A DNA stretch of 45,987 nucleotides from Novosphingobium sp. (lineage in GTDB: Bacteria > Pseudomonadota > Alphaproteobacteria > Sphingomonadales > Sphingomonadaceae), in the NCBI GenBank assembly GCA_026400375.1, contig JAPLPG010000324.1:1-45987 (forward strand), written 5' to 3'. Numbering within the stretch: the stretch's first letter is position 1; every line of letters starts with the position of its first letter. Below, piece by piece: positions 1 through 45,987 of this stretch. Position numbers and translations under genes: made by a program. The notes below the pieces were generated by a model, which saw only the letters and a program-made list of their open reading frames with translations, was not told where the DNA came from and did no database searches.

Positions 1-1135
<1,135 letters not shown>

Positions 1136-1647
1136 TTCATGTATTTCCAAAGGGTTGTGTAGATGGCCGGAAACCTCTGAAGGGCTTGGAGAAAGCAAGA
1201 GGGCGGCTGCATCAGCGGCAACGCATCTATCTTCCGGTTCATCGGCAGATATGCCTCGGCAGGACGATAGTCAATTGTGGATCGGGGCAGGGCGGTGGTA
1301 TCCAGCGTTCATCGAGCCGGAAACCGGCCAGACGGAACGAGAGGACCATTGCAATGATCAGACTGCCCCGCCGCTCGGGCACTTTCCCCCGCCCGCAAGC
1401 CCATGATGCCCCGGCCAATGCCTGGGGTTCGCAATGGAAGCACTTGCCGCGTTCGCCAATGAAGCTCGTACGCACTGCCATGGGCAAAGGCTTGCGGACT
1501 GTACGCGGAAATATCTGAAGAGCTTTCGCGCGGAGGCGCAGAGAAGATCTCATGCCGCAGGCTGGATAGCCCGACAGCCTGCAAGGCGTCCTCGCCACCT
1601 CTCCTGCGTCTCTCCGCGCCTTCGCGTCTCCGCGCGAAACACCGATC
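1136..1647. other. Intergenic region between hemJ and rho
   Basis: A 512-base stretch with no convincing gene. Short open frames on both strands have no family-like features and overlap one another. It should hold the rho leader and promoter at its left side, and it contains the nested inverted repeat described separately at 1524-1639. I see no clear intrinsic terminator with a T-tract for hemJ. Confidence 0.6.
1524..1639. repeat. Nested inverted-repeat element downstream of hemJ
   Basis: The outer arms share a perfect 12-base core TTTCGCGCGGAG (from 1524) and its complement ending at 1639; the complementarity continues imperfectly into GGCGCAGAGA-like sequence. Inside lies a second, perfect 8-bp hairpin, GCAGGCTG (1557-1564) against CAGCCTGC (1575-1582). 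The right arm is rich in the alternating CTCCGCG/TCTCCGCG pattern. The whole reads as a compact palindromic intergenic element of REP or MITE type rather than a simple terminator, because there is no T-tract. It has no coding capacity. Confidence 0.6.
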
Positions 1648-2091
1648 TCAGAACGGCTTAACGATCACCGCGATGACGATCACCGCTGCTGCCACGCCGG
1701 GGATCTCGTTGAGCATGCGCAGCTTCTTGCCCGACAGCTTGCGCACGCCGGCCGCAAGGTTCTGCGCATAGTGTGCCAACCAGAAGTGATAGGCGGTAAG
1801 CACCAGCACGAACAGCAGCTTGAGATGGAACCAGCCTTGCTGAAACGCCCCTATGTTGACGGCGAGCGCAAGGCCCAGCACCCAGACCACCACCATCGCC
1901 GGCCACATGATGATCTTCATCAGCTTGGCCTCGCGGTCCACCCAGATCGCGTTTTCGGGCGAGCCTTCGGGCGCTTCCTGGTGATAGACGAAGAAGCGCG
2001 GCAGCATGAACAGGCCGGCCATCCAGAAGATCACGAAAATGACATGGCCAGCCTTCAGCCAGAGATAGAGCATCGCCAATACCTGCTGCAT
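1648..2091 (-). CDS. hemJ: Protoporphyrinogen IX oxidase, HemJ family
   Basis: A 147-residue integral membrane protein of the HemJ/UPF0093 family, which oxidises protoporphyrinogen IX to protoporphyrin IX late in heme synthesis. The N-terminus (LYLWLKAGHVIFVIFWMAG) carries the conserved histidine in the first membrane helix. It continues with LPRFFVYHQEA, further hydrophobic helices, and the typical end LNEIPGVAAAVIVIAVIVKPF, split here by the last helix. The length is normal for the family. It lies in the same leftward block as hemE, an earlier step of the same pathway, which supports the call. Confidence 0.93.
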   Translation of the reverse strand: MQQVLAMLYLWLKAGHVIFVIFWMAGLFMLPRFFVYHQEAPEGSPENAIWVDREAKLMKIIMWPAMVVVWVLGLALAVNIGAFQQGWFHLKLLFVLVLTAYHFWLAHYAQNLAAGVRKLSGKKLRMLNEIPGVAAAVIVIAVIVKPF

Positions 2092-2167
2092 GTGTTGCGC
2101 TCTCGCCTGCCGTCTGCGCCCCTCAGGCGGCTATTTCGGCGTGTAGCAATCGCTTTGCAAGGGGGCA

Positions 2168-2665
2168 TCATGCCGGGTCTGGCCCGAGTGCCCGGAACAT
2201 CACCAGAGCATCGACCCGCCCGAGCGCGGGATGATCGAACGCTTCCGGCAGACGGCCGACTTCCGCAAAACCCAGCGAAGTCCACAAGCCGACCGCGCGC
2301 GTGTTGGAACTGACAACGAAGTTGAACTGCATTGCCGCAAAGCCGCGCCTGCGCGCTTCATCGAGCGAATGCAGGCACATCGCCCGCGCCACGCCCTTGC
2401 CGGTTGCCCGGGCTGCAGTCATGTACCCGCAGTTGCCGACATGTGCGCCGCCGCCCTGCTGGTTCTGTCGAAGATAGTACGTGCCGACGATGGTGCCGTC
2501 GATCTCTGCGACAAATGTCCACCGGTCCGGACCGCACCAGTAGGCCAGCGCGGCTTGCTCGGTCATGTCCCGGTCGAGCGCATAGGTTTCGCCCGCGCGG
2601 ATCACCGGCAGGATGATGCTGCCGATCGATACCTGGTCCGCCGGTGTGGCGGGGCGGATGATCAA
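2168..2665 (-). CDS. GNAT-family N-acetyltransferase
   Basis: A 165-residue GCN5-related acetyltransferase that would transfer acetyl from acetyl-CoA to an unknown amine. The fold is visible as IIRPATPADQ at the start, FVAEIDGTIVGTYYLRQN in the middle strands, the acetyl-CoA loop region ARATGKGVARAMCLHSLDEA, and NFVVSSNTRAVGLWTSLGF at the end. I chose the TTG at 2665, which overlaps the hemE stop (TTGA); no ATG gives a complete domain. The overlap implies translational coupling to hemE. The family assignment is firm, the substrate unknown and the start tentative. Confidence 0.82.
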   Translation of the reverse strand: MIIRPATPADQVSIGSIILPVIRAGETYALDRDMTEQAALAYWCGPDRWTFVAEIDGTIVGTYYLRQNQQGGGAHVGNCGYMTAARATGKGVARAMCLHSLDEARRRGFAAMQFNFVVSSNTRAVGLWTSLGFAEVGRLPEAFDHPALGRVDALVMFRALGPDPA

Positions 2666-3702
2666 TGCGACCAGCCTCGCACGATCTTCAGTAGCGCCTC
2701 GACGTTTTCGATCGGGGTGTGCTGGCCAATGCCGTGGCCCAGATTGAACACGTGCGGGCGATCGGCGAAGGCTTCGAGAACGCGGATCGTGTGCTTTTCC
2801 AAGTCTGCGCCGCCTGAGAGCAGCAGCAGCGGATCGAGATTGCCCTGCACCGGCATCCCTGCAGGCAATTCGCGCGCGGCCCACAGCGGGTCGATGGTTT
2901 CATCGACGCCCACCGCATTGACGCCAGTTTCGCGGGCATAGGCGGCAAGCTTTTCGCCCGCACCCTTGGGGAAGCCGATGATCGGCACGTGCGGATAGCG
3001 GCGCTGCATCTCGGCCGTGATCCTGGCGTTGGGGGCAATCACCCAGCGTTCGAACTGGGCGGGCGAGAGACTGCCTGCCCATGAATCGAACAGTTGCAGG
3101 CCTTGCGCGCCGGCATCGGCCTGACCCGACAGGTATTCGATCGTGACATCGCAGATCGCATCGATGATCGCCTGGAATGCCGCAGGATCGCGATAGGCCA
3201 AGGCGCGGGTATCGTGATGATCGCGGCTGCCTTCGCCGGCAACCATGTAGGTGGCGACGGTCCACGGAGAGCCGGCAAAGCCCAGCAGCGTCGTCTCGGG
3301 GCTGATCAGCGCCTTCACCTTGGCCACGGTCTCGTAGATCGGGGAAAGACGCTCAGGCACGGCGGTGAGGCTGTCCAGCGCCACATCGAGCAGGCGGGGC
3401 GAAAGGTCAGGGCCTTCACCAACGAGGAACTTCAGATCCTGCCCCATCGCGTAAGGCACGATCAGGATGTCGGAAAACAGGATCGCGCCATCGAAGCCGA
3501 AGCGGCGGATCGGCTGCACGGTCACTTCAGCAGCGGCATCGGTATCGTAGACCAGCGCAAGGAAACCGCCCTTTTCGGCACGAAGCGCGCGGTATTCCGG
3601 CAGATAGCGTCCGGCCTGGCGCATCAGCCAGATTGGCCGGGAAGCAAGGTTTTCCCCTCTGAGCGTGCGGAGAAGGGGGCCAGCTTCGGGCGTATCGGAC
3701 AT
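2662..3702 (-). CDS. hemE: Uroporphyrinogen decarboxylase
   Basis: Decarboxylates the four acetate side chains of uroporphyrinogen III to give coproporphyrinogen III in heme synthesis. Signature stretches are RPIWLMRQAGRYLPEYR near residue 25, GFAGSPWTVATYM, and FNLGHGIGQHTPIENV near the C-terminus. I chose the ATG at 3702 (MSDTPEAGPLL), which gives about 346 residues and matches the family N-terminus; an ATG 15 bases upstream is possible. The gene points away from the candidate origin, as hemE does at the Caulobacter origin, and its stop overlaps the start of the acetyltransferase. Confidence 0.96.
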   Translation of the reverse strand: MSDTPEAGPLLRTLRGENLASRPIWLMRQAGRYLPEYRALRAEKGGFLALVYDTDAAAEVTVQPIRRFGFDGAILFSDILIVPYAMGQDLKFLVGEGPDLSPRLLDVALDSLTAVPERLSPIYETVAKVKALISPETTLLGFAGSPWTVATYMVAGEGSRDHHDTRALAYRDPAAFQAIIDAICDVTIEYLSGQADAGAQGLQLFDSWAGSLSPAQFERWVIAPNARITAEMQRRYPHVPIIGFPKGAGEKLAAYARETGVNAVGVDETIDPLWAARELPAGMPVQGNLDPLLLLSGGADLEKHTIRVLEAFADRPHVFNLGHGIGQHTPIENVEALLKIVRGWSH

Positions 3703-3717
3703 CGTGCGTCGATCCAT

Positions 3718-4073
3718 TCTACTTAAACTAGATTCTTAGAATCAGGTTGATGGTGTTAGTTGGCCCTGTGGATATCGGGGTTTGCGGTTGTCTGCCCGAT
3801 TTGTGAGTCCGCTTCCACACTTTTCGGTGTCTGCGACTCTGGACAGAGTCAGAGGAGTCCGGCGTCAAGGCGAAGTTCTCACCGCTCTCCACAGGCTGGG
3901 GAAAAGCCTGTCCACTTGTCCATAACCCGGCATGGGGATGACTCGGAACGAGGGTGAATCTGGCGCTTCAACTTGTCCCTGATGCTCTCCCGTGGTTTAT
4001 CGTCGGTGTTTCCACAGTGTTGTTCCGCTGGCTGTCCGGCGGGACCGCCAGCCACCGATGAAAGCCACTCCGG
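3718..4073. other. Candidate chromosomal replication origin (oriC) between hemE and ppsR
   Basis: A 356-base gap between divergent hemE and ppsR with no gene. It holds several TCCACA cores typical of DnaA boxes: TGTGGATAT (3767-3775, one mismatch to the complement of TTATCCACA), GCTTCCACA (3811-3819), CTCTCCACA (3885-3893) and GTTTCCACA (4008-4016), plus TGTCCATAA (3917-3925). A perfect 7-bp hairpin ACAGGCT/AGCCTGT (3891-3911) adjoins one core. The start of the gap (about 3719-3760) is AT-rich for this genome and could be the unwinding element. Neighbouring gene order matches the Caulobacter origin. No box is a perfect consensus. Confidence 0.68.
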
Positions 4074-4913
4074 ATGCGTCTGCACCTGCATCTTCTGTCT
4101 GATTCCACAGGCGAAACGCTGGAAATGATCGCCAAGGCGGCGCTGGCGCAATTCGATGGCGCCGACGTGGTGCGGCATTTCTGGCCGATGGTGCGATCGA
4201 TGCAGCATCTGGACCGCATCATGGGCGAGATCGCGGCAAATCCCGGTCTCGTGCTCTACACCCTGGTCAATCCCGAAACGCGCGCGCGGCTGGAACAGCG
4301 CTGCCTGACGCTCGGCTTGCCGAGCGTGGCGGCGCTCGACACGGTGACTGACGCCCTGCAACAGCAACTGGGCGTTCAGGCCAAGGGGCGACCGGGCCGC
4401 CAGCACATGATGGACGAAGCCTATTTCGCCCGGGTCGACGCGATCCAGTTCACCATTGCCCATGATGATGGGGTGAATTGGGAAAACTGGGAGGAAGCCG
4501 ACATCGTCCTGGCAGGCGTTTCGCGCAGTTCCAAGACGCCGACTTCGATCTATCTCGCCAATCGCGGGTACAAGGTGGCCAATATCCCGATCGTGGTGGA
4601 AAGCCCGCCGCCGCCGATGCTGTTTTCGCTCCGCCGGCCGCTGGTGGTGGGGCTGACGACCAGCCCCGAGCGGTTGATCGCGGTGCGGCGCAACCGGCTG
4701 CTGTCGCTGAACCAGGCGCCCGAAACGGCCTATGTCGACAACGATCATGTCACGCGTGAAGTGCAATATGCCCGCCGCATATTTGCCGACAACGGCTGGG
4801 CAGTGATTGACGTTTCGCGCCGTTCGATCGAGGAGACGGCCGCGGCGGTCATCAATCTTTACAACGAGCGCGTGGCCGCCGGTGCAAGCGGCGATGGAGT
4901 AAAGCCGATATGA
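4074..4913 (+). CDS. ppsR: Pyruvate, phosphate dikinase / PEP synthase regulatory protein (DUF299)
   Basis: A bifunctional ADP-dependent kinase and phosphate-dependent phosphorylase that switches pyruvate phosphate dikinase or PEP synthase off and on by phosphorylating a threonine. It has 279 residues, the usual length. The N-terminus [20 protein letters not shown] and the P-loop-like [18 protein letters not shown] are diagnostic, followed by [13 protein letters not shown] and [11 protein letters not shown]. It is the first rightward gene beside the candidate origin, the position of its homologue in Caulobacter. The sequence does not show which PEP-forming enzyme is its partner. Confidence 0.94.
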
Positions 4914-4929
4914 TGCGAGTTGCGGTGCG

Positions 4930-5517
4930 ATGACCCTGATCCTGGCGAGCCAGAGCGCATCGCGCAAGATGATGCTGGAGGCGGCAGGCGTGCCGTTCGA
5001 GGCGCGCGCGTCGCAGGTCGATGAAGGCGCGATCAAGCGCGAACTGATCGGAGTGCCCGGCTGCCAGATCGCCAGCGTTCTGGCCGAAGCCAAGGCGCTG
5101 TGCGTTTCGCTCGGCCTGCCGGGGCGGCTTGTGCTGGGCGGGGATTCGCTGGTCGAAGTGGCCGGGCGCCAGTTCGACAAGCCGGTGAGCCGCGACAATG
5201 CCGCAGAGCATCTGGAATTCTTTTCGGGCAAGGAGATGCAGCTCCATTCCGCAGCCGTGCTGATGCGCGATGGCCAGGCGGTGTGGAAAACCTGCGAGAC
5301 CGCAAAACTGCAGGTTCGCACGCTTTCTCCCGACTTTATCCAGAGCTATCTCGACAGGGAATGGCCCGCAGTAGCAGGCTGTGTCGGGGTGTTCCGGATC
5401 GAGGCGCTGGGCGTGCAATTGTTCGAGCACATCGATGGCAGCCACTTCAGCGTGCTGGGCATGCCGCTGCTGGCCCTGCTGGCGGCGTTGCGGGCGCAGG
5501 GGGAACTGCCATCGTGA
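4930..5517 (+). CDS. maf: Maf-like nucleoside triphosphate pyrophosphatase
   Basis: A 195-residue Maf/Ham1-fold protein. The family hydrolyses non-canonical or methylated nucleoside triphosphates to monophosphates and affects septum formation when overexpressed. The N-terminus [18 protein letters not shown] is the Maf substrate loop, followed by [17 protein letters not shown], the family's strand-loop carrying an acidic catalytic residue. It ends with [17 protein letters not shown]. It sits in the conserved ppsR-maf-aroE-coaE-dnaQ string; aroE starts inside its stop codon. The exact nucleotide preference cannot be read from the sequence. Confidence 0.92.
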
Positions 5518-6371
5518 GCGGGCCTTACGCTGAAGTCATCGGAGACCCGATCGCCCAATCCAAGTCACCGGTCATCCACGGCTTCTGGCTCGAAAAGCTG
5601 GATATGCCGGGACGCTACGAACGTGCGCACGTCACCGCCGAGGGTCTTGCGGACTATCTGGCAGCGCGGCGCGGCGATCCGGACTGGCGCGGTTGCAACG
5701 TGACCATGCCGCACAAGCAGGCGGTGCTCGCACTGCTCGACCGGCTGGACCCGCTGGCCGCGCGGATCGGTGCGGTCAACACCATAGTGCCCGAAGATGG
5801 TGCGCTGGTGGGCTACAATACCGATGCACCGGGATTTCTGGAACCTCTTCGCGAAGATCTGGCTGGCACACACTATTTTCGCATGGCCCGCGTGCTCGGG
5901 ACAGGCGGTGCGGCACGCGCCATCGTTACCGCGCTGGCCGATGCGAAGATGGTGATCGTGCTGGCGGGACGCGATGTGGACAAGGCGCGCCGCCTGCTCG
6001 ACGAGCTCGACCCGTCGGGGGAACATCATGTCGCGCCGCTCGATCACTTTGCCGATGCCACCGACTTTGCCTTCGATGATCGCGAAGGCTGCTTCGATCT
6101 CGTGGTCAATGCCTCTTCGCTGGGGATGACCGGGCAGCCGCCACTGGCGTTCGATATCAGCCATGCGCCCCCGGGTTCGGTGTTCTACGATATCGTCACC
6201 TCGCCGCTGGATACAGCCTTCCTGAAATCGGCCAGAGACTCCGGCTTCCGCACGGTCGATGGGCTTTCGATGCTGATCGGGCAGGCCGACCATGCCTTTC
6301 GCAGGTTTTTCGGCGCGGTGCCGCCACGCGGTGAAGCCGACATCGCACTGCGACAGAGACTCGAGGCATGA
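5514..6371 (+). CDS. aroE: Shikimate 5-dehydrogenase
   Basis: NADPH-dependent reduction of 3-dehydroshikimate to shikimate in aromatic amino acid synthesis. It has 285 residues. The substrate-binding SKSP is at residues 16-19 and NVTMPHK at 62-68, whose lysine is catalytic; then come [15 protein letters not shown], the nucleotide-binding GTGGAARAI, and NASSLGMTG. The C-terminus [18 protein letters not shown] is typical. The start is a GTG whose last two bases overlap the maf TGA (GTGA), indicating translational coupling. The stop overlaps the coaE ATG in the same way. Confidence 0.96.
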
Positions 6372-6979
6372 GCAGGCCGCTGGTACTGGGGCTGACCGGC
6401 TCGATCGGGATGGGCAAGTCCGCCGTGGCGATGATGCTGCGCGAACTGGGCGTGCCGGTGTTCGATGCCGATGCTGCCGTGCATCATCTTCAGGGCGCAG
6501 GGGGCGAACTACTGCCCGCAATCGAGGCGGCTTTTCCGGGCACGACCGGACCCGAAGGCGTGAAACGACAGGAACTTGGGGCCAGGGTCTTTGCCGATCC
6601 GGCGGCGCTGGCGAAGCTCGAGGCCATTGTCCACCCCGCTGTCGCACGGATGCGCGAGGCTTTCATGATCGAACACATGGGCGAGGCGATGGTCGTCTTC
6701 GACATTCCGCTGCTGTACGAAAAGGGCCACGGGCATGATCTGGACGCGGTCATGGTGGTATCGGCCCCGGCGCAAGTCCAGCGTGCCCGCGTGCTGGCAC
6801 GGCCGGGCATGACGGCCGAAAAGTTTGCGCACATTCTCTCGCTGCAAGTGCCCGATGCCGAGAAGCGCGCGCGGGCCGATCACGTGATCAATACCGGCGT
6901 GACGCTGGCGCAGACCAAAGCGCAAGTGGCGCACCTGATCGCGCAGATAGGGGAAAAAAACCGGCTGGCGAAGCCCTAG
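6368..6979 (+). CDS. coaE: Dephospho-CoA kinase
   Basis: Catalyses the last step of coenzyme A synthesis, ATP-dependent phosphorylation of the 3'-hydroxyl of dephospho-CoA. It has 203 residues, a normal length. The P-loop is LTGSIGMGKSAV at residues 9-20, followed by PVFDADAAVHHL (the acidic DAD motif), IVHPAVARM, and FDIPLLYEKG. The lid region follows, with HVINTGVTLAQTKAQV near the end. The ATG overlaps the aroE stop by four bases (ATGA). Confidence 0.96.
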   Translation: MSRPLVLGLTGSIGMGKSAVAMMLRELGVPVFDADAAVHHLQGAGGELLPAIEAAFPGTTGPEGVKRQELGARVFADPAALAKLEAIVHPAVARMREAFMIEHMGEAMVVFDIPLLYEKGHGHDLDAVMVVSAPAQVQRARVLARPGMTAEKFAHILSLQVPDAEKRARADHVINTGVTLAQTKAQVAHLIAQIGEKNRLAKP

Positions 6980-7021
6980 CGCCCCTTGCCAGCCCCCCGT
7001 CACGGGTCCACATATCGTGGG

Positions 7022-7726
7022 ATGCGTGAGATCGTTTTCGATACCGAGACGACCGGACTGGACCCCAGAAGCGGGGATCGGCTGGTGGAGATTGGTTGTA
7101 TCGAGATGGTCAACCTGGTCCCCACGGGCGAGGTTTTCCATTGTTACTTCAACCCCGAACGCGACATGCCGGCAGAGGCCGAGGCCGTTCACGGCCTGTC
7201 GATCACGTTCCTGGCAGACAAGCCGAAGTTCGCGCAGAAGGCAGCGGCCTTCCTCGAATTCGTCGGTGATTCCCCGCTGGTCGCGCACAATGCCGGCTTC
7301 GATTTCGGCTTCATCAACAACGAATTGGAAATGTGCGGGCTTGATCCGGTCAGCCGTGATCGCATGGTCGATACCGTAGCCATTGCCCGTCGCAAGCACC
7401 CTGGCGCCAAGCTCAGTCTGGACGCGCTATGTTCGCGCTATGGGATAGACCGCAGCCATCGCACCAAGCACGGCGCGTTGCTGGACGCGGAACTCTTGGC
7501 ACAGCTTTATGTTGAGTTACTAGGCGGAAGGCAGATCGGGCTCGAACTGGCGGCAGAGGTTGCCGCACGGGCCGGGCCTGTCGTGACGAGGGAGACCGTC
7601 ATGGTTTCCAGCAGCGTCCCCCGCCCGTTCCGTTCCCCGCGCCCGCATGCTGCGAGCGCGGAGGAGCTTGCCCGCCATGCAGCGTTCATGGCGGGCTTCA
7701 GCGAGCCGATCTGGTCGCGCGGATAA
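7022..7726 (+). CDS. dnaQ: DNA polymerase III epsilon subunit (3'-5' proofreading exonuclease)
   Basis: The proofreading subunit of the replicative polymerase. It has 234 residues from the ATG at 7022 (MREIVFDTETTGLDP), which places the ExoI motif (Asp and Glu of DTETTG) right at the start as in other epsilon subunits. ExoII is HNAGFDFGFINNELE and ExoIII lies in HGALLDAELLAQLYVELLGG. A clamp/alpha-binding tail follows. The frame stays open 12 codons upstream, but those residues look non-family. In Caulobacter secB follows dnaQ; here hpf follows instead. Confidence 0.96.
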   Translation: MREIVFDTETTGLDPRSGDRLVEIGCIEMVNLVPTGEVFHCYFNPERDMPAEAEAVHGLSITFLADKPKFAQKAAAFLEFVGDSPLVAHNAGFDFGFINNELEMCGLDPVSRDRMVDTVAIARRKHPGAKLSLDALCSRYGIDRSHRTKHGALLDAELLAQLYVELLGGRQIGLELAAEVAARAGPVVTRETVMVSSSVPRPFRSPRPHAASAEELARHAAFMAGFSEPIWSRG

Positions 7727-7807
7727 GCGCGTCCAGTCGGTCGGCCAGAGCGATCTGGCCCGCAATCTGGTCCGCGTCAGCGGGCCGGGCAACAGGAGAA
7801 CAGAACT

Positions 7808-8392
7808 ATGGATATTCGCGTTTCGGGACACCAGGTCGATACCGGTGCTGCGCTGCAGACCCATGCCGAGGAGCGCCTTGGCGCCATCGTCGAAAAGCAT
7901 TTCTCCCGAGCGCTTTCCTCGCACGTCACGATGGGCAAGGCCCCGCATGGCGGTTTCCGATGTGATATCGTGACGCACGTGACGCAAGGCCTGATCCTGA
8001 AGGGCAGCGCCGTGGCGCAGGATGCCCATGTCGCGCTCGACCAGTCGGCCGAGAAGATCGAGAAGCAGCTCCGCCGCTATCGCCGCCGCATCAAGGACCG
8101 GCATGAAGGCGCCGATCACGCCCGCAAGTCGGACGAAGCCAACTTCGTGGTGCAGGATGCGGCATATACGGTCTTTGCGCATGACGAGGCGAGCGAGGAA
8201 GAACCGGCCGATGCGCCGCTGGTAATCGCCGAAACCCGCGTCGATGTGCCAACGGCCAGCGTTTCTGATGCGGTGATGATGCTCGACTTGCGCAACACCA
8301 ATGCCTTGCTGTTCAAGAATGCGGCAACCGATACGCACAACATGGTCTATCGCCGCGGCGATGGCTCCATCGGCTGGGTGGAACCCGGATAA
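7808..8392 (+). CDS. hpf: Ribosome hibernation promoting factor, long form
   Basis: A 194-residue long HPF that binds the 30S decoding region and dimerises ribosomes into inactive 100S particles. The N-terminal RaiA/YfiA domain (about residues 1-105) begins MDIRVSGHQVDTGAALQTHA and includes QSAEKIEKQLRRYRRRIKD. A linker rich in acidic residues follows. The C-terminal dimerisation domain (about 135-194) contains SVSDAVMMLDLRNTNALLFKN and ends YRRGDGSIGWVEP. A good ribosome site (CAGGAGAAC) precedes the ATG. It lies next to ptsN, as commonly seen around rpoN loci, but no rpoN is here. Confidence 0.95.
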   Translation: MDIRVSGHQVDTGAALQTHAEERLGAIVEKHFSRALSSHVTMGKAPHGGFRCDIVTHVTQGLILKGSAVAQDAHVALDQSAEKIEKQLRRYRRRIKDRHEGADHARKSDEANFVVQDAAYTVFAHDEASEEEPADAPLVIAETRVDVPTASVSDAVMMLDLRNTNALLFKNAATDTHNMVYRRGDGSIGWVEPG

Positions 8393-8441
8393 ACGAAGGA
8401 TTGTGTCGGCCCCTCACGATCGGGGGGCGGACTGACTTGCT

Positions 8442-8477
8442 GCACCAACCGGAGCCGGTGACGGCCCCGGTTGGTGC
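8442..8477. terminator. Strong stem-loop between hpf and ptsN
   Basis: An 11-base arm GCACCAACCGG (8442-8452) pairs perfectly with CCGGTTGGTGC (8467-8477). After one A.C mismatch the stem continues with GCCG/CGGC, closing a GTGA loop of GNRA type. There is no T-tract after it, so it may act as a 3' end stabiliser, a Rho-region end or an attenuator rather than a classical intrinsic terminator. Confidence 0.5.
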
Positions 8478-8590
8478 CCCGCCCGCCGAAGTATGATCAA
8501 ACGCTTTGCGCTTGCCTTCGTACACATTCGGGCGCATTGCGCGGCCCAATTCACCGTGCGCTTGCACTTTTGTGATACGTTCTGGGCGTT

Positions 8591-9052
8591 ATGTCGGCTC
8601 TCTTCAACTTGGATCCACAGGCTGTGCGCGTGGTGCGCGCGGAATCGAAGCAGCAGATCCTTGCCGATCTCGCAGCCTGCTTTGCGTCGGTCTATGCGCT
8701 TGATGCCGATACCGTGATCGACGGAATAGAAGAGCGCGAGAAGCTGGGAAGCACCGGTTTCGGGCGTGGCGTTGCCATTCCCCATGCCCGGATCGACGGG
8801 CTGGAACGGCCCGTGGCAGCTTTCCTGCGCCTTACTGCGCCGGTGGAATTCGCTGCAGCCGATGGCATGCCGGTCGATTGCGTGTTCGGCCTGCTTTCGC
8901 CGTCGCAGGCAGGAGCCTCGCACCTGCAGGCCCTGGCCGCGATTTCGCGCCTGATGCGTGATGAACGCATGCACGAACGGCTGGTATCGGCCACCGATGC
9001 CGAAGCGCTTTATGGACTGCTGGTCAACATCATCGATCGTGATGCCGCCTGA
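8591..9052 (+). CDS. ptsN: Nitrogen-regulatory PTS enzyme IIA (EIIA-Ntr)
   Basis: The terminal phosphoacceptor of the nitrogen PTS; it receives phosphate from EI-Ntr through NPr/HPr and regulates potassium, nitrogen and carbon functions. It has 153 residues. The phosphorylated histidine is in GVAIPHARIDG (His65). The family opener EREKLGSTGFGRG and the region VDCVFGLLSPSQAGASHLQALA also match. It overlaps the following thioesterase gene by about 11 bases. Its expected phosphodonor gene ptsP is also in this window (35.5-37.8 kb) but appears broken. Confidence 0.94.
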   Translation: MSALFNLDPQAVRVVRAESKQQILADLAACFASVYALDADTVIDGIEEREKLGSTGFGRGVAIPHARIDGLERPVAAFLRLTAPVEFAAADGMPVDCVFGLLSPSQAGASHLQALAAISRLMRDERMHERLVSATDAEALYGLLVNIIDRDAA

Positions 9053-9524
9053 GGCAGGAAGCGACAGTGCCAGCCTGCACTGGCGCGCACTGGAGGGTCT
9101 CTACGGGTCCGCGCCGATCAACGGCCTGTTCGAATCGCGGTTGGAAATCGTGGGCGAAGGACTGTCGCGCATCCATTTCGACGTGACCCCGGCCTGCTTT
9201 CACGCCGCAGGCGCGGCGCACGGCACGATCTATTTCAAGATGCTCGACGATGCCGCCTTCTACGCGGCCAATACGCTGGTTACCGATCGGTTCCTGCTGA
9301 CGACATCCTTCAACCTGTTCTTCAGCCGCCCGATCAAGGGGGGCCGGGTGATCGCTGAGGGACGCTGGGTCTCTGGCCGCCGCCGTGTGTTGGTGGCCGA
9401 ATCTCGGCTGATCGACGAAGATGGCGAGGAAGTGGGGCGGGGCACCGGAACTTTCCAGCGGTCGCGGATCGCGCTGTCCAGCCTCGATGGATACAACGCC
9501 GGCCTGCGCGCGATGCTGGCCTGA
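9042..9524 (+). CDS. PaaI-like hotdog-fold thioesterase
   Basis: A 160-residue single hotdog-domain protein of the PaaI/YigI thioesterase type, which hydrolyses acyl-CoA or related thioesters. Visible family features are LEIVGEGLSRIHFDV, HAAGAAHGTIYFKMLDDAAFYAAN (the hotdog helix with the acidic residue), TTSFNLFFSRPIKGGRVIAEG and VLVAESRLIDEDGEEVGRG. I chose the ATG at 9042 inside the end of ptsN; a GTG just before it is also in frame. The overlap with ptsN suggests cotranscription. The substrate is unknown. Confidence 0.85.
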   Translation: MPPEAGSDSASLHWRALEGLYGSAPINGLFESRLEIVGEGLSRIHFDVTPACFHAAGAAHGTIYFKMLDDAAFYAANTLVTDRFLLTTSFNLFFSRPIKGGRVIAEGRWVSGRRRVLVAESRLIDEDGEEVGRGTGTFQRSRIALSSLDGYNAGLRAMLA

Positions 9525-9536
9525 CGGGCCGGTTCG

Positions 9537-9878
9537 ATGGAAACAAGGCTTCCTGCCCATCTCGAAGTGAGCGCCTTGCTGCGTGCAGCGCAGGCCGCTG
9601 GCGACTTCGGGATGGTCCTGCACAAGGGTGACCGGGATAGCGGATCGATCCTGATTGTTGTCGTTGAAAATCAGGGTCTTGGCACGCTGTACGAGCGCCT
9701 TCCCGAGCGTGATGGCACCCGAAAATGGAGTTTAATCAAGGCTCAAGTATCTGATAATAAATCAGAATTTGATGACTATCTGGCCCGCCGTGGTGAGCAG
9801 GATCGTGACCTGTGGATAGTTGAACTGACTGTCGCAGATCGCGACCGCTTCATCCGCGAACATCTGTCCCCAACCTGA
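9537..9878 (+). CDS. DUF1491 family protein
   Basis: A 113-residue soluble protein matching the alphaproteobacterial DUF1491 family: an N-terminal LEVSALLRAAQAAGDFGMVLHKGDRDSG, then SILIVVVENQG, and the closing pattern DRDLWIVELTVADRDRFIREHL. No catalytic motif is evident and no function is established. It follows the thioesterase by 12 bases and is likely cotranscribed with it. Confidence 0.8.
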   Translation: METRLPAHLEVSALLRAAQAAGDFGMVLHKGDRDSGSILIVVVENQGLGTLYERLPERDGTRKWSLIKAQVSDNKSEFDDYLARRGEQDRDLWIVELTVADRDRFIREHLSPT

Positions 9879-10084
9879 ACGCGGGTTGACTTCGCGCTGC
9901 AGCGCAATAAAGGCGCGCTACCGATTTTTGCGCAGGCGGTGATGTGAGGCACGAAGCCGAACACTCTGGCACGCAGACGGGGGGTAACCGACATGGCCCT
10001 TCGGCACCGATGCAGCTTGCGATCTCCGCATGCGCCTTCGTGCCGCGCCATGACCGGAAATCCACCGCCCAATGATGAACGTCA

Positions 10085-10702
10085 ATGAGCACAAAATTCA
10101 AATACGCAGCAACATTCAGCCTTGCAGCCACTCTGATCACTACGCTTTTCAGCACTGCCGGTTCCCAGGCAGCAGCGCAAAGCCTTAACGCTCCGGTCGC
10201 CGTTGCGGCGACATTCATCTCCCAGCCCGTGGTGCAGCCGCTTGCGACAACGCAGCGCGATACCCCGGCCGAAAGCAGCGAAGCCAGTGCTTCCTCGCTT
10301 GCCGAGCTGGTCGCAGAAACCCCCATTCCCGCTACGCTTTCAAAAGAGCTGGAGTGCCTTGCCGGTGCCGTGTTCTTCGAAGCCAAGAGCGAATCGCTGG
10401 CCGGGCAGCTTGCCGTCGGCCGGGTCATCGTGGCTCGCGCCAATTCCGGTCGTTTCCCCACGTCCTATTGCGGCGTGGTGTTCCAGCCCTCGCAGTTCTC
10501 ATTTGTTCGTGGCGGGGCGCTGCCGGCGATCAACCGCACCAGCCTGGGCTGGCAGACCGCCGTTCGCATCGCTCGAATCGCCGACGAGGGCGAGTGGAAG
10601 AGCCCCGTCGAAGGCGCAATGTTTTTCCATGCAACTTATGTTTCGCCACGCTGGGGCAAGACCCGCATGGCCAAGGTGGATGGGCACATCTTCTATCGCT
10701 GA
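10085..10702 (+). CDS. SleB-type cell wall hydrolase, secreted
   Basis: A 205-residue protein with an N-terminal signal sequence (about residues 1-31, hydrophobic core AATFSLAATLITTLF). A low-complexity linker runs to about residue 90, followed by a Hydrolase_2 (SleB/CwlJ) domain. The domain starts at ELECLAGAVFFEAKSES, with the catalytic-type glutamate in VFFEAKSE, and continues LAVGRVIVARANSGRFPTSY, CGVVFQPSQFSFV and GAMFFHATYVSPRWG. The family cleaves peptidoglycan. It probably acts in the periplasm during wall remodelling. It is followed by a strong terminator shared with convergent purH. Confidence 0.88.
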   Translation: MSTKFKYAATFSLAATLITTLFSTAGSQAAAQSLNAPVAVAATFISQPVVQPLATTQRDTPAESSEASASSLAELVAETPIPATLSKELECLAGAVFFEAKSESLAGQLAVGRVIVARANSGRFPTSYCGVVFQPSQFSFVRGGALPAINRTSLGWQTAVRIARIADEGEWKSPVEGAMFFHATYVSPRWGKTRMAKVDGHIFYR

Positions 10703-10744
10703 ATAGCACAGGCAGTGCCATTGGGCGGTGTATGACGCTGACAC

Positions 10745-10780
10745 GAAAAGGGCCGGCCCCCGCGGGGACCGGCCCTTTTC
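10745..10780. terminator. Bidirectional intrinsic terminator between the wall hydrolase and purH
   Basis: GAAAAGGGCCGG and CCGGCCCTTTTC form a GC-rich stem around a CCCCGCGGGG-type centre, with A-tract and T-tract on the two flanks. It can terminate the rightward hydrolase and leftward purH transcripts. Confidence 0.85.
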
Positions 10781-10800
10781 GCTGTGTGATGTCGCCCCGA

Positions 10801-12390
10801 TCAGTGGCGGAAATGGCGCATGCCGGTGAAGACCATGGCCAGCCCTGCTTCATCTGCGGCCTTGATCACGTCTTCATCACGGATCGATCCGCCCGGCTGG
10901 ATCACGCAGGTCGCTCCTGCCTCGACCGCGGCCATCAGTCCGTCCGCAAAGGGGAAGAAGGCGTCCGATGCCACGGCCGAGCCGACCGTGCGCACAGCGC
11001 TGAAGCCATGAGTTTCTGCAGCTTCGGCCGCCTTGGCCGCAGCAATGCGCGAACTGTCGCGACGGTTCATCTGGCCAGCGCCGATGCCTGCCGTTACCCC
11101 GTCCTTGGCATAGACGATGGCGTTTGACTTGACGTGCTTGGCGACGGTCCAGGCAAACAGCGCATCGTCCAGTTCCTGCGGCGTGGGTGCCCGCTGCGTC
11201 ACGACCTTCAGATCGGACCGATCGAGCTTGCCGTTGTCGCGGTCCTGCACCAGCAGGCCGCCTGCAATCGGAACGCTGACTAGACCCTTGCGATCGGCAT
11301 CGGGCAGGCTGTCTACCAGCAACAGACGCAGGTTCTTCTTGCGCGCAAAGGTTTGCCGCGCCGCCTCGTCCGCGCCCGGGGCAACGACGACTTCGGTAAA
11401 AATTTCACAGATCGCGTTGGCGGTCGGCCCGTCGAGCGGCGCATTGGTGGCCACAATGCCCCCGAATGCCGAGACGGAATCGCATTCCAGCGCCGCTTTC
11501 CACGCGTCGAGCAGGGTGTCAGCCGTCGCCACGCCGCAGGGGTTGGCATGCTTGACGATCACGACTGTAGGCATCCCGCCGGCGAATTCGGCAATCAGTT
11601 CCAGCGCGGCATTGGCGTCGTTGTAGTTGTTGTAGGACAGTTCCTTGCCCTGCACCTGTTCGGCCTGCGGCAGGCCCTTGACCGCCGGATTGCGCGGCAC
11701 ATAGAGCGCGGCATCCTGATGCGGGTTTTCACCATAGCGCAGCGTGGTGACGCGGGTGTGGGCGGCGGCCAGAACCAGCGGAAAGTGCTCCTGCTGGTCG
11801 ACCGTGGCGAACCACTGGGAAATGGCAGAATCGTAGGCGGCAGTTGCGGCATAGGCCTTTGCCGCCAGCGCGCGGCGGAACGCCAGCGTGGTGGCGCCGC
11901 TGGTCAGGTCGAGTTCGCGCAGGAACGTCTCGTAGTCAGCCGCGTCGGTCAGAATGGTCACGTATTCGTGGTTCTTTGCGGCAGAGCGGACCATCGACGG
12001 GCCACCGATGTCGATGTTCTCGATCACTTCTGCACGTTCCGCGCCCTTAGCCACGGTCGCTTCGAACGGGTAAAGATTCACCACGACAAGGTCGATCGCG
12101 CCGATCTGGTGTTCGGCCATTGCCGCTGCATGTTCGGGATTGTCGCGCACCGCCAGCAGTCCGCCGTGGATCGTGGGGTGCAGCGTCTTGACGCGCCCGT
12201 CCATCATTTCGGGGAAACCGGTGTGTTCGGACACGTCCTTTACCGCAAGGCCCGCGTCGCGCAGCGCCTTGGCCGTGCCGCCGGTCGACAGCAGCTCGAC
12301 CCCGCGCGCGCTCAACGCCTTGCCCAGATCGACAAGGCCGGACTTGTCGGACACCGATAGCAGTGCCCGTTTGATCATCACTTCGCTCAC
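10801..12390 (-). CDS. purH: Bifunctional AICAR formyltransferase / IMP cyclohydrolase
   Basis: Performs the last two steps of purine synthesis, AICAR to FAICAR to IMP. It has 529 residues from the GTG at 12390, the standard PurH length; an AGGA site lies 9 bases upstream. The N-terminal MGS-like cyclohydrolase domain opens [20 protein letters not shown] and includes [13 protein letters not shown] and [18 protein letters not shown]. The C-terminal transformylase holds [11 protein letters not shown] and [11 protein letters not shown]. It is the last gene of the rpe, heparinase-like, purH leftward operon and ends at the terminator at 10745-10780. Confidence 0.96.
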
Positions 12391-12409
12391 GTGAAAAAAT
12401 CCTGTTGTT

Positions 12410-14347
12410 TCAGCGCATCTTCTTGAGCAGCCAGGAGAAGCTTTCTCCGCTGCGCGGGACCTTGGCCACAACGACCAGCTGGCGCGTGCCGATAGGCCGT
12501 CCCTGGCCGTCTGCCCAGAGGCTTTCTTCCACCGAGATTGGATCCCGGCCTGACCGGAACTGCCACAGGCTGCCGTCGGGCAGGGCAAGCGAGATGCCTT
12601 TCCCGTCGGTGCTGGCGGCCAGCTCGATATGCGGGCCGAGGTGGAAGCGCAGGGCGACGGCGATGGTGCCGCGCTTGCCCTTGCGCCCGGCTGGCACCAG
12701 CAGGTCTTCTCCGCGCAGTTCGGTGCCATCGTCTCGCAGGATCAGGATGCGGCGGTGGACCAGCCCGTAACGGCTGACATAGCCATTGTGACTCGCCTCG
12801 ATCCGGGTTGCGCCGGCGCCGCTTGCAGCAGGGCCGCTGGCATCGGCGGCAAGCGTCCGGCGGTCCACTTCGACTTCGGACACGCCCGATCCGATGCGCC
12901 CGTTGATCAGCACGGCGGTGGAATTAAAATCATCGATCGTCAGCGTGGAATGGGCGGCCGTGGCGCGCAGCCCCTGTTCGAGCCGGAGCGGAATCATCCC
13001 TCCGGCAAAGGCGGCGCCGCCACAGTTGACGATCAGCCGGTCCATGCCATGGCTGAATTCGAATGCCAGCGTCGAAGCGCACCCATCGCGCGCATGACGG
13101 GCAACTGGCGGAGGCCCTGCATCGAATTGCAGCACCGATTTGCCAGCGGTCGCCCGCTGGTATCCCCACTGGCGCGCATCGCGCAAGGGGCGGGTGCGAA
13201 CGCCGCTGGCCTTGACCAGCAATTCGATTTGCTCGGCCGCGATCGCGCCTGAACCCTGCCAGTTGCCCAAGCCTCCATCGCCGTGCAGCAGGGCCAGCAG
13301 TGGCGGCACCAGCAGGGTCAGCATGGTCTGGATCTGTGGCAGGGGATCGGCGCGCACCGCTTCGTAGCACGCACGCAGGCCGATCAGCAGTTCGATCGCT
13401 TCGATCTGGCAGATCGGGCTGCGGGACAGCACCCCGCCATCATCGCTGACCAGTTCGCCCAGGGCACGCACAAGGCCAGCTTCGGCGTAAAGGCGGCGCG
13501 GCTTGGAATCGGCCATGATCAGCCCGGTGGCGACAAGGCCGCACCAGCCCGCGACTTCGCTCAACCGGTCGTCCGCCCGGGCGACACGGCGATCGAGCCA
13601 GCGGGCGGTGTCCTCGATCGTGTTCAGCACTTTGGCACGGAAGGCGCGGTCCTGGCCCGAAAGCACCAGCGGCGCATGGATCATCCAGTTGAGCAGGCGG
13701 TGGCCAACATTGCCCACGTCCCACGCCGGGGTCGGGTCGGGCTTGGGATTGGCGGCGAGCCAGGTGGCCAGGATGCGTTCCGCCACTTGTGCACACTGGG
13801 CACGCGTGCCGCCGGATTCCAGATCGCGCAGCCAGCGAAAGCCGTGAACCATGCGCTCGATCGGGGGTGGCGAACGCGGCCCGGAAAACGCGGTGTCGGC
13901 AATGGCTGACTTGAACCCATGGATCAGGAAGTGCCCCGCGCGCAGTGCCTTCCCAGTCGCCGGGTCGCCGGGCAGGGGAGGCAGAACGGTCGCCGTCAAT
14001 CGCGTTTTTGCGCGCTTGCGGAACGGATGGATCGTGCTGGCGGGCAGGCCGAGGCTATAGGCAAAGCGCACCAGGCGGTCGCTCGTGCCCAGCGACGGCG
14101 GCGCGAAATCCGCCAGCGCCAGAGCGCGGCCAGGCTCTATCACGCCTGGTTCAACGGCGGCGGTATCGGGCCGGATGGCGGGCGCCTGACCGGTGCTGGC
14201 AGCACGGCTCGCTCCAGAGGGAATTCCGGGGATGCTGGGGTCGTTCACTTCGGCCAGCGGTTCCTCCTGCGATGCATCGAGCGGGATGGCGCGGCGTGAA
14301 CTGGCCGCCGGGCGGCTTCCGGTCAGGGGGAAGCCGCTCTCCGCCAT
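12410..14347 (-). CDS. Heparinase II/III family protein
   Basis: A 645-residue protein with an N-terminal helical (alpha/alpha toroid-like) region. Recognisable pieces are [22 protein letters not shown] and [17 protein letters not shown]. The C-terminal beta domain of the heparinase II/III superfamily includes [49 protein letters not shown] and [18 protein letters not shown]. No signal peptide is evident. The family cleaves acidic polysaccharides by beta-elimination, but the substrate here is unknown. It begins one base after the rpe stop and lies 19 bases before purH, so it is embedded in a housekeeping operon. Confidence 0.87.
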
Positions 14348-14348
14348 A

Positions 14349-15008
14349 TCAGCCCAGAGCCTTCAGCGCAGCGATATTCGCGGCATATTGCGAAGGCCCG
14401 CCCTTGAAGGAGGCGGTTCCCGCCACCAGCACGTCTGCTCCGGCATCGACGCACGACCGGATCGTGGAGGTATCGACTCCGCCATCGACCTCAAGGTGAA
14501 TGCGGCGGCCGGACTTGTCGATCATCTTGCGCACCGCTTCGATCTTGCGCAGCTGGCTGGTGATGAAGCTTTGCCCGCCGAAGCCGGGGTTGACGCTCAT
14601 GATCAGGACCAGGTCGACATCGTCGATCAGGTAATCCAGCATCTTGGCAGGCGTTCCGGGGTTGAGCGAGACACCCGCCTTCTTGCCCAGCGCCTTGATC
14701 GCCTGCACCGTGCGATGGATGTGCGGGCCGGATTCTGGGTGGACGGTGATAATATCGGCGCCGGCATCGGCAAAGGCCTGGAGATAGCCATCGACCGGAG
14801 AGATCATCAGGTGAACGTCGAAGGGCTTGGCCGTATGCGGGCGTAGCGCCTTTACCACCATCGGGCCGATCGTGATGTTGGGGACGAAATGGCCGTCCAT
14901 CACATCGACATGAATCCAGTCCGCCCCGGCTGCATCGATCGCGCGCACTTCTTCGCCAAGACGGGCAAAATCGGCGGAAAGGATGGACGGTGAAATAAGT
15001 GGCGTCAT
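14349..15008 (-). CDS. rpe: Ribulose-phosphate 3-epimerase
   Basis: Interconverts ribulose-5-phosphate and xylulose-5-phosphate in the pentose phosphate pathway. It has 219 residues from the ATG at 15008 ([14 protein letters not shown]); upstream codons are open but unlike the family. Signature motifs are [48 protein letters not shown] (one stretch) and HLEVDGGVD, with the metal-binding and catalytic aspartates in place. It is the first gene of the rpe, heparinase-like, purH operon. Confidence 0.96.
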
Positions 15009-15341
15009 GTAGCGGCGTAATCCTGCAGGTGGCAGCATCGACTGTAACGCGCGCCTTGGCATTGCATTTCGGCTACCCCACCTCTTGCGCTTAGCTTTGG
15101 CGAATCGGCTGAACAAGCGCAGTTGGCGGCATTATCCACACGGAATGTCCCAGAATGGAGGTGCTTTGACCGTGAACGATGGCTTGCGGCAAAGTTCAGG
15201 GGATGTTCACGGCCTGAATCCTACTTAACGATCCAGAAATATGCCGGTAAGGCACGGGCGGAAACGGCCGGGCCCAGGATTGCTGAACGGAATTATCTTC
15301 AACCGGCTGGAACGACACATCGAAATCGGGGCATTTAGACT
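15009..15341. promoter_or_regulatory. Divergent promoter region of rpe and the DUF2141 gene, with a perfect DnaA box
   Basis: A 333-base gap between divergent rpe and the DUF2141 gene. It contains TTATCCACA at 15132-15140, an exact match to the DnaA-box consensus. No other box is clustered with it, so a DnaA-regulated promoter or DnaA-titration site is more likely than an origin. No gene or intrinsic terminator is visible. Confidence 0.5.
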
Positions 15342-15836
15342 ATGAACAAGCCGAGACGTTTGCACGCCACGGCACTGGCCTGTGCTGTTGCCGCCTCAGC
15401 CTTTGCCGGCGGCAGCACCACCGCCGCTGCCTCCACGCCCAACTGTGCCGGGCCGAAGAGCGACACATGGATCAATGTGACGGTCGATGGCGTGCGCAAT
15501 GGCAATGGCCTGATGGCTGTGACGCTCTATGCGGACGAGCCGCGCAAGTTCCTGGCAAAGAAGGGCTCGCTCTATGTCGGCCGGGTCAATGCAGATGCGC
15601 CTGAAACCCGCATGTGCCTGTTCGTGCCCAAGCCGGGCGTCTATGCGCTTGCCGTGTACCATGACGAGGATTCGAGCACGAATCTGAAGCGCAGCGGCGT
15701 GTTGGGGTTGCCCGAGGAAGGCTTCGGCTTCTCGAACAATCCGCCAACGATCGCGAGCATCCCCTCGTTTCGTTCGGTGCGGCTGAACATCGCCAAATCG
15801 GGCCTGTCGACCCGCGTCCACCTCAAGTATCCGTAA
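15342..15836 (+). CDS. Secreted DUF2141 family protein
   Basis: A 164-residue exported protein. The signal peptide occupies about residues 1-31 (hydrophobic core ATALACAVAASAFAGG). The mature part matches DUF2141: INVTVDGVRNGNGLMAVTLY, a central CLFVPKPGVYALAVYHDED, and the end GFGFSNNPPTIASIPSFRS. Two cysteines (in PNCAGPK and MCLFVP) could form a disulfide in the periplasm. The function of the family is not established. It ends 3 bases before the convergent end of the cytidylyltransferase gene. Confidence 0.85.
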   Translation: MNKPRRLHATALACAVAASAFAGGSTTAAASTPNCAGPKSDTWINVTVDGVRNGNGLMAVTLYADEPRKFLAKKGSLYVGRVNADAPETRMCLFVPKPGVYALAVYHDEDSSTNLKRSGVLGLPEEGFGFSNNPPTIASIPSFRSVRLNIAKSGLSTRVHLKYP

Positions 15837-15839
15837 GCC

Positions 15840-16601
15840 TTAGAGGTCGGTTGCGGGCACGCCGATTTCGGCAAAGGTCCGCGCAAGGTGCCAGGGAGCC
15901 AGCTCTTCAGCCAGCGCGTGTGCGCGCGGGTCGTCCACGTCCATCCACCAGGCATCCTCGATGTCCATGGTGGCGGCGCGACCGGCGTCGGCAAGGCGCT
16001 GCATGCCGTCGGAAAGACTGCCAGGCTTGCCTTCGGCAATGGCATCGCGGATGGCCAGCGGCAGTTCCGGCGTGGCCAGGAACGCGCCGCAATCCACCGC
16101 GTCATAGGGCGCGATCGCCTTGCCGATGGCGGTGATGCGGCCCTCATCATCCATGCGCACCCAGGTGGCATCGTCAGGATCGACCAGCGGATTGTCGGTC
16201 CGGCGATCGATCGCCAGCGTCACGCCGCGCGTCGGCCGGTCTTCCAGCATGAGCCGGGCCAAAATGTCGGCATCGAACATGTGATCGGCCATCATCAGCA
16301 GGAAATTGCCGTCACAGCGCGTGGCCCCGGCCATCACCGAATAGCCGTTGGGCGTTGACCAGTTGGTCAGCCGTACCGGCACGATCTCTACTCCTGCGCG
16401 CAGTGACAGATCGGCCAGAAACGCTTCGAGCATTTCGGCATGGTGCCCGGTGACCACGATGACGCGCGTGACACCTGCCGCCATGGCCTGGCGCACGCCG
16501 ATCTCGATCAGCGGCACGCCCGCAACCGGGGTCAGCGGTTTGGACGGCGATAGATCGGCAAGGCGACTGCCGAAACCTGCGGCGATGATCAGGGCATCCA
16601 T
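15840..16601 (-). CDS. Nucleotidyltransferase, probable CTP:inositol-1-phosphate cytidylyltransferase
   Basis: A 253-residue soluble sugar-nucleotide-type transferase. The nucleotide-binding N-terminus is LIIAAGFGSRLADLSPSKPL. Details recall the cytidylyltransferase domain of archaeal and Rhodothermus inositol enzymes rather than MobA or GalU: NWSTPNGYSVMAGA, LLMMADHMFDADIL (metal-binding Asp), YDAVDCGAFLAT and DAWWMDVDDPRAHA. The proposed reaction is CTP + inositol-1-phosphate to CDP-inositol, consistent with the inositol-phosphate synthase gene just upstream on the same strand. A terminator lies between the two genes, so it may be expressed separately. A phosphocholine-type role cannot be excluded. 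Confidence 0.72.
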   Translation of the reverse strand: MDALIIAAGFGSRLADLSPSKPLTPVAGVPLIEIGVRQAMAAGVTRVIVVTGHHAEMLEAFLADLSLRAGVEIVPVRLTNWSTPNGYSVMAGATRCDGNFLLMMADHMFDADILARLMLEDRPTRGVTLAIDRRTDNPLVDPDDATWVRMDDEGRITAIGKAIAPYDAVDCGAFLATPELPLAIRDAIAEGKPGSLSDGMQRLADAGRAATMDIEDAWWMDVDDPRAHALAEELAPWHLARTFAEIGVPATDL

Positions 16602-16651
16602 GATCGAGAGCCGGTAGCCGCTTCACCGGCAAATGAAAAGGGTGCCATAAC

Positions 16652-16686
16652 GAAAAGGCCGACCAGACGATCTGTCTGGCCGGCCC
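16652..16686 (-). terminator. Intrinsic terminator after the inositol-phosphate synthase gene
   Basis: On the minus strand, GGCCGGCCAGAC pairs with GTCTGGTCGGCC (one wobble) around a 5-base loop, followed by TTTTCGTT. It lies 25 bases beyond the synthase stop and upstream of the cytidylyltransferase start, so it partly uncouples the two genes. Confidence 0.85.
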
Positions 16687-16710
16687 TTCGATCATGCGGT
16701 CAGCCGCGGC

Positions 16711-17811
16711 TTATTCAGCGGCCAGCTTTTCGACCGAAGCATATTCCTCGACCATCTGCGCGGCGACATCGTCGTTGAACTGCTGCGGCGGGTGCTTGCA
16801 GAAGTAGGCCGACGGGCCGATCAGCGCGCCACCTTCACCGCGATCCAGGGCGACCTTGCAGCAACGGATCGCATCCATCACGCAAGCGGCCGAGTTCGGG
16901 CTGTCTTCGACCGAAAGACGCAGTTCCAGGTTCATGGGCACGTTGCCCCACTGCTGGCCTTCCATGCGGATGAAGCACAGCTTGTTGTCCTTCTGCCATG
17001 GAACATAGTCCGAAGGACCGACGTGGATGTTCTCGTCCTCGAGACGCGTGGCGAGCATGGCCTGCACTGCCTCGGTCTTCGATTCCTTCTTGCTGCCCAG
17101 ACGCTGACGGTCGAGCATGTTCATGAAGTCGGTGTTGCCACCGGTGTTGAGCTGGTACGTGCGCTCGACGTTCACGCCGCGGGCAGCGAACAGGCTGGAG
17201 AGAACGCGGTGAACGATCGTGGCGCCGACCTGGGCCTTGATATCGTCGCCCACGATCGGGATGCGCTTCTCGCGGAACTTCGCTTCCCATTCGGGGGTCG
17301 ACGCGATGAACACGGGCATGCAGTTGACCACGGCAACGCCGGCATCAAGTGCGCATTCCATGTAGAACTCGGTGGCTTCCTGCGACCCGACGGGGAGGAA
17401 GTTGAGCAGCACTTCAGCGCCCGAATCCTTCAGGGCCTTGACGATGTCGGCCTGCGTGGCTTCGGCTTCGTCAGCGACGACGAAACCCTTTTCGCCCACG
17501 GTGGTCATGTGCGCGGCAACGCCGTCCGAGACGCGGCCCATGATCACCTTTGCGCCGGTCATCGGCACATTGGCCTGAAATACGGTGGTGTTGTTCGGCG
17601 CGGCAAAGATGGCTTCGGCAATATCCTTGCCAACCTTGCGGGCATCGACATCGACGCCGAGAACGAAATCGACGTCCCCTGCACCATATCCGCCAATACG
17701 ATCGTGGATCAGGCCCTGCGACGAGTTGTTGTTGCGGTAATAGGCAACGCCCTGCACCAGCGAACTAGCGCAGTTGCCCACGCCGATCACGGCGACCTTG
17801 ATTGGCTTCAT
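16711..17811 (-). CDS. ino1: Inositol-3-phosphate synthase (myo-inositol-1-phosphate synthase)
   Basis: Converts glucose-6-phosphate to inositol-3-phosphate (identical to L-myo-inositol-1-phosphate) with NAD+. At 366 residues it is the compact prokaryotic form resembling actinobacterial Ino1. The Rossmann opener is VAVIGVGNCASSLVQGVAYY, followed by FVLGVDVDARKVGKDI, VLLNFLPVGSQEATEFYMEC, VVNCMPVFIASTPEWEAKF, the catalytic-domain stretch VGDDIKAQVGATIVHR, and QLNTGGNTDFMNM. A ~300-base leader (17812-18109) precedes it, so it has its own promoter region. This gene anchors the inositol pathway of the cluster. A close alternative is a general MIPS-like enzyme, but motif agreement is strong. Confidence 0.95.
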   Translation of the reverse strand: MKPIKVAVIGVGNCASSLVQGVAYYRNNNSSQGLIHDRIGGYGAGDVDFVLGVDVDARKVGKDIAEAIFAAPNNTTVFQANVPMTGAKVIMGRVSDGVAAHMTTVGEKGFVVADEAEATQADIVKALKDSGAEVLLNFLPVGSQEATEFYMECALDAGVAVVNCMPVFIASTPEWEAKFREKRIPIVGDDIKAQVGATIVHRVLSSLFAARGVNVERTYQLNTGGNTDFMNMLDRQRLGSKKESKTEAVQAMLATRLEDENIHVGPSDYVPWQKDNKLCFIRMEGQQWGNVPMNLELRLSVEDSPNSAACVMDAIRCCKVALDRGEGGALIGPSAYFCKHPPQQFNDDVAAQMVEEYASVEKLAAE

Positions 17812-18109
17812 GAATAACGATCCCTTCAGACAGGCGCTTTAAAGCGGCTGTAATCAAACTGACTCAAAATACCGAAATGCTACCGAATGCAAGCCGATTC
17901 CTCAGTTGGTCACGAGGAATCAAGGAACAGGCATGCCGGTTTAGCCCCGCTTGCCTCGTCCAGTCTCCTGCGCCCTCATCCGCAATCTGCTTTCTGCGCT
18001 GCACCAAATGACCAGGCGCGCAGAACACAGCATCTTCCGATGGGACGCGGCCCTTAACCGAAAAATGCTGCATGCGATAGTGCGTTTCCGCAAGCTCTGT
18101 CGCATGCCA
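17812..18109 (-). promoter_or_regulatory. Leader region of the inositol-phosphate synthase gene
   Basis: A 298-base non-coding gap between the phosphatase stop and the synthase start. I see no convincing gene, riboswitch or terminator in it. By position it must carry the synthase promoter. Confidence 0.4.
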
Positions 18110-18832
18110 TCACCCGTTTGCTGAAACCGTGGCAAAAACATCACCAAGCTCGGCAAGCGATGACAGGGTTTGCGTGCCCGGCACTGCCTGCTCGAAGTCG
18201 TCTGCACCAAACGCCTCGGTCAGCAATGCGCAGAACCGCACCCCGGCCGCGGCCGCGATGTGTGCGTCGTTCGGTGAATCTCCGGTGAACAGGAATCGCG
18301 AGCGCGGCATGCCAAAGCGTTTTTCCAGCGTCACGAAATGCGCCTCGCCCTTGGCAAAACCCGGATCGCCCGGCCCCGACGGGCGGTAGCCAAGCGCACA
18401 ATCCACCGGCCAGTCCTTGGCCAGGCGATCGACATAGACTTCCAGATTGTTCGAAGAGATCGCAACCGCCAACCCGCGCGAACGCCATTCTTCCAGCAGG
18501 CTAGCCGTTCCCGCAGGCAGAGCGATTCCCGAAAGATAGCCATCCTTCCAGGTCTCGAACCGCTCGGCCACGGGATCGGTCTGCTGGCCGGGATAGAGCT
18601 GGCGCAACTGGCGTTCGAACGGCAGGCCGGACGTTGCAAAGTAGGCGCGCCGCGCATCGGCCCACGGCGTTCCGAACGCTTCTGCCATCAGTTCCGCAGC
18701 GCGGTCGGCGTAGTCTTCCATCGTTGGCACCAGCGTGCCGTCAAGGTCGAACACCAGCACCGCGATCTGTGCGCTCGCTGCTGCCGCTCCGTTCGCTGCC
18801 ATTGCGCGCGGGGACGCGCCGCGTTCGATCAC
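18110..18832 (-). CDS. HAD-superfamily phosphatase of the inositol-lipid cluster
   Basis: A ~240-residue HAD subfamily IA hydrolase. Motif I is VLVFDLDGTLVPT (nucleophile Asp). A cap region follows with FGTPWADARRAYFATSGLPF; motif II is AVAISSNNLEVY; the motif III lysine is probably in GFAKGEAHFVTLEKRFG; and motif IV is FLFTGDSPNDAHIAAAAG. I chose the GTG at 18832, which overlaps the upstream gene's stop (GTGA); an ATG at 18802 is the alternative. Tight coupling to the cytidylyltransferase and CDP-alcohol transferase suggests it dephosphorylates a phosphorylated head group or lipid intermediate. This role is inferred only from context. Confidence 0.8.
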   Translation of the reverse strand: MIERGASPRAMAANGAAAASAQIAVLVFDLDGTLVPTMEDYADRAAELMAEAFGTPWADARRAYFATSGLPFERQLRQLYPGQQTDPVAERFETWKDGYLSGIALPAGTASLLEEWRSRGLAVAISSNNLEVYVDRLAKDWPVDCALGYRPSGPGDPGFAKGEAHFVTLEKRFGMPRSRFLFTGDSPNDAHIAAAAGVRFCALLTEAFGADDFEQAVPGTQTLSSLAELGDVFATVSANG

Positions 18833-19575
18833 GCAGCCAAGCTTTCGCGCGCAACGGCAAGATCTTCGGGCGTATCGACCTCGAACCAGACCAGCCCCGA
18901 AAGCCAGCACACCTTGGGCGACATCGCACCGTTTTCGGTGCTCGTCTCATTGTCTGCGCTTTCGCGGGCAAGTTCGTGAAGCACCATTTCCACCGATGCC
19001 GTGGCCAGATCGCTCTGCGCGTTGACCCGGTCGAAGGCGGCCCAGTACGCGGGGGTCGCGCCCTGCGTAACGCAGGTGGTGCCGATATAGGCGCCATCGT
19101 ATTTCGGCAGCGTCTTGGAAATCGCCACGAGCTTCCCGCGCTTTTCGATAACCTTCATCTCATCCGACAGGACCGGGCGCTCCCGCTCGCAGGCTATGCC
19201 GATGCCATCTGGTACCACTGCAAAATGGCGGGTGTACATGTCGACCGGGAAAAGATGGTCGGCATTGGTCAGGATGAACGCATCCGATCCGATCAGCGGG
19301 CGGGCTGCGCCCAGCGACGTCAGATTGCCGGCCTCAAGCTGCGCGTTGCGCACGGTCTGCACCGGTGCACCGGGCCAGTGCGCTGCGATGTGGTCCTCGA
19401 TAAGGTCGGCGCGATAGCCGGTCACCACGACGATCCGATCGACCACGGCCAGCAGCGCATCGATCGCAAAATCAAGGCAGGTTCTCCCGGCAACGCCGAT
19501 CAAGGGCTTGGGCAGGGCTTCGGTTTCAATGCCCAGCCTGCTTCCGCGGCCTGCAGCCAGGATGACGCCTATCAT
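18829..19575 (-). CDS. Nucleotidyltransferase, LicC/phosphocholine-cytidylyltransferase-like
   Basis: A 248-residue transferase with the N-terminus IGVILAAGRGSRLG and a lysine-containing PKPLIGVAG, then VRNAQLEAGNLTSLGAAR, FILTNADHLFPVDMY (metal-binding Asp) and WFEVDTPEDLAVARE. The NLTSL and FEVDTPEDL patterns recall LicC-type cytidylyltransferases that activate phospho-alcohols such as phosphocholine. It is distinct from the other transferase in the cluster (15840-16601). It overlaps the phosphatase start and follows the CDP-alcohol transferase after a tandem repeat. It probably makes a CDP-activated head group; which one is unknown. Confidence 0.78.
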   Translation of the reverse strand: MIGVILAAGRGSRLGIETEALPKPLIGVAGRTCLDFAIDALLAVVDRIVVVTGYRADLIEDHIAAHWPGAPVQTVRNAQLEAGNLTSLGAARPLIGSDAFILTNADHLFPVDMYTRHFAVVPDGIGIACERERPVLSDEMKVIEKRGKLVAISKTLPKYDGAYIGTTCVTQGATPAYWAAFDRVNAQSDLATASVEMVLHELARESADNETSTENGAMSPKVCWLSGLVWFEVDTPEDLAVARESLAA

Positions 19576-19670
19576 TCGTTTTCTCGGTTCCCGGTTGCGG
19601 ATCAGTTATTCGCCAATTTGGGGGAACCTGCCGGATCGTGCAAGAGGGCGACCGCAACGCGCCTGTCTTT

Positions 19671-19760
19671 CCTTTGGTTTGCACTCGGCCTTTGGTTTGC
19701 ACTCGGCCTTTGGTTTGCACTCGGCCTTTGGTTCGCACTCGGCCTTTGGTCTGCAGTTGC
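19671..19760. repeat. 18-bp tandem repeat abutting the CDP-alcohol transferase stop codon
   Basis: The unit CCTTTGGTTTGCACTCGG occurs three times perfectly (19671-19724) and once with one change (19725-19742). A degenerate copy follows, and a further partial copy reaches the stop codon at 19768-19770. The unit length is a multiple of three. In the transferase frame the minus strand stays open for 53 codons past the stop and would encode PKAECK repeats. Confidence 0.9.
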
Positions 19761-19767
19761 CTCTGGT

Positions 19768-20907
19768 TCAGAGCTGGCGCATGTGAGGTGGCAGCAGCAG
19801 GCCCTCGCTGTCCGCAGCGATCAGCGGCGCACACCATGCCACTGCGCCAAGCCACAAAAACAGCCCGACCAGCAACATGCCGGGCAGCAGCCATGCCAGG
19901 CCGAACAGGCAAAGGCCGCAGGCAAGCAGGACATAGACATCGCGCTTGAACAGGCGTTCGATGGTCAGCGTGACCTTCTGCAGCACGGGGCGGCTTTCCA
20001 GTCTGGTGGTCAGCGCGGCCCGCAATACATCGAAACTGCCCCGTTTCGGCCCCATGCGGACAAGCACGGTCATCGCGAGGATTCCGCACACCAGCAGCAC
20101 CACGCAGGCCAGCGCGATCCAGGCATACTCAAGGCCGTAGGTCGGCACCACGCCGATCATCAGGCCGATGACGAAGCCAAGGTTGGCGACCATGTCGCAA
20201 GCCGTGTCGAGCAAGGCGCCGCGCCTGCTCATCGACCACGATACGCGGGCGATGTCGCCATCCACGCAGTCGGTCACCGACACCACCTGGAACAGCAACC
20301 CGCCCAGTGCGAGCCATTCGGCCCCACCTTGTGCGAGGATTACCGACATCACCGCTGCCAGCAGCAGGGTGAACCACGTGATCGGATCGGGCCCGATGCC
20401 AAGCTTCAGCGCCAGGGCCGAAAGCCGGAAGGAAATCGGCCGGTTGATCCATCTGCCGACCGGGCCTTCGGTGGGTTTCAACGTGGCCCTGAGCAATGTC
20501 ATGACCGTGGCTGCGTCGGTGTCTTCACGGACCAGGCGGGGGTCGTCACGCGTCAGCAGCAATGAAGGTTCGGCGGACAGCGCTTCAAGCGCTGCCTTTG
20601 TCGGCAGGGCATCGGCGGGAAGCAGGGCGGTGCCCGCAGGCAGATCGGCGTCAGGGGCAAGTATGGTGATCGTTGGCAACGGGCGCCCGCGCAGCGTAAA
20701 ACTCTTGTGCCAGTCTTCCGCTATCGAACCTTCCGCTATCGAGTCTTCCCGTATCGGCTGGTCGGCGGGTTGATCGGCCAGGATGAAGATGTGTTGTGCA
20801 CCAACATGATCGGCCAGAATGACGCCACGCGCGATTCCGGTGATGCCACCAATCCGCCGACGGAGAAAGGAACTGGCTGGAATTGCGACGAAAAACGGAT
20901 GGTTCAA
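19768..20907 (-). CDS. CDP-alcohol phosphatidyltransferase with N-terminal extension, DIPP-synthase-like
   Basis: A ~379-residue membrane enzyme. The C-terminal CDP-alcohol phosphatidyltransferase domain (about residues 145-375) has the full catalytic motif: DCVDGDIAR, eight residues, then GALLDTACD. It is preceded by GPVGRWINRPISFRLSALAL, strongly reminiscent of the RKINRKIS segment in archaeal di-myo-inositol-phosphate-phosphate synthase. Several hydrophobic helices follow. The first ~145 residues look like a decayed nucleotidyltransferase or unknown domain. I chose the TTG at 20907 because AGGG lies 9 bases upstream and the upstream open frame is antisense to a real gene. The proposed role is transfer of inositol phosphate from CDP-inositol to a lipid alcohol. 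Confidence 0.78.
   Translation of the reverse strand: MNHPFFVAIPASSFLRRRIGGITGIARGVILADHVGAQHIFILADQPADQPIREDSIAEGSIAEDWHKSFTLRGRPLPTITILAPDADLPAGTALLPADALPTKAALEALSAEPSLLLTRDDPRLVREDTDAATVMTLLRATLKPTEGPVGRWINRPISFRLSALALKLGIGPDPITWFTLLLAAVMSVILAQGGAEWLALGGLLFQVVSVTDCVDGDIARVSWSMSRRGALLDTACDMVANLGFVIGLMIGVVPTYGLEYAWIALACVVLLVCGILAMTVLVRMGPKRGSFDVLRAALTTRLESRPVLQKVTLTIERLFKRDVYVLLACGLCLFGLAWLLPGMLLVGLFLWLGAVAWCAPLIAADSEGLLLPPHMRQL
20714..20758. repeat. Three in-frame 15-bp tandem repeats inside the CDP-alcohol transferase gene
   Basis: TCTTCCGCTATCGAA, CCTTCCGCTATCGAG and TCTTCCCGTATCGGC follow one another directly. On the minus strand they encode IREDS-IAEGS-IAEDW in the N-terminal extension, so copy-number change would lengthen or shorten the protein without a frameshift. 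Confidence 0.85.
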
Positions 20908-21006
20908 GTGCGTTTGCCCTATAGCGTGCGTCGCAGGCCCTTTCCACGACCTATAGACCGGGCTACCGATTGCGCCAAGTCGGCTTCCAGAAGAGGGATT
21001 GCAAGG
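20908..21006. promoter_or_regulatory. Divergent promoter region between the two CDP-alcohol transferases
   Basis: Ninety-nine bases separate the TTG start of the leftward transferase and the GTG start of the rightward one. Promoters for both arms of the cluster must lie here or overlap the coding ends. No clear operator palindrome is seen. Confidence 0.5.
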
Positions 21007-21987
21007 GTGAACGTGGCAAATCGGGCGCCGAATCCGGCAAGGACGATCAAGCGTCCGCAGCGCCCACGTGAACTGCAGGATGGCCTGAACTACCATCTGT
21101 ATCATCCGCTGGCCTGGCGTCTGGCGCGCGCGCTGTCCTACACGCCGCTGACGCCCAACATGGTCTCGGTCTTCGGCGGGCTGCTCGTCGTGGCGGCGGG
21201 CGTCGTCTATTTCAACATGGATGCGACCGGCGGGCCCTGGGCGCTCGGCTGGCCATGGGGCGCCTTGCTCGGGCTGGTCCTGCACATGAGCTGGCACGTG
21301 GTCGATGGCGCGGACGGCGATCTGGCGCGCATCACCGGCAAGTCCAGCCCGATTGGCGAGATGGTCGACGGCATCTGCGATTATGCCAGCCACATCGTGC
21401 TCTACGTGCTGCTGGCCTTCGTGCTGACGCGGCAGGTCGGTGCGGGAGAGGCGTGGGCGTGGACGGTTGCCGCAGGGCTCAGCCACATCGTCCAGTCCAA
21501 CCATGTCGAAGTGCAGCGCAGGTTCTACCAGTACTGGACCTATGGCGTGCCCTGGCTCAACAACGCCAAGGACAATGGCGCGGGCCTGTTCGGATCGGGC
21601 GGCGTCTTTGCCCGGCTGTTTGAACCGATTGCGCGGGCCTATCTGCGCCTTGCCGCCGGGATGACGCCCCACGCCCGCCAGATCGATGCTGCCGTGGGCG
21701 CGGCCATGGCATCGGGCGACGATAGCAGGCTCGGCGCGATTCGCGCCGAAGTGGCGCGCGCGCAGAAGCCGTTGCTCGATTTTCTCAAGCTGCTCGGCCC
21801 CAACCCGCGCGCGATCGTGCTGGGGCTGGCGATGCTTGCAGGCAGCCCGGTGTGGTATTTCTTCTATCAGGCCGTGGTGCTGAACGTGCTGCTGGTCATT
21901 TCCGTCCAGCTGCACAACCGCGCGGCCATGGCCACCGCCGCGCGGCTGGATGGCCCGCCGCCGCCGGGGTCACCTGCCTTCAGCTAG
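21007..21987 (+). CDS. CDP-alcohol phosphatidyltransferase, second copy
   Basis: A 326-residue multi-pass membrane enzyme. Its catalytic motif is intact: DGADGDLAR, then eight residues, then GEMVDGICD. It is preceded by LTPNMVSVFGGLLVVAAG, the usual first-helix signature. A longer C-terminal half than in PgsA contains further hydrophobic segments, including IVLGLAMLAGSPVWYFFYQ. I chose the GTG at 21007; a second GTG lies two codons later. The CDP-linked donor and alcohol acceptor are not evident. Sitting divergent to the other transferase, it may make phosphatidylinositol phosphate from CDP-diacylglycerol or use the head group activated by the LicC-like enzyme. Confidence 0.85.
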   Translation: MNVANRAPNPARTIKRPQRPRELQDGLNYHLYHPLAWRLARALSYTPLTPNMVSVFGGLLVVAAGVVYFNMDATGGPWALGWPWGALLGLVLHMSWHVVDGADGDLARITGKSSPIGEMVDGICDYASHIVLYVLLAFVLTRQVGAGEAWAWTVAAGLSHIVQSNHVEVQRRFYQYWTYGVPWLNNAKDNGAGLFGSGGVFARLFEPIARAYLRLAAGMTPHARQIDAAVGAAMASGDDSRLGAIRAEVARAQKPLLDFLKLLGPNPRAIVLGLAMLAGSPVWYFFYQAVVLNVLLVISVQLHNRAAMATAARLDGPPPPGSPAFS

Positions 21988-23279
21988 ATATCCGCGCTTT
22001 TGCGCACGGCCACAAGGCACAGCAGCACGACTGACAGCGCGAGCGTTTCGATCACGCCCCACACCAGCCATTGCGAATGGCCATAGAGCCACACGCCAAT
22101 GGCCGGCGCGGCGATATAGGCCGCGCCATTGGTTGAGGTGACGATGCCTGCCGCCTGCCCCTGCTCGCCCCGCGTGACGGCAAGGCTCGCGCCCGAGGTA
22201 AAGCCCGGGCGGAACATTCCGAAGCCCAGCGAAGCGACGGCAAAGCCCACCGCAATGGTGTGCAGGTCGCTTCCCGCCGCAATCGGCAATACGCCCAGGG
22301 CGGCAAGGCTCATGCCCCACAGGGTCGATGTGCGTGGCCCCATGCCCAGCATCGGGATCAGGCCCCACTGGGCCAGCAGGGTGGCAACGGCGCCCGCCAT
22401 CAGCACCAGGCCAACCGGTCCCGCACCGGCATCGGGATTGCCGCGCAGCCCCAGCCGGTCGAGCAGCAGGAACCCGATGACGCCCAGCACCATGGCCTGC
22501 GCATGCCCGCCGATCAGCCCGGCCAGCAGCCATGGTCGCAGGCGGTGATCGTTGAGGCGCAGCCGTCGGCCTTCGTCCGGGAGATCCTGTTCGTCATCTT
22601 GCGCCACGCGCGTGTTGGACGAACCGCCGAACGGATCGGCCATCACCTCGCCTCGGCCGGCAAAGCGCGGATCGTCATCGGGCAGGCGCGTGCGCAGCAG
22701 CACCAGCACGATCACCCCCATGATCGCAAACACCGCAAACGGCCCGACCAGCCCGATACCCGGCAGGATCATCAGCGGGGCCAGCGCCGGCCCGAGGACC
22801 GTGCCCAGGCCGAAGCTCGATGCCACCAAGGACAAGGCCTTGGTCCGCTCGGCCCGGTCGGTGCGGCTTGCCACATAGGCCTGCACCGCAGGCGGTGCGG
22901 CCGAACCGAGCAGTCCGTAGAACGAGCGCGCCAGCGCAAACAGGCTGATCGTCAGGACGCCGCTGGTCCAGCCATCAAGGCCGAAATGAAGGATCGTCCC
23001 GCACAGCGAAAACGACAGGATGAACCCGATCACGCCCAGCGCCATCATCGCCTTGCGCCCGCGCCGGTCGGACCGGCGGGCCCAGTATGGCGCCAGCATC
23101 ACCCACAGCAGCGCCGACCATGAATACGCCAGGCTCACCCACACATCGGCAATGCCCAGCCGCGTGCCGATCGATGGCATGACCGATTGCATGGCCGTGT
23201 TGCCCGCAGCCGTCACCAGCATCACGGTAAACAGCAGCGCCATGCGTTCCTTTGGCAGGCGGACCGCGCCTTCCGTCAT
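21984..23279 (-). CDS. Major facilitator superfamily transporter
   Basis: A ~431-residue transporter with about 12 hydrophobic segments. The MFS signature between helices 2 and 3 is APYWARRSDRRGRKAMMALG. The long central loop (about residues 215-255) is charged. I chose the ATG at 23279 (MTEGAVRLPKERMALLF); upstream open codons are not membrane-like. It converges on the second CDP-alcohol transferase, and their stop codons overlap in the palindrome CTAG (21984-21987). The substrate is unknown; drug or lipid-precursor transport are both possible. Confidence 0.88.
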   Translation of the reverse strand: MTEGAVRLPKERMALLFTVMLVTAAGNTAMQSVMPSIGTRLGIADVWVSLAYSWSALLWVMLAPYWARRSDRRGRKAMMALGVIGFILSFSLCGTILHFGLDGWTSGVLTISLFALARSFYGLLGSAAPPAVQAYVASRTDRAERTKALSLVASSFGLGTVLGPALAPLMILPGIGLVGPFAVFAIMGVIVLVLLRTRLPDDDPRFAGRGEVMADPFGGSSNTRVAQDDEQDLPDEGRRLRLNDHRLRPWLLAGLIGGHAQAMVLGVIGFLLLDRLGLRGNPDAGAGPVGLVLMAGAVATLLAQWGLIPMLGMGPRTSTLWGMSLAALGVLPIAAGSDLHTIAVGFAVASLGFGMFRPGFTSGASLAVTRGEQGQAAGIVTSTNGAAYIAAPAIGVWLYGHSQWLVWGVIETLALSVVLLCLVAVRKSADI

Positions 23280-23410
23280 CGCTTTTCCAGTCCGGTTGTC
23301 TACACCTGGGTCATGGCCGACGGTTAGGCTTGGCGCTCCGTGCTTGCAATGCCGTTGCAAATTTGCGACGCGCTTGGGTTGATCTGACCGGCAGAGGACA
23401 TCTTCCTGCA

Positions 23411-24037
23411 ATGACTTCAACCCAGGTTGCGCGTGAGCCCTTGATTCAACGGGCAAAACGCAAGGCAGAACGCCTGCTCGGCCCTGCCGGGATCTTTTTC
23501 AGGGGCTTTCTGAAGCACCCCGCCATGGTCGGAGCGATCGTTCCATCATCCAATCGCACGATCGAACGCGTGCTTTCGGTGGTGGATTGGGAAAAGTGCA
23601 GCCTGTTCGTGGAATACGGCCCGGGCGTCGGCACGTTCTGCCGTCCGGTGCTCGACAAGCTGCGCCGTGATGGCCGGCTTATCGTGATCGATACCAATCC
23701 CGATTTCATCGAATACCTGCAGAAAACCATCGGCGACAGCCGGTTCATCGCCGTGCACGGTTCCGCCACCGACGTGGAAGAGATCGTCCGCGCCAATGGC
23801 TTCGATCATGCCGATTACGTGCTTTCGGGCCTGCCCTTCTCGAACCTGCCCGAAGGGGTAGGTCCGGCGATCATGGGTGCCACGCACAACGTGCTGCGGC
23901 CCCGCGGCGCCTTCCTGGTCTACCAGTACACGGCGCGCGCGCGCGACCTGATGAGCCAGTACTTCCGCCGCATCGACAAGGGCTTCGAACCGGTCAACGT
24001 CCCGCCCTGCGTCATCAGCTGGGGCTGGAAGGAATAA
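23411..24037 (+). CDS. Class I SAM-dependent methyltransferase, phospholipid N-methyltransferase-like
   Basis: A 208-residue soluble Rossmann methyltransferase. The SAM-binding motif I is LFVEYGPGVGTFCRPVLDKL, motif II is LIVIDTNPDFIEYLQ, and the active-site region is DYVLSGLPFSNLP. The N-terminus FFRGFLKHPAMVGAIVPSS is the membrane-associated stretch seen in PmtA-type phospholipid methylases and their rRNA-dimethylase-like relatives. It probably methylates phosphatidylethanolamine or another lipid at the membrane surface. It lies just beyond the lipid cluster and divergent from the MFS gene, which fits lipid modification, but its substrate is inferred. Confidence 0.78.
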   Translation: MTSTQVAREPLIQRAKRKAERLLGPAGIFFRGFLKHPAMVGAIVPSSNRTIERVLSVVDWEKCSLFVEYGPGVGTFCRPVLDKLRRDGRLIVIDTNPDFIEYLQKTIGDSRFIAVHGSATDVEEIVRANGFDHADYVLSGLPFSNLPEGVGPAIMGATHNVLRPRGAFLVYQYTARARDLMSQYFRRIDKGFEPVNVPPCVISWGWKE

Positions 24038-24062
24038 ATCGGGCTTCTGCGATAAACGCGTT

Positions 24063-24884
24063 TCAGCCGAAGATGTCGCTCACTTCGTCGGCACCGTCTC
24101 CCGCAAGCTGGCGGTAGACGGCGGCCAGCATCGCCACGAAATAGACCAGCGCGCCTGCCGTCAGCGTGCTGGAAACCGCAGCAGTCAGCACCTGCTGCAC
24201 GCTGCCGCCGGTCATCAGCACCAGCACCACACCGACCAGCATCATCGTCAGGCCATAGATCACCGCAAACAGCAGCCCGGCCAGCACGAAGAACGTCAGC
24301 AGGCGGCCCGAATTGCCGCTTGTCAGCGCCCATGAACGCTTGAGCGCCTGCACCGGGTTGCGTTCCGCCTCGATCGCCAGCACCGGCGCGACCAGTGCCA
24401 GGCGCACGCTGCACCAGATCATCGCGATGAAGGCACCGATGATGGCGATGGCGGCAAGCGCCTGTTGCCCCGTAAGGGCTGCGGCGCTTACCAGCACCAG
24501 AAAGCCCATGCCCAGCACCGCACCGACCATGATCTGCGCCAGCACATAGGGTCCAAGCGCCGAAAAGCCGCGGCGGATGGATTGGCCCACGGTCGGCAAT
24601 TGCCGGTCCGTCATCACGATCAGCATCGCGACCGTGCCCGCCATCTGCAGCAAGGTGACGACGATCAGCAGTGGCAGCGAAGCCGTCCACGCATCGGCGA
24701 TCGTCTCCATCATCTCGCGCGGGGGGGTGCCCGGCGGCATCTGGGGTTCGGGCACGAAGACCGAGAAGGCCAGGCTGGGAAACAGGAAGAACACCCCCGC
24801 GATCGCGATCAGCACGTCGCGGTTGGCGGCGACAAGGCGCGTGGCGGTTTTCCAGGCAAGGCTGCTGTCGAGGCGGACGGTCAT
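24063..24884 (-). CDS. Integral membrane protein of unknown function
   Basis: A 273-residue protein with about six hydrophobic segments, the first at residues 25-42 ([18 protein letters not shown]). A central segment [17 protein letters not shown] matches a motif common in bacterial membrane proteins of the GlpQ membrane-domain / YciC type. No catalytic residues are recognisable. It faces the methyltransferase gene and is divergent from lipB. The function is unknown. Confidence 0.75.
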
Positions 24885-25037
24885 GGCGCGTGTCTAGGGT
24901 CCAAACGCGATCAGGACAAGTTCGCGCGGTTCGATTGGACAGTCAGGTGCGGGCAGCGCACCTGGCAGGCGCACAAGTCCTGCATCGCCATGAAGCGAAC
25001 CCTTGAAGCGAAGGGGCGTCTGCGCCATGCCGTGAAC

Positions 25038-25733
25038 ATGTCCGGCCGTCATTCCATCGAAATTCACGCCGAAGCGGCGCAAGTGCCCTATCGCGCCGCG
25101 CTCGAAGCGATGTCTGCCCGCAATGCGGCGATTGCCGATGGCGCGGCGCAGGAGATGATCTGGCTGCTCGAACATCCGCCGGTCTATACCGCCGGCACCA
25201 GCGCCGCCCCCGAAGAACTGCTCGATCCCCGGTTCGAGGTGGTCGAGGCCGGGCGCGGCGGGCGATACACCTATCACGGCCCCGGGCAGCGGATCGGCTA
25301 TGTCCTGCTCGATCTGCGCAAGCGCGCCCGCGATGTGCGCGGCTTCGTCCACGCGCTGGAAGGCTGGGTGATCGATACCTTGGCGGATTTCGGCGTCGTC
25401 GCGTGGCGGGCAGAAGGCCGGGTCGGGATCTGGACTCACGGCGCAGACGGGCGCGAAGCCAAGATCGGCGCCATCGGCGTGCGCATCCGGCGCTGGGTGA
25501 CGATGCACGGGTTCTCGGTCAACCTGTCACCCGATCTGGCGCACTTCGGCGGCATCGTGCCTTGCGGCATCGACGAATTCGGCGTTACCAGCCTTGCCGC
25601 ACTGGGGCATGCCGTGTCCCCCGACCAATGGGACGAAGCCCTGCTCGCGCATCTCGACAGCTTTCTGGCAAAGCTCGATACGCCTTGCCCCCCGGCCGCC
25701 GGGCCGGACGCCAATCAGCCGGAGTCTGCATGA
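25038..25733 (+). CDS. lipB: Lipoyl(octanoyl) transferase
   Basis: Transfers octanoyl from octanoyl-ACP to lipoyl domains of 2-oxoacid dehydrogenases and the glycine cleavage H protein. It has 231 residues from the ATG at 25038 ([18 protein letters not shown]). Motifs are [20 protein letters not shown] (substrate pocket), the catalytic lysine in [20 protein letters not shown], and the catalytic cysteine in [14 protein letters not shown]. An in-frame ATG 16 codons upstream is less likely. The stop overlaps the start of the next lipoprotein gene (ATGA). Confidence 0.95.
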
Positions 25734-26008
25734 AACACCACCGCTCTTATGCTCTCGCGCTGTGCGTACTGCTGGCTGCCTGCAACCAGCAGGGTGAACA
25801 GAAGGCAGCGCCTGTCGAAGGCGGCGAAGTGCTGCCGGGAACGATTTCGGACGCGATGATCGATCTCGATACGTCCACCGCCACGCCACCGCTGGCTGCG
25901 GTAAAGGCAAGATCCGCAGCCAAGGCATCGCCCGATGCCGATGCCGAGGCCGATTCGCCGGCCAGTGATCAGGCCCCGGCCGCTGCCGCGTCAGGCGGAA
26001 CCGACTAG
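25730..26008 (+). CDS. Small putative lipoprotein
   Basis: A 92-residue protein with a lipoprotein signal: a short basic N-terminus (MKHHRS), a hydrophobic core ALALCVLLA and lipobox LAAC, giving Cys at about residue 17. The remainder is low complexity, rich in Ala, Asp, Ser and Pro, with no recognisable domain. The ATG overlaps the lipB stop by four bases. Its 3' end overlaps the convergent CitE-like gene by 18 bases. The function is unknown. Confidence 0.75.
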
Positions 26009-26872
26009 CTGCTGGGCCATGCGCAAGTGCGGCTGGTCGATCATCCGGCCGTTATATTGCAGCGTCCCCACATTCGGATTCTGCGTGAACAGGTCGATGA
26101 TCGCCTGAGCTTCGGCAAGTTCGGCTTCGGTCGGGGCAAAGGCTGCGTTGATCACCGCAACTTGCGAAGGGTGGATCGCCAGCATGCCGGTGAAGCCATC
26201 GGCCCGTGCGGCTTGCGCGGCGCGCTGCGTTGCGGCTTCATTGCGGAAATCGTCGTTCAGCGTGTCGATGGCCCAGACCTCTCGGGCGTGGGCTACCAGC
26301 AGGCATTGCGCGCGGATGAAGCGGAACGCATCGGTCCATGCGCCGTCGGCATCGCGCTTGCGGCTGGCGCCCAGAACGGCTGACAGGTCCTCTGCGCCCC
26401 AGGTCAAACCGGCCAGTCGCGGCATCGGCGCATCGGCATAGGCCGGGATCGTCAGCGCCGACCGGGCCGTCTCGCTCACCAGCGGCAGGATGCGCGTCAC
26501 GCCGTTGGCGATGCGATGCCGTTGTTCCAGCTCATAGATTTCGGCGGCAAGCTGGCGCAATTGCTCCGGGCCTTCGCACTTGGGCAGCATCACGCCATCG
26601 GGCGCGCCCGCCATCACCACCGCCAGATCTTCCTGCCACATGCCGGTGTCGAAGGCGTTGATTCGCACCCAGCGCGCAACGGGCCGGCTTTCGGTCAGGT
26701 GCTGGCGGTGCGCTGCCAGCCAGTCGCGTGCCAGCACCCGCGCCTGCGGCTTGGCGGCCGCTGAAACCGCATCTTCCAGATCAACGATTACCGCATGCGC
26801 GCCCGTGGACATGGCCTTGCCCAGCTTCTTTTCGCTGTCACCGGGAACGAACAGCCATGAACGGGGCGGCAT
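25991..26872 (-). CDS. HpcH/HpaI aldolase / CitE-like lyase
   Basis: A 293-residue CitE-type TIM barrel. It opens PRSWLFVPGDSEKKLGKAM and has AHAVIVDLEDAVSAAAKPQAR (the acidic ligand in LEDAV), RWVRINAFDTGMW, DGVMLPKCEG, and LTWGAEDLSAVLGASRKRD. The family cleaves or forms acyl-CoA malate-type esters (malyl-CoA lyase, citramalyl-CoA lyase, CitE). No citrate lyase partner genes are present, so a stand-alone malyl- or citramalyl-CoA lyase is likelier than citrate lyase. It lies just downstream of the Old Yellow Enzyme gene on the same strand. Confidence 0.88.
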   Translation of the reverse strand: MPPRSWLFVPGDSEKKLGKAMSTGAHAVIVDLEDAVSAAAKPQARVLARDWLAAHRQHLTESRPVARWVRINAFDTGMWQEDLAVVMAGAPDGVMLPKCEGPEQLRQLAAEIYELEQRHRIANGVTRILPLVSETARSALTIPAYADAPMPRLAGLTWGAEDLSAVLGASRKRDADGAWTDAFRFIRAQCLLVAHAREVWAIDTLNDDFRNEAATQRAAQAARADGFTGMLAIHPSQVAVINAAFAPTEAELAEAQAIIDLFTQNPNVGTLQYNGRMIDQPHLRMAQQLVGSA

Positions 26873-26890
26873 GCGGGTATTCTCCTGAAA

Positions 26891-28008
26891 TCAGGTCGTT
26901 GCTGGTGCTGCCTCAGTTTCCTGGGCAAGCGTCGGATAGTCGGTATAGCCGTGTTCGCCGGGGAAATACCACGTCTGCGGCACATCAACGTTGGGATATT
27001 GAGATGCGCGCCCTGACGGATGCGGTCGACCAGATCGGGGTTGGAGATGAACGGACGGCCAAAGCTGATCGCATCGGCGCGGCCCGATGTCACATCCGCA
27101 GCGGCCTGTTCCGGCGTGTAGTCGCTGTTGAGCACCAAGGGTCCGGTGTAGATCGAGCGGATCAGGCCGTCCTGCTGGGGAACGTCGGTCGAACCGAACG
27201 TGCCGTCCGGCCCCGGCTGGCGCAGTTCGACGAAGCTGACGCCCAACGCCTCGAGCACGCGCGCGGCCTCGCCAAAGGTTGCGGCAGGATTGCTGTCATC
27301 GGTGCCTTGCGAATCGCCATTGGGCGAAAGGCGGATCGAAACCCGGTCCTTGCCCCAGACCGCGATCAGCGCTTCCACCACTTCGCGCATCAGCCGCACG
27401 CGGTTCTGCGGGCTGCCGCCGTAATCGTCATCGCGCAAGTTGGTGCCATCGCGCAGGAACTGGTCGATCAGGTAGCCATTGGCGGCATGAAGCTGCACGC
27501 CATCGAACCCGGCCTTCTTCGCGTTTACGGCAGCTCTGCGGTAATCGCCGATCAGGCGCGGCATTTCATCGGCGCGCAAGGGCCGCGCGGTAACGAAATC
27601 CTGCTTGCCTTCGGGCGTGTGTGCCTGCCCCGGCGCGCGCGTGGCCGATGCCGATACCGGCGGTTCGCCACCCAGAAAGTAGGGATGCACGATGCGGCCC
27701 ATATGCCACAGCTGCAGCACGATCCGCCCGCCCTCGGCATGCACGGCCTCGACGATCGGCTTCCACGCTTCGGTCTGCTCATCGCTCCAGATGCCCGGCG
27801 CGCTGGGCCAGCCAAGCCCTTCGCGGCTGATCCCGGTGGCTTCGGTGATGATCAGTCCGGCGCTGGCGCGCTGGCGATAATATTCGACCATGATCGGGGT
27901 GGGCACGCTGTCACCGGTGGCGCGGCCGCGGGTCAGCGGGGCCATGACGATCCGGTTGGGCGCTTCGATCGCGCCGAAACGCACGGGCTGGAACAGCGGG
28001 TCATGCAT
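26891..28008 (-). pseudogene. Old Yellow Enzyme family alkene reductase with 3' frameshift
   Basis: A FMN-dependent NAD(P)H ene-reductase (NemA/XenB type). From the ATG at 28008 it reads MHDPLFQPVRFGAIEAPNRI, then VMAPLTRGRA, LQLWHMGRIVHP, the substrate-binding LHAANGYLIDQFLRDG and FGRPFISNPDLVDRIRQGA. Just after this (about 26994-27003) the frame breaks. The expected C-terminus PQTWYFPGEHGYTDYPTL is encoded in another frame and ends at the TGA at 26891-26893. Staying in the original frame instead runs to 26788 over the CitE-like gene with non-family residues. One missing base explains it; a sequencing error is possible. The core catalytic residues are intact. Confidence 0.8.
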
Positions 28009-28082
28009 GCTAGGAGACCTTTCGATTGAACTTTCCGCGAACCGCACTGGGTTTCGCTTTGCAACTGGATTAAGCGGCGCCG

Positions 28083-28988
28083 ATGACGATTTCAAGGGAC
28101 GCAGACCTGTCATTTCGCCCCGGACCGAAGCATTTCCTTGCGCTGCTGACAGGAAACATTGCGCTGGCGCTGGGACCATGGTTCGTGCGCATTGCCGATA
28201 GCGGACCGGTTTCGGCCGGATTCTGGCGGTTGGCGCTGGCCTTGCCGCTGCTCGCGCTGTTTGCCTTTCGCGCGCGCGAGCCGATGTGGGGCTTTGCCCG
28301 CAAGGACTGGTGGATCATCTTCGCTGCCGGTGTCGTGTTCGCGCTCGATCTGGCCAGCTGGCATGTCGGGATCGAGATGACCAAGCTCGGCAATGCCACG
28401 TTGTTCGGCAATTCGGGCAGCGTGATCCTGATGATCTGGGGCCTGGTGACGATGCACCGCCGCCCGCACCCGCGCGAATTTGCCGCCGTTGCCATGGCGC
28501 TGGGCGGGGCGGGCCTGCTGCTTGGCCGGTCGATGGAAATCGATACGCGCACCTTGGCGGGGGATCTGTTCTGCATCCTCGCCGGGCTGTTCTATGTCGT
28601 CTATATCCTGCTGGTGCAGGGCATCCGCGGGCGCTTCGGATCGTGGAGCCTGCTGTTCTGGTCAAGCCTTGCCGGTGTGCCGGTCATGCTGATAACGGCG
28701 CTCTTGCTGGGTGAGCCGGTGTGGCCCACCGACTGGTGGCCCGTGATCGGGCTGATGTTCGCCAGCCAGATCGTCGGCCAGGGCTTGCTGGTCTATTCGC
28801 TGCGCCACTTCCCGCCGCTGGTCATTGGCCTGGTCCTGCTGACCCAGCCAGCCATCTCGGTGCTGGTCGGCTGGCTCGCCTTTGACGAGGTCCTCGCCTT
28901 GCCCGATGCCGTCGGCATGGCGCTCGTCGGCGCAGCGCTGGTGCTGGCGCGCGTGGGCGAGGGGAAGGCGGGAGAAGGGCCTGCCTGA
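28083..28988 (+). CDS. EamA/DMT-family transporter
   Basis: A 301-residue protein with about ten hydrophobic segments arranged as two EamA repeats. The first begins FLALLTGNIALALGPWFVRI, the second around TLAGDLFCILAGLFYVVYIL. The typical repeat end SVLVGWLAFDE is visible near residue 268. The family exports small metabolites or acts as permeases; the substrate is unknown. It is divergent from the Old Yellow Enzyme gene with a 74-base gap and converges on nadA. Confidence 0.88.
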   Translation: MTISRDADLSFRPGPKHFLALLTGNIALALGPWFVRIADSGPVSAGFWRLALALPLLALFAFRAREPMWGFARKDWWIIFAAGVVFALDLASWHVGIEMTKLGNATLFGNSGSVILMIWGLVTMHRRPHPREFAAVAMALGGAGLLLGRSMEIDTRTLAGDLFCILAGLFYVVYILLVQGIRGRFGSWSLLFWSSLAGVPVMLITALLLGEPVWPTDWWPVIGLMFASQIVGQGLLVYSLRHFPPLVIGLVLLTQPAISVLVGWLAFDEVLALPDAVGMALVGAALVLARVGEGKAGEGPA

Positions 28989-28989
28989 T

Positions 28990-29988
28990 TCAGCTGCCGA
29001 AAGGCCTTGCCCCCAGATCGCCCATGCCGACCGTTCCCCCTGCCATGTCGAGCATGCGGTCGAGGCTCTTCTTGGCAGCAAGGCGCATCGGTTCTTCGAT
29101 CTCGATGCGCGGGCTGAGATCGCGCAGCGCGACGTACAGCTTTTCCATCGTGTTCAGCGCCATGTACGGGCAGATGTTGCAGTTGCAGTTGCCGTCGGCT
29201 CCCGGCGCACCGATGAAGGTCTTGTCCGGGATCGCCAGCTGCATCTGGTGTATGATGTGCGGCTCTGTCGCCACGATCAGCGTATCGCCGGTAAAGGTCT
29301 TGGCAAATTGCAGGATGCCGCTGGTCGATCCCACGTAATCGCAGTGGTCAATGATGTGCGGCGGGCATTCGGGGTGGCCGGCCACCGGCGCGCCGGGGTG
29401 CTGGGCCATCAGCTTGAGCAGTTCGGTTTCCGAAAACGCCTCGTGCACGATGCATACGCCCGGCCACAACAGCATGTCGCGCCCGAACTTGCGGTTCAGG
29501 TAGCCGCCAAGGTGGCGGTCGGGGCCGAAGATGATCTTCTGTTCGGGCGGGATCTGCGCCAGGATCGTCTCGGCGCTCGATGACGTCACGATCACGTCCG
29601 ACAGCGCCTTCACCTCGGTCGAGCAATTGATGTAGGTCAGCGCGATATGATCGGGATGCGCCTCGCGGAATGCGCGGAACTTGTCGGGAGGACAGGAATC
29701 CTCAAGGCTGCATCCGGCGTCGAGATCAGGCAGGACCACGATCTTCTGCGGGCTCAGGATCTTGGCGGTGTCGGCCATGAACTTCACGCCGCAAAACGCG
29801 ATCACGTCGGCATCGGTCGCCGCCGCCTTGCGCGAAAGCTCGAGGCTGTCGCCCACGAAATCGGCCAGATCCTGAATTTCCGGGCGCTGATAATAGTGCG
29901 CAAGGATCACTGCATTGCGCTCCTTGCGCAAGCGGTCGATCTCGGCGCGCAGGTCAAGTCCGGCAAGGGTGGTCGGCTGGGCAGTCAT
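28990..29988 (-). CDS. nadA: Quinolinate synthase A
   Basis: Condenses iminoaspartate with dihydroxyacetone phosphate to quinolinate in NAD synthesis, using a [4Fe-4S] cluster. It has 332 residues. Motifs are AVILAHYYQRPEIQDLADFV, VIAFCGVKFMADTAKIL (a conserved cluster cysteine), LPDLDAGCSLEDSCP, YINCSTEVKALSDVIVTSS, PECPPHIIDHCDYVGSTSG and NCNCNICPYMALNT. nadB and nadC are not adjacent. A small multi-pass membrane protein gene lies upstream on the same strand after 54 bases. Confidence 0.97.
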   Translation of the reverse strand: MTAQPTTLAGLDLRAEIDRLRKERNAVILAHYYQRPEIQDLADFVGDSLELSRKAAATDADVIAFCGVKFMADTAKILSPQKIVVLPDLDAGCSLEDSCPPDKFRAFREAHPDHIALTYINCSTEVKALSDVIVTSSSAETILAQIPPEQKIIFGPDRHLGGYLNRKFGRDMLLWPGVCIVHEAFSETELLKLMAQHPGAPVAGHPECPPHIIDHCDYVGSTSGILQFAKTFTGDTLIVATEPHIIHQMQLAIPDKTFIGAPGADGNCNCNICPYMALNTMEKLYVALRDLSPRIEIEEPMRLAAKKSLDRMLDMAGGTVGMGDLGARPFGS

Positions 29989-30042
29989 CGCAAGCTTCCT
30001 CCCGCCCGCTTGGCATGCGGGCGAAAAGCGGACTTAGGGACG

Positions 30043-30789
30043 TCAACCGCCTCCCGCAATACCTGCTCCGGCAATACCGTCGGCCAGCATGACGAAGGGC
30101 GGAAAGACGGACAGCGCCATGATCATGCCGCTCACCAGCATCAGCACAGTCCCGACCATGCGCGTTGCCGGATGGATGGCGCCTGTCTGCCGCAGGTCAT
30201 GCCAGGCGATGATCGCCAAGACGCCCAGCTGCAGCGCCAGCTGGATGATCGGGGTCAGCACCGGCCCCAGGATCGGCGCGGGCACCAGTCGGCCGAACGC
30301 CGGCTCCATGATCAGGATGACGGCCCCGAACATCAGGCGGCGGTGCCACTGGGTGTGGCGGCGCATGGCAATGCCGGCGCCCACCATCCCGGCAAAGGCC
30401 GTTGCCTCGACATGAGTCAGCGCCAGGAAATAGCCATTGGTGAAGAACGGCGGCACGCGGTGCAACTCCACCGCCATGCGCCCGGTGAACATGCCAAGGC
30501 CCGCGATGACGATCACCAGCGCCAGGCTCAGCCAGCCCAGCTTGCGGTGCAGGGTCATGTCCTGCCCGTTCGCCAGCACGTTCTGCGTCACGAACAGGCC
30601 CAGCCACGAAAGCATCGCCACTCCGTGCAGGTGGACCCACACCGGCACCGTCGCCGGGCTGACGAAGCCGCGCAGGCCCCACTGGGCAAAGGCGAAGACG
30701 ATGAAGGCGGCAAGGCCCATCGCCAGGCGGGCAAAGAACCGCTGGTCGCGGGTATGAGGATATGCGTCAGAAGCTGCGGCGGTTGCCAT
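30043..30789 (-). CDS. Multi-pass membrane protein of unknown function
   Basis: A 248-residue protein with about seven hydrophobic helices. Several histidines sit at helix ends: WVHLHGVAMLSWLGLF, LHRKLGWLSLALVI, LTHVEATAFAG and MRRHTQWHRRLMF. This pattern recalls heme-binding cytochrome b561-like or DUF2306-like membrane proteins, but no signature is complete. It lies 54 bases upstream of nadA on the same strand and may be cotranscribed. The function is unknown. Confidence 0.7.
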   Translation of the reverse strand: MATAAASDAYPHTRDQRFFARLAMGLAAFIVFAFAQWGLRGFVSPATVPVWVHLHGVAMLSWLGLFVTQNVLANGQDMTLHRKLGWLSLALVIVIAGLGMFTGRMAVELHRVPPFFTNGYFLALTHVEATAFAGMVGAGIAMRRHTQWHRRLMFGAVILIMEPAFGRLVPAPILGPVLTPIIQLALQLGVLAIIAWHDLRQTGAIHPATRMVGTVLMLVSGMIMALSVFPPFVMLADGIAGAGIAGGG

Positions 30790-30884
30790 GGGGTGTCTCC
30801 ACCAGTCCCGCAGCAGCCCCTAGAGAGTTCCATCCGTTTTGGCGGTGACTCCGGTCACACCTGCACCAACCGCTTGTATCGGAT

Positions 30885-31541
30885 TCAGTTGTCGATCGAC
30901 ACCACGACCTTGGCCTTGCTGTACCCCGCCACTTGCAAGGGGATCGAAACATTCTGGCTGATCGCTTCCCTTGCCGCTTGGCGGGCAAGGTTCATCAGCA
31001 CCGGATTGGCCGCCTGCTGCACCGCCTGCGCCTCGGCCAGGCGGGTGTTGTCGCGGGTCAGCTTGTCCTGCGCCTCGCGCGTGATCCAGATGCCATCGCG
31101 CAGATATTGCGCGCGTGCTTCGTCAAGGTTCGGACGGCTCACTGCCAATGGTGGCAGCCTAACGCCCAGCGTTTGCGTTTCGGCATTCCAGTTCAGCCGG
31201 TCACGTCCCACTTTCGCAAGGTCGATTGTATAATCGATCCTTGCCGGGATGACGGCCACCTGCTTCGAATTGACCAGTCCGAACATCCGTGAATCGTTGC
31301 TCGATACCACCGGAGCCAATTCGGCGCTGAACACGGTCAGCTTGTCCTGTTTTGCAAAGGCGACAAGGCTGGTTGCCAGCGGATCGCCGACATCTTCGGG
31401 CTGCCACCACTTCCACGCAAAGAAGACGGCAGCGCTCAGGGCCACCAGAAACAGGGCCCATGGCACAAAAGAGACGCGCGCCAGCGAAGCTTCTCGCTTT
31501 GCAGCCGTGGCGGGCGAGGTGGTCAGGTGCGGATCATCCAT
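30885..31541 (-). CDS. DUF4230 domain membrane-anchored protein
   Basis: A 218-residue protein with one N-terminal membrane helix (about residues 27-46, VPWALFLVALSAAVFFAWKW) and a large periplasmic domain of DUF4230 type. Typical pieces are LATSLVAFAKQDKLTVFSAE, VAVIPARIDYTIDLAKVG and VRLPPLAVSRPNLDE. The domain's function is not established. The gene overlaps the upstream metallo-hydrolase by 19 bases and is likely translationally coupled to it. Confidence 0.82.
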   Translation of the reverse strand: MDDPHLTTSPATAAKREASLARVSFVPWALFLVALSAAVFFAWKWWQPEDVGDPLATSLVAFAKQDKLTVFSAELAPVVSSNDSRMFGLVNSKQVAVIPARIDYTIDLAKVGRDRLNWNAETQTLGVRLPPLAVSRPNLDEARAQYLRDGIWITREAQDKLTRDNTRLAEAQAVQQAANPVLMNLARQAAREAISQNVSIPLQVAGYSKAKVVVSIDN

Positions 31542-32440
31542 CGTTCACCCTCAACGGCCACGGTCCCCTGCCGTTCCAGATCGATCAGATGGGCCAGCAC
31601 CGAACGCCCGGCCGCGCCATGCAGCCGCGCATCAAGCCCCTTGTACATCGCGCCGACGAATTCGGGGATGGCATGCGGCCCGCTTTCCTCCAGCAGGCGC
31701 ACGATCTGGCGTTCGCGCTGGCGGCGGTGACCCATCATCCCGCGTACCAGTTGGCGCGGATTGTCGATCTGCGGGCCGTGGGCGGGGTAAAGCACCCGGT
31801 CCTCGCGGTCGTACAGCTTCTGCAGGCTCGCCATATAGGCGGCCATGTCGCCATCCGGGGGCGATACGACCGAGGTTGACCAGCCCATCACATGATCGCC
31901 GGTAAACAGCGCGCCACTTTCGACGACCGCATAGCACAAGTGATTGCTGGTGTGTCCGGGCGTGGCCACGGCCTGCAGGGTCCACCCGTCGCCCGCAATC
32001 TCGTCCCCGTCGGCCAGCACCAGATCCGGCGCATAATCGGCATCGAACGAGGCATCGGCGCGCGGGCCATCATCGTCGAGCACCAGCGCGGCACATCCGA
32101 TGATCGGTGCGCCGGTGGCGGCCTGCAGCGGGCGCGAGGCCGGGCTGTGATCGCGGTGGGTGTGCGTGCACACGATCGCGGCGATCCGGGCATCGCCCAC
32201 GGCGGCAAGGATCGCCTCGACATGGCCTGCGCTTTCCATGCCGATGGCGTCGCCTGCACCGTAAGGACCGGGATCGATTACGGCCACGTCGGCCCCCGCG
32301 CCGACGATGTAGGTCTGCGTGCCGGTGAAGGTATAGGGCGAAGGATTGGGAGCCAGCACGCGCCGCACCAGCGGCTCCAGCACTTCTGCGCGGCCCACGG
32401 GCCATTCGCTGCGATCGGGGATGGGGGGCATTTGGGCCAT
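31523..32440 (-). CDS. Metallo-beta-lactamase-fold hydrolase (LACTB2-like)
   Basis: A ~305-residue MBL-fold enzyme. The metal-binding motif HTHRDHS is at residues 93-99, with GHTSNHLCY (His), FTGDHVMGWSTS (Asp) and YPAHGPQID (His) completing a dinuclear zinc site. A C-terminal winged-helix-like segment follows (RRQRERQIVRLLEE, AHLIDLERQGTV). The layout matches LACTB2/RNase-like or hydroxyacylglutathione-hydrolase-like MBL proteins. I chose the ATG at 32440 (MAQMPPIPDRSEWPVG). It is followed by the DUF4230 gene and divergent from glpD. The substrate is unknown. Confidence 0.86.
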   Translation of the reverse strand: MAQMPPIPDRSEWPVGRAEVLEPLVRRVLAPNPSPYTFTGTQTYIVGAGADVAVIDPGPYGAGDAIGMESAGHVEAILAAVGDARIAAIVCTHTHRDHSPASRPLQAATGAPIIGCAALVLDDDGPRADASFDADYAPDLVLADGDEIAGDGWTLQAVATPGHTSNHLCYAVVESGALFTGDHVMGWSTSVVSPPDGDMAAYMASLQKLYDREDRVLYPAHGPQIDNPRQLVRGMMGHRRQRERQIVRLLEESGPHAIPEFVGAMYKGLDARLHGAAGRSVLAHLIDLERQGTVAVEGERWMIRT

Positions 32441-32512
32441 GGACCCGGTATGGGCATAGTCCCCGTGCCATGCAACCTTGCACAACGTGACGGGTCGTAT
32501 CAGGATGCGCGC

Positions 32513-34006
32513 ATGGAAAGCCGGTTGGATGTGCCGTATGATCTGGCCGTGATCGGCGGCGGGATAAACGGCGCGGCGATTGCGCGCGATGCCACGGGTC
32601 GCGGCCTGTCGGTGCTGCTGCTGGAACGTGGCGATCTGGCGCAGGGCACCTCGTCAGCTTCGACCAAGCTGATCCATGGCGGCTTGCGCTATCTCGAACA
32701 TCGCGAATTCGCGCTGGTTGCCGAAGCGCTGCACGAACGTGAAATCCTGTGGAACCAGGCGCCTCACATCGTCTGGCCGATGCGCTTCGTGCTGCCGATC
32801 GTGCCCGAAGGCCGCCCATGGTGGATGCTGCGCACCGGGCTTTGGCTCTATGACCGGATCGGCGGGCGCAGGACCTTGCCGCCCACCCGCCGGGTGCGGC
32901 TCGAAGGCCGCTTGGGCCTGCAATCGGATATCCGCCGTGGCTACGAATATTCCGATTGCTGGGTCGATGATGCGCGCCTCGTCGTGCTGCTCGCCCGCGA
33001 TGCGGCAGACCGTGGCGCAGACGTGCGCACGCGCTGCCCGGTCACCGCCTTGCGCCGCGAAGGCCACTTGTGGCGGATCGACGCAGGCGGCGAGGTCTTT
33101 CATGCCGCGATGACCGTGAACGCCGCTGGCCCGCAAGTCGGCGACCTGCTCGGCGTTGCCCACGCGCCACGGCCGCAAACGCTGCGCAAGGTGCGCGGCT
33201 CGCACATCGTCGTGCCCCGCCTGCACGATGATCCGCGCGCCCTGTTCCTGCAATTGCCCGATGGGCGCGTGTGCTTTGCCATTCCCTGGCAACATGCCTT
33301 TACCCTGATCGGCACGACCGACGTCGAAATCGCAGGCAGCGCCGATGGTGCCGATGCCGACCCACCGCAGGCGGCCGAGGCGGAGATCGCCTATCTGCTC
33401 GATGCCGCCAACCGCCACTTCCGCCGCCAGCTCTCGCGCAAGGACGTGGTCTGGACCTACGCCGGGGTGCGCCTGCTGGCCGATGATGGCAGCGGCAAGC
33501 CCGAAGCCGCCACGCGCGGCTACCGCTTCGAACTCGACCGCGGGACCGACCGGCACAGCGCCCCGCTGCTGACGGTGCTCGGCGGCAAGATCACCACGCA
33601 CCGCACGCTGGCGCAGGCTGCGCTCGAACGGCTTGGCCAGATGGACAACGCCGGGTGGACCGCCGGCGCGCCGCTGCCCGGTGGCGATTTCAAGCCGGAT
33701 GGCATGGACGAGGCCGACAATCTGGCTCCGCTGGAACAGGAAATCCGTGCCCAGGCGCAGAACCTGTCCCACGCCACGATCCATCGTCTCGCCCGGGCCT
33801 ACGGCACCGAAGCGCTCGGCTTTGTGCGCGGGGACATGGGGCGGGCGATCGGCCAGGGCTTCACCGAGGCCGAGCTTGACCATCTCGTCCGCCGCGAATG
33901 GGCACAGACAGCGCAAGACGTGCTGTGGCGCCGCTCGAAGCTCGGTCTGTGGTTCAGTGCCGAAGAGGTGGCATTGCTCGAAAGCCTGCTGCCCGTGGCG
34001 TCATGA
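32513..34006 (+). CDS. glpD: Glycerol-3-phosphate dehydrogenase (FAD-dependent)
   Basis: Oxidises glycerol-3-phosphate to dihydroxyacetone phosphate at the inner membrane and passes electrons to quinones. It has 497 residues from the ATG at 32513. The FAD-binding dinucleotide motif is LAVIGGGINGAAIARDATGR; ASTKLIHGGLRYLEHREF and TVNAAGPQVGDLLG follow, then LRKVRGSHIVVPRL, LIGTTDVEIAG, WTYAGVRLLADDG and VLGGKITTHRTLAQ. The C-terminal helical domain ends with VLWRRSKLGLWF. No glycerol kinase or facilitator gene is nearby. Identification is strong. Confidence 0.95.
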   Translation: MESRLDVPYDLAVIGGGINGAAIARDATGRGLSVLLLERGDLAQGTSSASTKLIHGGLRYLEHREFALVAEALHEREILWNQAPHIVWPMRFVLPIVPEGRPWWMLRTGLWLYDRIGGRRTLPPTRRVRLEGRLGLQSDIRRGYEYSDCWVDDARLVVLLARDAADRGADVRTRCPVTALRREGHLWRIDAGGEVFHAAMTVNAAGPQVGDLLGVAHAPRPQTLRKVRGSHIVVPRLHDDPRALFLQLPDGRVCFAIPWQHAFTLIGTTDVEIAGSADGADADPPQAAEAEIAYLLDAANRHFRRQLSRKDVVWTYAGVRLLADDGSGKPEAATRGYRFELDRGTDRHSAPLLTVLGGKITTHRTLAQAALERLGQMDNAGWTAGAPLPGGDFKPDGMDEADNLAPLEQEIRAQAQNLSHATIHRLARAYGTEALGFVRGDMGRAIGQGFTEAELDHLVRREWAQTAQDVLWRRSKLGLWFSAEEVALLESLLPVAS

Positions 34007-34059
34007 CGTCACGCTGATCGTGCCAGATCAACAGCCTCTTCAAGGCCCGGCGCGTGAAG

Positions 34060-34572
34060 TCAGGCCGCTGTCGAGGCGTCGTCCACGGCGCGCATCAGGC
34101 GTTCGCGCAACTTGCGCACGGCGCTTTCCCCGGTTGCGCTCTGCATCCGCCACGATGCTTCCAGACGCTGGATGCGCTGGTACAGCCGCTGGCTTTCCTG
34201 GACGAGCAGCTGCACGTCTTCGGGCAGGCTCTCGACAATGGCGGTCTCGCTTGCCGGAAAGTTCGCGATCAGGCGTCCATGGCGGCGCAACTGCAATTCC
34301 GAAAGCTCGCCGGCAAAGTGGGCGCGATGATTCAGCAGCCACGCCAGGCAGTGCATCACCCGCGTGGTGGTGCGCAGTGCCTCGCAACTCACCTGCACGC
34401 GGCGCAGGTCCTCATCATCGGCCCCGCCATCGGAGCTGCTTTCGGAGCTGGCCATTGCGGCCGTTTCGATGCGCAGGCGTTCGAAGCGGTGCCGCACGGC
34501 ATCGGCCAGACCGATCGCCTGGGCATAAAGCGCTTCGACGATGCGCGGGTTGAGACTGGGCAGCAGGGCCAT
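34060..34572 (-). CDS. RcdA/DUF1465 family protein
   Basis: A ~170-residue helical protein of the DUF1465 family, whose Caulobacter member RcdA is an adaptor promoting ClpXP degradation of the cell-cycle regulator CtrA. Visible pieces are NPRIVEALYAQAIGLADAVR, EALRTTTRVMHCLAWLLNHR, AHFAGELSELQLRRHGRLI and SQRLYQRIQRLEASW. I chose the ATG at 34572 because family members have only a few residues before the first helix; a TTG at 34608 is also open. A perfect inverted repeat lies upstream. The adaptor role here is inferred from family membership. Confidence 0.8.
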   Translation of the reverse strand: MALLPSLNPRIVEALYAQAIGLADAVRHRFERLRIETAAMASSESSSDGGADDEDLRRVQVSCEALRTTTRVMHCLAWLLNHRAHFAGELSELQLRRHGRLIANFPASETAIVESLPEDVQLLVQESQRLYQRIQRLEASWRMQSATGESAVRKLRERLMRAVDDASTAA

Positions 34573-34625
34573 GGCTTTCGCATAGGCCCCAACATGCAGG
34601 TTCGCCAACCGGCCTGCGGCCCGCG

Positions 34626-34664
34626 ACCTGTCCCATTTCCTGAACGTTTCTTAACGGGACAGGT
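34626..34664. repeat. Perfect 9-bp inverted repeat upstream of the RcdA-like gene
   Basis: ACCTGTCCC (34626-34634) and GGGACAGGT (34656-34664) are exact complements separated by 21 bases that include TTTCTTAAC. It sits between the leftward DUF465 gene and the RcdA-like gene. It could be a regulator binding site or a leader hairpin; there is no T-tract. Confidence 0.7.
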
Positions 34665-34699
34665 GCCAGGCCCGCGAAAGATACATCATGGCATTGAAA

Positions 34700-34897
34700 T
34701 CAGGCGATAATATCCGGGATCAAGTAGTCCTCGATCATCGCGATCTGGTCCTTGAGCAGCAATTTGCGTTTTTTCAGCCGGGCAATCTGCAACTGATCGC
34801 GCGTTCCGGCTGCGGTCAGGGCGTCGATGGCCGCATCGAGATCGCGATGCTCGATGGTCAACGCCGCAAGCCGTTTGCGCATTTCCTCTTCGGTCAC
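34700..34897 (-). CDS. DUF465 / YdcH-like small protein
   Basis: A ~65-residue helical-hairpin protein of the DUF465 (YdcH) family. It reads TEEEMRKRLAALTIEHRDLD, then AAIDALT, a turn at TAAGTRDQLQIARLKKRKLLLK, and DQIAMIEDYL. I chose the GTG at 34897; the frame is open to a TTG at 34927. It likely forms a short coiled coil; the molecular function is not established. A second member of the same family is transcribed divergently 280 bases away. Confidence 0.85.
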   Translation of the reverse strand: MTEEEMRKRLAALTIEHRDLDAAIDALTAAGTRDQLQIARLKKRKLLLKDQIAMIEDYLIPDIIA

Positions 34898-35177
34898 GTC
34901 CAGCCCAACTCCCTCGCACACATCCAAGCGCTACACCGTCCCCGCCAGAATGTGCTGTGCCGGCGACCTACGGATTAACCCGTAAACCGGCACGATCCAA
35001 CGCGGTTGGACTTGCAAGATACGAGTAATGTGGGAGCATGACAACGCGCTGACGGTACGAGTCGGAAACTTGCCGAAACCACCCCGTCCGCGTGGCTCTT
35101 GCCTGCAGCAACCCTGCCGTTTCGGATAAGGCGTTGCAGGTGTTTGAAGGGGGCTTTTCCCTGAAGGAGGAAAACGC

Positions 35178-35336
35178 ATGGAATCGACGCATATCAGCGC
35201 TCTCCAGAACAAGCATGCCGGTCTTGAAAGACAGATACAGACAGAAATGTCGCGGCCCCTCCCTGATGACACGCTGGTAGCACAGCTCAAACGCAAGAAG
35301 CTGAAGATCAAGGAAGAAATCAACGCTCTTCACTGA
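35178..35336 (+). CDS. Second DUF465 / YdcH-like small protein
   Basis: A 52-residue protein beginning MESTHISALQNKHAGLERQI, with the family's closing DDTLVAQLKRKKLKIKEEIN. It is the classic two-helix DUF465 pattern. An excellent ribosome site, GGAGGAAAACGC, precedes the ATG, and a strong terminator follows, so it is almost certainly expressed as its own short transcript. The 250-base gap to the left separates it from the divergent paralogue; no other gene is seen there. The function is unknown. Confidence 0.88.
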   Translation: MESTHISALQNKHAGLERQIQTEMSRPLPDDTLVAQLKRKKLKIKEEINALH

Positions 35337-35362
35337 TCACGCCGTATTTCATGGCAATGACG

Positions 35363-35388
35363 GAGCCGCCCGGCAGGGCGGCTCTTTT
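35363..35388 (+). terminator. Intrinsic terminator after the small DUF465 gene
   Basis: GAGCCGCCC pairs with GGGCGGCTC around GGCA, followed by TTTT. Confidence 0.88.
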
Positions 35389-35549
35389 GCGTTGGAGGCG
35401 GGCTTTTGCGTCACTGCCGCCTGCCACTTCCCGCCCATGGCGCAAAGGCGCTGTACCGGCATTTCAGGCGGCACATACCAATTCATCGCGTTCCCGACCG
35501 CATCGGATTTCACGCAACATTCCCAAATCGTCCGCGCTAGGGTAGTCCT

Positions 35550-36875
35550 ATGCCCATGCTTAGCGCCGTCACCGCCGCCCGCCAGATTCTGACCTCGCTG
35601 CACGAGGTGATGGCCTCGCGCGCCGGTGCCCAGGCCAAGCTCAACCAGATCGTCGAAGTGATCGGTGAAAACCTCGATTCTGAAGTCTGCTCGATCTACC
35701 TTCTGCGCGAAGGCATGCTGGAACTGTTCGCCACGCGCGGCCTCAATCAGGCGGCGGTCCACGTCACCCGGCTGGCGGTGGGCGAAGGTCTTGTCGGCAC
35801 GATTGCCGGCAATGTCGAAACGCTCAACCTGGCCGAAGCCGCCGCCCACCCGGACTTTGCCTTCCGCCCCGAAACGGGCGAGGAGAAGTTCCACTCCTTT
35901 GCCGGCGTGCCGATCGTCCGGCGTGAACGCGCGGTCGGCGTCGTGGCCGTCCAGCATGTCGAACCGCGCCGCTATGAAGAGGTGGAGATCGAGGCGCTGC
36001 AGACCGTGGCCATGGTCCTGTCCGAACTGATCGCCAATGCCGAACTGATCGACGATGAAGAAGTGCTGGGCGTGCCCGCGCACCTCACCGGGCCCGATCG
36101 GATCAAGGGGCTGACCCTGGTCAAGGGCCTCGCCAGCGGCATTGCGGTGTTCCACCAGCCCCGCGTCACTATCGAGCACGTTGTCGCCGAAGATACCGAG
36201 GCGGAACGCCAGCGGGTCTATCTCGCGTTCGACAAGATGCGCCAGCAGATCGATCGCATGGCGAGCCAGGCCGAATTCGGCATGGGCGGAGAGCATGAGG
36301 AGGTGCTCGAAACCTACCGCATGTTCGCCTATGACGAAGGCTGGTCGCGGCGCATCAACGAGGCCATCGATTCCGGCCTGACCGCGGAAGCCGCGATCGA
36401 GCGGGTGCAGCAGCGCACCCGCATGCGCATGCGCCAGATCGACGATCCGCTGCTCGCCGATCGCATGCACGATCTCGAAGACCTGTCCAACAGGCTGCTG
36501 CGCATCGTTTCGGGCCAGCTGGGCACGGCGGCCACGATGGGGCTGAAGGGCGATGCCATCCTCATCGCCCGCAACCTCGGCCCGGCCGAACTGCTGGAAT
36601 ATGATCGGCGGCGGCTGAAGGGGGTCATCCTCGAAGAAGGCTCGCTGACCGCGCACGTGGTCATCGTGGCGCGGGCCATGGGCATTCCCGTGGTCGGCCG
36701 CATGCGCGCGCTGCGCGGCAAGGTGCGCGAAGGCGATCACCTGCTGCTCGATGGCGATCAGGGCGTGGTCGATGTCCGCGCCGCGCCTTCGCTGATCGAG
36801 GCGTTCGAGGCGCGCTTTGCCCGCAACCGTGAAAAGCAGGCGCACTATGCGATGGCACCCGCGTCACCGTGCTGA
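35550..36875 (+). pseudogene. ptsP: ptsP 5' part: GAF and phospho-histidine domains of PTS enzyme I-Ntr
   Basis: EI-Ntr takes phosphate from PEP and passes it to NPr and then EIIA-Ntr. This 441-residue part has the N-terminal GAF sensor domain (about residues 18-165, ILTSLHEVMASRAGAQAKLN onward), the HPr-binding helical domain (about 190-310), and the swivelling phosphohistidine domain with EEGSLTAHVVIVARAMGIP, whose His369 is the phosphorylated residue. After REKQAHYAM the frame changes and reaches a TGA at 36873. About ten linker residues expected before DGTRVTV are also missing, so a small deletion rather than a single-base slip is likely. The PEP-binding half continues in the next entry. 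Confidence 0.85.
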
Positions 36876-37798
36876 TGAACGCCGGGCTGCGCGACGATAC
36901 GCCGATGCTGGGCTTTACCGGCGCGGACGGGATCGGCCTGTTCCGCACCGAATTCCAGTTCCTCGTCTCGGCCACGCTGCCCTCGCGCGAACGCCAGACC
37001 AGGCTCTATCGCGATGTCCTCGAAGCGGCCGGAGACAAGCCGGTCGTGTTCCGCACGGTCGACATCGGCGGAGACAAGGTCCTGCCCTATCTGCGCCACA
37101 ACGAAGGTGAGGCCGAGGAAAACCCGGCGATGGGCTGGCGTGCGCTGCGCGTCGCGCTGGAACGCGATGGCCTGCTCAAGGTCCAGGCCCGCGCCCTGCT
37201 CGAAGCTGCCGGTGGTCGCACGCTCAACGTGATGTTCCCGATGGTCACCGAACCGTGGGAATTCGATGCCGCCAAGGCCGTGTTCGAAGGCCAGCTGGCC
37301 TTCCTGCGCCAGCGCAAGAAGATCCTGCCCGAAGCGATCCGTTATGGCGCGATGCTCGAAGTTCCGGCGCTGGCCGAATGGCTCGACGTTCTGGCCCCGC
37401 GCCTGTCGTTCCTGTCGATCGGCACCAACGACCTCACGCAGTTCCTCTTCGCCGCCGATCGCGCCAATCCCAAGCTGGCAGAGCGCTACGACTGGCTCTC
37501 GCCCGCCATCCTGCGGTTCCTGCGCCGCGTGGTGACCACGGTCGCGCCCTTCGGCACCGATGTCACCGTCTGCGGTGAAATGGGCGGCCGCCGGCTCGAG
37601 GCGCTGGGCCTGCTCGGCCTAGGCATCACCCGCCTGTCGATCACGCCCGCTGCGGTCGGCCCGGTCAAGGAACTGGTGCGCAAGGTCGATATCGCCGAGA
37701 TCCGTGCGGCGATGGATCGCTGGCTTGCCGAACCTCCGCACGATATGCGCGCCACGCTCGCCGCATGGGCTGCGGAACGTGGAATCGAGTGCGATTGA
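36875..37798 (+). pseudogene. ptsP: ptsP 3' part: PEP-binding barrel of PTS enzyme I-Ntr
   Basis: This 307-residue part is the C-terminal TIM barrel that binds PEP: GFTGADGIGLFRTEFQFL, VVFRTVDIGGDKVLPYL, RALLEAAGGRTLNVMFPMVT, FLSIGTNDLTQFLFAADR, and the active-site cysteine in TVCGEMGGRRLEALGL. The ATG overlaps the TGA of the 5' part by one base (TGATG), so the half could be made by coupled re-initiation as a separate polypeptide. It lacks the phosphohistidine domain and dimer context of intact enzyme I. Its own reading frame is otherwise undamaged. Confidence 0.85.
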
Positions 37799-37928
37799 CG
37801 CCGCTGCAAGAGCGTTTCGTCGCCGAAATCCGCCATTCGTGCGCTAACGACGTTGACTTTCGTTGCTTTGCAGCGAAGCTTTCACCAACGGTTGCCAAAT
37901 ACTGAACAAAGAAGACGGGAGTCGCATT

Positions 37929-38951
37929 TTGACCGAAGCCGGCGGGTTGCAGGCCATTGCCACCGATACCGATGCTCCCATTCCTGCAGGAGAGCCGCGT
38001 CGGCTGTCCGTAGGGCAGACCCTGCGCGCCGCGCGTGAAGCGGCGGGGCTCGATATCAAGCAGCTCTCGCAGCGCACCCGCGTCACCTCGCGCCATCTGG
38101 AAGCGCTTGAAAGCGGCGATTACGCGGCGCTCCCGGGCCGCCCCTATGCCCTGGGCTTTTCCAAGAGCTATGCCCGCGCGGTCGGCCTTGACGACAAGGC
38201 CATCGCCGAGGCGATCCGCGCCGAATTGAGCACGCAGGCCCCGCCACCGCCGCCGCGCGTGATCAACCAGTTCGAAGTCGGCGATCCGGCCAAGACCCCG
38301 ACGCGCCTGACCACGTGGCTCGCGCTCGGCCTGACCGTGGCCATCGCGCTTGCCGGGCTGGTGTTCTGGCGCAGCTACTACCTCCCTTCGGCAGACCTGC
38401 CCTCGCTTGTCGGCCCCGAGGAGCAGGCGCCCGCCGCCGCGTCCTCCGGCCAGGTCGCTGTGGTCCCGCTACCCAGCGCGGCGCCATCGGGCCCGGTCGT
38501 GTTCACGGCCACCGAAAACGCGATCTGGGTCAAGTTCTATGACGGTCAGGGCCAGCAGATCCTGCAAAAGCAGCTGGCCATGGGCGAAAGCTTCACCGTG
38601 CCGGAAACCGCCCAGAATCCGCAACTGTGGACCGGACGGCCGGATGCATTGACCATCACCGTCGGTGGCCAGCCCGTGCCGCGCATTGCCGAGCGTGAAG
38701 GCATCGTCAAGGACGTGCCGGTCAGCGCGGCCGCTCTTCTCGCGCGCGGCACCCCCCAGGCCGCAGCCCCCGCCCCCGGCGCAAACCAGGGCGCCCCGGC
38801 TCCTGCGCCCGTGCGCACTGCGCCCAGGCAGGCCGGCGCGCGCCGCACCGGCGCCACCCCTGCGGTGCAGCCGACCGCCGGTGGGGCAACGCTGCCAGCC
38901 GCCCCCGCGCCTGCCGCGGAAACGCCCGCTGCATCCACCGGATTGCGCTGA
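37929..38951 (+). CDS. RodZ-like helix-turn-helix membrane protein
   Basis: A ~340-residue protein with the RodZ layout. The N-terminal cytoplasmic helix-turn-helix (about residues 22-95) reads LSVGQTLRAAREAAGLDIKQ, TRVTSRHLEALESGDYAALP, then GRPYALGFSKSYARAVGLD. A single membrane helix follows (WLALGLTVAIALAGLVFW, about residue 137). The periplasmic DUF4115 domain contains AIWVKFYDGQGQQILQKQL, and the tail is rich in Ala and Pro. RodZ links MreB to the cell-shape machinery. The start is TTG at 37929 with GGGAG 7 bases upstream. It stands between ptsP and the cpoB-tilS-ftsH string. Confidence 0.87.
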   Translation: MTEAGGLQAIATDTDAPIPAGEPRRLSVGQTLRAAREAAGLDIKQLSQRTRVTSRHLEALESGDYAALPGRPYALGFSKSYARAVGLDDKAIAEAIRAELSTQAPPPPPRVINQFEVGDPAKTPTRLTTWLALGLTVAIALAGLVFWRSYYLPSADLPSLVGPEEQAPAAASSGQVAVVPLPSAAPSGPVVFTATENAIWVKFYDGQGQQILQKQLAMGESFTVPETAQNPQLWTGRPDALTITVGGQPVPRIAEREGIVKDVPVSAAALLARGTPQAAAPAPGANQGAPAPAPVRTAPRQAGARRTGATPAVQPTAGGATLPAAPAPAAETPAASTGLR

Positions 38952-39058
38952 CGCGTCTCGACTTGCGGGCCGCACTGGGGCATTCACGCTACAGGGTTCA
39001 ACCTGCAGGTTAACGGATGCGCACCCGGATCAGGCGTATCCGATCAACGGGAACGACG

Positions 39059-40036
39059 ATGACTGTGAAATTCCGCAACGCTTACCCGCTTGCCGCGCTT
39101 CTGCTCGGCCTTGCTGCGCCCATGGCAGCGCCGGTTCACGCGCAATCCACCACCCAGGCGGATTCCGAAGTGCGCCTGCGCCGAATCGAGGCCGAGGTCC
39201 GCGCGCTCCAGCGCAAGGTCTTCCCGGAAGGCGCGGGCAAGACATTCGTGCCCGAAATCACGCCGGGGCAGGTCGCCCCTTCGCCAACCGGCACGCCCGC
39301 CGCCTCGGTCGTGTCCGACGTGCTGGCGCGGATCGATGCGATGGAAGCGCAGATGGCGCGGCTCACCGCGCAAGTCGAAGAAGGCCAGAACCGCGCTGCC
39401 CGCCTGGATGAGCGGATTGCCCGTCTCGAAGCTGCCGCTGCCAGCGCAGACGATCCGGCGTCGTCGCCAGCGCCATCGACTGCCACCACCGGCGCCGCCA
39501 TCACGCCAAAGCCGGCAGCATCGCTGACCCCCAAACCCGCCACTACGGCAAGCACGACATCGCCGACCAAGCCCGTCACGGCACCGGCAACGCCGCCCGC
39601 CGCGCGCGTGGCTGCGGTTCAGGCCATCGAAAAGCCGGCGACCACAGATGCCGGGCAGGACGAATACATGTACGGTTTCCGCCTGTGGGAAGCCAGGTTC
39701 TATCCCGAGGCGCAGCAGCAGTTGCAGATCTTCGTCGATCGCTATCCCAAGCACAAGATGATCAGCCACGGCCGCAACCTGCTCGGTCGCGCATGGCTCG
39801 ATGATGGCAAGCCCGGCACCGCAGCGCAGTTCTTCCTGCAGAACTACCTGGCCGACAAGAAGGGCGCCCGCGCGCCCGACAGCCTGCTCTACCTCGGCAA
39901 TGCGATGGTAAAGCTCAGGGACACCGAGAAAGCCTGTGGTGCCTTTGCCGAACTTGCCGCCAACTATCCCGAAGAAACGGTCGGCCGCCTGAAGAACCAG
40001 TATGATGCCGCGCGCGCTTCCGTGAAGTGCAAATGA
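39059..40036 (+). CDS. cpoB: Tol-Pal system coordinator CpoB/YbgF-like protein
   Basis: A ~325-residue periplasmic protein. The signal peptide (about residues 1-28) is YPLAALLLGLAAPMAAPVHA. A coiled coil follows (SEVRLRRIEAEVRALQRKVF and IDAMEAQMARLTAQVEEGQN), then a Ala/Thr/Pro linker. C-terminal TPR repeats include YMYGFRLWEARFYPEAQQQL, ISHGRNLLGRAWLDDGKPG and LLYLGNAMVKLRDTEKACGA. CpoB coordinates PBP1B and Tol during constriction. It precedes tilS and ftsH as in other alphaproteobacteria, but tolB and pal are not upstream; a RodZ-like gene is. The start at 39059 is chosen for its signal peptide. Confidence 0.88.
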   Translation: MTVKFRNAYPLAALLLGLAAPMAAPVHAQSTTQADSEVRLRRIEAEVRALQRKVFPEGAGKTFVPEITPGQVAPSPTGTPAASVVSDVLARIDAMEAQMARLTAQVEEGQNRAARLDERIARLEAAAASADDPASSPAPSTATTGAAITPKPAASLTPKPATTASTTSPTKPVTAPATPPAARVAAVQAIEKPATTDAGQDEYMYGFRLWEARFYPEAQQQLQIFVDRYPKHKMISHGRNLLGRAWLDDGKPGTAAQFFLQNYLADKKGARAPDSLLYLGNAMVKLRDTEKACGAFAELAANYPEETVGRLKNQYDAARASVKCK

Positions 40037-40052
40037 CGGTGCCGGGAATAGC

Positions 40053-41015
40053 CTGACCGCCCCCGCTGCGCGCTTTGCCGCGCAGTGGCGGGCGGTTGCT
40101 CCCCCTTCCGGCAAGGTCGGCATCGCCGTTTCCGGCGGGCCAGACAGCCTTGCCCTGCTCCTGCTGTTTCACGAAGTTGCGCCGCGCGACTTTCTTGTCG
40201 CCACGGTCGATCACGGTCTGCGGCCCGAAGCGGCGGCAGAAGCGGCAATGGTTGCCGCGCTGTGCGCCCGCCTTGGCGTTCCACACCACACGCTGACCCT
40301 CTCGCTCGAACAGGGCAGCGCGGTGCAGCAGCGCGCCCGCGTCGCCCGCTACGCCGCGCTGGGCCACTGGTGCACCGCGCAGGGCCTTGCCGCGCTGGTC
40401 ACCGCGCATCACGCCGATGATCAGGCCGAAACCATGGTCATGCGCCTCAATCGTGGCGCAGGCCTGCGCGGCCTTGCCGCAATGCGCCCGCGTGCCATCG
40501 TGCCCGGCACAGCCGGACTGCCGCTGCTGCGGCCCCTGCTCGGATGGCGCAGGGCCGATCTGGCGCAAGTCGTCACGATGGCAGGCCTTGCTGCGGCAGA
40601 CGATCCGTCGAACCGCGATGCCGCCTACGAACGCGTCCGGGTGCGCGCCGCCATGACGGCAAGCAAAGCCTTCGATCCGCTGGGCTTCGCCGCCGCAGCC
40701 GATCATCTCGCGCAGGCAGATCAGGCGCTCGAATGGATCGTCGACCGGCTGTGGCAGGAGTTGGCGCGCGATGATGCCGGTTTCACGTGGAACCCCCCGG
40801 CCGGATTGCCCCCAGCCCTTGCCCTGCGCATTCTCGAACGGATTCTCGCCGCCCAGGAATCGCCGCCAGTGCGCGGGCCGGAGCTCTCGCGCTGGCTGGC
40901 GATTCTGCAGTCCGGGGGCGTCGCCACGCTGGGCGGCGTAAAAGGCGATGCCCGTCGCGCGCCATGGCGTTTCACCCGTGCGCCAGCCCGAAAGGGCGGG
41001 GCGGTTTCCGCCTAG
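40053..41015 (+). CDS. tilS: tRNA(Ile)-lysidine synthetase
   Basis: Converts C34 to lysidine in the CAU anticodon of tRNA-Ile so that it reads AUA. The PP-loop IAVSGGPDSLALLLLF is at about residues 22-37, followed by VATVDHGLRPEAAAEA, TAHHADDQAETMVMRLNRGA and the loop DPSNRDAAYERVRVRAAM. No ATG, GTG or TTG lies in frame between the last upstream stop and the PP-loop. The only near-cognate start is CTG at 40053, with CGGGA 5 bases before it; an ATG at 40033 overlapping the cpoB stop is out of frame and ends after seven codons. A CTG start or a frameshift must apply. Confidence 0.85.
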   Translation: MTAPAARFAAQWRAVAPPSGKVGIAVSGGPDSLALLLLFHEVAPRDFLVATVDHGLRPEAAAEAAMVAALCARLGVPHHTLTLSLEQGSAVQQRARVARYAALGHWCTAQGLAALVTAHHADDQAETMVMRLNRGAGLRGLAAMRPRAIVPGTAGLPLLRPLLGWRRADLAQVVTMAGLAAADDPSNRDAAYERVRVRAAMTASKAFDPLGFAAAADHLAQADQALEWIVDRLWQELARDDAGFTWNPPAGLPPALALRILERILAAQESPPVRGPELSRWLAILQSGGVATLGGVKGDARRAPWRFTRAPARKGGAVSA

Positions 41016-41038
41016 AGGGCAGGTCGCTGAAAAACCGT

Positions 41039-41058
41039 AATCGCGTTATATTGCGATT
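41039..41058. promoter_or_regulatory. Small inverted repeat upstream of ftsH
   Basis: AATCGC (41039-41044) and GCGATT (41053-41058) flank the AT-rich centre GTTATATT. It lies about 90 bases before the ftsH start, in the tilS-ftsH gap, and could be an operator or promoter core. No matching -35 box was found. Confidence 0.45.
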
Positions 41059-41145
41059 CACCAGGACGGTCTTACATTGGACCGTACGGTGCAGGTTCTG
41101 ACGGCAGTCACGCCACCCGGACCTGCCTTTTGCGAAAGACCCTCG

Positions 41146-43080
<1,935 letters not shown>

Positions 43081-43099
43081 TCGGCGCTGAAACAACCAG

Positions 43100-43129
43100 A
43101 AAAGGGCGGGGGAAACCCTGCCCTTTTTT
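43100..43129 (+). terminator. Intrinsic terminator after ftsH
   Basis: AAAAGGGCGGG pairs with CCCTGCCCTTTT (one G.T wobble) around GGAAA, ending in a six-base T-tract. Confidence 0.85.
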
Positions 43130-43198
43130 GCGTGTGGGCCGCTTGCTCTGTCTTGCCTGCGCCAGGAGCCTTGGCGCCATCACGCATCTGGCGCGCGG

Positions 43199-44242
43199 TC
43201 AGCCGCCCGCTTCAACCAGGATGATCACCGCGAACAGCAGCATCGCCATGAACGCGAACATGCTGAGGAACCAGGTGCGCCACCACGCGCCGAACCACGA
43301 AAGCCCGTATGTTCCGCGCAGTTGCAACAGCATGTGCACGGGCGGCAGCAGCGCGAGAATTCCGATATTGGCGATGCCAAGCTTGCCTCCTATCGTCGCG
43401 ACGATGCCCAGAAGCGTGACGAAGCACAGCGAATAGGTGACGAATACGGTGTGGTCGTACAGCCCGAAGCGGCGGCTGAAGGGGAACAGCAGCCACAGGA
43501 ACGGCACCGAGATCGGGATCAGCGCCCAGCTCAGCTTGTAGCTGTAGGTCTGCACCTTGTAGATCGCCAGGCCGGGGTTGGCCTTGGCCTTCTTCACCGC
43601 CTCGTTGATCCAGCCGATGTCGCTTGCCGTTTCGATACCGCTGGTATCGACATTGGCGACGCTGATGCCGCTTTTCTTGATCTGTTCCAGCCCGGCGATG
43701 TTCTTGCGCGATTCGACAATGGCCTGGTCGATCCGGGCCAGCTGGTCGGCATCGTCCTTAGCTTCGGTTCGGGCTGCTTGCAGCGAAACGAGTTCGGCGC
43801 GCTCCTTCTTCAGGCCCTGGTCGACCGTCATGTTCACGCTGCCGCCGATGTCCCCGCCCAGCGAATTGATCGTCGTGAACAGCAGGAATACGCAGAACAG
43901 GAACAGCGCGATGGGCGAGACATAGCTTGCCCGCCGCCCGTCGATGTATTCGCGGGTCAACGTGCCCGGCTTGGCCACCAGCATGGGCAGCGTGCGCCAG
44001 ATCTTGCCTTCGAAGTGGAACACGCCGTGCAGCAGATCGTGGAAGAACGCGCCCAGCGTCTTGTGCACGTGCGCTGCCTGCCCGCAGGCGTGGCAGTGGC
44101 TGCCGACCAGCGCGGTGCCGCAGTTCAGGCAGGCCGTTTCGTGCGTGTGGCCCGGCCCTGCGTATTCTCCCGCGGTCGGTTCTACCGCCCGCGCCGCCGC
44201 AAATGCTTCTGCCAGTCCGCCCAGTGTCTCGGTGCCGCTCAA
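43199..44242 (-). CDS. DUF3667 membrane protein with N-terminal zinc ribbon
   Basis: A ~347-residue protein. The N-terminus carries a zinc-ribbon pattern, ACLNCGTALVGSHCHACGQ, followed by the DUF3667 signature LGAFFHDLLHGVFHFEGKIW and REYIDGRRASYVSPIALFLF (first membrane helix). A long charged segment (about residues 170-235, with KKERAELVSLQAARTEAKDD) is probably a coiled coil outside the membrane. Three or four more helices lie at the C-terminus. The start is TTG at 44242, with AGGGGG 7 bases upstream. The function of the family is not established. Confidence 0.82.
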   Translation of the reverse strand: MSGTETLGGLAEAFAAARAVEPTAGEYAGPGHTHETACLNCGTALVGSHCHACGQAAHVHKTLGAFFHDLLHGVFHFEGKIWRTLPMLVAKPGTLTREYIDGRRASYVSPIALFLFCVFLLFTTINSLGGDIGGSVNMTVDQGLKKERAELVSLQAARTEAKDDADQLARIDQAIVESRKNIAGLEQIKKSGISVANVDTSGIETASDIGWINEAVKKAKANPGLAIYKVQTYSYKLSWALIPISVPFLWLLFPFSRRFGLYDHTVFVTYSLCFVTLLGIVATIGGKLGIANIGILALLPPVHMLLQLRGTYGLSWFGAWWRTWFLSMFAFMAMLLFAVIILVEAGG

Positions 44243-44374
44243 GATGATCCCCCTGCTGAGCGTGGCAGCATAACCGCGTCGGCACGATGCCGCCACACCC
44301 TTCCGTCGAGCCGATTTCACGGAAGATTAACCTTGTCCGTGCAGTCCGTTGAGCAAGAGGCTACAGGACGGGAC

Positions 44375-45916
44375 GTGTTCACACCGCGTGATCAGATGAT
44401 GGCATTCGCAGGTGCCGGTGGCGGAAGCGGCTTTGGCCAGCGCACCGCACCCGTGCCTGTGCCCGCGGCAGCTGCCGTTCCGAACAGCACCAAGATGCAC
44501 CTACGCGCACCTGCGCGCACGCTGACTGCCGCAATCGAACGTTGGTTCGCGGCAAACGACCCTGCCACCGACCTTGCCGAAGACATCGGCAGCGCACGCT
44601 GGTTTCGCGGCTTTGGCACGATGCTCGGCCTCGGAGCAGCCGCCGTCCTGATGTGGCCCGACTTCGCCCCGCTCCAGGCCGCGCCGCTCACCGCGCTCGA
44701 CGAAGCGGCGGTCGACGAATTTCGCGTGCAGGGCATCCGCCCGCTGGGCATGGGCGCCGACAATGGCCGCCACATGACCGCAAGCGCCGCCGTCATCCCG
44801 CTCGCCGCCGCGCCCGAACGGCCGAGCATCGATCTTGTCGCAACGCTGGGGGCGGGCGACAGCTTTCCGCGCATGCTGCAGCGCGCCGGTCTTGCCAGCA
44901 GCGATATCGTGCAAGTGCTTGATCTGGTTGGCGAACAGATCAAGCCGGGGACGATCCCGCCCGGCACCCGCTTTGCCATTCGCCTCGGCGCGCGCAGTTC
45001 GCCCGCACAACCGCGCCCGCTGGAGCAGCTGACGTTCCGCCCCCGCTTCGATCTGGCGCTCGAGGTAAGGCGCGGCGGTGGCGCACTTTCGCTGGCGACC
45101 AATGCCATCGCGGTCAACAGCGCGCCGGTGCGCATCCGCGGCATCGTCGGCGGCAGCCTCTACCGCTCGGCCCGCGCCGCCGGTGCGCCGCCGTCTGCCG
45201 TGCAGGACTACCTGCGCACGATCGACGAACACATGGCGTTCGAGGAAATCGCACCCGCCGACGAATTCGACCTCGTCTTCTCCAACCGCCGCGCCGCCAG
45301 TGGCGAGCAGCAGGCGGGGGAGCTGATCTATGCCGCCGTGGTGCGCGCGAACAAGCCGGTGGTGCAACTGCTGCGCTGGGGCAAGGACGACACGTTCTAT
45401 TCGCCGCAGGGCATGGCCGAGGGATCGCAGGAAACCACCAGCGGCTTCGGATCGCCGGTCAATGGCCATATCACCTCGTACTACGGCGCGCGCCGCCATC
45501 CCATTCTGGGCTATGTGCGGATGCACGCCGGGGTGGACTTCGGCGCAAGCTGGGGCGCTCCGATCTATGCCACCACCGATGGCCGCGTGAACTTTGCCGG
45601 ATGGCACGGCGGGCACGGCAACTACGTGCGGCTCGATCATGGCGGCGGCATCGCCACCGGCTACGGACACATGAGCCGCATCGCCGTGGCTCCGGGGATG
45701 AGCGTGCGGCGCGGGCAGGTGATCGGCTATGTCGGCTCCACCGGCCTTTCCACAGGGCCGCACCTGCATTACGAGATGTATCGCAACGGCCAGACGGTCA
45801 ATCCGCTGTCGATGTCGGCCATCGTCCAGCGCGCCACGGTGGACCCGGCCGAACTGGCTGCGTTCAAGGCCCGGCTGGCGCAAGTCACGGCGATCAGGAC
45901 CAGCGCTTCCCGCTGA
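44375..45916 (+). CDS. M23 family peptidoglycan endopeptidase
   Basis: A ~513-residue exported or membrane-anchored peptidase. An N-terminal segment has a hydrophobic stretch FGTMLGLGAAAVLMWPDFAP (about residue 85). A LysM/OapA-like region follows (TLGAGDSFPRMLQRAGLASS) with linker strands. The C-terminal LytM/M23 domain has GYVRMHAGVDFGASWGAPIY, carrying the zinc ligands HxxxD, and GLSTGPHLHYEMYRNG, carrying HxH. The family cuts peptide cross-links in peptidoglycan. I chose GTG at 44375 (AGGA 6 bases upstream, product begins MFTPRDQ); TTG at 44333 and ATG at 44396 are alternatives. It is divergent from the DUF3667 gene. Confidence 0.87.
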   Translation: MFTPRDQMMAFAGAGGGSGFGQRTAPVPVPAAAAVPNSTKMHLRAPARTLTAAIERWFAANDPATDLAEDIGSARWFRGFGTMLGLGAAAVLMWPDFAPLQAAPLTALDEAAVDEFRVQGIRPLGMGADNGRHMTASAAVIPLAAAPERPSIDLVATLGAGDSFPRMLQRAGLASSDIVQVLDLVGEQIKPGTIPPGTRFAIRLGARSSPAQPRPLEQLTFRPRFDLALEVRRGGGALSLATNAIAVNSAPVRIRGIVGGSLYRSARAAGAPPSAVQDYLRTIDEHMAFEEIAPADEFDLVFSNRRAASGEQQAGELIYAAVVRANKPVVQLLRWGKDDTFYSPQGMAEGSQETTSGFGSPVNGHITSYYGARRHPILGYVRMHAGVDFGASWGAPIYATTDGRVNFAGWHGGHGNYVRLDHGGGIATGYGHMSRIAVAPGMSVRRGQVIGYVGSTGLSTGPHLHYEMYRNGQTVNPLSMSAIVQRATVDPAELAAFKARLAQVTAIRTSASR

Positions 45917-45967
45917 TTTGCGGGCGCATGATTGCACCGGGCGGCCGCAGTCGCTAGGCCTTGGCCC

Positions 45968-45987
45968 ATGACCAGCTACCCGATGAC
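45968..45987 (+). CDS. Possible start of the next gene, cut by the window edge
   Basis: An ATG at 45968 begins MTSYPM and runs off the window. Only six codons are visible, so no identity can be given. The 51-base gap after the peptidase gene is consistent with a following gene. Confidence 0.25.

Follow-up and report, generated by a model that had tools for sequence, protein, structure and literature searches.

A probable chromosomal replication origin between hemE and ppsR in a Novosphingobium genome

Described origins near hemE and the gap studied here

The chromosomal origin of Caulobacter crescentus, Cori, occupies the hemE-COG1806 position and, in the excerpts of the published accounts used here, is described as containing an AT-rich region of 40 bp and, besides several DnaA boxes, five sites for CtrA and one for IHF (PMC1914354, PMC4468827). 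CtrA motifs are also reported, in part of the first account, for origins of the Wolbachia group (PMC1914354). Nearer to the genome studied here, Ori-Finder assigned the oriC of Novosphingobium sp. PP1Y to the vicinity of hemE, the location also given for N. aromaticivorans DSM 12444; the portion of that description at hand gives three DnaA boxes and base-composition asymmetry and names neither a GANTC cluster nor a 13-bp word such as those described below (PMC4059872). According to a further excerpted source, most Sphingomonadaceae origins in DoriC lie near hemE, one Sphingopyxis entry being placed elsewhere, and the oriC of Sphingopyxis granuli TFA, a member of another genus, lies near hemE in a conserved gene order with DnaA boxes and a putative DUE (PMC4741004). 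In part of another report, Ori-Finder is said to have returned several positions in the case of many genomes, and proximity of dnaA to ori is said not to be conserved among Sphingomonadales (PMC8116508).

The window, that is the whole stretch of 45,987 nucleotides analyzed, comprises bases 1-45987 of the 61378-bp contig C11 of a Novosphingobium-like assembly (3.70 Mb, 338 contigs, 80.67% complete), whose best PpsR matches are Novosphingobium genomes with identities up to 96%. In this window hemE on the minus strand and ppsR on the plus strand diverge from a 356-bp gap at 3718-4073, and maf, aroE, coaE and dnaQ follow ppsR, all on the plus strand. NCBIfam models identified hemE, ppsR, maf, aroE, coaE, dnaQ, hpf and ptsN; the matches to hemJ, maf and ptsN score below their curated cut-offs. 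We take ppsR to be the gene otherwise called COG1806, DUF299 or RP001. A first-pass annotation made from the sequence alone had proposed a probable oriC in this gap, with hemE to the left, rho further left, ppsR-maf-aroE-coaE-dnaQ to the right and the genes on both sides pointing away from it. The gene order, the directions of transcription and the position of rho were all recovered, and the proposal itself is supported by the neighbourhood, the box cluster, the AT-rich edge and conservation.

As in the hemE-COG1806 origins, we found a divergent gap, a box cluster above chance and a matching AT content. Unlike the PP1Y origin, which the excerpt places also close to dnaA (PMC4059872), this gap lies on a different contig from the full-length DnaA match of the genome, which is on contig C134. 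With high confidence we interpret the gap as the origin of chromosome replication, belonging to the hemE-COG1806 type of Alphaproteobacteria. It is very probably an ordinary origin at a place already known for relatives, a sound annotation that brings no surprise, and the origin of a fragmentary genome is thereby very probably fixed. The features of the locus are as follows.

2-1294, minus strand: rho, in the left part of the window
2662-3717, minus strand: hemE, uroporphyrinogen decarboxylase (TIGR01464, 377.6 bits)
3718-4073, no strand: proposed oriC, the hemE-ppsR intergenic gap, based on position, boxes, conservation and the skew of relatives
3719-3760, no strand: AT-rich edge (67% AT), a probable duplex-unwinding element judging from its sequence
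3731-3960: eight GANTC sites, starting at 3731, 3739, 3805, 3835, 3846, 3855, 3940 and 3956
3767-3775, minus strand: predicted DnaA box ATATCCACA, beside the AT-rich edge and within the conserved block 3757-3780
3793-3804, plus strand: conserved block TGCCCGATTTGT, with TGCC[CTG]GA[AT]T in 76 of 80 gaps
3813-3819, plus strand: TTCCACA core, restricted among 28 displayed sequences to the closest ones
3834-3839, plus strand: conserved GANTC site CGACTC, with CGA[AC]TC in 78 of 80 gaps
3885-3893, plus strand: predicted DnaA box CTCTCCACA, from box match and alignment block
3916-3925, plus strand: near-box TTGTCCATAA, which is TGTCCACAA in several relatives
3972-3978, plus strand: conserved CTTGTCC, at a fixed distance to the 13-bp word
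3988-4000, plus strand: lineage-specific origin word TCCCGTGGTTTAT of 13 bp, near-invariant, with CCCGTGGTTTAT in 69 of 80 gaps
4008-4016, plus strand: predicted DnaA box GTTTCCACA, 10-11 nt past the 13-bp word
4074-4913, plus strand: ppsR (NF003742, 325.6 bits)

DnaA boxes, AT-rich edge and searches for other sites

Four TCCACA cores lie in the gap, at 3767 (minus strand), 3814, 3888 and 4011, while a fifth at 4104 is inside ppsR and thus outside the gap. The box ATATCCACA differs from TTATCCACA at one position. In its exact form TTATCCACA is present three times in the whole genome and never in the gap, so that the boxes of the gap are imperfect. A facing CTGGGGA at 3895-3901, often CTGTGG in relatives, adjoins the box CTCTCCACA, and TGTCCATAA is located at 3917-3925. 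The four cores and the TGTCCATAA near-match listed by the first-pass annotation are therefore present, and TCCACA is found more often than chance predicts, with four copies compared to a mean of 0.27 in 2000 dinucleotide shuffles of the 356-bp gap (p 0.0005). The three copies of TNTCCACA compare to a mean of 0.05, a count reached in none of the 2000 shuffles. Judged by window density, the gap holds 4 of the window's 20 TCCACA (P = 1.6e-5) and 3 of its 8 TNTCCACA (P 2.5e-5).

The AT-rich stretch that had been claimed at 3719-3760 is likewise real and rare, its AT content being reached by 39 of the 45945 42-bp stretches of the window. The plus strand contains no C from 3744 to 3763, and across 78 of the 80 aligned gaps most of these positions seldom carry C, with 36% at one of them. 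A hairpin had also been noted beside one core: the 7-bp stem exists (arms 3835-3841/3844-3850), but it is kept in only 3 of the 80 sequences (window, L001 and L002) and its folding does not exceed that of shuffled sequences (z 0.38); we consider it incidental. Another hairpin, GC-rich and located at 4027-4052 just before ppsR, lies in a poorly conserved part of the alignment; its folding is equalled or bettered by 3 of 200 shuffles.

Unlike Cori, the gap contains no exact CtrA site and no IHF match. The exact CtrA site TTAA-N7-TTAA was found in none of the 80 gaps, and the shuffles also gave none. One match with two mismatches lies at 3736-3750, and the whole window has 25 such matches compared to 18.85 expected. 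Among 57 distant gaps three have exact sites (L196, L204 and L235). For IHF, the E. coli consensus was used as the search word and gave no match in the gap at up to one mismatch; the local IHF may read another word. We take the DnaA-trio to consist of in-phase TAG-type triplets between the unwinding element and the first box. No clear phase was detected for it, TAG making up 1-5% per phase in 78 of the 80 near gaps and 3-9% in 42 of 56 distant gaps, the remainder of which have no recognised first box. The tract where these triplets were sought is C-poor.

Conserved words, GANTC sites and a proposed order of events

Conservation was investigated in 80 related loci from a genome collection, the best 80 of 550 confirmed. 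In 79 of them hemE is divergent from ppsR (L020 has too little sequence upstream of ppsR to judge), and the gap measures 270-547 bp. The same divergence was found in 56 of 57 loci fetched from order and class samples, L215 being the exception; these loci are best matches only, ppsR having been matched in 68 of 115 class and 57 of 60 order genomes. An alignment of the window with 79 sequences revealed sharp conserved blocks across most of the gap: GTTGGCCCTGTGGATATCGGGG, TGCCCGATTTGT, CGACTC, GTCAA and CTCTCCACAGGCTGGGG in the first part, followed by TTGTCCATAA (partly), ACTTGTCC, TCCCGTGGTTTAT and TTCCACAG. The blocks fall mostly at DnaA boxes and the sequence between them drifts. TGTGGA-N20-TGCC[CTG]GA is present in 74 of 80 gaps, and pattern matches anywhere in the gap were obtained for the left-box core in 78, for GTCAA in 63 and for the second-box pattern in 71 of the 80. 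TNTCCACA averages 2.61 copies over the 80 gaps compared to 0.05 in shuffles, and is absent from 14 of the 57 distant gaps of the order and class loci. These data provide a conserved map of a sphingomonad origin that has no recognisable CtrA sites.

Two features on which the first-pass annotation was silent are the 13-bp word at 3988-4000 and the eight GANTC sites. Of 149 family genomes, 53 contain the word TCCCGTGGTTTAT, in one copy each; its reversed control was found in 8 of the 149. All 30 loci fetched from these 53 genomes carry it between hemE and ppsR, and among five more genomes reached via loci four have it once, the genome of L029 being the one that lacks the exact word. Spacing to the neighbouring elements is nearly constant: TTGT-N12-CCCGTGGTTTAT was found in 66 of 80 gaps, which is 66 of the 69 sequences holding CCCGTGGTTTAT, and in 69 of 69 TCCACA follows CCCGTGGTTTAT after 10 or 11 nt. 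Beyond the family the word was not recognisable in the order and class loci examined. It was rejected as a DnaA box: the reverse strand keeps CCAC, but TCCCTTGATTTAT in L075 breaks the core, and 52 of 58 order and class loci, with at least two mismatches, have no counterpart at a constant place. A promoter assignment of the word was dropped as well, with no consensus match.

The eight GANTC sites of the gap compare to a mean of 1.90 in the 2000 dinucleotide shuffles, none of which reached this number, and they represent 8 of the 80 sites in the window (P 2.3e-7 by window density). Over the 80 related gaps the mean is 4.79, compared to 1.39 in shuffles. GcrA and a RAMA-domain protein, the latter taken by us as CcrM-like, were each found in 28 of 31 genomes. 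A single control genome that is not bacterial was hit by the GcrA model too. The genome studied here is among the three misses in both cases; because its assembly is 80.67% complete, absence of these proteins is not concluded. Further clusters of at least seven GANTC per 400 bp were seen once in G333, twice in G334 and once in G149 (these relatives are described below). The cluster in G333 is dense and lies 54 kb from the gap on the ppsR side (L269:14014-14669), and the three frames beside it gave no NCBIfam match at 1e-10; those in G334 are at 55 kb and -186 kb and that in G149 is at 47 kb.

From this arrangement we infer how replication might start. DnaA would bind next to the AT-rich edge, at the box 3767-3775, and at the boxes to its right (3885, 3916 and 4008), and the assembled filament would open the AT-rich stretch 3719-3760, at which the helicase would then be loaded. 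Forks would leave both ways, hemE and ppsR being transcribed away from the origin, and methylation of GANTC by CcrM may have a role in timing. It is also conceivable, though we put this forward tentatively and consider it rather doubtful, that the start of replication in the Novosphingobium-Erythrobacter group is governed by a protein other than DnaA, CtrA and IHF, which would read TCCCGTGGTTTAT, fixed in its spacing both to CTTGTCC and to the final DnaA box, in combination with methylation of the GANTC cluster by CcrM. The 13-bp word would offer a concrete target for finding such an unlisted origin-binding protein.

GC skew, rearrangement and alternative readings

The first-pass annotation had named GC skew as a check on its proposal. 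The genome studied here, in 338 contigs, is too fragmented for it, and skew was sampled in five relatives. In three of them the cumulative minimum is at most one 20-kb bin from the gap: G149 (L047), the closed 3.91-Mb chromosome of Sphingomonas sp. IC081, and the Erythrobacter genomes G150 and G151. In the two nearest relatives sampled the minimum lies on the hemE side at 22-23 kb (G333 = L001) and 26-27 kb (G334 = L016). Twenty 20-kb samples of G149 showed skew changing from negative to positive between 3.43 and 3.61 Mb, with the reverse change on the opposite side (1.485 to 1.66 Mb); a single sample, at 100 kb, was slightly negative against the trend. With contiguous 20-kb bins the minimum of G149 is at the end of bin 3457001-3477000, the gap being at 3476.8 kb, and at a resolution of 1-2 kb the curve shows hardly any slope between -6 and +8 kb. 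The minimum follows bin 661001-681000 in G151 (gap near 680.9 kb) and bin 1780001-1800000 in G150 (gap near 1804.6 kb), both curves being noisy and contiguous near the gap only.

Left of rho, L265-L266 (G333) were compared with L131-L150 (G149), L158-L166 (G151) and L274-L293 (G334). A block of G333 that starts immediately to the left of rho and extends to about -28 kb, with mnmE, mnmG and a ParA-like ATPase in it (G333:C35, about 360-384 kb, L265-L266), runs in the opposite direction to its counterparts in G149 and G151, whose frames match each other. Gene by gene, G333 and G334 share a reversal of the segment between -4 and -15 kb, in which plus-strand skew is opposite to that of G149 in nearly every gene compared (exception o43); in the comparison with G151 several genes show no such reversal. 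The pair mnmE-mnmG is inverted in G333 with plus-strand skew still negative, and has the outgroup orientation in G334, yet positive skew. Undoing the block from -29 to -4 (sign and order of bins) moved the minimum to -12 kb in G333, and in G334 to -8 kb with the same flip or -14 kb with both steps. Flipping narrower intervals placed it between -11 and -5 kb in G333, and in G334 at -7 kb, at -5 kb or, unchanged, at -27 kb. One inversion as the full cause was rejected, with a residual of -8 to -14 kb and an mnmE-mnmG pair unlike a fresh inversion. The rearrangement accounts for part of the skew displacement in G333 and G334, not for all of it.

Contig C11 starts inside rho, and the window gives no view of the rearrangement to its left. 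In 7 of 79 loci (L001, L003-L007 and L016, with L005 from N. taihuense and L007 from N. subterraneum) the rho-adjacent protein of G333 was found, in 26 an mnmE-side neighbour, and 46 are indeterminate. Unlike most others, nine full-length loci have no rho match (L009, L011, L012, L015, L017, L018, L019, L031 and L035), which suggests a hemE-side rearrangement; L022, L026 and L076 also have none, but reach less than 2 kb upstream of ppsR.

An origin of the clade about 24 kb on the hemE side, near mnmE-mnmG-parA, would place initiation where the minimum lies in G333 (near -23 kb) and G334 (near -27 kb), and the inversion account fails for the skew of mnmE-mnmG in both. We nevertheless regard it as very improbable, since the genes from -4 to -15 kb are reversed together with their skew relative to G149, which moves the minimum outward, and G333 and G334 differ at mnmE-mnmG by a further inversion with mirrored skew. 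Furthermore, no 400-bp stretch there holds three TNTCCACA: across 300 kb of G333 and 400 kb of G334, at least three copies within this length occur at the gap alone (G149 has no such stretch). With the neighbourhood rearranged, local skew alone would assign the origin of these nearest relatives to a place 22-27 kb from the gap.

That the gap is instead a divergent promoter region, with DnaA acting as a transcription factor and replication starting elsewhere, is highly improbable. DnaA boxes do occur in many Caulobacter promoters, as the excerpt of one report states (PMC4468827), and the fixed spacing of the CTTGTCC / TCCCGTGGTTTAT pair is promoter-like. However, the search for sigma-70-type promoters, the type it covered, gave no match in 3600-4200, the skew minimum is near the gap in three relatives, and conserved blocks extend across most of the gap. 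Practically no weight falls on an RNA or leader of ppsR as the source of the conserved words: conservation near ppsR is strong, but Rfam gave no match over 3000-5000, several of the words are DnaA boxes on both strands, and the distance from the 13-bp word to ppsR varies from 19 to 73 nt in the six order and class loci that match it exactly or with a single mismatch.

One further lead, a flip of GGGCAGGG at 100-200 kb from the gap in two Erythrobacter genomes (among the matches listed), was dropped because base skew has its minimum no more than one bin away from the gap, around which the motif is sparse. Among the matches listed, GGGCAGGG is strand-polar in G149, G150 and G151, and in G150 it changes strand and becomes dense near 390 kb, the behaviour expected if the motif points to the terminus.
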